Source of the DNA: a virus | Strand: one strand, 5' to 3' | DNA length: 56,142 bases | IMG/VR virus record: IMGVR_UViG_3300013131_000050 | Coordinates: 1-56,142 of that record | Part shown: positions 1-56,142 of the stretch, one piece after another | Position numbering within the stretch: position 1 is the first letter of the stretch | Layout of the letters: every line of letters starts with the position of its first letter | Position numbers and translations under genes: made by a program | The notes under the pieces: model-generated | What the model saw: only the letters and a program-made list of their open reading frames with translations | Database searches by the model: none | Told to the model about the DNA's origin: nothing

Positions 1-16
1 AATTCCTGGAATAAAA

Positions 17-679
17 TCACTCATTTTCAGAATCAATTTCTTCTGTTGAGTTGATAATATCATCTATTTCTGATTCAATATCTTCACTATCTCCGTACTG
101 AAATATTCCATTGATCACTTTTTCATCCATCTCTTTAAGAACTGGATCTAAAACTTCAGGTGTAAATAAATCAGTGAGTTTAACCACATCGTTTAGGTGT
201 CTTACGGCTAGGCCTCTTGCGGTTTCCGAAGGTTGGAAGTATACAGTAACTTCGCCTTTGTCTGTATTGTAGGTATGTTCTCTGCAATTTTCTTTATCAG
301 AAGGAGAAAGCTTTTCATAATCTTTCTGATTGATAAATTTACCTCTTTGAATACCACAATTATCCCAACTGATATAATCTTGTAGTCCTACGTAAGGATT
401 CATTCCTTTATTGAAGTCAATCCAAAATTTAACAGGAGTTGGTTTAGCAAATCTGTTTTTGTTAGGCTTTGCTGTTACGATAATTCCAGTAGCATTACCT
501 TCTGAAAGTTTTGCTTTACCTAAAAACAAGATGATTGAAGCCGCATACTCGGGACCTGTGTTGTGATTGACTACACCATTAGAACTGATGTAGTGCTGAG
601 CAGATTCTACAGTAAGATCTCTTACTTTAGTAGAGCCTAATGACTTTATGCTCTTTACTTTCAATTTTTTGTATTGCAT
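17..679 (-). CDS. uvsX: Split-intein C-fragment fused to the C-terminal part of UvsX recombinase
   Basis: The 220-residue product has two parts. Residues 1-40 are an intein C-terminal fragment ending in VVNHN, with the usual penultimate His and terminal Asn. Residue 41 (Thr, codon 557-559) is the +1 extein nucleophile and begins TGPEYAAS, the continuation of the UvsX/RecA core after loop L2. Residues 41-220 are the rest of UvsX, with an acidic C-terminal tail. Joined to the 221-residue N-extein, the spliced protein would be 401 residues, close to T4 UvsX (391). The start overlaps the upstream endonuclease gene by 53 nt and no Shine-Dalgarno sequence is visible, so translation may be coupled. 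The intein/extein boundary is clear in the sequence; trans-splicing activity is inferred from the family. Confidence 0.9.
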   Translation of the reverse strand: MQYKKLKVKSIKSLGSTKVRDLTVESAQHYISSNGVVNHNTGPEYAASIILFLGKAKLSEGNATGIIVTAKPNKNRFAKPTPVKFWIDFNKGMNPYVGLQDYISWDNCGIQRGKFINQKDYEKLSPSDKENCREHTYNTDKGEVTVYFQPSETARGLAVRHLNDVVKLTDLFTPEVLDPVLKEMDEKVINGIFQYGDSEDIESEIDDIINSTEEIDSENE

Positions 680-1910
680 GTTTTATTTGTTTAATTAATT
701 CATGTTGATTGTTTTCGTCTGAAAATTTATCAGAAATTCTGATCATACCTAGAATATCTGATCTTTTTTCTAATATAAGATTTTCTCTCCATTCGTCATA
801 TTTAAGTTCTAGTCGACTATGCCAATATAAACCATCATATTCTATGAGAATAATTCCTCTAGTAGACTTGTAATATCCATCGCATTTGAAAGATCTTTTG
901 ATGTCTTCTTCTAGAATGTTTATACAAAAACTTTCATGTATAATTTCTAATTCTTTAAGTCTTTCAAAAAATTTAACCTCTCCCTTGGAAACTTTACCAA
1001 AAAATGAAGAATATAACTCTGGATTTTCTCTAATAAATGATTCTACTCTTGTGCTTATTTTCTTTTTTGCTTCTATCCATTCTTCTTCTGTATCATAAAA
1101 ATGACGACTGGAAGGATTTCTCTTAAGAACTTCAAGTCTTGCGTCTTCTTCCGAATACCCTCTTTCTAACCAGAAATCTTTGCTCCAAATAGATCTTGTA
1201 TTTTTATTAGTTTCCCAACCCTTCTTTGAAATTCTAGATTGTATTGTTGCTATCTTCGTCTCGGCATCAGTTTCGCTTAGACCTCTCTTCATCCAATATG
1301 ATTTAGATAGATGAGATCTTTCTCTTTGTATCTCTGATATTTTTTGTCGAGATTCTTCTTCGGACCAACCTCGACCGGTCCAATACTCCAAAGAACAGTT
1401 AGATTTTCTGCCAGGTGTCGAATATATGTAACTTCTTATCCAATTACCACCGATAACACTTTGTTTTTCAGTAAAAGGCTTTTCAAGTTTCAGATAGTTG
1501 GAATACAGCATTTCTAAATAATCTTTATTTTCCCAATTGATGTCTTTAGTCCATCTGGTCAAACTTTTTAAAATCTTTTCTATAAAGTACTGATATTCCA
1601 TAGTATCTTGTGGTGGTTATTCCACCACTTGATTTATATATTCACTCTCTTTAAGATTTTTTACTGAAACCCAGCCTTCTTCGATTGCCCAGTCATCTTC
1701 ATCTTCTCCGATATAAAATCTATGATCCTCTGAACATATAATTTTTGTACCATCTTCAAATTCAACTTCGTACGACTCTTTTTCAAATTCCCAGGTTTGT
1801 AAAACTTCTTTATCGCCAATTAGAGTTTTAATTAGATCTCCAGCCTGTACTTCATCGATTCTCTTACAAGAACCATCTGACATAATAATTAGACTGTCTG
1901 GTGCTAGACA
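560..1910 (-). mobile_element. Split-intein/homing-endonuclease cassette interrupting uvsX
   Basis: The insertion runs from the first intein codon (Cys222 of the upstream ORF, 1908-1910) to the last (Asn40 of the downstream ORF, 560-562). It contains a 97-residue IntN (1620-1910), a stop codon, a free-standing endonuclease gene and a 40-residue IntC (560-679). IntN shows block A (CLAPDSL) and a block-B-like motif (ICSEDHRFYI, with Ser281 and His284 in the T-x-x-H positions). IntC ends in HN. The site is the DNA-binding loop of a RecA-family protein, between GGG and TGP. This is the 'fractured gene' layout known from environmental phage DNA: a split intein with a separate endonuclease gene between the halves. 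Confidence 0.88.
627..1601 (-). CDS. Free-standing Vsr-like (EDxHD-type) homing endonuclease
   Basis: The 324-residue protein lies between the two halves of uvsX. The C-terminal region (about 205-300) looks like a very-short-patch-repair/PD-(D/E)XK-like nuclease. It has GEVKFFERL (Glu208), FKCDGYY (Asp241), IEYDGLYWHS (Glu254, Asp256, His261) and further basic residues. Three diverged repeats at about 70-94, 99-123 and 140-162 follow a pattern of YW or FW, then RG, then SEE/SET and Ala or Ser, and are probably DNA-binding modules. The gene starts 15 nt after the stop of UvsX-IntN and overlaps the IntC ORF by 53 nt. By family precedent it cuts intein-free uvsX alleles and promotes homing; the target site is not visible here because the cassette occupies it. 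Confidence 0.82.
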   Translation of the reverse strand: MEYQYFIEKILKSLTRWTKDINWENKDYLEMLYSNYLKLEKPFTEKQSVIGGNWIRSYIYSTPGRKSNCSLEYWTGRGWSEEESRQKISEIQRERSHLSKSYWMKRGLSETDAETKIATIQSRISKKGWETNKNTRSIWSKDFWLERGYSEEDARLEVLKRNPSSRHFYDTEEEWIEAKKKISTRVESFIRENPELYSSFFGKVSKGEVKFFERLKELEIIHESFCINILEEDIKRSFKCDGYYKSTRGIILIEYDGLYWHSRLELKYDEWRENLILEKRSDILGMIRISDKFSDENNQHELIKQIKHAIQKIESKEHKVIRLY

Positions 1911-2573
1911 ACCACCACCTGCAACTTGCTTACTGAAAAGATCTTGTGTTTGATATGTGTGATTTGTAAACAAGAATGGGATTTTACATAGACCCATTTG
2001 TGTCATCAAGATTCTGAAAGTAGATTTGAGCAATTTAGCTCTTGTCATATCTGCTTTATCCGATCCTGATTTTGCATCATCAATCTCTTTTTGTGTTGCC
2101 AAGTTACCAGCAGAATCGAGAATTACCATGATCTTTGGAATTTCAATTCCTTTTTTCTTTTGCTCTAAAAGAGTATTTGTTAGATTTGTAATACTTGATC
2201 TAAAATCTTGAACAGTATTACAAGGTTCGTAACGAAGCTTAGAAGAATCAATACCAAATTTTTCTACTAGATCTCTATCAACTGCGTTTTCAGAATCATA
2301 GTAGATAGTGTAATACCCTAGTTTTTGAGCCTCTTTAATTCCGTTTAGAATTAAGAAAGTTTTACCAGTACCAGAAGGCCCCGCAATACATACAGATCTG
2401 TTATTAGGATATCCTCCGAAAAGAGATCCAGTTAAACATGCATTCAGTATGTAATTTCCCGTGGGAATATGATGATCTACTGCTGATACTTCGCTTTTAT
2501 CAAGAGTGTCACCATACGTTGAGATCTTAGACATTTCTTTGTTTAAGTCTTCGAATGAAAATGTTTTTGCCAT
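1617..2573 (-). CDS. uvsX: N-terminal part of UvsX recombinase fused to split-intein N-fragment
   Basis: The product is 318 residues. Residues 1-221 are the N-terminal core of the RecA-like phage recombinase UvsX, with Walker A GPSGTGKT at 65-72 and a Walker B strand IMVILDSAG at about 148-156. Residues 222-318 are the intein N-fragment, beginning with the catalytic Cys222. The extein breaks off after SKQVAGGG, which is loop L2, the DNA-contacting loop. Neither half is a functional recombinase alone, so homologous recombination and repair should depend on trans-splicing with the product of 17-679. The gene starts 6 nt after the stop of the polymerase C-half and probably belongs to the gp45-gp43B transcript. 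Confidence 0.92.
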   Translation of the reverse strand: MAKTFSFEDLNKEMSKISTYGDTLDKSEVSAVDHHIPTGNYILNACLTGSLFGGYPNNRSVCIAGPSGTGKTFLILNGIKEAQKLGYYTIYYDSENAVDRDLVEKFGIDSSKLRYEPCNTVQDFRSSITNLTNTLLEQKKKGIEIPKIMVILDSAGNLATQKEIDDAKSGSDKADMTRAKLLKSTFRILMTQMGLCKIPFLFTNHTYQTQDLFSKQVAGGGCLAPDSLIIMSDGSCKRIDEVQAGDLIKTLIGDKEVLQTWEFEKESYEVEFEDGTKIICSEDHRFYIGEDEDDWAIEEGWVSVKNLKESEYINQVVE

Positions 2574-2579
2574 ATTTTT

Positions 2580-3716
2580 TTAAAAGAGTGTTGTTGTATA
2601 AATTAGATTTCTATCTAGAATAGGTAATCCCATTGCTGCAATAACTCGATTCATAGGATCGATTATTGCTTTTTCAAATTGCGCATCATAATCCACCGAA
2701 GGAGCAAATTCATAGGGATGATCTCCCGGTGGAAATGCAAATACATCGCATGCTGTGTCTTTACTTAAATACATTTTCACCTTTTCTGAATTTGCAAGAA
2801 GCTTGTATTTTCCTTTATGTGAACTATTATTCAAAAGATAATTATAATAGCCAGATGCTCTAACATGCATTGGACAGCCTGAAGCTATTTCAAATTCAGA
2901 ATAGTCGTTAACAATATATTTCTGATAATTCCCAATTCTTAAATTGAAACAGATATGCTCGATATTTGCAAGTTTAAATTCTCTTTTAATTTTTTTCAAA
3001 AGAGCAATCAAATCTGGATAATTTACTTTATCTACTGAAAAGATATATTTGATGATTTCCTTTAGCTTGTTTCGAGCAAAAAGCGGAGTACTTGATTGTA
3101 TGATTTCAAATCCTTTTGTACTTATTTTACTCAAGGCCTCGAAATGAAGATCTGGATCTTTCCACACAATATTTTGCATGTATTTCTTTTTGGCTAACCA
3201 AATTGCATTTTTGGCTATTGATTCAAGTTCAAATGAAAGAAAGTTATCAGAGTTGTTCTTTTTAGCATAAGAGCTAAGAACATTTTCAATATACAGCTTT
3301 AGTCTGATGTGATAAATCTTAAGAATAAACTCTTTTTCTGATTTATCCCAGGTGCATTTTTCAAGAACTTCTTCAAATCTAAGATAACAAGAGTCTGTAT
3401 CGATATAGATTACGATAGGTTTCTTTACTTCACCCGTTATCTCAATTCCAAGCTCCTTATGTACTTCCTTGTCTTTATGCCAAAAATCATGAAAATACTT
3501 GTTAATCATTTTTTCCGTATACAAGATCGCGTCTTGACCTTGCAGAGTGATTGTTTCCGCAATGTCCACATTAAAGAAATAAAACCACTCATTACCGAAT
3601 GCTCCGTAAATTGAGTTTAGAGTCAATTTAACAGCTTGTTCGTAATTGTAATACTTCTGAGACTCCTGTTCTATTTCTTTAAGTTGTCTTTTTAGATCTT
3701 CTATATCTTCTTTCAT
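2580..3716 (-). CDS. 43: DNA polymerase gp43, C-terminal half (fingers helix, palm motif C, thumb)
   Basis: This 378-residue protein is the second half of a family-B DNA polymerase of T4 type. It opens with a charged helical stretch (1-25). Motif B follows (Lys30 to Gly38, KLTLNSIYG), then motif C with the catalytic aspartates (YIDTDS, Asp106 and Asp108), then a KKKY motif. The C-terminus TTTLF could be a clamp-binding peptide. Exonuclease and motif A are absent; they are on the separate ORF at 7791-9197. The ATG overlaps the stop of the clamp gene by one base (TAATG), so translation is probably coupled to gp45. The two halves must associate to form the active site. No intein residues are present at either broken end. 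Confidence 0.93.
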   Translation of the reverse strand: MKEDIEDLKRQLKEIEQESQKYYNYEQAVKLTLNSIYGAFGNEWFYFFNVDIAETITLQGQDAILYTEKMINKYFHDFWHKDKEVHKELGIEITGEVKKPIVIYIDTDSCYLRFEEVLEKCTWDKSEKEFILKIYHIRLKLYIENVLSSYAKKNNSDNFLSFELESIAKNAIWLAKKKYMQNIVWKDPDLHFEALSKISTKGFEIIQSSTPLFARNKLKEIIKYIFSVDKVNYPDLIALLKKIKREFKLANIEHICFNLRIGNYQKYIVNDYSEFEIASGCPMHVRASGYYNYLLNNSSHKGKYKLLANSEKVKMYLSKDTACDVFAFPPGDHPYEFAPSVDYDAQFEKAIIDPMNRVIAAMGLPILDRNLIYTTTLF

Positions 3717-4468
3717 TATTCTTCGTCTATGATAGCTACAGCTACTGTTAGATAGGTGGCAGTATCTAGAGACTTAAATACAATTTTATTTCCGCATACG
3801 ACTACTTTGTAGTTTTCTTTATCTAGAAGAGGACTATACTTTTTATAGATTGTAACTTCTTCCTTTTCAGAATCCATTTCAACGGAGTGAGTAATGATGG
3901 CATCATAATTTTCACCTTTAATACTTACACCTCTAGAATCTGCATATAACTTATAAGTTTCTTTTTCTTTATCGAGAGAGAAAAGAGACTTCATCTTGTC
4001 TGCATGGATTGTTAAAAGTTCAAAAGAGAATTTCGAATCTGTAGTTGAAAATGCTCTCTTGGTTTCATCTTCTTTCATATCCATAAAGTTTAAGCTTGGA
4101 TCTGCACAAAAGAGTTTGATCTTTAGATTATCATTTTCAATGATAAAATCGCTGGCAATAAAATCATTCCCTACTTTATCGTAGATAATTTTTCCTGAAC
4201 ATTCTCCACCAAAATGAGAAAGAGCTTCTATAATCTTATTTCCATTGAAGAAAGAAACTTTAACTGGTTGTTCGGGCCAGGCTTCAGAATCAAAAAGATC
4301 AGAGGTCTTAACATTTACCAATTTTACGGCATCCCTTTGGGGAAGAAAGACTGAAGAAGATGTAACCTTTTCTCCAACTTTCATGAAAATGAACTTGTCA
4401 ATAGACAATAATTTCTTAACAAACAACTGAAATTCTGCAGTGTCTATTTTCTTAATTTTGATTTCCAT
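3716..4468 (-). CDS. 45: Sliding clamp gp45
   Basis: The 250-residue protein matches the T4 gp45 processivity clamp (228 residues) in length and strand pattern. The C-terminal domain resembles gp45 most clearly: an LLTIHADKMKSLFSL helix, a strand pair around YADSRGVSIKG, and a closing strand ending in a short acidic tail. It forms a ring on DNA that tethers the polymerase and, in T4, also activates late transcription together with gp55 and gp33. The gene follows a terminator at 4534-4562 and its own ATATATAAAAAA-type element. It is the first gene of the unit gp45-gp43B-UvsX(N)-endonuclease-UvsX(C). Confidence 0.85.
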   Translation of the reverse strand: MEIKIKKIDTAEFQLFVKKLLSIDKFIFMKVGEKVTSSSVFLPQRDAVKLVNVKTSDLFDSEAWPEQPVKVSFFNGNKIIEALSHFGGECSGKIIYDKVGNDFIASDFIIENDNLKIKLFCADPSLNFMDMKEDETKRAFSTTDSKFSFELLTIHADKMKSLFSLDKEKETYKLYADSRGVSIKGENYDAIITHSVEMDSEKEEVTIYKKYSPLLDKENYKVVVCGNKIVFKSLDTATYLTVAVAIIDEE

Positions 4469-4480
4469 TAGATATTTTTC

Positions 4481-4495
4481 TTTTTTATATAGTCA
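4481..4495 (-). promoter_or_regulatory. Candidate promoter/leader element ahead of gp45
   Basis: On the minus strand this reads ACTATATAAAAAAG, 12 nt ahead of the gp45 start and just after a terminator. It belongs to the recurring TATATAAAAA family seen before several genes here. Promoter function is inferred. Confidence 0.45.
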
Positions 4496-4533
4496 AAAAA
4501 CTATTAGTTTCAATATAGAATCATAAAGTTTTC

Positions 4534-4562
4534 AAAAAAAAGCCCCTGCTAAAGCAGAGGCT
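4534..4562 (-). terminator. Rho-independent terminator after the Hc1 gene
   Basis: In the minus-strand RNA a 9-bp stem (AGCCTCTGC with GCAGGGGCT, one G-U pair, loop TTTA) is followed by a run of eight U. It lies 36 nt downstream of the Hc1 stop and ends the nrdB-nrdA-Hc1 unit. Confidence 0.9.
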
Positions 4563-4597
4563 CTTTCAATTCAGATATGGTAGATTATTTAACTGAA

Positions 4598-4774
4598 TTA
4601 AGATGCATTCTTAGTATCTTGAACATCTTGACGCATTTCTTGAGCAAGTTTCTTCAAGTCTTGCATTGCTTTACGAATGCGAGTGCCCGCAGATTTGTTT
4701 CCTTTTTCGTAGAATTTTTCTACATCAGCTTCTGCTTCTGCGATCAACGCTTTGATTTTTTCGAATTTTTCCAT
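4598..4774 (-). CDS. Histone H1-like protein (Hc1 family, Bacteroidota type)
   Basis: This 58-residue protein reads MEKFEKIKALIAEAEADVEK, then FYEKGNKSAGTRIRKAMQDL, then KKLAQEMRQDVQDTKNAS. The core motif FYEKGN..AGTR.RK.MQ.LK.LAQE.R is the signature I know from the short Hc1/H1-like proteins found throughout Bacteroidota. In that family it is a small basic/acidic helical nucleoid-associated protein. Here it is a single complete ORF, 46 nt after nrdA and before a strong terminator. It points to a Bacteroidota host as its source. Possible roles are phage DNA organisation or interference with the host nucleoid; neither can be read from sequence. Confidence 0.85.
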   Translation of the reverse strand: MEKFEKIKALIAEAEADVEKFYEKGNKSAGTRIRKAMQDLKKLAQEMRQDVQDTKNAS

Positions 4775-4820
4775 GTTTTTCTTATTTTTTGTTTTATTTT
4801 ATAGTGAAAGTAGAAAAAGT

Positions 4821-6599
4821 TTAACCGTCGCAACTTACGCAATCAGGATCTGTTGCTCTTATTGCTATGTCACCTCTTAATACAGATTCAGTTCTCATAT
4901 AGTAGAGAGTTTTGATTCCCTGTTTCCAAGCTTCTAAATGAACTTGATTAATCCACTTCGGATTTGCTTGAGAAGGGAATGCTAAATTTAAAGAAACTGA
5001 CTGATCTACATATTGCTGGCGAATACCCGCTTGCTTTATAAGATCTAGCTGATTTATTTCTTTAAATGTTTTAAAGACATCTTTAACCCAATCTACCTCT
5101 TTATTTTGAATTGTGGTTTCAGATATCTCATTTGTTAGTTTTCCGTTTATAAATCCCCACTTATCTAATTCGCCGATATCTTGAACGGATCCTCCATCTT
5201 CGAGAATTTTGTCCCAAGTATCTCTATTATTAATTCCTATTTTGCGAAGAACTCTTTCTAATTCGGGATTCTTTCTGATAAATGTGCCTTTGGCAGTTTG
5301 TTCTGTAAATACATTTGCAGCCCATGGTTCAATTCCAGCAGAAACATTTCCTGAAAGCTTTGAATTTGAAACTGTAGGTGCAATTGCCATCAGGTGAGTA
5401 TTTCTCATACCCGTACCTACACACCACAAAGGTTCTCCGCATTCAGTAGCCATATCCCTAGAAGCTCTTTCTGCTTCAATTTTCATCTGAGAAAAAATTC
5501 TTCTAGTTTCAAACTGAGCTGGTAGACCTTCAAATGGTATGCCTTTCTGTTGTAGGTATGTATGCCACCCTAAAACTCCTAGTCCTAATGCTCGGCCCTT
5601 TTCGGCAGAACGAACTGAATTTTCAAAACCTCTCATATTTTTTGCTCTTTGTATGAATTCTTCCAAAACTCCATCTAAGAACCAAATAGCAGTGTAGATT
5701 AAATCAGTGTCTTTCCATTCATCGTACTTAGCTAAATTTACAGAAGACAAGCAGCAAACGAATGAGTGTGATTCATCTGTATGTAAAGTAATTTCACTAC
5801 AAATATTAGTCATGAACACTTTAAGACCGTTTTGCTTGTAAGCCTCTGGATTTTGCTTGTTCACATTACCTTTAAACATGATATAAGGTTCTCCTGTGGA
5901 TTTTCTCTTTTGCAGAACCTTACTCCACTTTCTTCTAGCTTCTGGATCTCCATCTTCAACCCTTCGCATAAATTTATCACCAACTACTACACACTGATGC
6001 AAATTTAAGGATTGACGATTTACGTCTCCCTTAGGTTCTCTAATTCCAATCCATTCATCAAAGGCTCCATTTTCAATATTCAGATTAACCGAGGCTGCTC
6101 CTCTACGTACTGAACCTTGATTAGTAGCTAAAATAGTTGAATCATATATTTTACAAAAAGGAACTACACCATCCGAAGTTCCGTTTCCTGTGATTCTAGA
6201 TCCAGCAGATCTAATCTGGTTAACTCCGACTCCTACTCCTCCACCGTGTTTAGCTAAAAGCATCATTTCTAGATTTTTCGATCCAATTTCTTGAATAGAA
6301 TCTCCTACATCTATACCAAAACAGGAGATAGGTAAACCTCTATCAGTGCCCGTATTAGACAAAACGGGGGTTGCTAAATTAAGCCAGCCTCTCCAGATAA
6401 AATCAAAGAACTTGCTAGCCATGTGCGGCTTCCCTAATCTACGAGCAACTGCTGTAGATACTCTCCAATATGCGTCTTTTGGGGTTTCTCCGGCTAGAAG
6501 ATACCCCTTAGATATTGTTTTAACATAAATTTCTGTGTTACCCCAAACTGGAAAATCAACTCCCAATTCCCAGCCTATATCATCTCCGTAGTTTTTCAT
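4821..6599 (-). CDS. nrdA: Ribonucleotide reductase class I large subunit NrdA
   Basis: The 592-residue protein makes deoxyribonucleotides from ribonucleoside diphosphates together with NrdB. Catalytic features are present: Cys93 (SCFGID) and Cys282 as the active-site redox pair, the radical site NxCxE (Asn265, Cys267, Glu269), the tyrosine pair in TLYYMRTES, and a C-terminal redox pair in DPDCVSCDG. It is much shorter than E. coli NrdA (761 residues). The N-terminus goes almost directly into the ten-stranded barrel region, so the allosteric ATP-cone is missing and dATP shut-off is not expected. It lies 9 nt downstream of nrdB. Confidence 0.96.
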   Translation of the reverse strand: MKNYGDDIGWELGVDFPVWGNTEIYVKTISKGYLLAGETPKDAYWRVSTAVARRLGKPHMASKFFDFIWRGWLNLATPVLSNTGTDRGLPISCFGIDVGDSIQEIGSKNLEMMLLAKHGGGVGVGVNQIRSAGSRITGNGTSDGVVPFCKIYDSTILATNQGSVRRGAASVNLNIENGAFDEWIGIREPKGDVNRQSLNLHQCVVVGDKFMRRVEDGDPEARRKWSKVLQKRKSTGEPYIMFKGNVNKQNPEAYKQNGLKVFMTNICSEITLHTDESHSFVCCLSSVNLAKYDEWKDTDLIYTAIWFLDGVLEEFIQRAKNMRGFENSVRSAEKGRALGLGVLGWHTYLQQKGIPFEGLPAQFETRRIFSQMKIEAERASRDMATECGEPLWCVGTGMRNTHLMAIAPTVSNSKLSGNVSAGIEPWAANVFTEQTAKGTFIRKNPELERVLRKIGINNRDTWDKILEDGGSVQDIGELDKWGFINGKLTNEISETTIQNKEVDWVKDVFKTFKEINQLDLIKQAGIRQQYVDQSVSLNLAFPSQANPKWINQVHLEAWKQGIKTLYYMRTESVLRGDIAIRATDPDCVSCDG

Positions 6600-6608
6600 T
6601 TCTATTTT

Positions 6609-7601
6609 TTAAAATATATCTTCCCAATCTTCTCCTTCACCGGCTTTTGAATAGTCGGTAGGTCTTAATGCAAAAAAGTCAGTGTGTGTTAATCCTCCAG
6701 TTAGATGATAAAACCATTCTAACTGATCTGCAGATACTTTATCATATTCAAAATGAGGTTCATATCCAAGCTCTACCAGTTTTTCATTGGCTCTTTTAAG
6801 AATAAAGTGCTTTAGATCTTCAGCTTTAAGATTCTCTAAATCTCCCATTTCGAACATTTTGTCAATAAATTTATGTTCAAGATCTACAATCAATTCCGCA
6901 GCTTCGATAACCTGATACATTACATTCTTTTTTAGATCAGGATATTCATCACACATATGACGAAATAATTGACAACCCATTCTAGAATGTAAAGATTCAT
7001 CTCTAACGCTCCACTTCATCTGTTGTCCTATTCCCTTAAGAAGATTTCTCATCTGAAAAGAATATAAAACAGCAAATGATGAATATAAAGAAACTCCTTC
7101 GGCAAAAGCAGAAAAGATAGCTAAAGATCTGGCAACATCATTTCTTGCGTCTTTATTCCATTTAAGATCTTCATAATTATACTCTGCCTTAGTAGAAACT
7201 AAAAGTTCGAACTTTTCGGATGTTGCGGGTTCATGCAAGAATGCTTCAAAGTCTTCTAAACCTAGAGTTTCATTTAAATATGAATATGCAGTGGCATGGA
7301 TTGTTTCTTGTGAACCAAACATCATAGCCATGTGCTTGATTTCATGTTTCGGAAACCAGTTAGTTACCATTCCTGTCCAATAATCAGAAACTGCACATTC
7401 AGTTTGAGCGAAGCCCAAGAGAATATTTCCTACCAGATTCTTTTCGTGTGGTGCAAGATTCTCATTCCAATCTTTAACATCCCCCTGCATTGGAATTTCG
7501 GTGTGAAGCCAGAAACTCTGAGCCTGTAAAAGCCATCCATCCGTAAAGTAAGCCGGATATTCAAAAGGCTTAAAAGCTACTCTGTTGTCAAATAATCCCA
7601 T
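6609..7601 (-). CDS. nrdB: Ribonucleotide reductase class I small subunit NrdB
   Basis: The 330-residue ferritin-like R2 subunit carries the di-iron/tyrosyl radical centre. Likely metal ligands are Glu68 (QTECAV), Glu99 and His102 (ETIH), Glu168 (FAEGV) and Glu202 with His205 (DESLH). Tyr106, four residues after His102, is in the radical-tyrosine position. The C-terminal EGEDWEDIF resembles the tail that docks R2 to NrdA. It is followed immediately by nrdA, so the two subunits are made from one transcript. A 189-nt gap with a perfect hairpin separates it from the polymerase N-half upstream. Confidence 0.96.
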   Translation of the reverse strand: MGLFDNRVAFKPFEYPAYFTDGWLLQAQSFWLHTEIPMQGDVKDWNENLAPHEKNLVGNILLGFAQTECAVSDYWTGMVTNWFPKHEIKHMAMMFGSQETIHATAYSYLNETLGLEDFEAFLHEPATSEKFELLVSTKAEYNYEDLKWNKDARNDVARSLAIFSAFAEGVSLYSSFAVLYSFQMRNLLKGIGQQMKWSVRDESLHSRMGCQLFRHMCDEYPDLKKNVMYQVIEAAELIVDLEHKFIDKMFEMGDLENLKAEDLKHFILKRANEKLVELGYEPHFEYDKVSADQLEWFYHLTGGLTHTDFFALRPTDYSKAGEGEDWEDIF

Positions 7602-7669
7602 GTGTATTTTAGTGTTTTTTTATCTTTTGTTTTTTAAAAACTGCTTATTTTTAAAAGTTTCGGAGACAA

Positions 7670-7696
7670 GAAGGACCTCTTTGTAAGAGGTCCTTC
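7670..7696. other. Perfect 11-bp inverted repeat between gp43A and nrdB
   Basis: GAAGGACCTCT and AGAGGTCCTTC flank a 5-base loop (TTGTA). Neither strand has a good U-tract directly after the stem. It could be an atypical terminator after the polymerase N-half, an RNA processing site, or an mRNA-stabilising hairpin. The rest of the gap 7602-7790 holds no credible ORF. Confidence 0.6.
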
Positions 7697-7790
7697 ATTA
7701 GTCTTTTATATGTTAGATAGTAGACATAAGCAATTCTATTAAATTATATATTGGAAAAAGTGGGCCTATATAGATTAAAACCAATAAAAT

Positions 7791-9197
7791 CTAACTTATT
7801 TCCTTAATTTTTTTCCTAAGCTCATCTGCTTTAACTTCTAACTCAAAATACTTTTTCTTATAAGTTCTTCTCTGATTATAGAGATCTGTGAGAATATTCT
7901 TAAGTATAGAATCTTCCTTTTGATATACCGCACCAGTTACAGATACTATTCTATCATCACGTTTTTCTGAGTCTGCATTATTAGGATCTACCTTTTTAAT
8001 AAAAGAATCAGGACTGACATTTAATTGTCTCATGATTGATGGATATAGAGAAGCAAAGTCAAAACACGCCACGCCTCTGTGCATCCCGACTTCTGGTTGT
8101 TTTACAAAAGCTCCTGCATATTGTCCGTTTACTTTATTTGGTGAGGCTTCCCAGTCTTTGGCCATTACCTGGCCTTTGTCTAAGAATTTTCTGCATAAGA
8201 GAGACTCAGTTACCGCAACTGGTGATGCTGCTTTATAAATAGAAATTCGACAAAGATTTGCAATAGTTAAAGCAATCTCCATCGTTTTAATTTTTCTGTG
8301 TATGAGAAATACCAGACATGTATCAACTACGTTATAATAAACATATTTCTGATAGTCTTGTTCATAGAGATCTTGTAGAGATCCATTGTATTTAATTTTC
8401 TTATATCCAGTAACAACTTCGGCAACTGAATCTAGGGTAAAATTTTCTTTGATATCTACGCTTCTATCCCATTTTCGGTAAAGTTCCAAATAGTCCATCA
8501 CACCTACATGAAATGGGATTTGTTCTTTGCCCCAAACTGCACCAGTCGGAGAAGCGATCGAAACATCAATAGAAAGTTTCATTGCTCTATTTACGAGATA
8601 TTTCCAGTCAAAATTGATGAAATTCCAACCCGTCATCATTGGAAATTTTTTCACAAAAGTGTGGAAAAACGTATAAAGCATATCATATTCAGATGAAAAA
8701 ACTTTATAAACAAAGTTGAAAGAAAAATCTTCTTCTAAGAAATAGTCGTTAATAGATTCTTGTATTTCCGTTTGACTTTCTCTTTTTAAATCCTTTGTTG
8801 CTAAAACAATAGACTGTCCAGTTGGTGTAACGATTGCTATTGTAGTAACTGAATTTTCTGCCCTTTCTGGTTCTGGAAAAGAATCGGTAACTTCAACCTC
8901 AATATCTACAAAATAAATCTTTGGAAGACAATATTCAAAGATTTCGAATGATTCTTCTTCTGGTAAATTTTCTAAAAATTGAATTAGAGAATATTTATCA
9001 TAAGCTTTACTAGGTGCTAGTCTTACTGGTCGGCCATCCCAGTTTTTAAATTCTTCGGACTTAGCTTTGTCTTTTGAATTACATACGGCCCAGTTAGAAA
9101 CTGAAGGTAGCTTATATTTTTTAAAGGCAGTATTTCCTTCTTTATTATAGTAAGAGACGATAAGCTCTTTTCCTCTTTGTTCAATATCTAATAACAT
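7791..9197 (-). CDS. 43: DNA polymerase gp43, N-terminal half (exonuclease and palm motif A)
   Basis: This 468-residue protein is the first half of a T4-type family-B polymerase. The 3'-5' exonuclease motifs are visible: Exo I FVDIE (Asp98, Glu100), Exo II WNFINFDW (Asn192, Asp197) and Exo III YYNVVDTC (Asp292). The polymerase motif A follows (CFDFASLYPSIM, Asp380). The protein then runs into the fingers helix (YNQRRTYKKKYFELEVKADE) and stops 468 residues in. The other half, with motifs B and C, is at 2580-3716. The sum, 846 residues, is near T4 gp43 (898). Start and upstream stop overlap as TAATG with the dUTPase-like gene. Confidence 0.94.
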   Translation of the reverse strand: MLLDIEQRGKELIVSYYNKEGNTAFKKYKLPSVSNWAVCNSKDKAKSEEFKNWDGRPVRLAPSKAYDKYSLIQFLENLPEEESFEIFEYCLPKIYFVDIEVEVTDSFPEPERAENSVTTIAIVTPTGQSIVLATKDLKRESQTEIQESINDYFLEEDFSFNFVYKVFSSEYDMLYTFFHTFVKKFPMMTGWNFINFDWKYLVNRAMKLSIDVSIASPTGAVWGKEQIPFHVGVMDYLELYRKWDRSVDIKENFTLDSVAEVVTGYKKIKYNGSLQDLYEQDYQKYVYYNVVDTCLVFLIHRKIKTMEIALTIANLCRISIYKAASPVAVTESLLCRKFLDKGQVMAKDWEASPNKVNGQYAGAFVKQPEVGMHRGVACFDFASLYPSIMRQLNVSPDSFIKKVDPNNADSEKRDDRIVSVTGAVYQKEDSILKNILTDLYNQRRTYKKKYFELEVKADELRKKIKEIS

Positions 9198-9676
9198 TAG
9201 TAGCCTCTTTTCTGCCTTTCTCTATTCTCTTTGTTCTTACTCATATACATATTGTACATTTCTTGAGAAGTCATTCCAATAGAAGCTGCATAATTCATAA
9301 AAAAGTGAAGCATATCCACAATTTCAAATTTACATTCTAGTTGATCATTTTCACTTAAATCGGAAAACTTCAAAGATTCGAATTTTTTATAGTCTTTTTT
9401 CCATCTTTTCCAAATTGCATTTCCGGAACCATCTCTAATTCCACCTAAAGCATCTGTAGCTTCGTGAATTTCATCGATCATAGCATGAGTATTCATGTGC
9501 CAGAAATTCATAATGTCACGAAGAGACATATTCTCAAAATCATATTCATAAATATTTTTTTGAGTTTCTGCCTGTAAATTTAAAATATCGCCAAGTGTAT
9601 CGGTTGTAAACTGTGTTCTTCTTTCCCAAAAATCTTCGATATGAAGATCCGAGCATGTATTATCTTGATTTGCCAT
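9197..9676 (-). CDS. Dimeric dUTPase-like / MazG-type NTP pyrophosphatase
   Basis: The 159-residue all-alpha protein has the motif set of the dimeric dUTPase/dCTPase group. It has EIHEA (about 69-73), then WKRWKK, then EIVDMLHFFMN, and a C-terminal K..N..RQ..GY motif. Enzymes of this group, including T4 gp56, hydrolyse dUTP and/or dCTP to the monophosphate and keep uracil (or unwanted cytosine) out of phage DNA. It directly precedes and is translationally coupled to the polymerase N-half (TAATG), fitting a dNTP-pool role. Substrate choice (dUTP versus dCTP) cannot be decided here. Confidence 0.82.
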   Translation of the reverse strand: MANQDNTCSDLHIEDFWERRTQFTTDTLGDILNLQAETQKNIYEYDFENMSLRDIMNFWHMNTHAMIDEIHEATDALGGIRDGSGNAIWKRWKKDYKKFESLKFSDLSENDQLECKFEIVDMLHFFMNYAASIGMTSQEMYNMYMSKNKENRERQKRGY

Positions 9677-9726
9677 AAAATTTATATGACAACTCTTGCA
9701 ATTGTTTAACTGATATGTAAAATAGG

Positions 9727-9754
9727 CAAAAAAAGCCCGGAATTAACCAGGCTT
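9727..9754 (-). terminator. Rho-independent terminator after the 40-aa ORF
   Basis: Minus-strand stem AAGCCTGG with CCGGGCTT (one G-U pair, 6-nt loop) is followed by seven to eight U. The stop codon of the 40-aa ORF (9743-9745) lies in the loop, so the coding end and terminator are interlocked. Confidence 0.88.
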
Positions 9755-9865
9755 GATATTAATCTGGATATGGTTTCGAATATAGGATACTGGCCCTCTA
9801 GCTCTACCCAGGATAATCTCAGACTTCTCTTGAATAAACTCTTCAAATAACTTTAGATACTTCAT
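9743..9865 (-). CDS. 40-aa peptide resembling a capsid-targeting leader
   Basis: This short ORF starts with MKYLKLFEEFIQE and ends ...INIKPG. Its ATG overlaps the stop of the 543-aa gene by one base (TAATG), the same coupling used elsewhere in this window, which supports it being real. The start resembles the capsid-targeting leader of T4 internal head proteins (IPIII begins MKTYQEFIAE). Ile-Gln-Glu is a potential prohead-protease site of (L/I)xE type. Its stop codon sits inside the terminator loop. Function beyond that is unknown. Confidence 0.6.
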   Translation of the reverse strand: MKYLKLFEEFIQEKSEIILGRARGPVSYIRNHIQINIKPG

Positions 9866-11496
9866 TACCAAGCATAGTCTTTATCTCTAATCTTTCTAAT
9901 TCTATCGACTATAGACTTTGCGTATTTCTTTGCTTCTTCTTTGTAGTAAGAGGAACCTTCGTCTGATTCAGTTGAATATCTACGATAGCTATCGAACTCA
10001 TCTAAAAGATTTCTCATTATATTTGTGGCATCACTAACTTTGATTTCTCTGCCTTTTTTATCTAAACCTATCATAATTTCTCCGTATCTCGTTCTCTGTT
10101 CGCCCTTAATAGCGTCTTTAATATGATCGGTTACCATTTCAATTGCATCATATACTTCTTTGTCAAGAGGTAATTTTGAAGCATTATCAGCCAGGATTGC
10201 ATTATATCTAGCCAAATTACTCTTTTTAAAGTCTTTGTCACTAATTAATGCAGCAGCACCTACGCGAGATTGTTGTCTTGTACTTCTCTTCTCTGTAGAT
10301 CTAGGCATTGCTGAAGGTTCGATAACATAAACTACATCAGAAACGCTTGCCATTTTATCTAAAGTAGTTAATCTCGACTCATATTTTCCTCCGCCCTTTC
10401 CTACTGCTCCTAAATCTGAAGGTGTTGATGATCTATAAGAAGAACCAGACAATGGAACAATTGAATATTCTGCTTTACCTTGATTCCATTTGCTGGCATT
10501 TAATCCCATATAAACCTTATTTTTTACAACTGCTAGAGGTACTCCACCGGGTATCTTTCTGTCCCAGCTCCAACCTTCTGTATGAGCATAAGGATTTTCT
10601 TTTTCATTTTCTGAATAATAAATCAAAATTGCATCTGGATTCTTTGCAGTATATTTCTTAGCATCTGCAGGACTCAATTGAATTATTTGATCATCTTCAA
10701 TATCAGAAGCGGCAATACCCATTTTAGATAGTCCCGAATAAAAGGCATTATTTAATTTACCCTTAGAAGAGTTAGATATTTTTTGTAGAATAGAAGATGC
10801 AAATGCTTCGTTGATTAGAGATTCTGAAAACTCTTCAAAAGATTCTGGTATTAGTTTCATTTTTGTTTTTATTTTTTTCTTGTTTGGAATTGGATAAGGG
10901 ATATCACCGGAACCTACTTTTTGATTATCAAACTGGGTAGATGGCCCTGGGTTTCCGGGTAATTTAACATCTCCCATACCGGGGACATCTGGTAACGTGA
11001 GATTTTCGTTTTCTTTTTTATAGGGAAGACCTTTGTGCTTAGTAGATGCAAAATCCTTTAGCTGTTTAACTGTCATGTTTTTGGCTAAATCTTTTACTTC
11101 ATCACTAGCATCCCCAGGGTCCATTTCTCCCGTTTTCAAGGCATAGGCCATTCCCATTAGTCTCTGTTGAGCTATAGAAGTTGAAACTTCATCAATATTA
11201 GCTTCTTCAATTCTTTCAACTGGGCAAAGTTTAATACCCTTTGATGAGAGTTTAACTCCATCTTCGTTAATGTCGAAAAGATGACTATATTTGTATTTCC
11301 AAATTCTAGAAGCGCCAGCTTCGTCTAAAATCTTTTGAAATTCTTCTTCTGTTACTACCCCGTCTTTAATTGCAGAAAGAACAGCATTTCTGATTTTAGC
11401 TCCGCTATAAACATGCTTAGACGGATAATTTTCAGTATACCGTCTTTTAACTTGTACTTTACCTTCATCTAAAAAGTCGTCGAAACTACTTATCAT
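9865..11496 (-). CDS. Putative internal virion protein with capsid-targeting-like start and DUF3008-like segment
   Basis: This 543-residue protein starts MISSFDDFLDE|GKV, like a T4 capsid-targeting leader with an LxE cleavage site at Glu11. Residues 108-158 (IAQQRLMGMAYALKTGEM ... LKDFASTKHKGLP) resemble the small DUF3008 family known from tailed phages. A Pro/Gly-rich linker (170-205) leads to a second leader-like stretch, MKLIPESFEEFSESLINE, at 213-230. The C-terminal 300 residues are unrecognised, helical and basic. It has its own upstream ATATATAAAAAAA element, consistent with late expression. It may be packaged into the head as cargo, by inference. Confidence 0.7.
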   Translation of the reverse strand: MISSFDDFLDEGKVQVKRRYTENYPSKHVYSGAKIRNAVLSAIKDGVVTEEEFQKILDEAGASRIWKYKYSHLFDINEDGVKLSSKGIKLCPVERIEEANIDEVSTSIAQQRLMGMAYALKTGEMDPGDASDEVKDLAKNMTVKQLKDFASTKHKGLPYKKENENLTLPDVPGMGDVKLPGNPGPSTQFDNQKVGSGDIPYPIPNKKKIKTKMKLIPESFEEFSESLINEAFASSILQKISNSSKGKLNNAFYSGLSKMGIAASDIEDDQIIQLSPADAKKYTAKNPDAILIYYSENEKENPYAHTEGWSWDRKIPGGVPLAVVKNKVYMGLNASKWNQGKAEYSIVPLSGSSYRSSTPSDLGAVGKGGGKYESRLTTLDKMASVSDVVYVIEPSAMPRSTEKRSTRQQSRVGAAALISDKDFKKSNLARYNAILADNASKLPLDKEVYDAIEMVTDHIKDAIKGEQRTRYGEIMIGLDKKGREIKVSDATNIMRNLLDEFDSYRRYSTESDEGSSYYKEEAKKYAKSIVDRIRKIRDKDYAW

Positions 11497-11506
11497 ATCT
11501 ATAGGA

Positions 11507-11519
11507 TTTTTTTATATAT
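11507..11519 (-). promoter_or_regulatory. Candidate late promoter/A-rich leader
   Basis: ATATATAAAAAAA on the minus strand, 10 nt before the start of the 543-aa gene. It overlaps the last codons of the preceding gene. Confidence 0.5.
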
Positions 11520-12663
11520 CACCTACAAATTCGGAAAAGGTCTTTATATCATTTGAAATTTTCTTACTCAAAGATTTGATTTCATCAACTCTAAGATTAA
11601 AGTCTTTTAATACCTGTACAGTTAAGACATCATTTGCCATTTCGATATCTCTATACTTTCTAAATGAATTTAAAAGAATTTTAAATATAGTCTTGTTGGT
11701 ATCTGATTTTTCCAAAAACTGTAGAGTTGTTGGATTTTTAATCATGTTTAAATTAACATCAAACTCTGGAGAATCTGCAAAGTCTTTTTTATCAAAAGTC
11801 ATTCCAGCAACGCTATTCTCATTTTTATTCATGTACTTATTGTAGAGTTGCGAAATAAGATCAATATATTTTTCCTCGTCATTTGAGCCTGATATAAGTT
11901 GAGGAAGTCCTTCACTTTCGATAAAATCTAAAACATCTAGTATTAAAATTGAAACAGAGTCCACAGAACCTCGTCTTGCTTCTTGTGAAGTTTTTTCAAT
12001 AAGAGGAATAGAAACATCTACAAATTTATATTTTTTAACAGATCCGGGTGAAACAATTTTGAAAATATAAGAATCAAAGGTGTCGCTTTGAGCTGGTGCT
12101 TCATATGATTCAAAAAGAGAAAGAAATTTACTTTTGACATTGTCCGAAGAATTAATCACCATTTCTACAAGAGTATTTCTTTGTTCACTAGAAAGCTCAC
12201 CAGAAAAAATTGGAGTGTTGTATGAAACATCTAAAATGCTCGCCCATTTTTCTAGAACTTTATCATCATCAATTACTTTTACAGTTTTACCTGCGGAATT
12301 TTTTATCATTATTCTCGTTAAGACTAAAGAATTTTCAGGAATACTGATATATTCAATCTCTCCAGGTTTATTGTTTGGAAAATATTCAAAACCAAATCTA
12401 TAGTTTTCTGGAAAGTCTGTAGAGTCAAATTTCAAAAAATGGGAAATAGCCTTTTCGTATAATTGAGTAAAAGTTCTATCTATTAGTCCTATCATGTTTT
12501 GATCATCTTTCTTATAAAAAGAAACTCGATTACCTGATCTTTGAATATAAAAATTACAAGCTGAAAACTTCTCAACTATCACTACATAATTCTTGAGAAG
12601 ATTATCTAGTTTTTCCCTTCCTTCTTTTTTGTAAAAAGAATCTAATGTACTAATTCCTGCCAT
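11512..12663 (-). CDS. Unknown 383-aa protein, weakly RNA-ligase-like
   Basis: I do not recognise this protein with confidence. Its first third (VEKFSACNFYIQRSGN at about 29, DRTFTQLYEKAISHF, then RFGFEYFPNNKPGEIEY and SLVLTRIMIK) has the rhythm of the nucleotidyltransferase fold of RNA/DNA ligases, where EKFDG would carry the catalytic Lys. Here the motif is EKFSA, so the enzyme would be atypical or inactive. The remainder is helical with no recognisable motif. The start overlaps the glycosylase gene by 14 nt. A TATATAAAA element lies 4 nt upstream of the ATG. Confidence 0.6.
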   Translation of the reverse strand: MAGISTLDSFYKKEGREKLDNLLKNYVVIVEKFSACNFYIQRSGNRVSFYKKDDQNMIGLIDRTFTQLYEKAISHFLKFDSTDFPENYRFGFEYFPNNKPGEIEYISIPENSLVLTRIMIKNSAGKTVKVIDDDKVLEKWASILDVSYNTPIFSGELSSEQRNTLVEMVINSSDNVKSKFLSLFESYEAPAQSDTFDSYIFKIVSPGSVKKYKFVDVSIPLIEKTSQEARRGSVDSVSILILDVLDFIESEGLPQLISGSNDEEKYIDLISQLYNKYMNKNENSVAGMTFDKKDFADSPEFDVNLNMIKNPTTLQFLEKSDTNKTIFKILLNSFRKYRDIEMANDVLTVQVLKDFNLRVDEIKSLSKKISNDIKTFSEFVGDI

Positions 12664-13105
12664 TTGTTTTATATATTTCCAACCAGTTCAGATAATCGAT
12701 TAAAGCTCCGTCTGTGGGTTGAACATTAAAGTTGAGCTTCTGAAATATTTCCCACGATTCTTGGGCATACTTCCCTATTCCATGTAACTCAATAGGCTCT
12801 TTCCATTCTTTAGAAATAAATTCTAGAGAGAATCTCTTTAGTCTCTGTGTTCTAACTCTTTTGAACCCTAGAGGTTTGATCAGATCTTCAATTTCTTCAT
12901 CTCCAGTTTTTAATAGATCTTGAGGAGACGGATATCTTAAGAAAAATTCTTCACGGATCTTGTCGACTTGCTTTCTGGTTGTCTGATTCAGAAATAGACA
13001 ACATACCAGCATCTTCCAGGGATTCTCTCGATATAGTTCCTGTAATAGGTTTAGAGGGCTGACTGAAGGGATGGTCAGGGAACCAATTAAAATCATCGAA
13101 TTCAT
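12650..13105 (-). CDS. MBD4-like HhH-GPD thymine/uracil DNA glycosylase
   Basis: The 151-residue protein matches the catalytic domain of MBD4-type mismatch glycosylases almost end to end. Shared features are the opening SP.NLLQE...PWK, the FLNQTTRKQV helix, ELHGIGKY as the helix-hairpin-helix (107-113), and QPTDGALIDYLNWL with Asp132 in the catalytic position. Such enzymes remove T or U mispaired with G, the products of 5-methylcytosine or cytosine deamination. No methyl-CpG-binding domain is present, as in bacterial relatives. Met4 is an alternative start. It is the first gene downstream of a terminator and overlaps the next gene. Confidence 0.85.
   Translation of the reverse strand: MNSMILIGSLTIPSVSPLNLLQELYRENPWKMLVCCLFLNQTTRKQVDKIREEFFLRYPSPQDLLKTGDEEIEDLIKPLGFKRVRTQRLKRFSLEFISKEWKEPIELHGIGKYAQESWEIFQKLNFNVQPTDGALIDYLNWLEIYKTNGRN
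12667..12676 (-). promoter_or_regulatory. TATATAAAA element before the 383-aa gene
   Basis: ATATATAAAA on the minus strand, within the end of the glycosylase gene and 3-4 nt from the ATG. That is closer than in the other cases, so it may act as an A-rich ribosome-binding region rather than a promoter. Confidence 0.3.
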
Positions 13106-13157
13106 TCTCGTGCATTTTATGACATTCTTTTTTATTATAATAAGTAATTATGTAAAC

Positions 13158-13186
13158 GAAAAAAAGAGGCCATAGATGACCTCTTT
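13158..13186 (-). terminator. Rho-independent terminator after the acidic repeat protein
   Basis: Minus-strand stem AAAGAGGTCA with TGGCCTCTTT (10 bp, one U-G pair, loop TCTA) is followed by a U-rich tail. It lies 21 nt after the stop of 13208-14032. Confidence 0.88.
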
Positions 13187-13207
13187 TATATCCAGAATCA
13201 ATTTTGA

Positions 13208-14032
13208 TTATCCAAGATCGTCTACATCATCTAAATCTTCATCCTCTAATTCAGATTCTTCTCCCTTGGTGGTAGATTCATTCTTAGAAGAAACAAATTC
13301 ATCAAAACTCATAACAGCTTTCTTTGGTTTACCCATTTCAACTTTATCGGCTTCGATTTCTTTTGCTGTATCTTTATCTTCTTCTTTATCAACCTCTATT
13401 CCAGCATCTGGTGCTGCAGGTTCTTCTTCAACTTCAACTTCTACTTCTTCAGCATCGGCGGGAACTTCATCTACTTTATCTTCAGAATCCTTAGGTTCAC
13501 CCATATCATCGATTTCTGCTTCAATCTCTTTATCAGTTTCTTTATCTTCTTCTTTATCAACCTCTATTCCAGCATCTGGTGCTGCAGGTTCTTCTTCAAC
13601 TTCTACTTCAACTTCTTCTGAGTCTTTAGGAACATCTTCTCCCTTGTCTTCAGAATCTTTAGGTTCACCCATATCATCGATTTCTGCTTCTATTTCTGCA
13701 GCTGTTTCTTCGTCTTTCTTTTTAGGAATCTTAACACCTTCTTCGTCTTCTTCTTCATTTTCCTCTTCTTTAACAGGCTCAGGTTTTTCAGTGTCTACTA
13801 ATTCTTCACCCTTAGCAGTTTGACCTTCTCCCTTTTTATAAAGACTTCCGATTTCATTAAAAAATTCTTTCTTCTTTTCATCGTCTAGCTCTGCTGGACT
13901 ACTAACTCCATATTTTTTCAAAAGAGACATGAAAACTTCACCGTATTCCTTTTGAAGATCTGCTTCGCGAATAGCTTCTTGTGTAGTCTGATAACCTTTG
14001 AAGTAATCAGAAAATTTCTGTATTGGTTGCAT
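13208..14032 (-). CDS. Highly acidic repeat protein, possibly internal head/scaffold-like
   Basis: The 274-residue protein is dominated by Glu and Asp. Residues 1-70 are a more ordinary helical domain starting MQPIQKFSDYFKGY, loosely like a capsid-targeting leader. Residues 111-222 are two 56-residue tandem repeats (EIEAEIDDMGEPKDSEDK, then acidic Val/Glu runs, then EEEPAAPDAGIEVDKEEDK), followed by a partial third copy to about 234. A second leader-like stretch, MSFDEFVSSKNES, is at 241-253. The end is almost purely acidic. It sits between UvsW and a terminator, with its own promoter-like element. Function is unknown; acidic, repetitive proteins of this type occur in phage head cores. Confidence 0.7.
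   Translation of the reverse strand: MQPIQKFSDYFKGYQTTQEAIREADLQKEYGEVFMSLLKKYGVSSPAELDDEKKKEFFNEIGSLYKKGEGQTAKGEELVDTEKPEPVKEEENEEEDEEGVKIPKKKDEETAAEIEAEIDDMGEPKDSEDKGEDVPKDSEEVEVEVEEEPAAPDAGIEVDKEEDKETDKEIEAEIDDMGEPKDSEDKVDEVPADAEEVEVEVEEEPAAPDAGIEVDKEEDKDTAKEIEADKVEMGKPKKAVMSFDEFVSSKNESTTKGEESELEDEDLDDVDDLG
13367..13702 (-). repeat. Two 168-bp tandem coding repeats
   Basis: Units 13535-13702 and 13367-13534 encode 56 residues each and are nearly identical over long stretches. Differences cluster in the middle of the unit (KGEDVPKDSEE versus KVDEVPADAEE). A partial third unit follows. The in-frame length suggests expansion by recombination. Confidence 0.85.
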
Positions 14033-14044
14033 CCTTAAAAATAA

Positions 14045-14059
14045 TTTTTTTTTATATAT
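14045..14059 (-). promoter_or_regulatory. Candidate late promoter/A-rich leader
   Basis: ATATATAAAAAAAAA on the minus strand, 12 nt before the ATG of the acidic repeat protein. It lies next to the end of uvsW. Confidence 0.5.
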
Positions 14060-14061
14060 CT

Positions 14062-15570
14062 TTAGAATTTGAATTTTTTCACTTCATACGGAAACTTCTG
14101 GTCTTTGTAAATCTCTATTCGAGTTTCTGAATGTTTATATAAGTAATTGATCCAATATTTGCCGCCTTCGTTGTAACGAAAATCATCTACAAAATCGATG
14201 ATATTCAACATTGATTTTGAGCTGTGCTTTCTTAAACCTCTACCGATAGACTGTCTAATAATTACTTCAGACTTAAAAGACTCGGTTAAGAAGATATTGT
14301 GAATATTCTGTACGGAGATACCAGTTGAAAAGGTTCCAAAGGAAGCAACTAGAATTACGTTATCTCCACCTTCCATTTTCTTCTTATAAACTTCTCTGAT
14401 ATCTTTATCAGTTCCACCGTCTACATAGTAGACTTCTTTATCTGGAAGCTGTCTTAGATCATTATATAAGGCTTCTCCCTGTTCTATTCGATAGAATAAA
14501 ACCAGACTGTTGTTGGTCGAACTTCCAATTACTTTAGTAATAAATTCCCTTCTTTTTAAAGAACCTATTATAAAATTCTGTTCTAACGAAAAAAGCTTTT
14601 TCCTGTCTTCTGGAGTTTTTGACAAGAAATAGAAAGCTTCCTTCTGTTCGTTAGAAGCATAATCCATTTCAAAAATATGAACTTTACAGAGAGAAACGTG
14701 GCCTTCTTGCTGAAGATAATTAGCACTTACATTTGTAATAAGAGGTCCGGTGCATGACATTAAAGTTAATCTGTCTACAGTTCCTCTTTTAGGAATTGTT
14801 CCAGAAAGACCGAATCTATAGTCACAATGCCAGCACTGATCAAGAATAGATCTTATTGAATTTGATTTTGCTTTGTGAGTTTCATCAATCATAACTACAT
14901 CAAAGCTCTCATAATAATCTGCAGGCTTTTTTACCAGTGATTGGTATGTCCCAACTACAATATTAGAACTTGCTTTAATTTTTGCACCTGCATAAATTTG
15001 CTGGATTTTGAGAGGGACCCTCTCTTTTAAATTATATTCATCAAAATCTTCAGTTGCCTGAAGAACCAAAGAAACGTTAGGAACAATAAAGAGTATTCTC
15101 TTTTTCTTTAAAACTTCTAACAAATATGCAATTACCATAAAAGATATAAGAGTCTTACCCGCTGATGTTGCGAGCTCTGCAAGACATCTTCTATATCTTA
15201 AAATTCTATAAGCTGCTTGAATTTGATAATCCCTAGGTTTGTATTTAGGATGTTTTTTGAAGAATTCTGTTGCCCATGCAATAAATTCTTCTTCTTTGAT
15301 TTCAGAATCAAAAAGTGTAGTTGTACCTTTCATATTAACCACGAAACTATATTCTTGGCCAATGTTGATTACCTCTTTCCAGAGGCCTGAAGGAATTTTA
15401 TTTCCTTTTATGAAACTGATATTTCCGTCCCATAATTTCTTTTTAACTAGAGGGTGAAATCTCCAGCCATCGATCTTTTTAGTCAGAGACAGCTTTAGCT
15501 GTTCGTACTCCATTTCAGTACAACTTTCAATGATTAAAAATCTCTTATCATCAGAAAGTCTTAAATCCAT
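14062..15570 (-). CDS. uvsW: UvsW-type DNA/RNA helicase
   Basis: The 502-residue SF2 helicase equals T4 UvsW in length (503). Motifs are Walker A ATSAGKT (134-140), motif II DETH (229-232), motif III SGT, and motif VI QSIGRGLR near residue 435. The N-terminal 100 residues are the small alpha/beta DNA-binding domain typical of UvsW. UvsW unwinds R-loops and drives branch migration and fork regression, and in T4 helps shift from origin- to recombination-dependent replication. It is downstream of uvsY, the same neighbourhood as in T4. Confidence 0.95.
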   Translation of the reverse strand: MDLRLSDDKRFLIIESCTEMEYEQLKLSLTKKIDGWRFHPLVKKKLWDGNISFIKGNKIPSGLWKEVINIGQEYSFVVNMKGTTTLFDSEIKEEEFIAWATEFFKKHPKYKPRDYQIQAAYRILRYRRCLAELATSAGKTLISFMVIAYLLEVLKKKRILFIVPNVSLVLQATEDFDEYNLKERVPLKIQQIYAGAKIKASSNIVVGTYQSLVKKPADYYESFDVVMIDETHKAKSNSIRSILDQCWHCDYRFGLSGTIPKRGTVDRLTLMSCTGPLITNVSANYLQQEGHVSLCKVHIFEMDYASNEQKEAFYFLSKTPEDRKKLFSLEQNFIIGSLKRREFITKVIGSSTNNSLVLFYRIEQGEALYNDLRQLPDKEVYYVDGGTDKDIREVYKKKMEGGDNVILVASFGTFSTGISVQNIHNIFLTESFKSEVIIRQSIGRGLRKHSSKSMLNIIDFVDDFRYNEGGKYWINYLYKHSETRIEIYKDQKFPYEVKKFKF

Positions 15571-15583
15571 TTTTCTTTATTTT

Positions 15584-16024
15584 TTAAAACTCTTCTGCAA
15601 CCCTTATTCTATTTCTAATAGCAAATCCCATATTATCTAGAGTTCTAATGCACTCTCTATAATAATCAATATGAGATTCCAGAAGATGTATTTGTCTTTG
15701 AATGAGGGTTAAATCGGCTCTAATCATCTTTTCCTTTTCGCCTCCGTTCAATTTTATGTCGTAATCTAGAGTGTATTCTCTAAATTTCTTTTTGTAGTAA
15801 GTATCAAAGCTAACATTCTTTTTGTATAAGCTTGTTTGAAAAGAAGAAATAGAATCGAGTAGCATTTGACGATAAGAAAGCATATATACTTGTGCTTCTG
15901 GAATGTCATTTACATTCTTCATCATCGCAATAAGTTCTCTGATCTTATTGCTCCATTTATCTCTGTCGCGGATTAGAGTTTCTTCTAATTCAAGAGTTTT
16001 TGCTTCTAGTTCTTCTCGATTCAT
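15584..16024 (-). CDS. uvsY: UvsY recombination mediator
   Basis: The 146-residue helical protein is close in size to T4 UvsY (137). The pattern of the second half matches: a YYKKKFREYTLDYDIKLNGG segment, then a helix ending GFAIRNRIRVAEEF, against GFAIKHIQDMRAFEAG at the T4 C-terminus. UvsY loads UvsX onto gp32-coated single-stranded DNA. Its location between the gp32/primase genes and uvsW supports the call. The start overlaps the previous stop by one base (TAATG). Confidence 0.82.
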   Translation of the reverse strand: MNREELEAKTLELEETLIRDRDKWSNKIRELIAMMKNVNDIPEAQVYMLSYRQMLLDSISSFQTSLYKKNVSFDTYYKKKFREYTLDYDIKLNGGEKEKMIRADLTLIQRQIHLLESHIDYYRECIRTLDNMGFAIRNRIRVAEEF

Positions 16025-16236
16025 TAGAATAAATTATCTTTGCTATCTTTACCCTTTCTTTTAGTCTTAACCTTGACTATAGTTTTTTTCTTTTGAACTG
16101 GTTCCGGAAAGATAAAGGGGTGTTCTTCTATATTAACTTCGGAAATCTCAATTTCAACAAAAAATTTCAGTTTTTTATCTCTATTATTTTTTTCATCGAA
16201 AAATTTATCGAGATCTTCCATCACCTTGTCATACAT
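16024..16236 (-). CDS. Small charged protein of unknown function
   Basis: The 70-residue protein has an acidic N-terminal helix (DKVMEDLDKFFDEKN), a short beta segment, and a very basic tail (KKKTIVKVKTKRKGK). It overlaps the primase gene by 8 nt and the uvsY start by one base, so it is embedded in a tightly coupled replication/recombination operon. I do not recognise a family. Confidence 0.7.
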   Translation of the reverse strand: MYDKVMEDLDKFFDEKNNRDKKLKFFVEIEISEVNIEEHPFIFPEPVQKKKTIVKVKTKRKGKDSKDNLF

Positions 16237-17302
16237 ATATTAGATCTTTTGAGTTATCTGTAAAATAAAGATTAATTTCTCTCAAAACATCTCTTTTTTC
16301 TTTATACGCAACTTTAACTAAATCGTTCAAGTCTTTAATTTTATGTCTAGAGAGTCTATTTTCCTCAATAAACTTTCTCCACATAAAAACCTTTTTTCCA
16401 AGTTTTAATTTTTCAACCATTTTTCGCTTTCCTTCATAATCATTATCTAACATATATCTTACAGAATCAAGTTCATCAAAGTTAAATGTGCTTTTGCTTA
16501 CTCCAGTTAAAGCCAAAGAATTTTTCATAAACATTGCATCTATGGGGCCTTCAAAGATGGTGAATATTCGGGAAAGATCTATTTGCAGAATACCAAACAA
16601 CATTGATATTCTATTTATCGAATCTTTATCAGTATCATTTATTTCTACTTCAGGTTGATTCAATTTTTCTCTCATTCTAAAAAGATTATAACTCAAATAT
16701 TTTGAAGCAGAATCTTCTAAATAACGAGTCTGATAACCTATGATCTTAGTTTTATCAGAATTAAAATTAAATACATATAGAGTTTTTCTCTTTGGATCAT
16801 ATCCAAAATTTTCAAGACGATGAGTTAACAGTCTACTTTGTAAATATGGATATGCTCGTCTTGTATTTGAATTTATCGGATAAACATTGAGAGCAGAAAA
16901 TAATTCTGCTTTAGGGATTGCGAGCTCTTCTATCTTTTGAAAAAGATAAAAGTCTAGAGTTTTAGGTATATTGTAAGTAGCCCTTTCTCTTAAGAAATTT
17001 ACTAAGCTTAGTCTTTTTTCCCCTTCAAAGCCATTATCAAAATCGCGTAAAAATGCATCTAGATCTCGATGTTTATTGCAATTAAAACAATGGAAAGAGA
17101 GGGACTCCCAGTATAGGTTGCCCCTCTTCTTTCTCATGTCTGAAGAAGAATCTCCGCAATATGGACAAGCAAAATTAAGCCTGCTGTGAGATTCTCTTGC
17201 TCTTCTTTTTTCTAAATTGCCGTGACATCTGTCTAAGACCTGCTCAATCTTCAGAGTTATCTCTTCCCGACTTATTTTGTCTGTAGACAATTTTGTTAGC
17301 AT
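16229..17302 (-). CDS. 61: DnaG-type primase gp61
   Basis: The 357-residue protein is close to T4 gp61 (342). An N-terminal zinc ribbon has Cys46/Cys49 (CPYCG) and Cys72/Cys75 (CFNC). The Toprim core has FEGPIDAMFM (Glu251) and YMLDNDYEGK (Asp286, Asp288), which bind the catalytic metals. It synthesises RNA primers for lagging-strand replication with the gp41 helicase, which is not in this window. It is 2 nt downstream of gene 32. Confidence 0.93.
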   Translation of the reverse strand: MLTKLSTDKISREEITLKIEQVLDRCHGNLEKRRARESHSRLNFACPYCGDSSSDMRKKRGNLYWESLSFHCFNCNKHRDLDAFLRDFDNGFEGEKRLSLVNFLRERATYNIPKTLDFYLFQKIEELAIPKAELFSALNVYPINSNTRRAYPYLQSRLLTHRLENFGYDPKRKTLYVFNFNSDKTKIIGYQTRYLEDSASKYLSYNLFRMREKLNQPEVEINDTDKDSINRISMLFGILQIDLSRIFTIFEGPIDAMFMKNSLALTGVSKSTFNFDELDSVRYMLDNDYEGKRKMVEKLKLGKKVFMWRKFIEENRLSRHKIKDLNDLVKVAYKEKRDVLREINLYFTDNSKDLIYV

Positions 17303-17304
17303 TT

Positions 17305-18228
17305 TTAGATGTCAAGACCCTTCAAGAATTCATCTAGATCATCCGAATCTTCTTCAGATGCCGATGAAGTTGAAGTTGGTGCAGGTGCCGAAGCTTTAGG
17401 TTCATCAAAACCAAAACTATCGAATGATGCGGATTCAGAAGTTTGACTCTTCTTGGAAGAGACTGTGGATATTGCTGAACCTGGAGATCTATATTGATTC
17501 AAAATGTCTTCAATTTTAGATCGAGTTGCATCATCCCAAGATTTGTAGTCAAAAGAATCTAATGAAGGTGAAGAATTTAGATATTCTAAAATTTGCTTTC
17601 TACCTTCTGCATCTTTTCCAACTGCCTTTCCGTTTACTAAAATCGGAGTTCTTTTTCCTTGAAATTTTGATGAGTCGTAGTTGTTATAACCAGCTTGTTT
17701 GGTGATAATCATTTCAAAGTTTTTACCTTCAAATAAATCAAAAACCTGTGTAGGTTCATCAAACTCTGGATTCAACTCGGCATCAATTTTTTCTTTAATT
17801 TTGTAACCGTACTTGAAAATTTTAATAGAACCCTCTTGATCAGGATTATTTGGGTCTTTGATAATCTGAATCAAAGAATAGAAAATTTCTCTTCTTTTCA
17901 ATTTTTCAGACATCTTTTTGTCTACTGCCGATTCAGAATTTCTCAGTTTAAAGAAAAGATCCTGTACAGGACATTTTTCTCCTACCGTAGAAGGTGAATC
18001 ATAGTAACCTCCGTTACCTGCACCATCTTCCAGCCAATAAACAAATTTTCTAATAATTGATTTTTGGGGATTCTTTGGATTAGGTACGAATCTAACTAAT
18101 GCTTTGTAGACTCCGTCTTTACCTTGATCTGCTGTGGGTTTGAAGAGATCACTTCCACCGGAAGCTTCTCTTGTGTAGGTGTCAATGTCATTGACCCCTA
18201 GATTGAAAATGTCGAATTCATTTGCCAT
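17305..18228 (-). CDS. 32: Single-stranded DNA-binding protein gp32
   Basis: The 307-residue protein resembles T4 gp32 (301) in length, N-terminus and layout. It has an N-terminal cooperative-binding region, an OB-fold core with FVYWLEDGAGNGGYYDSP and EKCPVQDLFFKLRNS, a Ser/Ala-rich linker, and an acidic tail (EEDSDDLDEFLKGLDI) for protein contacts. T4 gp32 holds a zinc ion by one His and three Cys; here only one Cys is present in the whole protein, so the zinc site is missing. The start ATG is followed at once by a GGCAA pentamer that recurs in the leader, suggesting autogenous control. Confidence 0.93.
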   Translation of the reverse strand: MANEFDIFNLGVNDIDTYTREASGGSDLFKPTADQGKDGVYKALVRFVPNPKNPQKSIIRKFVYWLEDGAGNGGYYDSPSTVGEKCPVQDLFFKLRNSESAVDKKMSEKLKRREIFYSLIQIIKDPNNPDQEGSIKIFKYGYKIKEKIDAELNPEFDEPTQVFDLFEGKNFEMIITKQAGYNNYDSSKFQGKRTPILVNGKAVGKDAEGRKQILEYLNSSPSLDSFDYKSWDDATRSKIEDILNQYRSPGSAISTVSSKKSQTSESASFDSFGFDEPKASAPAPTSTSSASEEDSDDLDEFLKGLDI

Positions 18229-18341
18229 TTTAATTTGCCTTTTTGTTGTTTAATTAATAAAGATTTGCCGTAAGAAGTTTAAAAAAGCTCCTAAAAATTT
18301 TTAGACTTGCCGCGAATTGCCATAAAAAACTAAAAGTTGCC
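18222..18341 (-). promoter_or_regulatory. Gene 32 leader with six GGCAA repeats
   Basis: On the transcribed strand GGCAA occurs at 18337-18341, 18317-18321, 18307-18311, 18265-18269, 18235-18239 and 18222-18226; the last spans the start of the coding region (ATGGCAAATG). The intervening sequence is A/U-rich and includes a 14-bp palindrome CTAAAAATTTTTAG at 18291-18304. T4 gp32 represses its own translation by binding its mRNA leader, so this is a candidate operator. An upstream DNA-binding site for a transcription factor is the alternative. Confidence 0.5.
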
Positions 18342-18500
18342 CTTAAAAAAACCTTACATAATATATATCCGGAAACGATGAAAAGTTTTATTTTTTCTGA
18401 GAATAAATTTTTTTACGAGATGTGTAAACTTTCTCAGATCGCATACTATAAAATTTATCTGAAGTTTTGGGAAAGAAAAGACTCTAAGAGCTACAGAGCT
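18229..18500. other. Largest intergenic gap (272 nt), gene 32 upstream region
   Basis: It holds the GGCAA-repeat leader (18222-18341), an AT-rich stretch around 18358-18370 (TATATATTATG on the minus strand) that may be the gene 32 promoter, and a 6-bp hairpin AGAGCT-ACAG-AGCTCT near 18487-18502 just after the resolvase stop, followed on the minus strand by a weak U-rich run. No credible gene is seen. Confidence 0.5.
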
Positions 18501-19124
18501 CTACTGAACAGATCTAGAGATAAAATAAGAGTCTATCAGATCGTCTATAGGTTTCGGAATCTCTCCGACGAATTTCTGTTCAACACACCATTTCCAAAAA
18601 GAAGACTTTTCTAGATTCGGATCCTTCGTTGTATTCTGACAAAAGTATTCGTACATCATTGATTTATTTGCATTTCCCTTTCCAGCTAATCCTTTAATTT
18701 GACTAGGAGTTTTAACAATGATTTCTGAATCAGTATCAGTGTACAGTACGTATCTCATTACAGAATTGAAAGAGATAAGATCAATGAAGCTGTTTCCTTT
18801 TGAACCATAGCTATAACCTTCGATTCCTATTTTATTTTTTTCTGACCCAATAGTCTCAGCTATCAGCTTCCCTAAAGTGTGACTGTCTTCGATTTTTTGT
18901 CTTTGATCAACAGAATAATTTTCATTCTTTTTTCTTCTGCTGAAATGTACGATATCTACATCTTTGATAAAAAGAAGCTTTCTGTGATATGAATAATCGG
19001 AGGGATCTTTCTTTTCGAACTTTTTCCCCTCTTCGTTGTAAAATCCTACAAAGTGATATGCATCTTTTTCTAAAATGCAGATTGCTGGACTGTTAATTGA
19101 AAAATCTATACCTACGTATCTCAT
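18501..19124 (-). CDS. RuvC-like Holliday junction resolvase (RNase H fold)
   Basis: The 207-residue protein has the acidic residues of the RuvC/RNase H-fold nucleases. These are Asp7 in MRYVGIDFSIN, Glu102 in IGIEGYSYGSKG, and Asp194/Asp195/Asp198 in PIDDLIDSY. The PSQIKGLAGKGNANKS region is the typical loop and helix before the last acids. Such enzymes resolve branched DNA before packaging. In T4 this job is done by endonuclease VII, an unrelated nuclease, which I do not see here. The gene overlaps the upstream 118-aa gene by 4 nt (ATGA). Confidence 0.82.
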   Translation of the reverse strand: MRYVGIDFSINSPAICILEKDAYHFVGFYNEEGKKFEKKDPSDYSYHRKLLFIKDVDIVHFSRRKKNENYSVDQRQKIEDSHTLGKLIAETIGSEKNKIGIEGYSYGSKGNSFIDLISFNSVMRYVLYTDTDSEIIVKTPSQIKGLAGKGNANKSMMYEYFCQNTTKDPNLEKSSFWKWCVEQKFVGEIPKPIDDLIDSYFISRSVQ

Positions 19125-19477
19125 ATAATTCTCTTGCCCAAAGAAGCTCCAAGAGCCGCTCCTACAAGTCTACTGGTTAACATGTCGTAAAAAACACCTT
19201 TTTCAACTCCTAAAACTTTAGCGATCATTTTTCCAACGGTGCTACCTAGAGCAAATCCAGTTAAACCCCCAAGAATAGAACCAATAATTCCTTCGTTAGT
19301 CATTTCTTCTGAAAGCTCTTCTAAAGTATATCCTTCTTCATATTTCTCCATAAATTTCTCGAGAGCTTCGTTAATCTTTGCTTCTTGTTCTGGGGTAAGT
19401 TCTTCGTGTATCGAAGATTCGAAAAGTTTAAATTCTTTTTCGTTAGATTCGTTGATGTATTCGCTAAATGTTCTCAT
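19121..19477 (-). CDS. Putative head-internal glycine-zipper protein with capsid-targeting-like start
   Basis: The 118-residue protein starts MRTFSEYINE|SNEKEF, very like T4 internal-protein leaders, with an IxE prohead-protease site at Glu10. A helical, acidic middle follows. The C-terminal half is two Gly/Ala-rich hydrophobic segments (GIIGSILGGLTGFALGSTVG and RLVGAALGASLGKRII), a glycine-zipper pattern compatible with membrane insertion. It may be packaged with the DNA and act on the host membrane at entry. That role is inference. Confidence 0.68.
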   Translation of the reverse strand: MRTFSEYINESNEKEFKLFESSIHEELTPEQEAKINEALEKFMEKYEEGYTLEELSEEMTNEGIIGSILGGLTGFALGSTVGKMIAKVLGVEKGVFYDMLTSRLVGAALGASLGKRII

Positions 19478-19491
19478 AAGAGATTGATTTG

Positions 19492-19501
19492 TTTTATATA
19501 T
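19492..19501 (-). promoter_or_regulatory. Candidate late promoter/A-rich leader
   Basis: ATATATAAAA on the minus strand, 14 nt before the start of the 118-aa gene. Confidence 0.42.
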
Positions 19502-20055
19502 TACTGAAGTTCAAGCTTAATGTCTAGCTTATTATAGATGAATGTGCAATCAAATGTTACAAACTCTGCAGTGTTTGAAGAAAAATTGAGTTCTAAGTCT
19601 GCAATGCTCGAAAACAAAACTCTTTCTAATCCTGCAGTAACCATGATATTTCCTTCGGAGTCTAAAAACTGAACTCTAGTCCCTTCTGGGACATAAGGAG
19701 TTTTTCCACCTAAATTATAGTAATAAGTAAAGATATCCGTCATCATCCAGTAATTAAAAAAACCATCAAACAATTGAAATGTTACCGTTATTTCTTTTCC
19801 ATATAGTTCAGCAGTGGGTAAACTACCTCTGTACTGTCTTTTAACTCCAGGATTATCAATCTGTTCTACTGAATCGTAAGAAGATCCTACGAAACTTAGA
19901 CTTTGTATCGAATAATTAATAAAATCAATTGGTTCATAGACAATATTTCCAGGTATTTTTTGCAAATATGGTTTGTATTTGTCTACTATAATCCGAGGAA
20001 CAAAAGTTCTTGGAAAATTAAATCTAAACTGATTACTTCTAGCCGACTGTATCAT
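19501..20055 (-). CDS. Tail-tube-fold protein (gp19-like)
   Basis: The 184-residue protein has an all-beta pattern with the features of myovirus tail-tube proteins: an early RNQFRF-like strand, a long central ITVTFQLFDGFFNYWMM segment, and a final pair of strands ending FDCTFIYNKLDIKL. T4 gp19 is 163 residues. It could instead be a tube-initiator or minor baseplate protein with the same fold. It ends the structural cluster, directly before the 118-aa internal-protein gene. Confidence 0.55.
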   Translation of the reverse strand: MIQSARSNQFRFNFPRTFVPRIIVDKYKPYLQKIPGNIVYEPIDFINYSIQSLSFVGSSYDSVEQIDNPGVKRQYRGSLPTAELYGKEITVTFQLFDGFFNYWMMTDIFTYYYNLGGKTPYVPEGTRVQFLDSEGNIMVTAGLERVLFSSIADLELNFSSNTAEFVTFDCTFIYNKLDIKLELQ

Positions 20056-20060
20056 TTCTA

Positions 20061-20660
20061 TTAATTTATTGATGCATTAGTAGAAGCATTAGCTCCCTTA
20101 TTATTTGGTGAAGCTAAGAGTTTCGCTAGCTCAGATTCTCTCTGATTTAAAGTAGCTTGTAACCCAGAATTTTTTTCTCTTACAGTCAGAGTTTCTGATT
20201 GTATCGAGGAATTTTCATTCTTAAGCTGTTCAATATTTGCATTCAAGGCATTCAACTTCACCGTTAATTCGTTTATTTGAGTAGTGAGTTTTGTATTTTT
20301 AGCGATGTATGCATTTTCTGCTTTCTTTTCATAAAGAATCCAAGAGTTTTCATAGATGGGAGATTCATCTAATACTCCATCTATTCTCTGTTCTAAAATC
20401 GTTAAGACGTAATTTCTAGTATTAAATTTTCTAATTCTACGAGCATCTGTCTGTTCAATTAAAAAACTTACAACTCCTTCGTTTAAACCTTCTCTACTCT
20501 TCGAAATTAATGACTCGACCTTTACTGAATTCTGCCCATCTTCAAAAACGAGATATGCTTGCTTAATATTTTCTAAATCAATAGAAGACAAAGTCCCACC
20601 GTCACTTTTTTGTATAGTGAAAGTGAAGAAGTTAGAAAATGGAGAAATAGCTAAAATCAT
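20061..20660 (-). CDS. Structural protein with beta domain and coiled coil
   Basis: The 199-residue protein has a beta-rich N-terminal domain (1-110) followed by a coiled coil (about 118-180, LTTQINELTVKLNALNANIE and onward) and an Asn/Ala-rich end. The N-terminal domain matches the first 150 residues of the next gene upstream (20657-21859) in pattern: AYL.F.D....VK, G.V.F.I...D.R.I....TR.Y..T, then E..Y...W. The two are tandem paralogues overlapping by 4 nt. Virion location is inferred from context. Confidence 0.7.
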   Translation of the reverse strand: MILAISPFSNFFTFTIQKSDGGTLSSIDLENIKQAYLVFEDGQNSVKVESLISKSREGLNEGVVSFLIEQTDARRIRKFNTRNYVLTILEQRIDGVLDESPIYENSWILYEKKAENAYIAKNTKLTTQINELTVKLNALNANIEQLKNENSSIQSETLTVREKNSGLQATLNQRESELAKLLASPNNKGANASTNASIN

Positions 20661-21859
20661 ACGTTAATTTTTATCTTACTTTGACCGGAATCTGTTAGAA
20701 TTTCATCTATATTGTCCAATGCCTCTTTTAGTGAACATTTAATTTGCTTGCTGCCACCAATATCTTCAATATTTGCAGTCAGATATTCAATTCCCGAAAA
20801 GTTGAGAAAATCAGTTTTGTACTTCTTCATTATTGTAACTTTCAAAGCCGAATCTGTAAATTCTATCGAATAGTATTTCATTAGCTTTGAAGTTTGTTTT
20901 GAAGTAGAAAGATATTTGTTATACTGACTAGATGTGATTTTGATACTCGTATTTAAACTTGGTTTCGGAATTAAAATACCATTATGGATTAAAGCAAACA
21001 AAGTATTCATACTCGACGTGAATTTAAGTTTTTCAAGCTTTCTAGATGTAGTTCCATTGTCACCAAAAAAGGTATGATCAATTACTACTACCTTTTCTTC
21101 ATCGTTAGTAGCTCCTTGTACAGTAGCAGTTACTGCATTAGGATCTGGAGTTCCACCTGGAGTTCCTGTATTTGAACCTGCATTTGATCCAGTAGTTACT
21201 ACAATTTTGCGAGATTTTTCAATTTCCGCCTGAACTCTAGCGATTGAATCAGTTAAAATCTTAGTTTTATTCTTTTCTTCTTCTAGAATCGAAGCAGAAT
21301 TGTTTAATATGTTCTGCTGTTTTTCAGAAGATTCATATGCAGATTTATAAGTCTCGTTCAAGTTATTATATTCTGCATTTTTTGTAGCTATTAAATCTTC
21401 GAATGTAGTTCTTTCTCCTTCACCTGATTTTTGCCAGATACCTGAATATACTACAGTTTCTTCAGTAACTGAATTTAATTGAGTGATCTTTGTAGTAACA
21501 AAAAAATATCTAGTCTGCATTCCATATATTTTTCTCGAATCATCAGACGATATTTTAAAAACTACTTGACCTAATCCCTTATTGATATTCTCAATATTAT
21601 TCAGATTTTTTATCTTTACTTCGATATTATTATCGACAAAGCAGAGATAAGCATCTCCCATTCCTGAAAAATCAACTTCAAATTTTTGACCGTTCAAATC
21701 AGTTTGATCGAAATCAAACATAACATAACTATCAAACCGAGGTACTGTTAGAGTTCCATCTCCATCCGAATAAGAAATATCATTTATCGCAAGATTTCTT
21801 GCGGTGTAAATGTAATTAATCGGAGTTTTAATTTGCGGTATGTTAGTATCAATTGCCAT
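20657..21859 (-). CDS. Structural protein, paralogue of the 199-aa protein, with C-terminal extension
   Basis: The 400-residue protein has the same N-terminal beta domain as 20061-20660, then a coiled coil (about 150-220), a Gly/Thr/Asn-rich linker (225-250), and an extra C-terminal domain (about 255-400). I do not recognise the C-terminal domain. Overlaps with both neighbours (4 and 11 nt) indicate one operon with the 460-aa structural gene. Confidence 0.7.
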   Translation of the reverse strand: MAIDTNIPQIKTPINYIYTARNLAINDISYSDGDGTLTVPRFDSYVMFDFDQTDLNGQKFEVDFSGMGDAYLCFVDNNIEVKIKNLNNIENINKGLGQVVFKISSDDSRKIYGMQTRYFFVTTKITQLNSVTEETVVYSGIWQKSGEGERTTFEDLIATKNAEYNNLNETYKSAYESSEKQQNILNNSASILEEEKNKTKILTDSIARVQAEIEKSRKIVVTTGSNAGSNTGTPGGTPDPNAVTATVQGATNDEEKVVVIDHTFFGDNGTTSRKLEKLKFTSSMNTLFALIHNGILIPKPSLNTSIKITSSQYNKYLSTSKQTSKLMKYYSIEFTDSALKVTIMKKYKTDFLNFSGIEYLTANIEDIGGSKQIKCSLKEALDNIDEILTDSGQSKIKINV

Positions 21860-23231
21860 TACGAACTTCTACTTTAACTGGAGATATTTTTGCAGTAACT
21901 GCAACCCTGTCTCTAAATACTGTTACTGGAACTATTTGAGTTTGAACAGGTGTATTTGCAACTGGGCTTGTACCCTGTGTAATACTTCTCTGTACGTTTA
22001 TTACATCATTTATGATGATATTTTCTCCATTATCTCTAGGGAGTTCATTATAAACTTTTACCACCGTAGGAACTGTACCCAAATTAATTCTTCTAAGTCT
22101 TCTTCCATAAGTTCCGACATCTGTAGAAATTATTCTCGATTTTCTAATAATTTGAGTTCCATTCGCTCTATTATAAATCCTCATCGTATAATCAAGAGCA
22201 AAAGATACAGCAACAGCAGAGTTCAATATGATAGGTCTAAATCTGATAGGAACATCAAAATTATCTAATTGAGTAAAAGTCTGTTCTGCAGTTTCTACAA
22301 AAGAAGTACCTATTTGTTCTTGAGTAACTACACTATGAAATACTATCCAGCTAGAATTAGGTTGAGAGTTTAGGCTTGCCATAAAATCTTCATAGATAAC
22401 TCCGTTGTACTCTCCGTACATTTCGAAAAAATCACCTAATGTTGATTCTTCTATAGTTGCAGCTAATAAATTAAATTCATCGGTAGTAGAAATTGTACTT
22501 CTGCTAAGAACTTGAGTTTCGTATGCTGGAAATCCGTCTTTGGTGTACGTTGAAGAAATTCCATTAATTGTTGCATCAATGGTAGTAGTCTTTATAAACC
22601 CCTTCGCTTCTGTAAATTTATACCCTAGAGTGTTTGTACTGCTTGGATTTGAATAAAAATTCTCCAGCATATAATAAGCCGAAGGAATTTTAAACTCCAA
22701 ATAAGAAGCATACACCCTTTCTCCTAACAGAAAAGGATTAGGATTAAATGTAGCAGTATCAGTTTTCAGAAAATTGATATTAGCTAAGTTTAAATCCAAA
22801 CCATCTCTTCTCTGTACTGTGAGAGCTATAACAAAACCATCAAATCCTCTAAAATCCAAACCTGACGCGAAATGAAGTCTAATTGTGTCATATTCAACAT
22901 CGATATTAGGAGAAAACGTTTGAAGAAGATTAGCGCTTGGCGTTAAATTTGAATCAACGTCATTGTATGATATGCTTCGGTTTGTAATAAGAGAAGCAAA
23001 TCTCGTTTTTGTTGAATTAATTGCAGCAGAGCTATTTCCTCTTACGTTTCCAGTTTGACTTTGATATGCAGGAGGATTAAAAAGATATGTACCACCTGTA
23101 TAACTATCCCGCATCAACTCAATAGGTAGATCCAGAGTGTTAAAAGTCTCTGGAGACGAATGATTCGTGTAGATGTACTCTAAAAGTACTCCGTCATACA
23201 GTTGAACATATTTTGATAAATCGAAAGCCAT
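21849..23231 (-). CDS. Putative tail/virion structural protein
   Basis: The 460-residue protein is beta-rich with few charged runs and no recognised motif. Its Asn/Thr/Ser-rich composition and its position between fibre and tail-tube genes suggest a virion component. The C-terminus (VTVFRDRVAVTAKISPVKVE) is a regular strand array. Confidence 0.65.
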   Translation of the reverse strand: MAFDLSKYVQLYDGVLLEYIYTNHSSPETFNTLDLPIELMRDSYTGGTYLFNPPAYQSQTGNVRGNSSAAINSTKTRFASLITNRSISYNDVDSNLTPSANLLQTFSPNIDVEYDTIRLHFASGLDFRGFDGFVIALTVQRRDGLDLNLANINFLKTDTATFNPNPFLLGERVYASYLEFKIPSAYYMLENFYSNPSSTNTLGYKFTEAKGFIKTTTIDATINGISSTYTKDGFPAYETQVLSRSTISTTDEFNLLAATIEESTLGDFFEMYGEYNGVIYEDFMASLNSQPNSSWIVFHSVVTQEQIGTSFVETAEQTFTQLDNFDVPIRFRPIILNSAVAVSFALDYTMRIYNRANGTQIIRKSRIISTDVGTYGRRLRRINLGTVPTVVKVYNELPRDNGENIIINDVINVQRSITQGTSPVANTPVQTQIVPVTVFRDRVAVTAKISPVKVEVRNGN

Positions 23232-23238
23232 CCGCTTT

Positions 23239-23475
23239 TTATTTTTTTATTTCATTGAAAAGATAATCAGCTGTAATTACATCTTCACCGTAGGTTTCTC
23301 TTAAATTAGAAATAAGGTCTTGCTCCTTTTTTCTGATTTCATTTATTTCACCTTCTATGTTAGTTACATTTTCACTAAGCATCTTCATCTGATTTTGTGC
23401 TGCTTCGAGTTTGTTGAAAGCTAATCCATATTCATAGACAATGCTCATTACTTGTTCTCTTTCTTGTTGTGTCAT
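23239..23475 (-). CDS. Small coiled-coil protein
   Basis: The 78-residue protein is almost entirely a predicted coiled coil (KLEAAQNQMKMLSENVTNIE and neighbours). It overlaps the upstream 65-aa gene by 4 nt. It could be a fibre-assembly chaperone, since it follows the fibre gene, but no homology is recognised. Confidence 0.65.
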   Translation of the reverse strand: MTQQEREQVMSIVYEYGLAFNKLEAAQNQMKMLSENVTNIEGEINEIRKKEQDLISNLRETYGEDVITADYLFNEIKK

Positions 23476-23669
23476 ATTTTATTCCAAATTGAAATGATTT
23501 CATGATAAGATTTAACTCCTACTTTCTGCTTGATAAGATTAAGCTCTTCGGCATCTTCAGTGTATTCAACACAAAATCTTTCGATGCTAATCGTATCGTC
23601 ATTTTCAATAACCATCTTTTTACAGGCTATCGTTTTGTCTTCTAGTTCTTTTAGTTCAATATTTGTCAT
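23472..23669 (-). CDS. Small acidic protein of unknown function
   Basis: The 65-residue protein begins one base after the fibre gene stop and overlaps the coiled-coil gene. It is acidic and mixed alpha/beta. Not recognised; context suggests a fibre accessory role. Confidence 0.6.
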   Translation of the reverse strand: MTNIELKELEDKTIACKKMVIENDDTISIERFCVEYTEDAEELNLIKQKVGVKSYHEIISIWNKI

Positions 23670-23670
23670 T

Positions 23671-26130
23671 TTATACGATATATGTTACTGTTACTTTAAT
23701 AGTTGATCCATTAGCTAGATAACCTCCCGCATTTGCGCCAGTTCCTGTGTTGTCTCCTTGAATTAATATGTAAGAAGTGTTAGCAACTACATAACCCATC
23801 AATCCGTCAATACCCGAATAATTCATTGCATCGTAGTGGAGCGAAACCGCACTTTCAGCTGCAAGTGAGTTTGAACACGTAAAAGGTAACCCAGTAATTC
23901 TTAAGAATCCGCTACCCGTACTAGCAGAAACCGCCAAGTATCCAGTAACCGTCACCATTCTACCTATCTTAGTATAAGTACCACTGGCAGCACTCAATGT
24001 AACCGATCCAGACCCAGTTGAAATTGCAGGAGTCCATGTTCCTTCTTCGTAGTCATCTAGAGTGTTAGCGTCTGCAGAAGTTACTTGAGTAGCTGGGAAT
24101 TTTAAACCCACCGAAAGACTACCATCATTTTTAATTCCGAATCTTTCAACTGCCGGTGATGCAGTGTTATAAACTTGTATACTGTGTGTGTTCGTTCCAT
24201 ATGTCGAACCTCCACTTGCCATCGGATACACTGCTAAAGAAGCAGTAATTCCTGTTGTGGTATCTCCACCTATTTTGACACCGTATGAGTCTTGAATATA
24301 CCCGGTAGAATGCCAGGGGTTTAGATAGATATTACCTTTCTCACCTGTAGTAAAACCCGCACTATATCCGTCACCGCCTTCAATAATAATTCCTCCACCG
24401 TCGTAAGAGCTAAGACCACCGTCATTATAAGAATCAGAACCTTTCAGAGTGAATAGAGCTCCATCCTGCTCGGTAGAGTCTCCGCTTTGCATAAAGATCT
24501 TAGCGTCTCTTTGAGAGCCTGCAGACTTAGAACTGTCAAATAGAAATTTAAGATGACCGTTCTTGTTTAGTTCAAGTCTCTGTTCAAATGCGGCAACCGT
24601 ATTTCTAGAAACAGAGAATCTTATTCTTGAATTTATTTGTCCAGAGAAAGAAGCTCCAGAATCGGCTTCGAAAGATATTCCTGCCAAATTATCCAGAACT
24701 CCACCAGTAGACGTATTAATTTGACCTACAATTCTACCATATCTAGCACCTTCTGGTATTGAAGCATTTCCTGTATAGTTGATAGACTTTAATACAAAAT
24801 CATAACCACTCTGAGCTACTGCAGTATTTACTGAATTGCTCGTTTCTCTTACAAGAAATAATTGTCCGGTAGTAAAGCTACCACCAAGAGTATCAGCTCC
24901 TAAAATAATCTTTCCGCCCGTTTCAAGATCACCATCACCTAAAACTATAGTAGGTGCAGTAAGTTTAAGAGCTACTGTAGCATCTAAAGTTATGTCATCA
25001 CTAGAAACAATATCCATAGCATCAGTAGAAACTAAGAATAGAGCTCCACTTGAATCTACGGTAATCGAATCTCCAGTTGTATTTGTAATTAAGATAGAAC
25101 CATCACCTGATGCAGGTTGTACTCCAGGGTTACTTGTTCCTAATGAAATATATGCATGTCCATAAGTAGATCCAGAACCTTTCTGTAATCTTACAGCAGA
25201 TCCAGTATATCCCGAGGCAATTGATTCTAAAGCAGTAATCGTAATAATTCCATTTCCGGTATCAGCACCAAATATCGAACTACTGTAAGGTGTAGTGGGA
25301 GTTTGCGTGGAAATATTAATATTTCTACCCGATAGAAGCTGAAGATCACTGTCATACGAAGCAATCTTTAGCCCCACGCTTTGAGCATATAAATCTGCAC
25401 TATTGATAATTCTATTTGATTCAATAAAAACTGAATCATAGTCGTCAACACTGATACTACCCATCTCTGTAATAACATCAGTATTGTATGTGTTTATTCC
25501 ATCTCCTAATACTCTGGAAAGAATTATATTTTTTCCAGAAGTAGCAACCGGCATGTGAACGAAAAGAACTCCAGAAGCAGGATTGATTTGATTAGAATAT
25601 ACATCAGTTACTTCTCCCCACCCGCTAGAAATACCTTCATTGGCATTTGTACCGATTGGAAAACCGCCTACTAGTAAACTTTGAGAAGCATAAAGACCTG
25701 TATTTGTATATAGATCGGAATTCGCATTAATAAATCTATATCTATAGAAAAGGTTGGCAGGGTTTACATCTGGATTTGTTCCATCTATTTCAAAAAGAAT
25801 ATTTCCCGGGCCTTGCGGTCCTACTGGACCCTGAGGACCTTGAATATTTCCTTCTAATGACCAGGTTACTCCATCATATAGATAAACATCACCATTATCT
25901 ACATCCAGATAATAATCACCTTCTTCCGTTCCGATTATTGAAGATGGAGCACCGCTACCATCAAACCATAGACTTCCTCTGACTCCCGCGGGTCCTATCG
26001 GACCCAAAGGCCCCTGCGGCCCTGGAGGACCTCCACCATTTATTAAAAACTGATCAAAATTAAAATTAATCTTATCAGAAGCTTGTGAAATGGTGTCAGA
26101 AGCCAGTATTTCTTTAATTACTATAGCCAT
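23671..26130 (-). CDS. Collagen-like tail fibre
   Basis: The 819-residue fibre begins MAIVIKEILASDTISQASDK, a baseplate-anchor motif shared with the 214-aa protein at 36652-37296. Two collagen-like Gly-X-Y stretches follow (about 33-52, PPGPQGPLGPIGPAG, and 96-110, GPQGPVGPQGPGN). A long beta-rich shaft follows. Near the C-terminus is YEEGTWTPAISTGSGS, a motif I know from the terminal receptor-binding region of many tail fibres, then a final globular domain. Likely role: host recognition. It lies 3 nt downstream of the 1510-aa gene. Confidence 0.82.
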   Translation of the reverse strand: MAIVIKEILASDTISQASDKINFNFDQFLINGGGPPGPQGPLGPIGPAGVRGSLWFDGSGAPSSIIGTEEGDYYLDVDNGDVYLYDGVTWSLEGNIQGPQGPVGPQGPGNILFEIDGTNPDVNPANLFYRYRFINANSDLYTNTGLYASQSLLVGGFPIGTNANEGISSGWGEVTDVYSNQINPASGVLFVHMPVATSGKNIILSRVLGDGINTYNTDVITEMGSISVDDYDSVFIESNRIINSADLYAQSVGLKIASYDSDLQLLSGRNINISTQTPTTPYSSSIFGADTGNGIITITALESIASGYTGSAVRLQKGSGSTYGHAYISLGTSNPGVQPASGDGSILITNTTGDSITVDSSGALFLVSTDAMDIVSSDDITLDATVALKLTAPTIVLGDGDLETGGKIILGADTLGGSFTTGQLFLVRETSNSVNTAVAQSGYDFVLKSINYTGNASIPEGARYGRIVGQINTSTGGVLDNLAGISFEADSGASFSGQINSRIRFSVSRNTVAAFEQRLELNKNGHLKFLFDSSKSAGSQRDAKIFMQSGDSTEQDGALFTLKGSDSYNDGGLSSYDGGGIIIEGGDGYSAGFTTGEKGNIYLNPWHSTGYIQDSYGVKIGGDTTTGITASLAVYPMASGGSTYGTNTHSIQVYNTASPAVERFGIKNDGSLSVGLKFPATQVTSADANTLDDYEEGTWTPAISTGSGSVTLSAASGTYTKIGRMVTVTGYLAVSASTGSGFLRITGLPFTCSNSLAAESAVSLHYDAMNYSGIDGLMGYVVANTSYILIQGDNTGTGANAGGYLANGSTIKVTVTYIV

Positions 26131-26133
26131 TTA

Positions 26134-29100
26134 TCATTTTTTTGTTATAGTCAAACTTGCACCTGCGGAGATTGAGAAGCCTGATTTTTTAATATATATC
26201 AAATCCAGATTAAACTGGTTCGGATCTTTAAAATTCACAGTGAAATTCTTCACAACTCTTAAGCCTTCTGCCATTTTTTCAGAGTTTGAAATTTGAAAAG
26301 GCTGGTAGTTATCAGGTTCTACTGATCTAGATTCTTTTAAGTAGAAGTTAATATTTTCTATTTTGTAGAGAGGAAGTATATTCTTTCTGATATAAGATTT
26401 TGCAAATTCTTCTACACTAGAATTAGAAAAGAGTGTAAAATTAGGATTCACATATTTTCTAAAAAGATCAGAAGTCTTTGAATAGAAATATCTAACAAGT
26501 GCTCCTTGAACATCCAAATAAATAGAAACCTGAGAACCAGTTACGGTAACTCTATATTCACTTTCTAGAAATTCTTCCAGTAAAAAGTTCTGTGGAACTT
26601 TTACATATTTAGATCCAGCAAAAGATTTCTTTTCAAGTGATGAAAAAGTTCCAGGCGAAAGAACAGAAGAAGCCTTAGTAAGATTTGTAGTAAAATATCC
26701 AGGATCCCATGATGAAGAAAAGATATAAAAACTATCTCTTTTGTTTATAGCTATCTCATCAATAAGAGGATATAAGCTTTGAAAAGAAGAACTTCCTGAT
26801 AATTCCAAGATTCCGCCCGCATTAATAGAATTAACTTTGTGATAGAAATAATTTCTAATTTTTCCAAAATACACAAACGCAGGATCCAGCTGAGTATTCT
26901 TGTATCTCATCAAATTAAATACCTTTTCTTTATAAATCAGATCCGACCCTCCCTGAGTTGCCGTATTATCAGTTTCTTCAGCTAGATACGGATCTAAAAA
27001 TTTGAAAACATCAACGAACTTAGGATTAAATCTTCCGCTATGTCTAAAGAAAGGAATTACTCGTGAATTTGAAGATAAGTTTAATTCATACCCTATCGTA
27101 TTCTGTAAATTAAAGCTGGTTGGCTTATTGGGATCTCTTATTGGATCTAAATACACAGATTTCATAAAGAAATCTTGAGATCTCAATTCAAGAACAAATT
27201 GGTTGTAAGATAAAGTCCCATCAGTTTCTACTGTTTCATAGATAATTCCCGGATCTCCGTTATTTACAGCCGAGCTGATTGCTGCATACGAAACTGAATT
27301 CATAATAGGTACAAAAAGATTAAATCCACCAAACACGACATAATAGGTAGCTCCCGTGAAGCTTAAAATATCAGAAGGAACATACGGCAGATTAAAGGGA
27401 AGCCCGTTTTTGGTTATTGTAGTAGCATGAAAAGTCGAGTCGTTAATAACTGCTAAAATACCAGAAATTAAATAAACCCCCGCATCAGGCCCAGAATCGA
27501 TAGTAAATTCAACGTCGTTGTATTTTCCATCCGGGCCAAGTTGAATATCCTGAGAAAATTTAGGAGCAACTCCCCCAGAACTCAGAGTACCTCTCATTAC
27601 ATAGTATCCTCCTGCATTATCAAATTTTGAAGTTGCGAAATTTATAGCACCATTCAGTACTGAATCTTCGTATAAGTATTCACCTGCTGACGTTTGAGGG
27701 AAAAAGTCTCCATCGAGATTAGGCGAAATTTTATCTTTAAGACAATATAGAAGAGTCCTATCAATAACTTCTGTATCTCTACCTGGTAAAATTTCTTGAT
27801 AATCTATCGTCAAGAAAATCACAAGAGTAATCGTTTTCCATTTCTTATTTTCAATTACCTTTATCTGCGTAGAAGGTTTGTCTGATCTGTTTGGAATTAA
27901 TATGGCCGCAAACTTGTAATCATTAAAATAATCAGGAGTTGTGAACTTAATATTATTGAGATTAAAATCTATTACTGTCGTGCTTTCTGATCTCTTTTTT
28001 CCGATTACTTTAACGCCTCTAAAAAATGCTTCTGCAAAGTTAGCAGAATTTCCATTACTAAATCTTGAATATCTTATCTCCTTGTCGAAGTAAGCATCAT
28101 ATAAATCGTTATGCAGATTATCAACAACAAAGTAATTAACGAAATTGTCAGTAGTTACATCTTGAAAAAAACCAAGAGTTGAATCTTGATTGTCATCAAC
28201 AGTTTCATTAAAATAGCTCCATGATTCTAAAAGACTTACTTCATCAAAATAATAAGGCACCTTTGAAAGATAGTACCATTCATGAGTGAATGCCTGTGGA
28301 TTTTGCGTAAAATCTTTATCCGACGGAGAAAAGTTGTAGATACCAAAGGCTGGACTATAATCTAGTCTGTAAGCTTTATTTCTAACATCCTTTCCATAGT
28401 CGTCGTAGACCCATTTACAAATATAAGGAACCGTTCTAGAAGGTAAAGCCAAATTTTTGTTATAATTTTCAAATAGTCTATCATATTCAGAAAGAATTTC
28501 TTGTGACTGTTGAATATTAAGTTGGCTTTCATTTCTGAGAATCGGTTGAAGTTCAGAAAAACCACCATTTGCATAGAAATCAATAATCTGAGGGTAAGAA
28601 GATTCTTCTACCGGAACTAAAACGCCGTTTTCTAGAACATACTCATTGTAAAAATCATGCTCTTCTATCAATTCACCCATTAAGCTATACTGTTGACTAT
28701 AAAAATCAAAGTCAAAATCTCGCAACGGATAAATAGAAAGTCTTCCAAATTCGGCTTTAAATATCGAATAGCTAGAAACTGTTCCAGTTGACGTGATTTC
28801 AACACCGGTTTTGTCAAAAATAATAGTTGAATAAGAATCTACTCCAGTAAATCCAATAATATTTTCGGAAGAATCTAAAACCGGCTCTTCTAAATATAAA
28901 CCGTCAGATACATATTGAGTTATTTGTTCCCCTGCTTTATACAGATTACCAGCAAATCTGTCCTTTGAGAATCTTTCTACCTTAATTCTGGAATTAGAAG
29001 AATCTGATCCACCAATAAAGGAAGTTACTTGATCAGTTATATGAGAAGGATAAGTTGTAATAGTAGAATCAACTTCAGTAATTTTAAATCCTAATCTATT

Positions 29101-30666
29101 AAATCTGGATCCTGTATATCTAGAATAAACAATTATCTTGTTACCTACAATACATGCAGAAAAAAATCTGGTTCCTGGAGAATAATAGTTAATAGATCCT
29201 AATATTGAATTTGCAATATCTACAGAAGAACCATTTCCGTTGAAGTAATATTGATTTGAAATTCCAGGTGTAGTCGCTACAGCAGAATTACAAGAAATTA
29301 TATGAGTTCTTGTATTCCCATCATAAAATTCAATATTAAGTCCGTTTCTTACAGATCCACTGTTTATTTCAATATAGAATCCGGCTGCTCCCTTACTGGA
29401 AAGCCTTTCTGCTTCGATAGAAGAAATTGGCGGAGAGTCCAAACCTGTAAAAGCACCTAAATCAGCTTTCTGATCAGAAAGTCTTAGAGAATTCGCAGGA
29501 AATTTTGATCCTTTTTTAAGAGTATGAAAACTGTCATATTTGTCTTTTACATACAGAAAAGAATTTACTTCTGAAACTCTTTGGGGATCCGGAAATCCAG
29601 TATCGGTTTCTATAGTAGAAGGATCTGCATAAATTACAACTCCATTTGGATTAGTTACTACAAACTTTTCTGTTGTTATATTAGATATTTCATCAGCAGA
29701 AGAAATTCTAGGAGTTTGTTTTTCTGCTAATCTATTTAGATAAAAGGCATTTGAATCTAAATAGAAAGAACCTTCTTTTTGACCACTAACATAAATTCCG
29801 AAATATCTATTGATAGAATATTCATCTGCATATTCATCATTGAATAAAAACTGAAGATTGATAAGATTTGCACATATTACTCCATTTCTTTCAAACCCAG
29901 AGGAAATTAAATATTCAGTTTCAATAATTGTCTTTTCCTCTGTTATAAAAGAGCTGTACAAAAGATCTCCCTTCTCTACAAAACCGCCTTTATCATAAGA
30001 AATTCCTCTGAATAAAACAGGTTCGTCTGGAAGATTAGTCACAAAAAGAGAAGACTGAGGAAAGAGAGGATTACTTCTATAGTTTCTAAGATACTTTCCA
30101 ATGCTCGAATTTGCAGTTAAATCAAAAGTTTTAATTATAGTAGAATTTTCGAGAATATTCTGAGAAAATTCAGAAGATCCCGTTGCAGAATCTACATCAA
30201 AATTAGGATCTGCTTGATTAACTAAATTTACATTAGCAGGTCCATTAGTTCTGAAAATAACAAAATAGTCAGGAATTTGTTCTTCTAACCAAATTGGTGC
30301 TAAAATACCTAAATCTTCGGCATAAGATTCTGAAGATATAGATTCAGCCCCACCTGTATAAAAACTCTCATATTGATCATCATATTCAGGAAGAACTGAA
30401 ATATCATTGTTCTGTTGAAACAATGAATATGCCAAGGATTGTGGTAAATTTCTTTGATTATAGAAATTGAAAACGTCTCTTTCATAAGACGAGTTCGGAT
30501 CTATATTATAAGCCTTGTAAATATTATTCGACAAGTCTGAATTTGCATTAAACGAATCTAAGTACAAATTCCCGGAACTATCAACCACTAACTTCACATT
30601 TGTGGTTAGTTTTGGATTAGTTCTAACGAGTTGAAACGATGCTTTATCTAATATAGGATCAGCCAT
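26134..30666 (-). CDS. Very large tail/baseplate protein (1510 aa)
   Basis: This 1510-residue protein is the longest in the window. It is rich in Tyr, Phe, Asn and Ser, and beta-dominated, with no enzyme motif recognised. The N-terminus (FQLVRTNPKLTTNVKLVVDS) is soluble and has no signal peptide. It begins a transcription unit with its own promoter-like element and is followed at 3 nt by the fibre. Likely a baseplate-periphery or fibre-hub protein. Position supports a virion role; the specific T4 equivalent cannot be assigned. Confidence 0.7.
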   Translation of the reverse strand: MADPILDKASFQLVRTNPKLTTNVKLVVDSSGNLYLDSFNANSDLSNNIYKAYNIDPNSSYERDVFNFYNQRNLPQSLAYSLFQQNNDISVLPEYDDQYESFYTGGAESISSESYAEDLGILAPIWLEEQIPDYFVIFRTNGPANVNLVNQADPNFDVDSATGSSEFSQNILENSTIIKTFDLTANSSIGKYLRNYRSNPLFPQSSLFVTNLPDEPVLFRGISYDKGGFVEKGDLLYSSFITEEKTIIETEYLISSGFERNGVICANLINLQFLFNDEYADEYSINRYFGIYVSGQKEGSFYLDSNAFYLNRLAEKQTPRISSADEISNITTEKFVVTNPNGVVIYADPSTIETDTGFPDPQRVSEVNSFLYVKDKYDSFHTLKKGSKFPANSLRLSDQKADLGAFTGLDSPPISSIEAERLSSKGAAGFYIEINSGSVRNGLNIEFYDGNTRTHIISCNSAVATTPGISNQYYFNGNGSSVDIANSILGSINYYSPGTRFFSACIVGNKIIVYSRYTGSRFNRLGFKITEVDSTITTYPSHITDQVTSFIGGSDSSNSRIKVERFSKDRFAGNLYKAGEQITQYVSDGLYLEEPVLDSSENIIGFTGVDSYSTIIFDKTGVEITSTGTVSSYSIFKAEFGRLSIYPLRDFDFDFYSQQYSLMGELIEEHDFYNEYVLENGVLVPVEESSYPQIIDFYANGGFSELQPILRNESQLNIQQSQEILSEYDRLFENYNKNLALPSRTVPYICKWVYDDYGKDVRNKAYRLDYSPAFGIYNFSPSDKDFTQNPQAFTHEWYYLSKVPYYFDEVSLLESWSYFNETVDDNQDSTLGFFQDVTTDNFVNYFVVDNLHNDLYDAYFDKEIRYSRFSNGNSANFAEAFFRGVKVIGKKRSESTTVIDFNLNNIKFTTPDYFNDYKFAAILIPNRSDKPSTQIKVIENKKWKTITLVIFLTIDYQEILPGRDTEVIDRTLLYCLKDKISPNLDGDFFPQTSAGEYLYEDSVLNGAINFATSKFDNAGGYYVMRGTLSSGGVAPKFSQDIQLGPDGKYNDVEFTIDSGPDAGVYLISGILAVINDSTFHATTITKNGLPFNLPYVPSDILSFTGATYYVVFGGFNLFVPIMNSVSYAAISSAVNNGDPGIIYETVETDGTLSYNQFVLELRSQDFFMKSVYLDPIRDPNKPTSFNLQNTIGYELNLSSNSRVIPFFRHSGRFNPKFVDVFKFLDPYLAEETDNTATQGGSDLIYKEKVFNLMRYKNTQLDPAFVYFGKIRNYFYHKVNSINAGGILELSGSSSFQSLYPLIDEIAINKRDSFYIFSSSWDPGYFTTNLTKASSVLSPGTFSSLEKKSFAGSKYVKVPQNFLLEEFLESEYRVTVTGSQVSIYLDVQGALVRYFYSKTSDLFRKYVNPNFTLFSNSSVEEFAKSYIRKNILPLYKIENINFYLKESRSVEPDNYQPFQISNSEKMAEGLRVVKNFTVNFKDPNQFNLDLIYIKKSGFSISAGASLTITKK

Positions 30667-30677
30667 TCAGTGGGATC

Positions 30678-30690
30678 TTTTTTTATATAT
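30678..30690 (-). promoter_or_regulatory. Candidate late promoter/A-rich leader
   Basis: ATATATAAAAAAA on the minus strand, 11 nt before the ATG of the 1510-aa gene. Confidence 0.52.
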
Positions 30691-30700
30691 CCCACACGAA

Positions 30701-33700
30701 TTAACCAGTCGAAATAGTATTTGTGCTAGCCGCCCCTATAGTTTGTGGTACTGCAGGAGATAGATTTTTTATCACTCCCTGTAAGTCACTTACTGCAGTA
30801 GAAACACTAACCGAAGGTACGGAATTTAGATTCAATGAATCTGATTTGTATTTTGCAGAAACTTCTAAGTCATAAGAATAAACTGTTCCGTCTTTTATCA
30901 AAATATCAAAACCTATTCTCTTAGTATATGTAAGATTTGTAGTTCTTCCTGTAGAATCACCCCCAATGTTTCCTAAACCACTTGTTCCAGAGCCGTAAAA
31001 ATCTGTCATTCGATATTGGAAAACTACAGGAACCTTGATCGAATTGTTAGTTCCGTTTAAAATCTTTTTAGTTGAAGTTGAAGCTTTACCATCTACACAA
31101 ATACTGCTATGAATATCAGTAGAAATGAAAAGATAAGAACCGCAGCTCTTTTTGCCTAACAAATACTGATCGTCACTTTCAAAAGACATTTTGGCACCTC
31201 TTTTAAAGTCAACTCCCCCTAAACCATCACCGGTATTAGTAGAAGCATTTGTAATATGTAAACTTGTATCAGTAAGAGTAAGACTACCTGCTATTGTATA
31301 AGTTTGAGAAGTTCCCATATTAGCAACTTCTTCAAAAATATACATATTTTGAGATTTTGTATATGCACTTCCTGCGCTTAAGGGAGCATATTTTGAATTT
31401 CTAATTACTGGAAATATAGTTCTTCTACCCAGATATGTTCCACTATCTACTTGTTCATTCGCAACATAAAGATCGTAGCCTGCGGTGAAAAGATCAGATT
31501 CTGAAGGAATCGTAACTCCAACTCCACTACCGGTTCCAGTGTCTTGTGTTATGCTCTCATAAAAGCTTTTAAATGTATTCAGTCTGGCTAAAGAAGGGTG
31601 TGAAGTATGAATTTCTATCGTATCGTCATCGTTATTATAAAAAGTAGTTGAAGTGGTAGGAAGAAAATTACCGGTAGCTACATCATATGCAAAAGAACCT
31701 CCGAAGATAAAGCTAGCTCCCAACGAAGTTTCATATGAAAATCTTCCGTAGAAATTTTCTGCATCATCTAAATTGTAAATTGGAGTAGTAGTTCCTGGTT
31801 CTACGCTTTGATAGAATTTTTCTTCACCTGCAACATCATAATATCTAGAGTAAATGAACTGAGATTTTACCTGAGAAGACTGATATGGAGCTAAAGATTC
31901 TATCTGAGTATATGGATCTGATGAAGTTACATCAGGACTTGTTAACAATAGAGGAACCAAGTCATATTTGTACAGAGTATTATATGTAGAATCTGAACTT
32001 ACATAAGTATTAAAGTTGTCCAAATATTCATAAATTGCAGGAAGAATCGTACTAGAAGATGAAGAAGCAGAAGGATCTTCCGATTCTCTAACTTTTCTAT
32101 CAGAGCTACCAAAAATCTTAGAAATGAGTTCTAGAGGATTCTGATTAGTATTCTTGATATTAATGAAGTAAGTTTTAGTAACTATAGCACCTTTTTTGAT
32201 ACTTAGTCCGTTTACTGCATCTGCATAATATCCGGCAAAGAACGTATTTAGTTGATCTTTAACCAATGCGGTTTCAACCCCCTGATCATCGATAATAGAA
32301 ACTGCAAGTTCTCCACCGATTCCAGCTATTACTTGTTGAAGACTAGTAATTTCATTTTGTAACTGATTCAGCTTCGTGAAAAGATCTATTGGAGTTTGAT
32401 TACCAGATACAAATCCCGAAGAAATAACAGTAGCATCGTGTGCAAAATACTTCTCGTTAGCTGTAAAAGAACTTGATAAATGTTGATCAATTCCTTTTGA
32501 ATTAATAGCTTCTTGCAGTTTTACAGCAGCTAGAGACTCTTGGTTCTGTTTAATAATGTCATTCAGAGTATTGTCAGTATTAATTTCAGTTGGGAATGAA
32601 ATAATAACTGATTCAGAATAATCAGAAAAAGCTGGATTCGAAGGCCAACCTGCTTCCGAAACGCTTCTTACTCTAATTTCAACCTGCTCCCCCTTAGTAA
32701 TAGGAATATCAACCTGATTAATATTAATAGTATCTGAATCTTGTGTAAGAATAGTTGCCCATTGATATTTCTGAGAACTCGCATTATAAACTCTAGGCCT
32801 TACTGGACCATAAACTTCCACCCAGTTTGAAAAAGCGCCGCTTGCTTCTGAATTTCCATCTTGAAAATTAAACGTATCTACCGGATTAGCAGAACCATCC
32901 GTATTCAGATATCTATATTCAATAAGAAATTGTACAATCTGCTGAGCCCCAGTTTCATTAGAAACTTTAGGCGAAGGTAGAGGAAAGAATCCTCTAACAC
33001 GATATTTTGGATCTGCTGCGGTTAAACCTGCATCTGTAGCTTTAGCATCTATACTCTTAACAATAGATGAATATAAATCCGCCTTTGTTGATCTTTGAGT
33101 TACAAGACCGTCTAGCTGATTTTTATCAGCATCTCTTTCAACAGAATTCTTATAATTTTTATTTGCTATTTCACTTCTTTTTGCCGCAATTGCGTTGTCA
33201 AGTTCTTTAATCTCAGATGATAAAGTATTCTTCTGCTTATTTAAGTCTTCAATCTCTGCAACTTCTCTCTTGTTAGTGATTTGTTGATTAATTTGAACTA
33301 CTTTAAAATCTGAAGAATTCAGAGCAGGAGAATCAGGAGTAATAGCTTGAGATGATGTAGGAATTTTATCAACTGCTAGACCTAAAATATAGGCACCAAA
33401 ATCTGTAACAAATTCTCTGTAATAATTATAAAGAGGCTTTACTTCCCCACTCGAAAGAGTAATAGTCAAATCGTTTGTAAAGAAAGCCGAACCCGGAGAC
33501 CAGTTAATCGCCGGTATTCTTGAATTAGGATCTACAGGTTTAATGAATACGGCTAAGTATTCTCCGTATCCTACATTCAAGTCTAAAGAAACCGTACTTT
33601 CTGGACTCTTATAAATTTTAAAAATCTCAGAACCAATATTAATAGGAGAATTACCTTCTAGCAACTTTAATGTCACGGAATTCGTCCCTGAATCCACACT

Positions 33701-34537
33701 TACCACTTCATATCTTGTGCTAATAGGATCTTGATTAATCACCAAGCTATCACCAATCTTAATACTTTGAGTGTCTGTAAAAGGGGAATCGGAATCAGAA
33801 TAAGTCAACTTATTCAAGCGATAAGTTTTTAAGACTACTGTAGTGTTTACACCATTTATAAGCTGTGTAACAGTTGAAGAAGATATATCATTTACATCAA
33901 AAGTTCCGTAATATCTATTATTTCTTGGTGATATTGCTTTGACTTCAGTTTCTTCTAAATATGAAATTCCTCTATCATCTAAAGCAGACTTAAACGAATC
34001 ATATTCTAAAATGCTTGAACCCTTTAATTCGGAATTAAAATAGTTCAATTTATCTTGAGAATCAATAGTCATATAGAAGATACTCATAACAGCTTCTTCC
34101 GTATTTGGAGAAATTTGATTTGTTAAATCAAAGCTCACATATAAAAGAGGCGTCATAAAATCATCAAAGAAATAATTCTGCTTGACAGAAAAATTTGTAA
34201 CACTATTGATGCTTGTCAAATCTGAAGCTTCTGCTTCAAGTTTTTGAAGAATAATACTTCTAACAGACCCATCAGGTAGCAGAATACTGCTATTCGATGC
34301 AGAATCATAGTTAGTAAGAGTTGCTATATTTCTCTCCAGTCTTTGAATTTCATTCTTCAGATACCCGAAAGTAGGAACTGGTAGTTTTGTAATAGTGTTG
34401 TCATTTTCTATTACGTCAATATTAACGGTTTCCTCATTTCCCGTAACTGCACCTGTCATTGCTTCATAAGAACTGAGAGAGTTCTGATAAAGTCTTAACA
34501 GCTGTGGTAGTAGGGTTGATATTGAATTCTCAGACAT
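30701..34537 (-). CDS. Large tail protein with fibronectin-III-like domain
   Basis: The 1278-residue protein has a beta-rich N-terminal half, then a coiled coil (EIEDLNKQKNTLSSEIKELD and onward, about residues 420-480). A fibronectin type III-like domain around 540-650 contains EIRVRSVSEAGWPSNP, a motif typical of phage tail proteins. A second helical segment and a long Ser/Thr-rich C-terminal region follow. It is preceded by AAGATAAATATA close to the ATG, the same string seen before the 565-aa gene. Probably a baseplate or fibre-attachment component. Confidence 0.7.
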   Translation of the reverse strand: MSENSISTLLPQLLRLYQNSLSSYEAMTGAVTGNEETVNIDVIENDNTITKLPVPTFGYLKNEIQRLERNIATLTNYDSASNSSILLPDGSVRSIILQKLEAEASDLTSINSVTNFSVKQNYFFDDFMTPLLYVSFDLTNQISPNTEEAVMSIFYMTIDSQDKLNYFNSELKGSSILEYDSFKSALDDRGISYLEETEVKAISPRNNRYYGTFDVNDISSSTVTQLINGVNTTVVLKTYRLNKLTYSDSDSPFTDTQSIKIGDSLVINQDPISTRYEVVSVDSGTNSVTLKLLEGNSPINIGSEIFKIYKSPESTVSLDLNVGYGEYLAVFIKPVDPNSRIPAINWSPGSAFFTNDLTITLSSGEVKPLYNYYREFVTDFGAYILGLAVDKIPTSSQAITPDSPALNSSDFKVVQINQQITNKREVAEIEDLNKQKNTLSSEIKELDNAIAAKRSEIANKNYKNSVERDADKNQLDGLVTQRSTKADLYSSIVKSIDAKATDAGLTAADPKYRVRGFFPLPSPKVSNETGAQQIVQFLIEYRYLNTDGSANPVDTFNFQDGNSEASGAFSNWVEVYGPVRPRVYNASSQKYQWATILTQDSDTININQVDIPITKGEQVEIRVRSVSEAGWPSNPAFSDYSESVIISFPTEINTDNTLNDIIKQNQESLAAVKLQEAINSKGIDQHLSSSFTANEKYFAHDATVISSGFVSGNQTPIDLFTKLNQLQNEITSLQQVIAGIGGELAVSIIDDQGVETALVKDQLNTFFAGYYADAVNGLSIKKGAIVTKTYFINIKNTNQNPLELISKIFGSSDRKVRESEDPSASSSSSTILPAIYEYLDNFNTYVSSDSTYNTLYKYDLVPLLLTSPDVTSSDPYTQIESLAPYQSSQVKSQFIYSRYYDVAGEEKFYQSVEPGTTTPIYNLDDAENFYGRFSYETSLGASFIFGGSFAYDVATGNFLPTTSTTFYNNDDDTIEIHTSHPSLARLNTFKSFYESITQDTGTGSGVGVTIPSESDLFTAGYDLYVANEQVDSGTYLGRRTIFPVIRNSKYAPLSAGSAYTKSQNMYIFEEVANMGTSQTYTIAGSLTLTDTSLHITNASTNTGDGLGGVDFKRGAKMSFESDDQYLLGKKSCGSYLFISTDIHSSICVDGKASTSTKKILNGTNNSIKVPVVFQYRMTDFYGSGTSGLGNIGGDSTGRTTNLTYTKRIGFDILIKDGTVYSYDLEVSAKYKSDSLNLNSVPSVSVSTAVSDLQGVIKNLSPAVPQTIGAASTNTISTG

Positions 34538-34545
34538 ATGTATAT

Positions 34546-36648
34546 TTATCTTAGTATATCTATTTCAAAGGTATATGCATCAGGATCGGAGCATATAATC
34601 TCAAAAATAGGTTTGTTGCTAATATCTTGGTTAGAAATAGTTCCAACTTGCACACCATAAACTCCAGTACCTTTTCTGTTAAGGGCATCTGTGTAAATCA
34701 CAATATTTCTAGATCCTATTGATAATGTGGTAGGGAAAACTACTTTAACTGTTTGATACTTCTTAAAAAGTGCAGAAGAATCATTGATATAAATTTGTAA
34801 ATCTCCGAGTGCGGTATCTGTTGTGTAGATTCTGCACATATTCGTAAAATCAGTTAGCCCAAAATAAACTTCAGGAGAAGTTATGTTTAGACTTAAGGGC
34901 GAAGAAGGTGTTATCGGGTTTGAGTTTTTATCAAACGATTCGTCAATTACATATGCTTGAGTCTTTTGTGTAATTTTGATCTTATTCGGAACCGATTTAT
35001 CAAGAACAATTCCAGGACCATCACTCAAAACATCCGTATTATATTGCAAATTTATATTAATCTTACCAGCAACAATATCTGATATTGCGTTAGAATTCGC
35101 AGCAATCATATCTAAAAGAGCAGTGCTCGAAGAGAATGCCAATCTTGCATTCTGAAGAGCCGTTTCTAGTGCATCTACTTCGGCTTGCAAAGATAAAATT
35201 CTTGCAGTATTGTCAGTTGCAGCAGAATAAGAAGTGTTAATTTTAGATTCTAAGTCTATAAATTTAGCTTGTTGTCTTTCAAAAAACTTAACAGACTGTT
35301 GTAACAGAGCAACAGCTTCTGTAAACTGACCTGTTGAAAAGTTATTATATTCATTTACGATGCTGCTAACACCCTGAGTGCTTAAAGATGCATCAAATCT
35401 AAGGTTTAGTTTAAACCCATAAGAGTTTCCGTTTTCACCAGTTACCTTATTAGGCTTGAACTTTTGTGATCTTTGAATAAATCCACCCTCTAAAGTCGGA
35501 GTGATATTATCCAGTAACAAGATTCCGTATAAATTTGTAGCTCCATTCTCTTGATCATTTACATCATATAAATCATAATACACTAGAACTGCATTAAATT
35601 CAAAGTTTGAAGAATAATCAGAACCATTATACTGAGCAATTGTAGAAACTGTAGGGTCATTTACTATTGTTGCATAATCGTTAGGATTGAAGTCTACGCT
35701 AATCCCATCTAGTTTTGATCTTCTGTACGCAACACCATTAAATCCAGAAGGATTATCGTAATCTGCTGGGTATTTTTGAATATCGGCATTTGAAGAATCT
35801 GCAAAAGTCAAAGGTTCTGTAAAATATGCATTAGTTACAGCTTGCGGGTAGGGATTATCCATCCAATCCGCATCTGCATCAGTCCAATCTACTTGACCAT
35901 CGACATCATAAAAAGCTCTGAACGTTAGACCTTCTGGGTGAACTGAAGAAACGTTTCTCCCTAGATCGAATTCTCCGCTTCCTTGAATAATCATAGAAGG
36001 CTCGTAGTTCGTATCTTCTAATGCAGAAAAAAGAACAACTGGAGTTTTTCCAACTTGAGTAGGGACATAAAGGTAAACTTCGGTATAACTGTCTCCTGCT
36101 TTATCTACATTGTTAATAACGTCAATGTCTCCTATATACTGTACAACCTTCTGATATTGAACAGATCCTGTCAATTTTTCATCTTCTTCTACAAATCTAG
36201 TCGTAGTAAGAGCAGGATTAGCCTCTGATGTAGTATTTGCATCTCTGAATCTAATAGCTCCAGTCTCTTTTAACCATTTGAAAAATACTCTTTCTGCTAC
36301 GCTTCTTTTTTGAGTAGAATCATAATTTGCATCGTCTAGAATTAAACTTTCTATATTCAATGCATAATTCTGAAGGCCTTGCGCCCAGTCTATGTTTCTA
36401 TCAGGCGATAAACCTCCAGCAAAAATAGAACCGTCGACTGTATCGAATTGCATATAGTTATTATAGCTACCGAAGGTAGAAAAATCTAAACTATTAAAAT
36501 CAGGAAGGTTCAAGAGAACATATTTAGAAAACACAAACTTTAAATTATCATTCGTTAGTGTTTTCGATAAATCTCTAGACGCAGAAGTAAAAGTATAAAA
36601 AGTACCCCCCTGCGCCTGCGGTGTTCTTATTACTGGTGTTGTTGCCAT
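34546..36648 (-). CDS. Putative baseplate/tail structural protein (700 aa)
   Basis: The 700-residue protein is soluble and beta-rich, with a helical coiled-coil stretch near 440-500 (LQAEVDALETALQNARLAF) and a beta C-terminus. No enzymatic motif is seen. It lies in the same operon as the 937-aa and 1278-aa proteins (9-nt gap downstream, 3-nt gap upstream), which supports a baseplate-wedge or fibre-connector role. Confidence 0.65.
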   Translation of the reverse strand: MATTPVIRTPQAQGGTFYTFTSASRDLSKTLTNDNLKFVFSKYVLLNLPDFNSLDFSTFGSYNNYMQFDTVDGSIFAGGLSPDRNIDWAQGLQNYALNIESLILDDANYDSTQKRSVAERVFFKWLKETGAIRFRDANTTSEANPALTTTRFVEEDEKLTGSVQYQKVVQYIGDIDVINNVDKAGDSYTEVYLYVPTQVGKTPVVLFSALEDTNYEPSMIIQGSGEFDLGRNVSSVHPEGLTFRAFYDVDGQVDWTDADADWMDNPYPQAVTNAYFTEPLTFADSSNADIQKYPADYDNPSGFNGVAYRRSKLDGISVDFNPNDYATIVNDPTVSTIAQYNGSDYSSNFEFNAVLVYYDLYDVNDQENGATNLYGILLLDNITPTLEGGFIQRSQKFKPNKVTGENGNSYGFKLNLRFDASLSTQGVSSIVNEYNNFSTGQFTEAVALLQQSVKFFERQQAKFIDLESKINTSYSAATDNTARILSLQAEVDALETALQNARLAFSSSTALLDMIAANSNAISDIVAGKININLQYNTDVLSDGPGIVLDKSVPNKIKITQKTQAYVIDESFDKNSNPITPSSPLSLNITSPEVYFGLTDFTNMCRIYTTDTALGDLQIYINDSSALFKKYQTVKVVFPTTLSIGSRNIVIYTDALNRKGTGVYGVQVGTISNQDISNKPIFEIICSDPDAYTFEIDILR

Positions 36649-36651
36649 ATT

Positions 36652-37296
36652 TTACGAAAGAGTATATCCCGCTCCTCCGATAATAATCCAAAGAGGGTTA
36701 CCCGAAGAATCAGTTGTTGAGAATAAATGCACAGTTTGACCTAATCCATTCAAAGTAATAGTAGAAGCATTTCCTTCTAGAGAAAAAGCAGAACCGGTAC
36801 CTTCAATAATGTTAACATCCCCTGTGTTGCTATTATCATATTGGAAGATAATCTCTTGACCTATTTCTCCAGCAAAAAGACTGAGAGTAACTGCGCTCGA
36901 AAGAGAATTATGAACTTTATACAACAAATATTCGGGAGCTGCTGTAGTACTTCCAATGTTTGCTGTATAGCTAGGTGCTAGTGTAGTATCGCTGTAAATG
37001 TCAGGATCTATATTATTTCTAAGAAGATTACCTTCTAGATTTAGATTACCTATCAGGCTTACATCGCTGATAATGTTGAATGCACTTGAAGTAATTTCAA
37101 GTTTGACAGTTGATAGTCCAACTTTAAGTGTGTTTGTGGTAGTGCTATTTAATCCCGCTAATGTTCCAGCAGTAGGATTAAAATATACTTCCATCAAATT
37201 AATCTCTTCAGCAAGAATATTAAAATTGTCGTTAATAACAATTCTAGACCCTGCTAGAGAGTCTGTTCCGAGGATTTCAGTTACGCTAATAGCCAT
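36652..37296 (-). CDS. Short fibre-like protein with shared baseplate-anchor motif
   Basis: The 214-residue protein starts MAISVTEILGTDSLAGSRIV with INDNFN following. This is the same pattern as the collagen-like fibre start (MAIxVxEILxxD... and INxNF). After the anchor come a helical segment and a beta domain ending in a Gly-rich strand (WIIIGGAGY). Likely a short tail fibre or a baseplate decoration protein. Confidence 0.68.
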   Translation of the reverse strand: MAISVTEILGTDSLAGSRIVINDNFNILAEEINLMEVYFNPTAGTLAGLNSTTTNTLKVGLSTVKLEITSSAFNIISDVSLIGNLNLEGNLLRNNIDPDIYSDTTLAPSYTANIGSTTAAPEYLLYKVHNSLSSAVTLSLFAGEIGQEIIFQYDNSNTGDVNIIEGTGSAFSLEGNASTITLNGLGQTVHLFSTTDSSGNPLWIIIGGAGYTLS

Positions 37297-37302
37297 TGTT
37301 TT

Positions 37303-40116
37303 TTATTTTATTATGAGAATGTTTTTTTCCCTTGTATATTTGTTTTGGTTGTTGTCTTCTATGTTCAATTGCAGGGTATAATTACCCAGAGTGTCGAACA
37401 TGTATGTAAAATATTTGCTGTTTAAATATATATCACTAAAATTTGGATTGCTATTATTTTTTAGAATCCAAGTAGACTTTTCGTCTATCTTTCCCATTAT
37501 TTCACAGTTATTGTAGCTAAAAGTTACATAAGTCAACAGTGGTAAAGTCTTTGCATTATAAATAGGATTTGCAGAGTTCCAAGTTGGATTTGTAATGTTT
37601 GACTGACCTGTTCTTCCGACTAAAACTTCATTCGAAACAGCATTTACTTGATAGCCACTAACCGAAATAAAATCGCCATAAGAAGATGAGTTATATTTTG
37701 CAACAGCTTGAACATATTGAATAGATCTATCTTCACTTGTAATTAGATTATAGATGTATCTCGAAAAGGGATCTTCTGTGGTGCTATTCATAAAGTCAAC
37801 AAAGTCTGTGAGATTTTGAACCTCAGCACCGATAGAAAGATCAAAAGTACCCCCTGTATTTTCTATAGTTAGAACAAAGGGAGATGCAGGAATTTCTAAT
37901 ATTTCAAAAAACGCAGGAGTATCCCCAGTGACTTCTGTACTATCCCACCATAAATGAGAAGTTTTTTCCCAGTTACCCTTAGTCATATAGTCCCAAAAAT
38001 AAGGACCTGAAAAGCTTTGCTCCCCGCTATCTTGGTATGTTAAAACTTCCGAATTTATAATATCTTGGAAATTATTTGTAGCATAATTAGCTCTGTCTAG
38101 CGAATCAAATGACATCAAATATTCACCAACACCTGAATTAGGAGATAGAGGAAGAGACCAGTTTGAAGCATAGTCCTCTAAAGAATAAGATCCTTCAGTA
38201 GACCATGTATAACTCTTTTTTCTTTCTGTGTAATATCCGCAAAAATCAACATTCTTTGGTCGAACCGTAACTGCAGTAGTTTCTACGCTTGATGAGATAT
38301 TGTTATAGAAGTCGTAAATTCTCATTTCTACATAGTATTCACCAACATAAGGCAGAACCACTGCAGTTTGATCATATTCTTCAATAGGACCTCTAATCAC
38401 ATTATAATAAGCTGGAGATACACTGTCGGCATCTTTACTAATTGTCCATTCTATTTCAGCCGAATTTCTATACTGTAAATAAATCCAACTAAATATGATA
38501 GATCCCGAAATAGTATCAAGCTGATTCCAATTAGAGTCTACACTATTCCAAGTTGTATCAGAAAAGCTTGTATTTTTTAGAATAATTGGAGCTCCGACTG
38601 GAACATTTTTGTTGTCGGGTAATTGCGCAATAGTTGAAATGCCCGGCGCATATCTAGAAAAATACGCTAAGAAGATATCAGAAAGCTCTCCAAGTGTAAA
38701 ATCCTTTCCGTCAACAGGTGGTCCAAGCGGACTATTCTTATCTTGTATGCTTAGAAAGCTTGAAGCTCCGATGAAATATGTACCTCCTACGGTAGAAGAC
38801 CCTATTAACACGGGGTCCCCAAGAGGCCCCACCAGAATGTTTTGAGGTATGTCGTAAGGAGTATATTTAGGAAACTCTAAATCTTCTATAGTTCTCAAAT
38901 CTTCTAAAAATACTACAGTATGAGGAAGAATTTCAAAGTTAGTATCAAACCCCGCAAGAATAGAAAATGTTTCATTCTTTTCTATTTGAGTAGTTATAGA
39001 ATTTTTAGAAAAATAATCAGCTTCTCCTGTAATGTCTACAATCTTGGCATTCAGAGGAAGATAGTACTTCTGTAATTTAATCTTTAGACCGTATAACTTG
39101 ATAAGAGCTTCTTCTAAAGTATAAGAGAATTCTTCAGCAGTTACAGGCAATCCATAATCATCATATTCATCAGGAACAATTTCGTTTATAGAATAAAAAA
39201 GACCAAACTTACCAGTCTTTCTTAAAGACTTACTCGGAACTTTGATATTAGGATCGTTAAATTTAGCTGTAGGCTGTAGAAGCTGAATAGGATTCGTCTG
39301 TATATATTTTCCAAACATTCTAGAATTTGGATCTAGATCCTGCCAGTATTCTTTCATATAGATATTTTCATATCCATAGAATTTGATAGCATTTATTAGA
39401 GCTTTATAAGATCCTGTATATGGAAAGATATTATGCCCTTCGAGCATAATCTCCTTTCTTTTCCTGTTTATTTCTATAAAGTCTACCGCTCTTTCGTTTA
39501 TATCAGTATTTCTAAAAATTGCGGTATCACCAGGAAATATAGGATATCCTATATTCTCAGTCATTACTTTTAATCTTTCATCCTCGCCTTCAGTTTCTCC
39601 ATAAAACAAAATTTCAGCTACTGTATAATCCTGGCTTCTATCTTTAATTAGAAGCTTTCTAACATAAATATTTTCAGTAGAAGAAGAAAGGGCAACATTT
39701 ATTTGTAATGCACTATTTGTAACTAGATCAGTATGAAGGTATCCGCTAGAATCAATAGTCTGATTTGGGTCGTAGTCCAGAGAAACTGTAGCATAATCAA
39801 CCTTCTGTAAAAGAGGCTTCTCTTGCTCAGTGTCATAAGAAAATAAGAAGATATCAGTCGGTGTCTCTTTTTCCCATTCTAAAATCCAACCTTCAGTTGC
39901 AGAATTTGCAGAATCCAAATCGTGCGGAAACCCGTAAACTAACTGATTATTTTGATTGTACATTTGCTCTAGAATATAAATCTGAGCAACTTCAAAAAGA
40001 TCAACAGAAACCTTAGGAATAAAGACTATCCCGCTCCATATCTGAGTCGTGGAGTCATAGGAAAAGTCTTGAACATTTCCATTTTTATTAAAAAATGCTA
40101 AATGTTGATATCTCAT
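37303..40116 (-). CDS. Large baseplate-wedge-like protein (937 aa)
   Basis: The 937-residue protein is directly downstream of the gp6-like gene and an 89-aa gene, the region where T4-like phages encode gp7/gp8-type wedge proteins. The middle (LEGHNIFPYTGSYKALINAI and KFYGYENIYMKEYWQDLDPN) is a recognisable conserved block of marine T4-like baseplate proteins as far as I recall. An immunoglobulin/PKD-like beta domain follows at about 520-600. The specific T4 counterpart is uncertain. The start overlaps the 89-aa stop by one base (TAATG). Confidence 0.65.
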   Translation of the reverse strand: MRYQHLAFFNKNGNVQDFSYDSTTQIWSGIVFIPKVSVDLFEVAQIYILEQMYNQNNQLVYGFPHDLDSANSATEGWILEWEKETPTDIFLFSYDTEQEKPLLQKVDYATVSLDYDPNQTIDSSGYLHTDLVTNSALQINVALSSSTENIYVRKLLIKDRSQDYTVAEILFYGETEGEDERLKVMTENIGYPIFPGDTAIFRNTDINERAVDFIEINRKRKEIMLEGHNIFPYTGSYKALINAIKFYGYENIYMKEYWQDLDPNSRMFGKYIQTNPIQLLQPTAKFNDPNIKVPSKSLRKTGKFGLFYSINEIVPDEYDDYGLPVTAEEFSYTLEEALIKLYGLKIKLQKYYLPLNAKIVDITGEADYFSKNSITTQIEKNETFSILAGFDTNFEILPHTVVFLEDLRTIEDLEFPKYTPYDIPQNILVGPLGDPVLIGSSTVGGTYFIGASSFLSIQDKNSPLGPPVDGKDFTLGELSDIFLAYFSRYAPGISTIAQLPDNKNVPVGAPIILKNTSFSDTTWNSVDSNWNQLDTISGSIIFSWIYLQYRNSAEIEWTISKDADSVSPAYYNVIRGPIEEYDQTAVVLPYVGEYYVEMRIYDFYNNISSSVETTAVTVRPKNVDFCGYYTERKKSYTWSTEGSYSLEDYASNWSLPLSPNSGVGEYLMSFDSLDRANYATNNFQDIINSEVLTYQDSGEQSFSGPYFWDYMTKGNWEKTSHLWWDSTEVTGDTPAFFEILEIPASPFVLTIENTGGTFDLSIGAEVQNLTDFVDFMNSTTEDPFSRYIYNLITSEDRSIQYVQAVAKYNSSSYGDFISVSGYQVNAVSNEVLVGRTGQSNITNPTWNSANPIYNAKTLPLLTYVTFSYNNCEIMGKIDEKSTWILKNNSNPNFSDIYLNSKYFTYMFDTLGNYTLQLNIEDNNQNKYTREKNILIIK

Positions 40117-40385
40117 TAGTTGATTTTTCTATAATCTTTTTTAACCGTGTAATTGTAATAAACTCTTATCTTCTTAACAGTTTCGACATATTCAAATATG
40201 ATATCGTTTAGATAAGAAATATATCTAGCCACTCTAGGATTTCTAAAAAGATATGTAGAAGCATTTTTTGAATACAGTGTTTTGCTATAATCATATCCAG
40301 TGTTTTTCAACTGATTCCCGCTTTCCCATGTAGCATCATAAACACTAATTCCTCTGTTATGATCTTCGGTATCTATAATGTTCAT
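40116..40385 (-). CDS. Small protein of unknown function in the wedge operon
   Basis: The 89-residue protein is rich in Tyr, Asn and basic residues. It overlaps the gp6-like gene by 4 nt and the 937-aa gene by one base. It is unrecognised; its place inside the wedge operon suggests a baseplate or assembly role. Confidence 0.65.
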   Translation of the reverse strand: MNIIDTEDHNRGISVYDATWESGNQLKNTGYDYSKTLYSKNASTYLFRNPRVARYISYLNDIIFEYVETVKKIRVYYNYTVKKDYRKIN

Positions 40386-42253
40386 CTCGTTATTCCGTTT
40401 TTGATATTAGAAATTGGATTTTCTAATTTCGTTTGAGTAGTTTGATTAAGAAGAGTAGATCCAACTTCAGTAGTATTATTCATTACAGCTTTTCTTCTAA
40501 TTTGATTCATATTTTGTTGCTGAATCTTGTTGTAAAGATCTGATTTGATAGATTCTTTGAAGAAAACATTTAAAGATGACATCTTATCAGAATCCGGATA
40601 AACTTCAAAATAATTATTATTTCTGTCGTACCAACCCCCTCTAATAATAGAAAGTTCTCTATCACCTATCATAATATCACCAAACTCATCTAAACCGAGA
40701 CCTGGATCTTCTCCGGGTTGCAAAACAACTTTCTTATTTTCTATAAGAGTTCTCTGTTGTGTGATAGGATCATATCCATAAACCGGTACGATGTAATATC
40801 CATCTCTAACGGCTTTTTCATTTTCTTCTGAAATGAAGAATACATTTACAGAATCTACGCCTGAAACTTCTTCAATCAATGAAATTACGTCAGATCTTGG
40901 TATTCTATCTCTGCGTTTTACGTTTATGAAATATTCATTCAAGATTTTTCTGATATTAGATCTTATTTCACTCTTATCTGCATCATCAAAATAACGTAAC
41001 ACTACACTAATTGCATATCTCTTGATAGCTATATCTATAATTCTATTCTCAGCCGTGATCAACATTTGACCACTTCTGTCTAAAATATCATTAACCATCA
41101 GCTTTTCGCTTTCTGTCAGCGTAAATTCTTCTTCTGGTAAAGTAAAATAATCAACGTCTGAAGTTAGTTTTCTTGTGATATCCGGAAGCAAACTTAAGTA
41201 GATAATATTATCGTCATTGATATATTCATCGTCTTTGGTATTGAAAGCATCTACAAACGAAAAATATGTGTACTTTTTCAGAAAATACACATAAGCATCA
41301 GGGTTAGCAAGAACAAAAGATTTGCTGGCCTTAGGCGCAATCAGTCTAGTAAAGTCCGGATTTTCTGTATTTGAACCAAATGAAGGAGGAGAAACTATAA
41401 TTACGTCCAAAAGAGCAGTAAGATCAACCGAGTTTCCAAATTCATCTTTTCCTTCATCTAAGAATTGAAAGGTTATGTCATCACTACCACCAATGTTGCC
41501 TGCTGAACCCGCAGTTCTTACATATTCGACTTGAATAGAACTTCCTTCTTGTGGAATTGCTCCAAAATACCCATTTCCAAAATAGATATCAAGACCTCCG
41601 TTTATTCCAGTTTTTGCAAGACACATTTCCTCGTTCTGATTCATGTCATAAAGAGATTCCGTAACCTTATAAAGTCTCCCGTTAACCGTAACTTTTACCA
41701 TGTAATTGTCAACAGCTCCACCAGCAGATACAGAATAACTCTGTAGAGGTTGACCATTCCCTGTAAAAATTTGAAATTCAGTTTTTCCTTGGAATATCTT
41801 TGCGTAATGTATTGATGTATCAGTTTTATCAATGATAAACTCATCTTTGTAAAACTCGAAAAAATACTCTAATCCATTAACTGAACATGAAAGACGAGTT
41901 TTGTTAACTATTGACAAGTAGTTTCCGGTGATATTATCCGCTGCATCAGTTTTCAATTTCAATCCTAACTTACCTTCCGCAGAAATACCTCTAGTAGCAT
42001 TGTGACCAGTAAGTCTTGCTAGACCATAAACAGATTCGACGTTTTTTGCACGAGCAATATTTAATTCGGTAATCGCAGCTTCTATATAAAAGAAAATCAT
42101 TTCTCCTAAGTTTGCAGTCACTGTTAAAAGCTGTCCAAAGGGAGAAGCAGGCGTAAACACATTTCTGGATTGATTATAAATATCCGAAAGATAATTAAAA
42201 GCATCCTGATAAATCTGAAGAGCCTTAATTCTATTTTTATTTAAGAAGTTCAT
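40382..42253 (-). CDS. 6: Baseplate wedge protein gp6 (baseplate-J-like)
   Basis: The 623-residue protein is near T4 gp6 (660). The N-terminal helical region (SPFGQLLTVTANLGEMIFFY) and the central FGNGYFGAIPQEGSSIQVEY, then YVRTAGSAGNIGG, are the hallmark of the gp6/J-like wedge core shared by contractile tails. A predicted alpha/beta dimerisation domain around 400-480 follows (EEVSGVDSVNVFF). It forms the inner iris of the baseplate with gp25 and gp53. Gene 25 lies just upstream, as in T4-like operons. Confidence 0.85.
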   Translation of the reverse strand: MNFLNKNRIKALQIYQDAFNYLSDIYNQSRNVFTPASPFGQLLTVTANLGEMIFFYIEAAITELNIARAKNVESVYGLARLTGHNATRGISAEGKLGLKLKTDAADNITGNYLSIVNKTRLSCSVNGLEYFFEFYKDEFIIDKTDTSIHYAKIFQGKTEFQIFTGNGQPLQSYSVSAGGAVDNYMVKVTVNGRLYKVTESLYDMNQNEEMCLAKTGINGGLDIYFGNGYFGAIPQEGSSIQVEYVRTAGSAGNIGGSDDITFQFLDEGKDEFGNSVDLTALLDVIIVSPPSFGSNTENPDFTRLIAPKASKSFVLANPDAYVYFLKKYTYFSFVDAFNTKDDEYINDDNIIYLSLLPDITRKLTSDVDYFTLPEEEFTLTESEKLMVNDILDRSGQMLITAENRIIDIAIKRYAISVVLRYFDDADKSEIRSNIRKILNEYFINVKRRDRIPRSDVISLIEEVSGVDSVNVFFISEENEKAVRDGYYIVPVYGYDPITQQRTLIENKKVVLQPGEDPGLGLDEFGDIMIGDRELSIIRGGWYDRNNNYFEVYPDSDKMSSLNVFFKESIKSDLYNKIQQQNMNQIRRKAVMNNTTEVGSTLLNQTTQTKLENPISNIKNGITR

Positions 42254-42260
42254 TCATCTC

Positions 42261-42272
42261 TTTTTTTTATAC
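42261..42272 (-). promoter_or_regulatory. Candidate promoter/A-rich leader before gp6
   Basis: AGTATAAAAAAAA on the minus strand, 7 nt before the ATG. It lacks the full ATATAT and so is a weaker member of the family. Confidence 0.35.
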
Positions 42273-42623
42273 TAAAACTGAAAATACTTTTCTGCCATCT
42301 ACTGTTATCAAAACTTCCCCTATATCAGAAACCGCCCCCGGATAGAAATTTACTCTTACATCGATTTGATAAGTCTCTCTTAACGGACAAAAGTTACCAA
42401 TTGCAGTTGTTATTCTCCCCTGAATATAAGATTCATTCAACATCAAGTTAAAAAGTAATCCTTCCAGATCGATACCAAAATTAGAAGATCCTAAAACTCT
42501 ACGAGGCTCGGTAAACAACAAATTTTCAAGTTGTAAAATCAATAACGAAATATCATCATCGACTTCCAACAAATCTGGTTGGTAATTGAGCATGTCATCA
42601 GTTCTAGTATAGATATCTGGCAT
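42267..42623 (-). CDS. 25: Baseplate wedge protein gp25
   Basis: The 118-residue protein is close to T4 gp25 (132). The core ILQLENLLFTEPRRVLGSSN followed by FGIDLEGLLF matches the gp25-like/W lysozyme-fold family of contractile injection systems. It nucleates sheath attachment in the inner baseplate. It is next to gp6, with which it forms the wedge core. ATATATAAA lies 2 nt upstream of the ATG. Confidence 0.88.
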   Translation of the reverse strand: MPDIYTRTDDMLNYQPDLLEVDDDISLLILQLENLLFTEPRRVLGSSNFGIDLEGLLFNLMLNESYIQGRITTAIGNFCPLRETYQIDVRVNFYPGAVSDIGEVLITVDGRKVFSVLV

Positions 42624-42652
42624 GGTTTATATATTATGATAATATATTTTTC

Positions 42653-43435
42653 TTAGTCTGTAAAGAAGTAATCTACTCCTTCATCGCCTTTTATTTCTTC
42701 TTTAATTGATGTAATTTCATCGGTTGCCTCACTTCTAATGTCAGAATAGTTAATGGTAACATTTCCTGGTAAGTTGAAAGTAAATGTACCGGTAATTCTG
42801 GCCAATTGCAATTTGGTTTCTGCTACACAATATCTGATAAAAATTTCTTCTGAAAATAGAGCACAATCATCAATCTTTTCATACACTAAAAAAATACATG
42901 TATTAGTTGGAAGTTCTCCCATAAATCTAAATTTGTAATTTAGATAGTTGTAATTATAGGACATCATATTCTGCAAGTTAAATCTAGCCAAATCAATAAA
43001 CATTGCATTAATTACATAGTACATTAAATTTTCAGATCCAATACCAGAACCATAGACATTTCCATAAACCCATTTATCGAGAGCAAAATCAGGATCTAAT
43101 CCGTTAAAACTATAACCTCCGAATCCTCCATCTTCTCCGCTAAATTCACCTATCTGATATACAGCATTCACTGCAAATACATTTTCTGGCATAAAAATTT
43201 CTCCGCTTTTTCTGAATGCAGTAGTTGAAAATGCCGTACCGTCTACTGCATAATATTTCTCTTGTACAGAGTATTCGTAATTTTTATAGAACCATTTTTT
43301 AGCTCTATCAATAATTCGAAGAATTTCTTGCTTCGGTATGGTAATGGGAATTTGACAAGCTACTGTAACTTCCTGCTGAATCATTTTTACTAATTCATCA
43401 GTACATCTAACTTGTTCAGGTGTCATGTTCGCCAT
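42653..43435 (-). CDS. Putative baseplate/neck structural protein (260 aa)
   Basis: The 260-residue protein has a helical N-terminus (TPEQVRCTDELVKMIQQEVT), an alpha/beta centre with many aromatic residues, and an acidic C-terminus. It recurs beside gp25 in T4-like genomes as far as I recall, but I cannot assign a T4 gene. Virion role is inferred from context. Confidence 0.62.
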   Translation of the reverse strand: MANMTPEQVRCTDELVKMIQQEVTVACQIPITIPKQEILRIIDRAKKWFYKNYEYSVQEKYYAVDGTAFSTTAFRKSGEIFMPENVFAVNAVYQIGEFSGEDGGFGGYSFNGLDPDFALDKWVYGNVYGSGIGSENLMYYVINAMFIDLARFNLQNMMSYNYNYLNYKFRFMGELPTNTCIFLVYEKIDDCALFSEEIFIRYCVAETKLQLARITGTFTFNLPGNVTINYSDIRSEATDEITSIKEEIKGDEGVDYFFTD

Positions 43436-43441
43436 GTTATG

Positions 43442-44725
43442 TTAACTTATTTTTTGGTATGAGATTACTTTAGTGGTATCAGATAGATTAGCACTTTGAG
43501 TTATTTTCCCAGAGACAAAAACTCCATCTTTCATCTTCCCTGAAAATATACCAAGATCACCTTCTACTGTAGATTCATTGAGTATACTATTTCCGTTCAC
43601 GTAAGAATTGTACAGATAGCAATTAATAGCTTTAGATCTATCAAACAAGTTACATCTAAAAATTTCAGATTCTTTGATTTCAGATTGGAATATATCACAA
43701 TTTGAAACGGTGCCTTCTATTTTGGAATCAAAGATGTCTATATTTTCAATCAAATACGCATTATTGATCTCCGCATCTTTAATCTGAAGCTTTCCGTTAT
43801 TTGAATCATAGTTCAAGTAGCCCCTTTGAAAATTGCATTCAATTAGAAGATTGTATATTTTATCTCTGATATAAGGATACATCGTATCAATGACCCTCTT
43901 ATCAGATTGCAGATTTACCATCAGAGTAATATCGGGAAAACTCCTTTTAAAATAGGTAGCTGAAGAATAAGAATCAGAAATTGCTTGATGTTTACTTAGA
44001 ATCTTATCTAATTCAATTTTGTTCTTTTCGTTAATGTACGGATTTCTGATGCAATTATAGAGAGTTAAGGAAGAATATTCAATAATCTCTCTAATTCCTT
44101 CTTTCTTTTGATAATCTTCTCCGCCAATATATCTAAAGGTTAGATTACCTCTTTTCAGAGAAGAAAAATCTACAGCAAAATAAGGCTGAAAAGGATAGCT
44201 GTAGTTTCTAGCAGAAATGTTTGCTGAGCTTTCTGTAAAAAATTTGCTGCCAGGAAGAATGTTTTTGATAGACTTTGAATAAAGTACATTTTTTCTTTCC
44301 GGGAAGTATGTATACGGGATGTTTTCATCATATTCTAAAATAAACTTAAGAGAATCTAATCTTGATATATCAGGAGTACCTGGTTGATCATAAGCAGAAT
44401 ACATTACACTGAAATTTAGACTACAGTCTTTTTCAGTTGAAAAATTCTCATCAATCATATTCAACATTTTCGTAAGATACAAACGACCTTCAGAATACCT
44501 CAAATATCCAGTAGTCATTGAATACTTTCCTGCTGAATTTTTAGAAATTCTGAGATAATCGTGCATCAGAGTTTCCGTTAACTGAAAAGAATCTTTGGGA
44601 TAGACCTTTCTCCCCAAAGATGATGAAATTAATGCTTTAACATCATCCATTCCCAATTCTGAATAAAATTCAGAAGTGTAAGAAATGATAGTATTATAAA
44701 GGGTTTCCTCTCTTGTAAAATTCAC
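43442..44725 (-). CDS. Virion protein with pentapeptide-like beta-helix C-terminus
   Basis: The 427-residue protein starts at GTG (44723-44725); the ATG two bases upstream is followed at once by a stop in its own frame. Residues 1-300 are an unrecognised alpha/beta domain. Residues about 305-415 form a repeating pattern of short strands with hydrophobic residues every fifth or sixth position (DAEINNAYLIENIDIFDSKI, then ESEIFRCNLFDRSKAINCYL), consistent with a right-handed beta-helix. It is the first gene of the wedge operon behind its own promoter-like element and a terminator. Confidence 0.68.
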   Translation of the reverse strand: MNFTREETLYNTIISYTSEFYSELGMDDVKALISSSLGRKVYPKDSFQLTETLMHDYLRISKNSAGKYSMTTGYLRYSEGRLYLTKMLNMIDENFSTEKDCSLNFSVMYSAYDQPGTPDISRLDSLKFILEYDENIPYTYFPERKNVLYSKSIKNILPGSKFFTESSANISARNYSYPFQPYFAVDFSSLKRGNLTFRYIGGEDYQKKEGIREIIEYSSLTLYNCIRNPYINEKNKIELDKILSKHQAISDSYSSATYFKRSFPDITLMVNLQSDKRVIDTMYPYIRDKIYNLLIECNFQRGYLNYDSNNGKLQIKDAEINNAYLIENIDIFDSKIEGTVSNCDIFQSEIKESEIFRCNLFDRSKAINCYLYNSYVNGNSILNESTVEGDLGIFSGKMKDGVFVSGKITQSANLSDTTKVISYQKIS

Positions 44726-44735
44726 ATTAGTAGAC

Positions 44736-44748
44736 TTTTTTTATATAT
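44736..44748 (-). promoter_or_regulatory. Candidate late promoter/A-rich leader
   Basis: ATATATAAAAAAA on the minus strand, 10 nt before the GTG start of the 427-aa gene. It sits just downstream of a terminator, the strongest contextual support for a promoter among these elements. Confidence 0.58.
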
Positions 44749-44753
44749 CTCAC

Positions 44754-44784
44754 ACAAAAAAACCTGGCCGAAGCCAGGTTTTTT
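44754..44784. terminator. Bidirectional Rho-independent terminator
   Basis: Stem AACCTGGC with GCCAGGTT, loop CGAA, flanked by A-runs on one side and T-runs on the other. On the minus strand it terminates the S1-domain gene (stop at 44802). Confidence 0.93.
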
Positions 44785-44801
44785 ATTTGATATTACTAGG
44801 T

Positions 44802-45926
44802 TTACTTTTTTCTTCTAAGAGTTATTTTTCTATTTACAGGATCTATCTTAGTAATGATTACATCGATTGAATCTCCTTCTTCGAAATTATCACCTTTTAT
44901 GTTCGATGAGTGAAGAAGACCATTAATACCTTTTTCAATTTCAACAAAAAGCCCATAAGAGGCTTTCTTGACTACCTTACCAGTGACTCTGGTTTCAGGT
45001 GAGTATCTCTCCTCCATATCGTCCCATGGGCTGTACTCTCTTTCCTTTTGTGTTAAAATAATCTTGGTTTCGCTAAGAATTTGCTTAATTCTAAATTGAA
45101 TAGAATCTCCGGGCTTAATACTCTCATTCTCAAAATCAGTTTTGCACTTTTCCATTTCGGTTACAGTGATCAATCCTGTTAAACATTCTTCGAACTCTAC
45201 GAAGATCCCAGATCCCGAAGTTCCAGTAACTGTACCTTCTCTAAGATCATCTGGATTTTCGTTAACTCTATCAATTGCAGCAGGGACTAGGGTTTTCAAA
45301 TATTCTCTATGTGAAACCACTACAATATTTCTTTCTTGTGAGAAGTTTACAGGCATTACAATGATTTCTTTTCCTAACATACTTTCAAAATCTGAAAGTT
45401 TGTTCATACCTGCGAGTGAACCTGGCATAAATACTTTTATATCATCTATCATTAGATAATATCCACCGTTGATAAGTTCTTTAACTTGTGCTTTGTAAGC
45501 TACGGTTTTAGAACCAATTGAATCCACCAAGTCCTCAATCTTTCCTTGCGTAGAAGCTGCACCGATACTTGCTTCTATACTGCCTTCTTTATAGCCTTTT
45601 TTAACTTTAACTTTAACAGTGTCTCCAATTCGGAATTCATTTGAAGACATTTTCTCCTTTAAGAGATCGATGTAGGCATTGTCTTTTCCGTTAATGTCTA
45701 CAATAATAGAAGACTCCGAAATATAGATTATTTTTGAATCTATAATTTCGTTGTCGGTGATAGGTTTGAAAGATACTTCAGAATTTTTAAAGTAATAGTG
45801 CAGTACATCTAGAACATAAGGTTCATTTGATAGGATTTTACTTCCTTTCGGTACTTTTACTTCTGTTTCGATTACGTCAAATGGGTTTTCTTCGTCTTGA
45901 AGAATTTGAATTTTTTGTATAGGCAT
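44802..45926 (-). CDS. Ribosomal protein S1-like RNA-binding protein
   Basis: The 374-residue protein consists of about four S1 (OB-fold) domains: a degenerate one near 61-122, then about 142-208, 227-296 and 311-374. The last is canonical: GKVVKKASYGLFVEIEKGIN, followed by GLLHSS, GD and KITLRRKK. SHREYL between domains resembles the S1 linker. Cellular S1 brings mRNA to the 30S subunit. This short version could redirect host ribosomes to phage mRNAs with A/U-rich leaders or protect RNA. It sits inside the virion gene region and is followed by a bidirectional terminator. Confidence 0.88.
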   Translation of the reverse strand: MPIQKIQILQDEENPFDVIETEVKVPKGSKILSNEPYVLDVLHYYFKNSEVSFKPITDNEIIDSKIIYISESSIIVDINGKDNAYIDLLKEKMSSNEFRIGDTVKVKVKKGYKEGSIEASIGAASTQGKIEDLVDSIGSKTVAYKAQVKELINGGYYLMIDDIKVFMPGSLAGMNKLSDFESMLGKEIIVMPVNFSQERNIVVVSHREYLKTLVPAAIDRVNENPDDLREGTVTGTSGSGIFVEFEECLTGLITVTEMEKCKTDFENESIKPGDSIQFRIKQILSETKIILTQKEREYSPWDDMEERYSPETRVTGKVVKKASYGLFVEIEKGINGLLHSSNIKGDNFEEGDSIDVIITKIDPVNRKITLRRKK

Positions 45927-45967
45927 TTAGTCTAAATTAAAAGTGTACAGATTATATATCTTTGAAT

Positions 45968-46258
45968 CTAAGAAATTATTGCGGGAGCTGAAGGAGAGGT
46001 AGTTGATCCAGCTACCGGGCCTGCGGGACTAGCCGCAGTTACAACTTGTCCCGGAGGAACTATTATAGTAGCTGATCTAATATATGCATCAATAGCAGTA
46101 GAAGCTATAGTGGCAAAAGTTTTGGCAGCCAATCTACGGGCATCATCACTCACATCTGTTCCGGGCGGAGAATTTTTAATTGTTTCAGCAAATACAAGCA
46201 TTCCTTTATCAAAAGCTTCGGCCAAAACTGTTTCTAATGTATTCGGTATTAGTGGCAT
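45968..46258 (-). CDS. Small tail-associated protein of unknown function
   Basis: The 96-residue protein has a helical N-terminal part (TVLAEAFDKGMLVFAETI) and an Ala/Ser/Pro/Thr-rich end. It follows the gp5-like spike gene at 2 nt. The position suggests a hub accessory protein, but it lacks PAAR motifs. Confidence 0.62.
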   Translation of the reverse strand: MPLIPNTLETVLAEAFDKGMLVFAETIKNSPPGTDVSDDARRLAAKTFATIASTAIDAYIRSATIIVPPGQVVTAASPAGPVAGSTTSPSAPAIIS

Positions 46259-46260
46259 AA

Positions 46261-47013
46261 TTATTGAGTTTTAGTTACTGTACTTAATTCAGATCCATTC
46301 AATAGAATAATTGGAGGTCCTGTAGGAGCTCCTAGATTTCCAATATGAGTATGCGCATTAAACAAAGCCTGAAATGTATTTCCTTTTATCACTGCTTCTG
46401 CTGCTTTGGAACCTAATTCTACAGAGGGGGAATCAATCTTTACTTTCGATGAAGTTTTGATTGTTAAATTACCATCATTTGAAAGAGTTACAGTGTCACC
46501 GTTTGGGTTTAGAATTACAATTGAATTGTCTGGTTTGACGTTTAGTTGTGTTTCTTTATAATCTAACACCAAGCCTTTTTCTTCGGTAAAGAAAACTTTC
46601 ATACCGCCTTCAGTTACAACATCATACCAAAGAACATGAGCATTTGCATAACTATTTTGGATTTCAGCTAAAACTTCATCTGAATAGTGTTGATTAAAAT
46701 TATATTCTGGAAAGTATGGGTTCCCATTATCAAAAGTTACGGAAACTATTGAGTTTATTTTCGGAACAGAAAATCCAGCACCCCCTGTTTCAGATGAAGC
46801 AGTAGTAGAAGTAGCTGGATAACTCCAAGGAAGATTTTCATCTGGAATAATAAAAGGACTATCTTTCGAGAAAGGATCTTCTCTCATATCAAACTTTCCG
46901 AATATTCTAACCTGACATCTTCCTAAACGAAGAGGATCGTCATTGTTCACGACTACTCCTACCCACTTAGTGGTTGCTAAATTATCATTTATTGGATCTA
47001 TCTCTTTTCTCAT
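46261..47013 (-). CDS. 5: Membrane-piercing spike, gp5-like without lysozyme
   Basis: The 250-residue protein opens with an OB-fold of gp5/gpV type (TTKWVGVVVNNDDPLRLGRC, then QVRIFGKF). A triple beta-helix-like repeat region (IVILNPNGDTVTLSNDGNLT and onward) follows, and the C-terminal apex is FNAHTHIGNLGAPTGPP. The HxH there (His-Thr-His) matches the iron-binding motif at the tip of P2 gpV-type spikes. The lysozyme domain of T4 gp5 (575 residues) is absent. It would sit at the tip of the tail tube on the gp27-like hub. Confidence 0.83.
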   Translation of the reverse strand: MRKEIDPINDNLATTKWVGVVVNNDDPLRLGRCQVRIFGKFDMREDPFSKDSPFIIPDENLPWSYPATSTTASSETGGAGFSVPKINSIVSVTFDNGNPYFPEYNFNQHYSDEVLAEIQNSYANAHVLWYDVVTEGGMKVFFTEEKGLVLDYKETQLNVKPDNSIVILNPNGDTVTLSNDGNLTIKTSSKVKIDSPSVELGSKAAEAVIKGNTFQALFNAHTHIGNLGAPTGPPIILLNGSELSTVTKTQ

Positions 47014-48707
47014 CCGAAAATATTATCAGGTGCTAACGGTCCTGGCGCTCCACCTACACCGAGAATTTGTTCTCTTTTTAATTTTGGTGGCTCTGATCCA
47101 TCACGATTTGTAGGAGTTTGAGCAGCACCTAACACTTTATTAGGCGCCAACTTATCTGTTGGGTTTTGTACTGAATCTAAAACATTATCACCAGTGTACT
47201 GAGACTGTTGATTTGGGATTGAACCAGCAAAGTTATTATCTGGACTTAAAGGTGTGGAAGGATTTTGATTAGATCCTAAAACATTAGTACCTGTAAATGC
47301 CTGCGGTCCCGGAGGTGTTGGGAAATTGTTGTCAGGTTTCAGGGGGGTTATTGGGTTTGGATTAGAATCCAAAGGATTTCCAGTTCCGTTTAGCGGCGAA
47401 GATTGATTTCCGTCTTTATTTGTAGGAAGATTTCCATCTGGTAAGATTTTTTCTCCCGTATATTGGGGAGGCTCTCCACCAGGCTCTCCAAACAAATTAA
47501 ATTCATCCAAACTCGGTCTTTCTAAAGTTTCTGAAAAAACTTTAAGTCTTCCTAATTCATCTGTATCTTCTTCTGGCGTTGTAGCAGATCTGATTACAGA
47601 ATCAATGCTCTGAGAAACGAGAAGAGTCTGTAACTGATTTGGACTAAATCCAAATACGTTTCCCAGCTGACCCTGATTAATAACATTTGCAAGTTTTTGA
47701 GTAGCAGCTCCAATTCCTTGATAAATTACTGATTTAGCAAATTCTCTTGCGGCGTTTGCCCATCTACTTCCGTTACCTCCAGAATTTGCGCCTAACCCGT
47801 TTGCTGCTAAACTACTTGCAAAATAAACTAGACTTGAATATCTGTTGTTTTCTTCTACATCTTTCCAAATCCAAGATATTTTTTGCTTTGCAGATTCTTC
47901 ACCGACGTTTGAAACGTTGTCTAAAAATGCAGATGAATCTTCTGGTACAAATTCACAAAACTTGAGAGTAAAAGAAACGAATGAAGAATTTTCATTTACA
48001 AACTGAGCGGTTGAGTTAAATTCAGTAGGTGGAATTTGGTCTAAATCTACATTATTAAAAGTGTTAGCTAGAGGATTCGTAGTTACTAAAAGGTCTGAAA
48101 GTCTTTTTGCAGAAGTTCTAAATTTTCTAATTTCTTTTACATAAACTACTACATCAAATTCTCTTAAGTTTTCAGGAAGAATAACTCTTCTATTTATCGG
48201 ATCATATACAGCTTTTCTATAAAGGTCCATGATCCCGGTAATTTTAAGATCTAAAGCCTCTAGACAATCTACTGATATTTTTGAATCATCTCCCCCAAAA
48301 TACGGATCGGTGAACATAGTTGTTTTTTTCCATATCGTATCTAATCCTTCTATCGATTGAAAATAATAAGGGAATCTATCATTAATAGCCAAAAAAGATT
48401 CTACAAAAGCTTTCATGTATTTAGCTCTTAACTGATTACCTTCTGGATATGTGTGTAAAAGATAACTATATGCCGTGTTGTCTGTAGCTCCATCGCTTAA
48501 ATTAAAAATAGGAGACATTTTGTCAAAGACAAAAGAAAACCCTAAATATGTAGGATCTTCTATTTTATTAAGAGGAACTTCTCCAATCTGATAACCGAAG
48601 CCTACATTATTTTGAGCACCAGAGTCAACAAACTGCTTTACAGCTGCATCTCTGAAGCCACGATTTCTGCCAAATGCAGCGCCTAAACTTTCTGGATCTA
48701 ATGCCAT
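47010..48707 (-). CDS. Tail hub/tube-associated protein with Pro/Asn-rich repeat tail
   Basis: The 565-residue protein has an alpha/beta N-terminal region (YLGFSFVFDKMSPIFNL) and a domain around 170-260 (FDVVVYVKEIRKFRT, FVSFTLKFCEFVPEDSSAF) similar in style to gp48/gp54 tube-initiator proteins. Residues 406-565 are imperfect repeats rich in Pro, Asn and Gly (NVLGSNQNPSTPLSPDNNF and relatives). It overlaps the spike gene by 4 nt, between hub and spike. A gp48/gp54-like role is possible but not proven. Confidence 0.65.
   Translation of the reverse strand: MALDPESLGAAFGRNRGFRDAAVKQFVDSGAQNNVGFGYQIGEVPLNKIEDPTYLGFSFVFDKMSPIFNLSDGATDNTAYSYLLHTYPEGNQLRAKYMKAFVESFLAINDRFPYYFQSIEGLDTIWKKTTMFTDPYFGGDDSKISVDCLEALDLKITGIMDLYRKAVYDPINRRVILPENLREFDVVVYVKEIRKFRTSAKRLSDLLVTTNPLANTFNNVDLDQIPPTEFNSTAQFVNENSSFVSFTLKFCEFVPEDSSAFLDNVSNVGEESAKQKISWIWKDVEENNRYSSLVYFASSLAANGLGANSGGNGSRWANAAREFAKSVIYQGIGAATQKLANVINQGQLGNVFGFSPNQLQTLLVSQSIDSVIRSATTPEEDTDELGRLKVFSETLERPSLDEFNLFGEPGGEPPQYTGEKILPDGNLPTNKDGNQSSPLNGTGNPLDSNPNPITPLKPDNNFPTPPGPQAFTGTNVLGSNQNPSTPLSPDNNFAGSIPNQQSQYTGDNVLDSVQNPTDKLAPNKVLGAAQTPTNRDGSEPPKLKREQILGVGGAPGPLAPDNIFG
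47013..47492 (-). repeat. Coding region of imperfect Pro/Asn-rich repeats
   Basis: Codons 406-565 of the 565-aa protein contain four to five copies of a roughly 30-residue unit with recurring elements YTG, VLG or VLD, QNP or PNP, PL and PDNNF. Copies are diverged, so this is seen at protein level. Confidence 0.6.
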
Positions 48708-48722
48708 AATATATTTATCTTT

Positions 48723-50213
48723 TTATGGAGATGCAATTAAGTCTCTTCTCGAAAGAACAAGCTCCATAGATATATTACTAGATATAGTAGAGTCATACTT
48801 ATAAGAAATTTCTGATATTACATAAAATCCACTTAGTGCCTGGTTTAGAGATTGAGTTTGTTCTCCAAATTCTCCGCTATTTCCTGTTTTATAGTTTGTA
48901 CTTTGAGCCCCTTCGCTAGGTTCTCTATTTTGTGCTTTATTCAGCTCTTCATCCATAGTAGAAGTTTGTGATCTTCCAAAATCATAAATTATCACAAAAA
49001 TTCTTTGAAATCTATGAAGAGCAGGATTTACAGCGTTTAATGTTACAACTAGTCCATATTTCTGAATTTCGAGTTGATTTTGATAATTCAAGATGATAGA
49101 ATAATTAAACTGAGGATGCATATTTGATCCTTGTTTTCCTAGATATTTTGTTTTAAAATCTCTCTGTTTAAAAGAAAATTCAGGAACCGCCTGTGATCCT
49201 TTATCATAAAAACCTACGCCTCTGCCCTTTAAAGTAACTTTATTAGGATCATCTGTAGCAAAAGGATCTACGAATTCATTGACATATTCTTTATTATCTA
49301 CATCATAGTGTTGCTCAAATCTAAAATAACCATGATCTGTTGTAATTTTAGATGTATTATTGTAAGAATTGTAAGCGTCTAGATATCGAGCAGTTCCGCG
49401 CATTTCTGGATGGTTTGTTAACACGTTTGCTTCACCTTGAGAATCTTCTACATTCTTTATATAAGAACTTACATCCGATGCGCTAAAATTAAAACTCTGT
49501 TCGATATCAGCAGTATCTTGATAAAGTCTATTTAATTCTACAAAATTTAAAAGATAGTACGGATCTATATATGAACCAAAAAAGCTATCTTCATCTAAAT
49601 ACGCAGACGAAGTTATATCCTGTACAAATCTGGCTGTGGTATCTGTAGGATTTATCCAATTCATAGAATCACTAGTACTCGTAACATTAGATGCAAAGCC
49701 TAGCTGCATTTTTTTACTAATTTCTAACAGGGTTTCAAAGGAAGTTCCAGAAAAATACCCGCAAGTATCTTTAAAGAGATTAGGAACCCGCATTTTTCCA
49801 GTCATTCTGAACATTGTACCTCTCCCCGGAACACCACCAAATGGAGTTATCGAAACAGTATCAAAATCAATTCTTATCGGTTTAAATATTTTATCATCTC
49901 CAGCACCTCTAATAAAAACAGAAATTACAGCTCCAGCCATCGGAAAGTTTCTGTTCTTAAATTGATTATGAAGATCGACTACTGTTAGAGTTATAGTTGG
50001 TAAAAACCCAGAAACATTAAGCTGAAAAAAGTCGATATCAGAATCAGTATACATTTTTCCGTTGATCTTAATCAAAGGAAAAACAAATCCCCACATTTTA
50101 CTGAGGTTGTACTTATTATTTGTACTATTTTCTAAATCATCATGTTTTATCTGATCTAGAACTATCTCAGGTTTGGTTATTTGTAAAATTCGAAGTTCTT
50201 TTGAGCTTGCCAT
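48723..50213 (-). CDS. 27: Baseplate hub protein gp27-like
   Basis: The 496-residue protein has the layout of gp27/gpD-type hub proteins. A barrel domain around 60-130 (FLPTITLTVVDLHNQFKNRN, FKPIRIDFDTVSITPF) is followed by TSFETLLEISKKMQLGF and LDEDSFFGSYIDPYYLLNFV, the signature of the second barrel region. T4 gp27 is 391 residues. It forms the trimeric hub carrying the gp5-like spike, encoded two genes downstream. Overlaps by one base with the gp53-like gene (TAATG). Confidence 0.75.
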   Translation of the reverse strand: MASSKELRILQITKPEIVLDQIKHDDLENSTNNKYNLSKMWGFVFPLIKINGKMYTDSDIDFFQLNVSGFLPTITLTVVDLHNQFKNRNFPMAGAVISVFIRGAGDDKIFKPIRIDFDTVSITPFGGVPGRGTMFRMTGKMRVPNLFKDTCGYFSGTSFETLLEISKKMQLGFASNVTSTSDSMNWINPTDTTARFVQDITSSAYLDEDSFFGSYIDPYYLLNFVELNRLYQDTADIEQSFNFSASDVSSYIKNVEDSQGEANVLTNHPEMRGTARYLDAYNSYNNTSKITTDHGYFRFEQHYDVDNKEYVNEFVDPFATDDPNKVTLKGRGVGFYDKGSQAVPEFSFKQRDFKTKYLGKQGSNMHPQFNYSIILNYQNQLEIQKYGLVVTLNAVNPALHRFQRIFVIIYDFGRSQTSTMDEELNKAQNREPSEGAQSTNYKTGNSGEFGEQTQSLNQALSGFYVISEISYKYDSTISSNISMELVLSRRDLIASP

Positions 50214-50746
50214 TAATCAGTTCTAATATTCATGTTAGCTCCAGCAATGACGGTGCTGTTAGGTTGTGGTTTAAACATCTCTTCTCCGGGCTGAAGGGCA
50301 TTCGGAGGTAGAGGCACAGTTACTCCATTTGATTGTTTTGCTGCAATCTGTTTTAGTCTCTCAACTCTGTTTTTATCTTTTTCGTTATTCGGATCAGGCT
50401 GCTGATATTGAGTTGTGGCCGTGTCATTTGCTGGAAGTTGAACCTGCGCAGGTTTTGTGTAAAAAGGGCTTCCCGCTTCTACCGCAGGAATCAACAAAAA
50501 TTGCCCTTCTTCAACAGCAAACGGATTGTAGAGATTGTTTACTTTCATAATACTATCTAAATATCCTTCATCTCCGAATTGATCTAATGCAATCAAGTCA
50601 GCTCTACCATTATATTCTTGATTCACGAAAACAAGGGCCTTTGCTGTATCTGAATTATAATCAAATACAGGAGCCGATAAATCAAAAAACTCGTCGCCGT
50701 TTTCGTCTATCAGTGTAGGCTTATAGTCAAATACTTTAAAATTCAT
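50213..50746 (-). CDS. LysM-containing baseplate protein, gp53-like
   Basis: The 177-residue protein has a LysM-like core: YNGRADLIALDQFGDEGYLD followed by SIMKVNNLYNPFAVEEGQFL and LIP, the pattern D.I....YGD....I...N...P......G..L.IP seen in gp53/gpX-type wedge proteins. A Gln/Pro-rich linker and a short C-terminal segment follow. T4 gp53 (196 residues) joins wedges to the hub. It is directly upstream of the gp27-like gene and overlaps the 671-aa gene by 4 nt. Confidence 0.68.
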   Translation of the reverse strand: MNFKVFDYKPTLIDENGDEFFDLSAPVFDYNSDTAKALVFVNQEYNGRADLIALDQFGDEGYLDSIMKVNNLYNPFAVEEGQFLLIPAVEAGSPFYTKPAQVQLPANDTATTQYQQPDPNNEKDKNRVERLKQIAAKQSNGVTVPLPPNALQPGEEMFKPQPNSTVIAGANMNIRTD

Positions 50747-52758
50747 GAGTCAATTCTAAATCTTATTTGGTTAAGAACTTCTCCGACATCCGTTCCATAG
50801 TTTTTAAGCTTCTGAACACTTAATCCTTGTCCCATCTGATAAATACTGCCGGCAGGATTTCTTAGAGCATTCGAAAGAACTGTTGAAGGTTGATCAGATC
50901 CTGAAATTCCACCTTTAGAAGGAGTTTTTCTTCTATTATTTCCAGTTGTCGTAGTATTTGCAGATCCACCTGCTCCGCCCGGATTTTGCCCTGGAGGGTC
51001 TCCGCTACCACCCGATCTTTTATCTCTGGAATCAACCCCTTTAATATTTAAAATATCTTGATTAAATCCGGTAGCATAAAGTCTACCTTTACCCGCATTA
51101 AAAATGCTTTCAAAGTCTGTTTTGTCTCTAGGCTTTGCATGTTTAAGACTAACTTCAAGTTTCATAGAAGTTGGAAAATCATCTCTGCCTAGAGTAGGAC
51201 CGAATGTTAAGTCTGAAGATTCTAAATGCAAATTTCCGATCATCGCAATAGGATTAAGAGGATTTCCGATTGTTACATGCCAACATCCGTGAGGATCACC
51301 ACTTACCAACGCAGGAAGCGCAACTGCCGCCGGACCGGCTCCAAAATTATCCATTGCAAATTGTCCAAGAAAGTCTCCGGCCACATTGTTCAAGAACCCC
51401 AAAAATTGATTCACAAGTTTTTTAGGATCAAGACTATATGAACCATCTTTGCCTTTAGCCATGAAGGAATCTCTAACTCTAGTAGTTACATTACTAACTA
51501 CACTGGTCAAGAATCCGCCGATGTCACCTCTTTGCAATTTCGAAAAATCACCAAATGGCGGCATTGAATATCCATTGCTACCATAGAAACGGTGGGCCCC
51601 TCCCCAGAAACTGGCATTATTATAAGTTAAGACTAGCAAGTTGGCCATCATATCGAGCATAGCAACTTTGGGATTGATATGATTGAAAGATTTCATTTCA
51701 TATTCAAATACGAGCTCGATATCCTGCTCAAATTTAAGACCCGTATCTCTGATTGTGTTTTTGTTGATTACATTGATAGGACCTAATACATAGTTTTCAT
51801 ATGTAGTTCCTAACCAGTCAATATCATTGGCACCTGTTTCAGATCCTATAATATTTCTCCATTTAGTAGCAGCGTTTACGCCTGAAATTTGTTGATAAAA
51901 TGCTCTACCTGCTCCACCTATTTTATTCCAGAAAGGAGATTGTTCAGCACTACCCTGGCTATTTGGTCTCTGGTGAGCCTGTAATGTGCCTTCCTGATCT
52001 TTATAGTTAAATCCATACGTAAACTTTAGTAGTTCTTCTATTTTATTTCCTGTTGTCTCTCCCATCCAAGTTACTGCTCGTGCAATATCAGGTTTAGTTG
52101 TTTTAACCACCGGAAAATTCTCGGCTGGAGCAGGACCATTTGTAGTCACATTTCCATTAGAATCTTGTGGTTGATATCTAATAGCAGTGCTATAAATATT
52201 GTCAGGTGCCGGAGATCCAAATCTTCTCAACGTAACTAGATAGTTATTTGGGATTTTTCTGTAGTATTTACAGAAAATAAAATCCTGGGGTTCATATAAA
52301 ACATCAAAACCTGAACCGCTTTTATCTGCGGCTTGATCGCCAAAAAACTGAAGAATCTGTTGAACTGTCGGGTTTTCTGCAGGTTCACCACCTACTAGTC
52401 TTCTGTACCCACCTCCACTCACGTTATCAGAATACGAACTGGCCAGGGTATCCGATCCTTCATTTAAAGCTCCATACATACCTCTGTATTGAAAAAGAGC
52501 ATATGTATTTGCAATCGATCGGGGAAGTTTTTTAACTCCAATCGGAACTGTAAAACTATCTACCTCATCACTATTTTCTCTTGTATAATAAGATTTAGCA
52601 GCCTGAGCTGAAAGACTATCGTATGAAGAATTAAGACTTGAATTTGCATTCAGAGCATTAACAGCCTGAGTCAAATTAATATCATCGACATTTACATTAA
52701 AGTCTTCTACGCTTCCGGTGATTCTATTAATTTGCTTTCCAACTAACGGGCTAGACAT
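50743..52758 (-). CDS. Tail-tube/hub-associated structural protein (671 aa)
   Basis: The 671-residue protein is the first gene of the hub operon. A large alpha/beta N-terminal region contains LKFEQDIELVFEYEMKSFNH. A domain near 490-570 contains WHVTIGNPLNPIAMIGNLHL and PTSMKLEVSLKHAKPRDKTD, a form often seen in tube-terminator/initiator folds. A disordered Gly/Asn/Thr-rich segment follows (about 575-620). Probably a gp48/gp54-type or fused baseplate protein; exact assignment is not possible. Confidence 0.65.
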   Translation of the reverse strand: MSSPLVGKQINRITGSVEDFNVNVDDINLTQAVNALNANSSLNSSYDSLSAQAAKSYYTRENSDEVDSFTVPIGVKKLPRSIANTYALFQYRGMYGALNEGSDTLASSYSDNVSGGGYRRLVGGEPAENPTVQQILQFFGDQAADKSGSGFDVLYEPQDFIFCKYYRKIPNNYLVTLRRFGSPAPDNIYSTAIRYQPQDSNGNVTTNGPAPAENFPVVKTTKPDIARAVTWMGETTGNKIEELLKFTYGFNYKDQEGTLQAHQRPNSQGSAEQSPFWNKIGGAGRAFYQQISGVNAATKWRNIIGSETGANDIDWLGTTYENYVLGPINVINKNTIRDTGLKFEQDIELVFEYEMKSFNHINPKVAMLDMMANLLVLTYNNASFWGGAHRFYGSNGYSMPPFGDFSKLQRGDIGGFLTSVVSNVTTRVRDSFMAKGKDGSYSLDPKKLVNQFLGFLNNVAGDFLGQFAMDNFGAGPAAVALPALVSGDPHGCWHVTIGNPLNPIAMIGNLHLESSDLTFGPTLGRDDFPTSMKLEVSLKHAKPRDKTDFESIFNAGKGRLYATGFNQDILNIKGVDSRDKRSGGSGDPPGQNPGGAGGSANTTTTGNNRRKTPSKGGISGSDQPSTVLSNALRNPAGSIYQMGQGLSVQKLKNYGTDVGEVLNQIRFRIDS

Positions 52759-52766
52759 CTAGGACA

Positions 52767-52780
52767 TTTTTTTTATATAT
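52767..52780 (-). promoter_or_regulatory. Candidate late promoter/A-rich leader
   Basis: ATATATAAAAAAAA on the minus strand, 8 nt before the ATG of the 671-aa gene, in a 99-nt gap (52759-52857) with no other feature. Confidence 0.55.
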
Positions 52781-52857
52781 CCCCCTAACTTGATTATCAT
52801 AATATCTTAATATACTCCAGCCGAACATCCAGATGGATTAGTTCAAAAGGAAAAACC

Positions 52858-53409
52858 TTAAAGGGAATCTAAAAATTTATCAATATCTAAATCTTTGGAC
52901 TTGTCTCCAAACGCATTCTTGAGTCTAATAGAAAATTCTCTTTCAGTATCAATTTTAAAAGAACCTCGATAAACAGTTCTAGTCATTAGTTCTTTTAATT
53001 CAGAAAGCTCTCTTGATATTAGAAAAAATTGCAAATTGTTAAAAAGATCTGATAGGTCATTATAAGTCTTTACCGCCAATATAGAATCTACTACTATATA
53101 AAAACGAGGATCTTCAGATGACATCAGAGTTTCTAGCTCTTTGTTCCTTTTATAATCTTCCTTTTTTACAGGTAGAGGCTGAGCCCTCTTTTCAAAAGAA
53201 TTAGAAAAATTCATTTCAAAAAGAGTATTTTTAAGAAAGAGATAAGAATCGTAAAATTTTAGAACTTTGATAAGATACCTAGGATTTACGGGATCCCACT
53301 GCGTTTCTTTAATAATTGCTTTTACCGGAAGAAAGATCTTCGCATGCGTGTATGAAGTTAAAAAACAATGAATTTGATCACCTTTATTAAAAATTCTGTG
53401 TTTCTTCAT
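52858..53409 (-). CDS. Unknown protein in the pre-hub cluster (183 aa)
   Basis: I chose the internal Met (MKKHRIFNKGDQIHCFL) at 53409 because the open frame further upstream lies inside the preceding gene. The 183-residue protein has a beta N-terminal part (HCFLTSYTHAKIFLPVKAII) and a helical C-terminus. No family recognised. The four small genes 52858-54542 sit before the baseplate hub genes and may be hub assembly factors of the T4 gp26/gp28/gp51 kind, by context only. Confidence 0.62.
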   Translation of the reverse strand: MKKHRIFNKGDQIHCFLTSYTHAKIFLPVKAIIKETQWDPVNPRYLIKVLKFYDSYLFLKNTLFEMNFSNSFEKRAQPLPVKKEDYKRNKELETLMSSEDPRFYIVVDSILAVKTYNDLSDLFNNLQFFLISRELSELKELMTRTVYRGSFKIDTEREFSIRLKNAFGDKSKDLDIDKFLDSL

Positions 53410-53779
53410 TTTTGTAATACAGAATATTATCAAAGACAGAATCATTCTCGGGCGTTTCTCCTTCGTGTATGTACAGATTGAAAATAAATTCTTTCTGATA
53501 GATTTCTTCAATCAACTCTCTTAAATTTTCCATAATCTCAGTTTCGGTAGAGCTAAGAACATAAAATAAATTCTCAGAATCTTGAACTAGAGATAAAGAT
53601 TCTCGTAGAGAAGAAAATACATGAAAGGCTACTATATCATCACTCGGCTCTTCTTTATAAACGTCTCTTTTAGAAAGCTTATTTGTAATATCAATATAGC
53701 TGACAACAAGACCTTCTCTTTCTCTTAGAAAGAGATTTATATTAACTGCATCCCTAGAATAGACACAATTAAATAACAT
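53387..53779 (-). CDS. Unknown protein in the pre-hub cluster (130 aa)
   Basis: Start chosen at Met (MLFNCVYSRDAVNINLFL), 2 nt after the stop of the upstream gene, rather than eight codons earlier inside it. The product is alpha/beta and acidic. It overlaps the next gene by 23 nt. Not recognised. Confidence 0.62.
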   Translation of the reverse strand: MLFNCVYSRDAVNINLFLREREGLVVSYIDITNKLSKRDVYKEEPSDDIVAFHVFSSLRESLSLVQDSENLFYVLSSTETEIMENLRELIEEIYQKEFIFNLYIHEGETPENDSVFDNILYYKNEETQNF

Positions 53780-53781
53780 TC

Positions 53782-54060
53782 TTACGCTAGAGATTGATAC
53801 CAAGAGTCGAGGTGAGCTTTTATTTGCTCTTCATTATATCCTTTATCACGAAGCCACTCGATGATCGACTCTTCTTTTTTTTGGAGCTGTTCATATACCA
53901 TTTTATCCTGATGATCGACAAACGCTCGATGCATGTTTTGACCTTCTTTTATATTATTTCTAACTTCTTCTATCCAGTTAGAAACACTTTGAGATCTTTT
54001 TCTTTTTAGGTCTCCGGTAGCCTTTTTATAGGCTCTTTTTTGTCTTCTTGTTATAGTCAT
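53782..54060 (-). CDS. Small basic helical protein (92 aa)
   Basis: The 92-residue protein has a strongly basic N-terminus (MTITRRQKRAYKKATGDLKR) and a helical remainder. It overlaps its upstream neighbour by 4 nt (ATGA). Unrecognised; the basic start suggests nucleic-acid or acidic-partner binding. Confidence 0.65.
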   Translation of the reverse strand: MTITRRQKRAYKKATGDLKRKRSQSVSNWIEEVRNNIKEGQNMHRAFVDHQDKMVYEQLQKKEESIIEWLRDKGYNEEQIKAHLDSWYQSLA

Positions 54061-54542
54061 TTTATTTTTAAGTAAGATTTTATAGCTTCATCAAATTTAG
54101 AGGGTAAAGAATCTTTAAAATTAGAAAGATTCATCTTATATATTTCAGAAAAAAGATCTTCACCGAAAGATTCGTACATAATCAAAAGTATTTCAGGCGA
54201 AGGTAGTTCTAGATCGAATTCCAAAACTATTTTTTCTGTTTTTCTTTTCCTTTGTGTCTTTAATAGGATTGAAATCGGACTTTCTTGTAATTTTTCTTCT
54301 TGAACTTGAATCTCTGGAGAAATTACCGGCACTGTCAGATTTCCGATAGGTTCTATAGAACTTACTCCATTTTCATTTATGAGTAAAAATTCTCCGAAAA
54401 GAGCTTTGTTTATTCTTCTGCCGCTCTCGAAATTAATCCACTCTATTCCATTTTCAATTTCTTCAGAAGCTATTTTTTCCAGGTTTCCGGTATAATCACC
54501 TTTCACCCACTCGTAAAAAATATCGTTCTTTATTGTAGACAT
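54057..54542 (-). CDS. Unknown protein, possible baseplate-hub assembly factor (161 aa)
   Basis: The 161-residue protein has an N-terminal alpha/beta part (EWINFESGRRINKALFGEFL), a basic linker (KTQRKRKTEKI) and a helical C-terminus with LELPSPEILLIMYESFGEDL. I recall similar C-terminal helices in small late genes near hub genes in T4-like phages but cannot name one. First gene of the four-gene cluster. Confidence 0.62.
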   Translation of the reverse strand: MSTIKNDIFYEWVKGDYTGNLEKIASEEIENGIEWINFESGRRINKALFGEFLLINENGVSSIEPIGNLTVPVISPEIQVQEEKLQESPISILLKTQRKRKTEKIVLEFDLELPSPEILLIMYESFGEDLFSEIYKMNLSNFKDSLPSKFDEAIKSYLKIK

Positions 54543-54612
54543 ATTTAACTTTTAGAAGAAATTCAGAAATAGTTTCATCTTTAAGAAACTAGATCTTTAG
54601 TACGTTAATGTT

Positions 54613-55326
54613 TTAGTTTATCGTGAAATCAATATCACACCCCGCGCCATTAGTCACCCCCGCTCCGTTACCGGTTGACCAGTCAAATAAAGTACCAGAG
54701 AAAGGACCTGGCACCAAACCCGCACTTAATACATTAGTCCCGTTTATGTCCATAGTGAGTGTCCCACCATTAAAATTCGGTCCAGCAGCCACCTCAATAT
54801 ACCAGTATAGATTTTTTGCCAGGACATACGAATCAGCTTGAAATCCAGGAATTTGGGTAAGAGCCTGACTTGCTCCTCCTGCCATATTGACGGAAAACTC
54901 ATAATTGGGCGGAGAATTTGGGCTCTGTCTAAAAATTGAATAGTTGCCGGAACTATCAGTAATGACCACCTGAATATCAACCTCATCACCCGGTGGGTTT
55001 GGAGCTAAATTATTTGCAAATTTGACTTTAATATCAAAGGTGGTGCCATCAAACCAGTACTGAAGACCTTTCCAATCGTCCAATGACAGGGGTGGGTTTG
55101 TTCCTGTAGTAGGCGGGGTTAACCCAAAAATTGGATCTAGATATCCTCCCGAAGTGCCGTTTCCATATCCCCAAGTATAAAAGTTAACAGTCTGCGAGCC
55201 TTGATTTCCCTCGCTCCAGGCTCTTCTTCCGGAGGTTGCAAAAGAAATTGGAGAACTCGTGCTACCCCCTGGTGCAGTTTCAAGTTCTGATAAACCAACG
55301 TCCGTAGTACTAATAGGTGTAGCCAT
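54613..55326 (-). CDS. Putative adhesin/fibre-tip virion protein (237 aa)
   Basis: Start placed at MATPISTTDVGLSELETAP (55326), preceded by an ATATATAAAG element; the longer frame adds ten codons that overlap that element. The opening ISTTDV..EL....T.PISF with later YGNG resembles the modular tail of many marine phage fibres and adhesins. The rest is a Gly/Asn/Thr-rich beta protein. It lies directly after a large fibre gene and a 62-aa gene, so a role in receptor binding or fibre decoration is likely but unproven. Confidence 0.65.
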   Translation of the reverse strand: MATPISTTDVGLSELETAPGGSTSSPISFATSGRRAWSEGNQGSQTVNFYTWGYGNGTSGGYLDPIFGLTPPTTGTNPPLSLDDWKGLQYWFDGTTFDIKVKFANNLAPNPPGDEVDIQVVITDSSGNYSIFRQSPNSPPNYEFSVNMAGGASQALTQIPGFQADSYVLAKNLYWYIEVAAGPNFNGGTLTMDINGTNVLSAGLVPGPFSGTLFDWSTGNGAGVTNGAGCDIDFTIN

Positions 55327-55339
55327 AGTTAAGGATTTC

Positions 55340-55348
55340 TTTATATAT
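55340..55348 (-). promoter_or_regulatory. Candidate late promoter/A-rich leader
   Basis: ATATATAAAG on the minus strand, 13 nt before the chosen ATG of the 237-aa gene. It also overlaps the end of the 62-aa gene. Confidence 0.45.
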
Positions 55349-55529
55349 TTTCCCAAAAATGAGCCATTAGAATCTTCGTATTAACTGCTGCAGAGTGTTG
55401 TTCTTTTGCAAGCATTCTTGCCTCGGATAGACTTGTCGCATTAATGTTATATGAATATTCTGCAGTCTGTTGATCTCCAGTGGTGGAGTTTACCAAACTT
55501 GTAAACACTACGGTGTAATTTTTAAGCAT
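55341..55529 (-). CDS. Small protein of unknown function (62 aa)
   Basis: The 62-residue protein (start MLKNYTVVFTSLVNSTTGDQ) has strand-rich N-terminal and helical C-terminal parts. It begins 3 nt after the fibre gene stop. Not recognised. Confidence 0.6.
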   Translation of the reverse strand: MLKNYTVVFTSLVNSTTGDQQTAEYSYNINATSLSEARMLAKEQHSAAVNTKILMAHFWENI

Positions 55530-55532
55530 ACT

Positions 55533-56142
55533 TTAGCTTTCGTTTAATTTATCTTGTAGATCTTTAACTTGTGTCGAAAGATCTTTGATTGCTTCAATAA
55601 GAAGAGGAATAATTTTCTCATATTTAACTGCCATATATCCATTATCTCTAGTGGTAACAATTTCGGGTATAATCTTTTCGACTTCTTGTGCAATTATACC
55701 AACGTCATGCCCTTCGTTTTCGTGGATTCCAAACATTGGGATCCAGTCAAATTCATATCCGTTGATTTGTGATAATTTATCAAGAGAACCAGTAATTAAT
55801 TTTTTGTTTGCCTTAAGTCTTTCATCTGATGAAGCAAAAGCCACAATATCATTAGCTGCTCTAATTAATCCAGCTGTAGTAGGAGCAGTTACAGATCCAA
55901 CCCCGAGTGCGCCGGTCATAGTAACAGATGTACCGTTATCTGTAATTTGACTGTTTCCTACAGTGGTTGAGCTTGTGAACTTGACCACGGTGTTGTTGGT
56001 TCCAGATACGCTGACTGATGTTCCTGAAGTTCCGCTGGATCCACTTGATCCTGCAGCTCCCTGTGCTCCCTGAGCGCCTTGGTTTCCTGTTGCACCTTGA
56101 ACACCCTGTGCTCCTTGTGCTCCTTGGTTTCCTTGTGCTCCC
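55533..56142 (-). CDS. Collagen-like tail fibre with S74 chaperone domain (partial, 5' end off the window)
   Basis: The reading frame stays open to the right edge, so the gene start lies outside. The visible N-terminal part is a collagen-like repeat (GAQGNQGAQGAQGVQGATG) with a Ser/Gly/Thr-rich end. A beta region follows, then the peptidase S74 intramolecular chaperone domain: SDERLKANKKLITGSLDKLS, INGYEFDWI, then GIIAQEVEKIIPEIV. The C-terminus is a coiled coil (LLIEAIKDLSTQVKDLQDKL). In this family the S74 domain guides trimer folding and cuts itself off at the Ser before Asp-Glu-Arg-Leu-Lys. Confidence 0.88.
   Translation of the reverse strand, partial: GAQGNQGAQGAQGVQGATGNQGAQGAQGAAGSSGSSGTSGTSVSVSGTNNTVVKFTSSTTVGNSQITDNGTSVTMTGALGVGSVTAPTTAGLIRAANDIVAFASSDERLKANKKLITGSLDKLSQINGYEFDWIPMFGIHENEGHDVGIIAQEVEKIIPEIVTTRDNGYMAVKYEKIIPLLIEAIKDLSTQVKDLQDKLNES

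What the first reader, a model, noticed from the sequence alone, without database searches (positions are those of the whole stretch)
17..2573. Fractured uvsX: split intein with a free-standing endonuclease gene between the halves
UvsX is encoded as two ORFs, each carrying one half of an intein (97-aa IntN starting Cys222; 40-aa IntC ending HN with Thr as +1). Between them is a separate endonuclease gene rather than a nested domain. The break is in the L2 DNA-binding loop, so recombination would depend on protein trans-splicing. The predicted spliced UvsX is 401 residues. This 'fractured gene' layout has been described for a handful of phage genes; a recombinase example inside a Bacteroidota-type T4-like phage would be a new, potentially fast split intein.
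Basis: partly seen in the sequence, partly recalled or inferred. Interest (0 to 1): 0.9.

Follow-up and report, generated by a model that had tools for sequence, protein, structure and literature searches.

The report
Phage recombinase gene fractured by split intein
A phage's DNA-recombination gene is broken in two, each piece carrying half of a self-removing protein segment that should stitch the pieces together, with a likely gene-copying nuclease in the gap; the same layout occurs in many T4-like phages, in forms that suggest it moves, loses the nuclease and closes up again.

Summary
UvsX is encoded as 221 residues + 97-aa IntN (window 1617-2573, minus), a 324-aa nuclease-like ORF (627-1601), and 40-aa IntC + 180 residues (17-679). 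A near relative (L003, exteins 95%/93% identical) carries the empty allele: one 401-aa ORF with the same join GGG|TGPEYA. L004 carries the same intein unbroken; its model matches the gp41-1 intein best. The nuclease's C-terminal domain models as a Vsr-type fold (moderate evidence).

The novelty claim is too strong. Both halves at this site occur in 87 of 105 loci examined (a sample biased to intein carriers), 57 extein backgrounds among the 80 usable, including T4-like isolates annotated as two recombinase ORFs around a homing endonuclease.

The wider series is more interesting. Window versus L003 shows a diverged tract around the insertion site, as expected of co-conversion. In another lineage the intein DNA is 95.5-100% identical while exteins are 74-80% identical, and nuclease-deleted split forms and re-fused forms coexist. 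The gap holds different nuclease families. One contig (L008) has UvsX in three pieces with two split inteins (208+13+180 = 401).

Splicing, homing and speed remain untested at the bench.

The parts
1911..2573 (-). N-extein of UvsX, residues 1-221 (RecA core up to the GGG at the end of L2)
   Evidence: position relative to RecA/UvsX structures through relative L003
1617..1910 (-). IntN, 97 aa (1620-1910) plus stop codon; Cys1 and a block-B-like CSEDH
   Evidence: C222, G245, G253, S281 and H284 invariant in the 9 sequences of A3
627..1601 (-). free-standing putative homing endonuclease, 324 aa; three YW/FW..RG-type repeats in the N part (by eye), Vsr-type fold modelled for residues 202-324, conserved E254, D256, H261, D269
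   Evidence: relatives in Lak-B phages and IMG/VR
627..679 (-). 53-nt overlap of the end of the nuclease ORF with the start of the IntC ORF, in different frames
560..679 (-). IntC, 40 aa, ending His-Asn
   Evidence: H39, N40, T41 invariant in the 13 sequences chosen for A1
17..559 (-). C-extein of UvsX, 180 residues from Thr+1 (20-559), plus stop codon
560..1910 (-). whole inserted unit, 1351 nt, absent from the empty allele in L003

Best explanation
This is a fractured uvsX: a split intein that has invaded the recombinase gene together with a homing endonuclease gene. Three polypeptides are made: UvsX(1-221)-IntN, the nuclease, and IntC-UvsX(222-401). IntN (97 aa) and IntC (40 aa) fold together into a Hint domain. 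Cys1 attacks at the N-junction, the acyl group passes to Thr+1, the terminal Asn cyclises, and a native bond joins Gly221 to Thr222, giving a 401-residue UvsX. The nuclease cuts intein-free uvsX alleles in mixed infections, and repair copies the 1351-nt unit with up to about 1 kb of flank on each side.

Shown here by sequence: the anatomy, the empty allele of exactly the predicted length, an unbroken natural form of the same intein, lower non-synonymous than synonymous change in both intein halves, and a diverged tract around the insertion.
Inferred: the chemical steps (standard intein chemistry, recalled), that splicing occurs, nuclease activity, and the mixed infection.
For: Empty allele: L003 ORF 5362-6567 is 401 aa and reads QVAGGGTGPEYAAS where the window has its split. 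Unbroken allele: L004 has one 539-aa ORF with the intein in line, IntN 79% and IntC 75% identical to the window's.
Fold: the L004 intein model (pLDDT 77.2) gives gp41-1 intein first (Foldseek E 1.5e-08; VIA Z 14.3, rmsd 2.4, 123 aligned).
Residues: Cys1 and block-B His invariant in 9 of 9 sequences of A3; terminal His-Asn invariant in 13 of 13 of A1.
Selection: window against L004 pN 0.103, pS 0.752 (IntN) and pN 0.120, pS 0.551 (IntC).
Homing: window against L003 13.8% mismatch within 1 kb of the site and 5.1% beyond (Fisher p 3e-35); none of nine empty-empty pairs shows such a dip.
Viability: 8 of 8 annotated isolate records searched hold one uvsX N-half match each, and each is fractured.
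Nuclease: Vsr Z 10.6, I-Bth0305I Z 9.5 over residues 202-324.
Against: No splicing assay exists here. Pfam Intein_splicing is below its cut-off. The nuclease has no relevant Pfam, PHROG or PDB sequence match, its model is only moderate (pLDDT 71.6), Foldseek alone gives no hit at E <= 0.001 and no Vsr among the 50 rows shown, and in the VIA list proteins not described as nucleases (mitoribosomal, FASTKD4) are tied with Vsr.
The downstream half of the tract was read from L002, a different contig (539 of 541 columns identical to the window), and its fitted limit coincides with a 1148-bp block present in L002 only. The 1-kb cut was chosen after seeing the profile. The control pairs are far more diverged (about 50-88%) than the tested pair. 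A recombination tract of other cause would look the same. Synonymous change is near saturation in most comparisons, and the nuclease is the least constrained part against L005 and L015.
Confidence: 0.88

Rival explanations
1. The two UvsX pieces work as a non-covalent complex and the intein halves no longer splice, as in the split NrdA of phage Aeh1 or gp43A/B of Aeromonas phage 25.
For: Functional split enzymes interrupted by nucleases are documented in T4-like phages (PMC2988022, passages seen).
Against: Those cases are described there without intein halves. Here both halves keep the catalytic residues, show lower pN than pS, and exist in unbroken form in relatives. Unspliced pieces would leave 97 and 40 extra residues at the DNA-binding loop.
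Confidence: 0.05
2. Decayed remnant: the intein or the nuclease is dead and the phage's recombinase is lost or supplied by the host.
For: Nuclease decay does occur in relatives: L008, L009 and L045 keep only nuclease remnants. The nuclease is the least constrained part against L005 (pN 0.39, pS 0.63). The rest of this genome is unseen.
Against: All three window ORFs are open and pN is below pS in every part compared. In 8 of 8 annotated isolate records the single uvsX match is the fractured copy.
Confidence: 0.04
3. The gap is removed at RNA level by a nested self-splicing intron, so that a contiguous intein is translated.
For: Phage genes are often split by group I introns (PMC12363816, passages seen).
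Against: No intron family matched window 1-9800 in Rfam; the three matches up to E 1 are to sRNA families, far below their cut-offs. The IntC ORF has its own ATG inside the nuclease ORF, with an overlap of 53-62 nt in 16 of the 18 window-type loci examined, which suits separate translation.
Confidence: 0.02
4. Assembly or sequencing artefact.
For: Metagenomic contig; one end of the window lies 16 nt from the end of uvsX-C.
Against: The same layout is in isolate genome records and in many IMG/VR contigs.
Confidence: 0.01

Closest known systems
[quoted passage not shown] 2009, NAR 37:2560; not held, seen only as title and citation)
   Same: From the title and recall: host gene in two ORFs, IntN and IntC at the break, nuclease gene between. 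PMC12350094 (passages) cites it for the EDxHD/Vsr nuclease domain; the nuclease domain here models as a Vsr-type fold.
   Different: Host gene is uvsX; the nuclease N-part has repeats with no Pfam match. I could not read the paper, so cannot say whether uvsX is among its cases.
gp41-1 split intein
   Same: Best structural match of the unbroken relative's intein and the only intein among the 60 of 76 PDB sequence rows shown for the N-half; similar piece sizes (recalled).
   Different: Host gene is a helicase (recalled) rather than the recombinase; +1 residue here is Thr, Ser in gp41-1 (recalled).
Two-ORF recombinase genes of T4-like isolates (TG1, HY03, Pm5461, PspYZU05, Thanatos-1 and others)
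   Same: Same insertion site, homologous IntN and IntC, nuclease gene between.
   Different: Other nucleases: GIY-YIG in TG1 by its annotation and in Thanatos-1 by annotation and Pfam; 'homing endonuclease' without a family in several others. No feature shown in those stretches calls them split inteins; VmeM-32 has a 'HintC' domain note.
Lak-B phages of Prevotella (MK250020-28)
   Same: Both intein halves and a 26-28% identical nuclease between them.
   Different: Distant; records carry no annotation. Their nuclease ORF is broken when read with table 11; Lak phages use an alternative genetic code (implied in PMC12363816, passage; which codon is recalled).

Membership tests
Fractured gene with split intein | One host protein in two same-strand ORFs whose joined exteins equal the uninterrupted protein | tested here: met
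   221 + 180 = 401 = length of the L003 empty allele
Fractured gene with split intein | IntN with nucleophile 1 and block-B His; IntC with His-Asn and Cys/Ser/Thr+1 | tested here: met
Fractured gene with split intein | Free-standing endonuclease gene between the halves | tested here: met
   ORF 627-1601; nuclease by modelled fold of the C-domain only; activity not tested
Fractured gene with split intein | Ligation in trans | not testable with these tools
   needs co-expression
Hint / intein fold | Hint-domain structure | tested here: met
   for L004, the unbroken relative at 79/75% identity: gp41-1 intein E 1.5e-08, Z 14.3; the window's own split halves were not modelled
Hint / intein fold | Pfam Intein_splicing above its curated cut-off | tested here: not met
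   24.2 bits against 35.8; 27 bits in the genome scan. The match covers only part of the IntN half
EDxHD/Vsr homing endonucleases | Vsr-type catalytic fold | tested here: met
   Z 10.6 to Vsr 1cw0 (rmsd 2.6, 106 aligned), 9.6 to 3hrl, 9.5 to I-Bth0305I 3r3p (rmsd 3.3, 94 aligned), over 202-324; moderate only: tied rows include proteins not described as nucleases, and Foldseek's best is Bax1 at E 0.017
EDxHD/Vsr homing endonucleases | Conserved E, D, H, D residues | tested here: inconclusive
   E254, D256, H261, D269 invariant in 5 of 5; their equivalence to the EDxHD residues is recalled, not superposed
EDxHD/Vsr homing endonucleases | Sequence-level match to a described family | tested here: inconclusive
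   no relevant Pfam, PHROG or PDB sequence match; not every published model was available
UvsX recombinases | RecA core with UvsX-like sequence | tested here: met
   phrog_97 1.4e-52; UvsX structure 9gbg 8.1e-41

The most novel reading that the evidence does not exclude
The uvsX site hosts a living population of split inteins in T4-like and huge phages. The split element homes between phages with whichever nuclease it has picked up (Vsr-type, GIY-YIG, NUMOD3/HNH-like). The nuclease can then be deleted, and the halves can close up again into a one-piece intein. In at least one phage two such elements sit 13 codons apart, so the recombinase is assembled from three polypeptides by two trans-splicing reactions. 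Because UvsX (or host RecA) is needed for intron homing in T4, the element breaks the gene for an enzyme that copies it, which could tie its spread to unspliced-versus-spliced UvsX or to UvsX supplied by the other phage.
Probability: 0.55. Interest if true: 0.78.

Novelty: new member of a known kind. Interest (0 to 1): 0.62.

Why it matters
How split inteins arise and disappear is hard to observe. Here, at one site, one can line up empty, split-with-nuclease, split-without-nuclease and one-piece alleles. In one case the exteins of a split+nuclease form and a fused form are identical to two decimals (L098 and L088). The fused copies still carry the start region of the IntC gene (GAGGAAATTATG) inside the reading frame, so in that lineage the likely order is split, then fused. 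The loci also offer many native split inteins with Thr, Ser or Cys at +1, and a possible natural counterpart (L008) to the engineered three-segment trans-splicing of PMC12707363.

Tried and rejected
Intact second uvsX: looked for in the window's own record and in 16 records behind loci (11, 8, three in both); one N-half match each. The IMG/VR records are or may be fragments, so this is not final for them.

RNA-level splicing: Rfam on window 1-9800, no intron family.

Nuclease by sequence: the PDB profile search gave only an unrelated ribosomal protein and core proteins; Pfam and PHROGs nothing usable. The single-sequence viral-contig scan for the nuclease found no relative; the alignment scan found 11 loci.

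A recent homing event by DNA identity for the window's own intein: its nearest intein (L004) is 78% identical against 77% for exteins, so that test gives no sign; the signal is the flank tract against L003 only.

Weak points of my own scripts and sampling: the label 'GIY' pools several nuclease types; the L019 IntC end was misplaced by the script (that row was dropped); the ORF finder skipped nuclease ORFs that start in the IntN frame, the window's among them, so one search was used instead. One search looked at 18 chosen window-type loci, not all. The survey used the best 80 of 179 relatives and 15 regions opened from the 58 rows. The scan patterns are IntC motifs, one of them with Thr+1 built in, so neither the share of intein carriers nor the share of Thr+1 can be read from it.

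Literature: 10 of 10 searches used. 'uvsX' with 'intein' gave 9 papers; I looked at passages of three of them and found no split uvsX intein in those passages; the other six I saw only as a listing. Dassa 2009 is not held. Only open-licence papers are covered. One search was too broad to be of use.
Full report
OBSERVATION. The first (1617-2573, 318 aa) matches UvsX-like recombinases (phrog_97, 1.4e-52) and RecA (Pfam, 2.2e-13) and carries an intein N-part. Pfam Intein_splicing matches it at 3.2e-05, below the curated cut-off; the gp41-1 intein appears among PDB sequence matches at 4.4e-08. The third ORF (17-679, 220 aa) begins with 40 residues ending His-Asn and goes on as UvsX from Thr. Exteins of 221 and 180 residues sum to 401. 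The middle ORF (627-1601, 324 aa) overlaps the third by 53 nt.

THE EMPTY SITE. Among 16 IMG/VR loci found with the C-half, L003 is a near twin: exteins 95% and 93% identical as proteins. It has one uninterrupted ORF of 401 aa reading GGG|TGPEYAAS at the join. L006, L007 and L010-L013 also have abutting exteins, as do the huge-phage record L028 (one 445-aa ORF), Serratia phage BF, XaC1 and Lak-A1. The unit inserted in the window is 1351 nt (560-1910). In alignment to solved RecA and UvsX sequences the join falls after the RecA TTTGG, that is at the end of loop L2 (loop limits recalled).

THE UNBROKEN FORM. L004 carries the same intein as one 539-aa ORF; its IntN and IntC parts are 79% and 75% identical to the window's. 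Its model, built from an alignment of five natural one-piece inteins (A5; pLDDT 77.2), matches the gp41-1 intein best (Foldseek 1.5e-08, TM 0.73; VIA Z 14.3, rmsd 2.4, 123 aligned); many other inteins follow closely. Catalytic positions are invariant in the sequences I chose to align: Cys1 and block-B His in 9 of 9 N-halves (A3), His-Asn-Thr in 13 of 13 C-halves (A1; other loci have Ser or Cys at +1, below). Window against L004 gives pN 0.103, pS 0.752 for IntN and pN 0.120, pS 0.551 for IntC; the nuclease against L005 gives pN 0.391, pS 0.633. Synonymous change is close to saturation, so these are rough.

THE NUCLEASE. No relevant sequence match was found in Pfam, PHROGs or PDB. The model (pLDDT 71.6) has no Foldseek hit at E <= 0.001; the best is the nuclease Bax1 at 0.017, and Vsr is not among the 50 rows shown. 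The VIA second look puts Vsr first (Z 10.6, rmsd 2.6, 106 aligned), with I-Bth0305I, a homing endonuclease, at Z 9.5, just outside one unit of the top; tied with the top are a mitoribosomal protein (9.7) and level with I-Bth0305I is FASTKD4 (9.6), neither described as a nuclease. E254, D256, H261 and D269 are invariant in 5 of 5 relatives. PMC12350094 (passages) cites Dassa et al. 2009 for the EDxHD/Vsr nuclease domain, so this fits the fractured-gene kind. The nuclease ORF runs into the IntC ORF by 53 nt in 12 of the 18 window-type loci examined and by 56-62 nt in four (L009, L034, L035, L038); in the remaining two, L008 and L019, the frame is decayed or recoded and no such overlap is seen.

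HOW COMMON. tblastn of the C-half matched 58 of 50,697 phage records, intein-free ones included; the nuclease matched nine records, all Lak-B. A profile scan of IMG/VR gave 179 relatives, of which the best 80 were kept. Of 105 loci examined (L002-L105 and the window), 87 have both halves at this site, three of them IMG/VR contigs that by length are copies of isolates already counted; the other 18 are empty alleles or cut-off contigs. Of the 87, 80 are split and 7 in one piece. Of the 80 split, 21 match the window-type nuclease, 43 match another nuclease query and 16 match none. The sample was drawn with intein-bearing queries, so it does not give the share of intein carriers in nature. After dropping L019, the three copies and loci with too little flank, 80 loci fall into 57 backgrounds at 97% extein DNA identity: 50 split only, 5 one-piece only, 2 with both. 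Window-type nuclease matches, remnants included, occur in 15 of the 57. Of ten gap nucleases put to Pfam, Thanatos-1 is GIY-YIG/SegE-like with NUMOD3, five others have NUMOD3 (one of these, L102, below cut-off and with a weak HNH match), L087 has an I-TevI-like DNA-binding part just under its cut-off, and three have nothing (L063, L081 and the window-type L038). The +1 residue is Thr in most rows, Ser in L025, L033, L035-L037, L039 and L044, Cys in L045 (the L019 row there is misread).

HOMING. Two signs. First, window against L003: within 1 kb of the site 251 of 1819 aligned positions differ (13.8%), beyond it 432 of 8515 (5.1%), Fisher p 3e-35; fitted change points lie 955 positions upstream and 789 positions into L002 downstream. 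The upstream limit is inside the next gene, not at the uvsX boundary. Nine pairs of empty alleles show a flat profile or their higher values near the site, but these pairs are much more diverged than the tested one. Limits: the downstream side was read from L002, another contig (539 of 541 columns identical to the window), and the downstream change point coincides with a 1148-bp block present in L002 and absent from L003; the 1-kb cut was set after seeing the profile; a recombination tract of other cause is possible. Second, in the group L051, L054, L062, L088, L098, L100, L101, L103, L104 the intein DNA is 95.5-100% identical while exteins are 73.8-79.5% identical: 27 of 3160 pairs, from 6 backgrounds, pass intein >= 93% with extein <= 85%. 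The window's own intein shows no such excess against its nearest relative L004 (78% against 77%).

LOSS AND CLOSURE. In that same group (with L097) L098, L054, L051 and L097 keep a nuclease gene; L062, L103 and L104 have it deleted down to a stub and are still split; L088, L100 and L101 are one ORF, with the sequence GAGGAAATTATG that starts the IntC gene in the split forms now inside the frame. L098 and L088 have exteins identical to two decimals. In this group, then, fusion most likely came after splitting. L004 in the window's group could have either history.

THREE PIECES. L008 has UvsX in three ORFs: 208 residues + IntN-a; IntC-a + 13 residues (TQDLFSKQVGGGG) + IntN-b; IntC-b + 180 residues; total 401. 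No full nuclease is left in either gap. L118, a contig that begins inside IntC-a, has site b uninterrupted, so intein a occurs without intein b. L008 is a single metagenomic contig (found again as L117) and needs confirming. Engineered three-segment trans-splicing is described in PMC12707363 (passages); the wording I searched did not lead me to a natural case, which is weak evidence.

FUNCTION IN LIVE PHAGES. In 8 of 8 annotated isolate records searched, one uvsX N-half match was found, and it is the fractured one. Phages that were isolated and grown therefore carry uvsX only in this form as far as this search sees. T4 intron homing depends on RecA or UvsX (PMC2988022, passages), so the element sits in a gene that its own spread is likely to need.

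VERDICT. Observation confirmed; mechanism well supported by sequence and comparison, not by assay. As a kind it is known; as a host gene I found no description in the papers searched (call list under Tried and rejected), but the layout is already present, differently labelled, in public phage records.

Noticed in passing
L008:4212-6663: UvsX in three ORFs with two split inteins; middle extein only 13 residues; exteins sum to 401. L118 shows the first intein's C-part with the second site uninterrupted.
   Followed up: partly
L088, L100, L101 against L098, L103, L104, L062: Re-fused, nuclease-deleted and nuclease-bearing forms of one nearly identical intein.
   Followed up: partly
L120:3424-5546, L121:915-2464: UvsX split at a further site (VVG|C...HN|SYVP); L121 also has what looks like a one-piece intein in a replicative helicase ORF (2471-4264).
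   Followed up: no
L025:2597-4582 and L119:557-2554: Second intein at the P-loop of UvsX (SGC...HNSGKS); in L119 the L2-site intein is split without a nuclease.
   Followed up: no
window 7791-9197 and 2580-3716, minus: Family B DNA polymerase appears in two ORFs (468 and 378 aa; the second matches DNA polymerase families, the first judged by eye), separated by what look like ribonucleotide reductase genes; L003 has a 378-aa counterpart of the second.
   Followed up: no
L002:821-1968 and L003 from about 10398: Blocks of about 1.15 kb present in one of the two relatives and absent from the other; L002's block lies at the downstream end of the diverged tract and has a 180-aa ORF. The L003 block runs to the end of the stretch compared and may be an alignment end effect.
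   Followed up: partly
L021:948-1229: IntN-like match in the ORF annotated as DNA polymerase in Vibrio phage VmeM-32.
   Followed up: no
window 55533-56141, minus: Collagen-like GAQGNQGAQG repeats ahead of what looks like an intramolecular chaperone end, likely a tail fibre (judged by eye).
   Followed up: no
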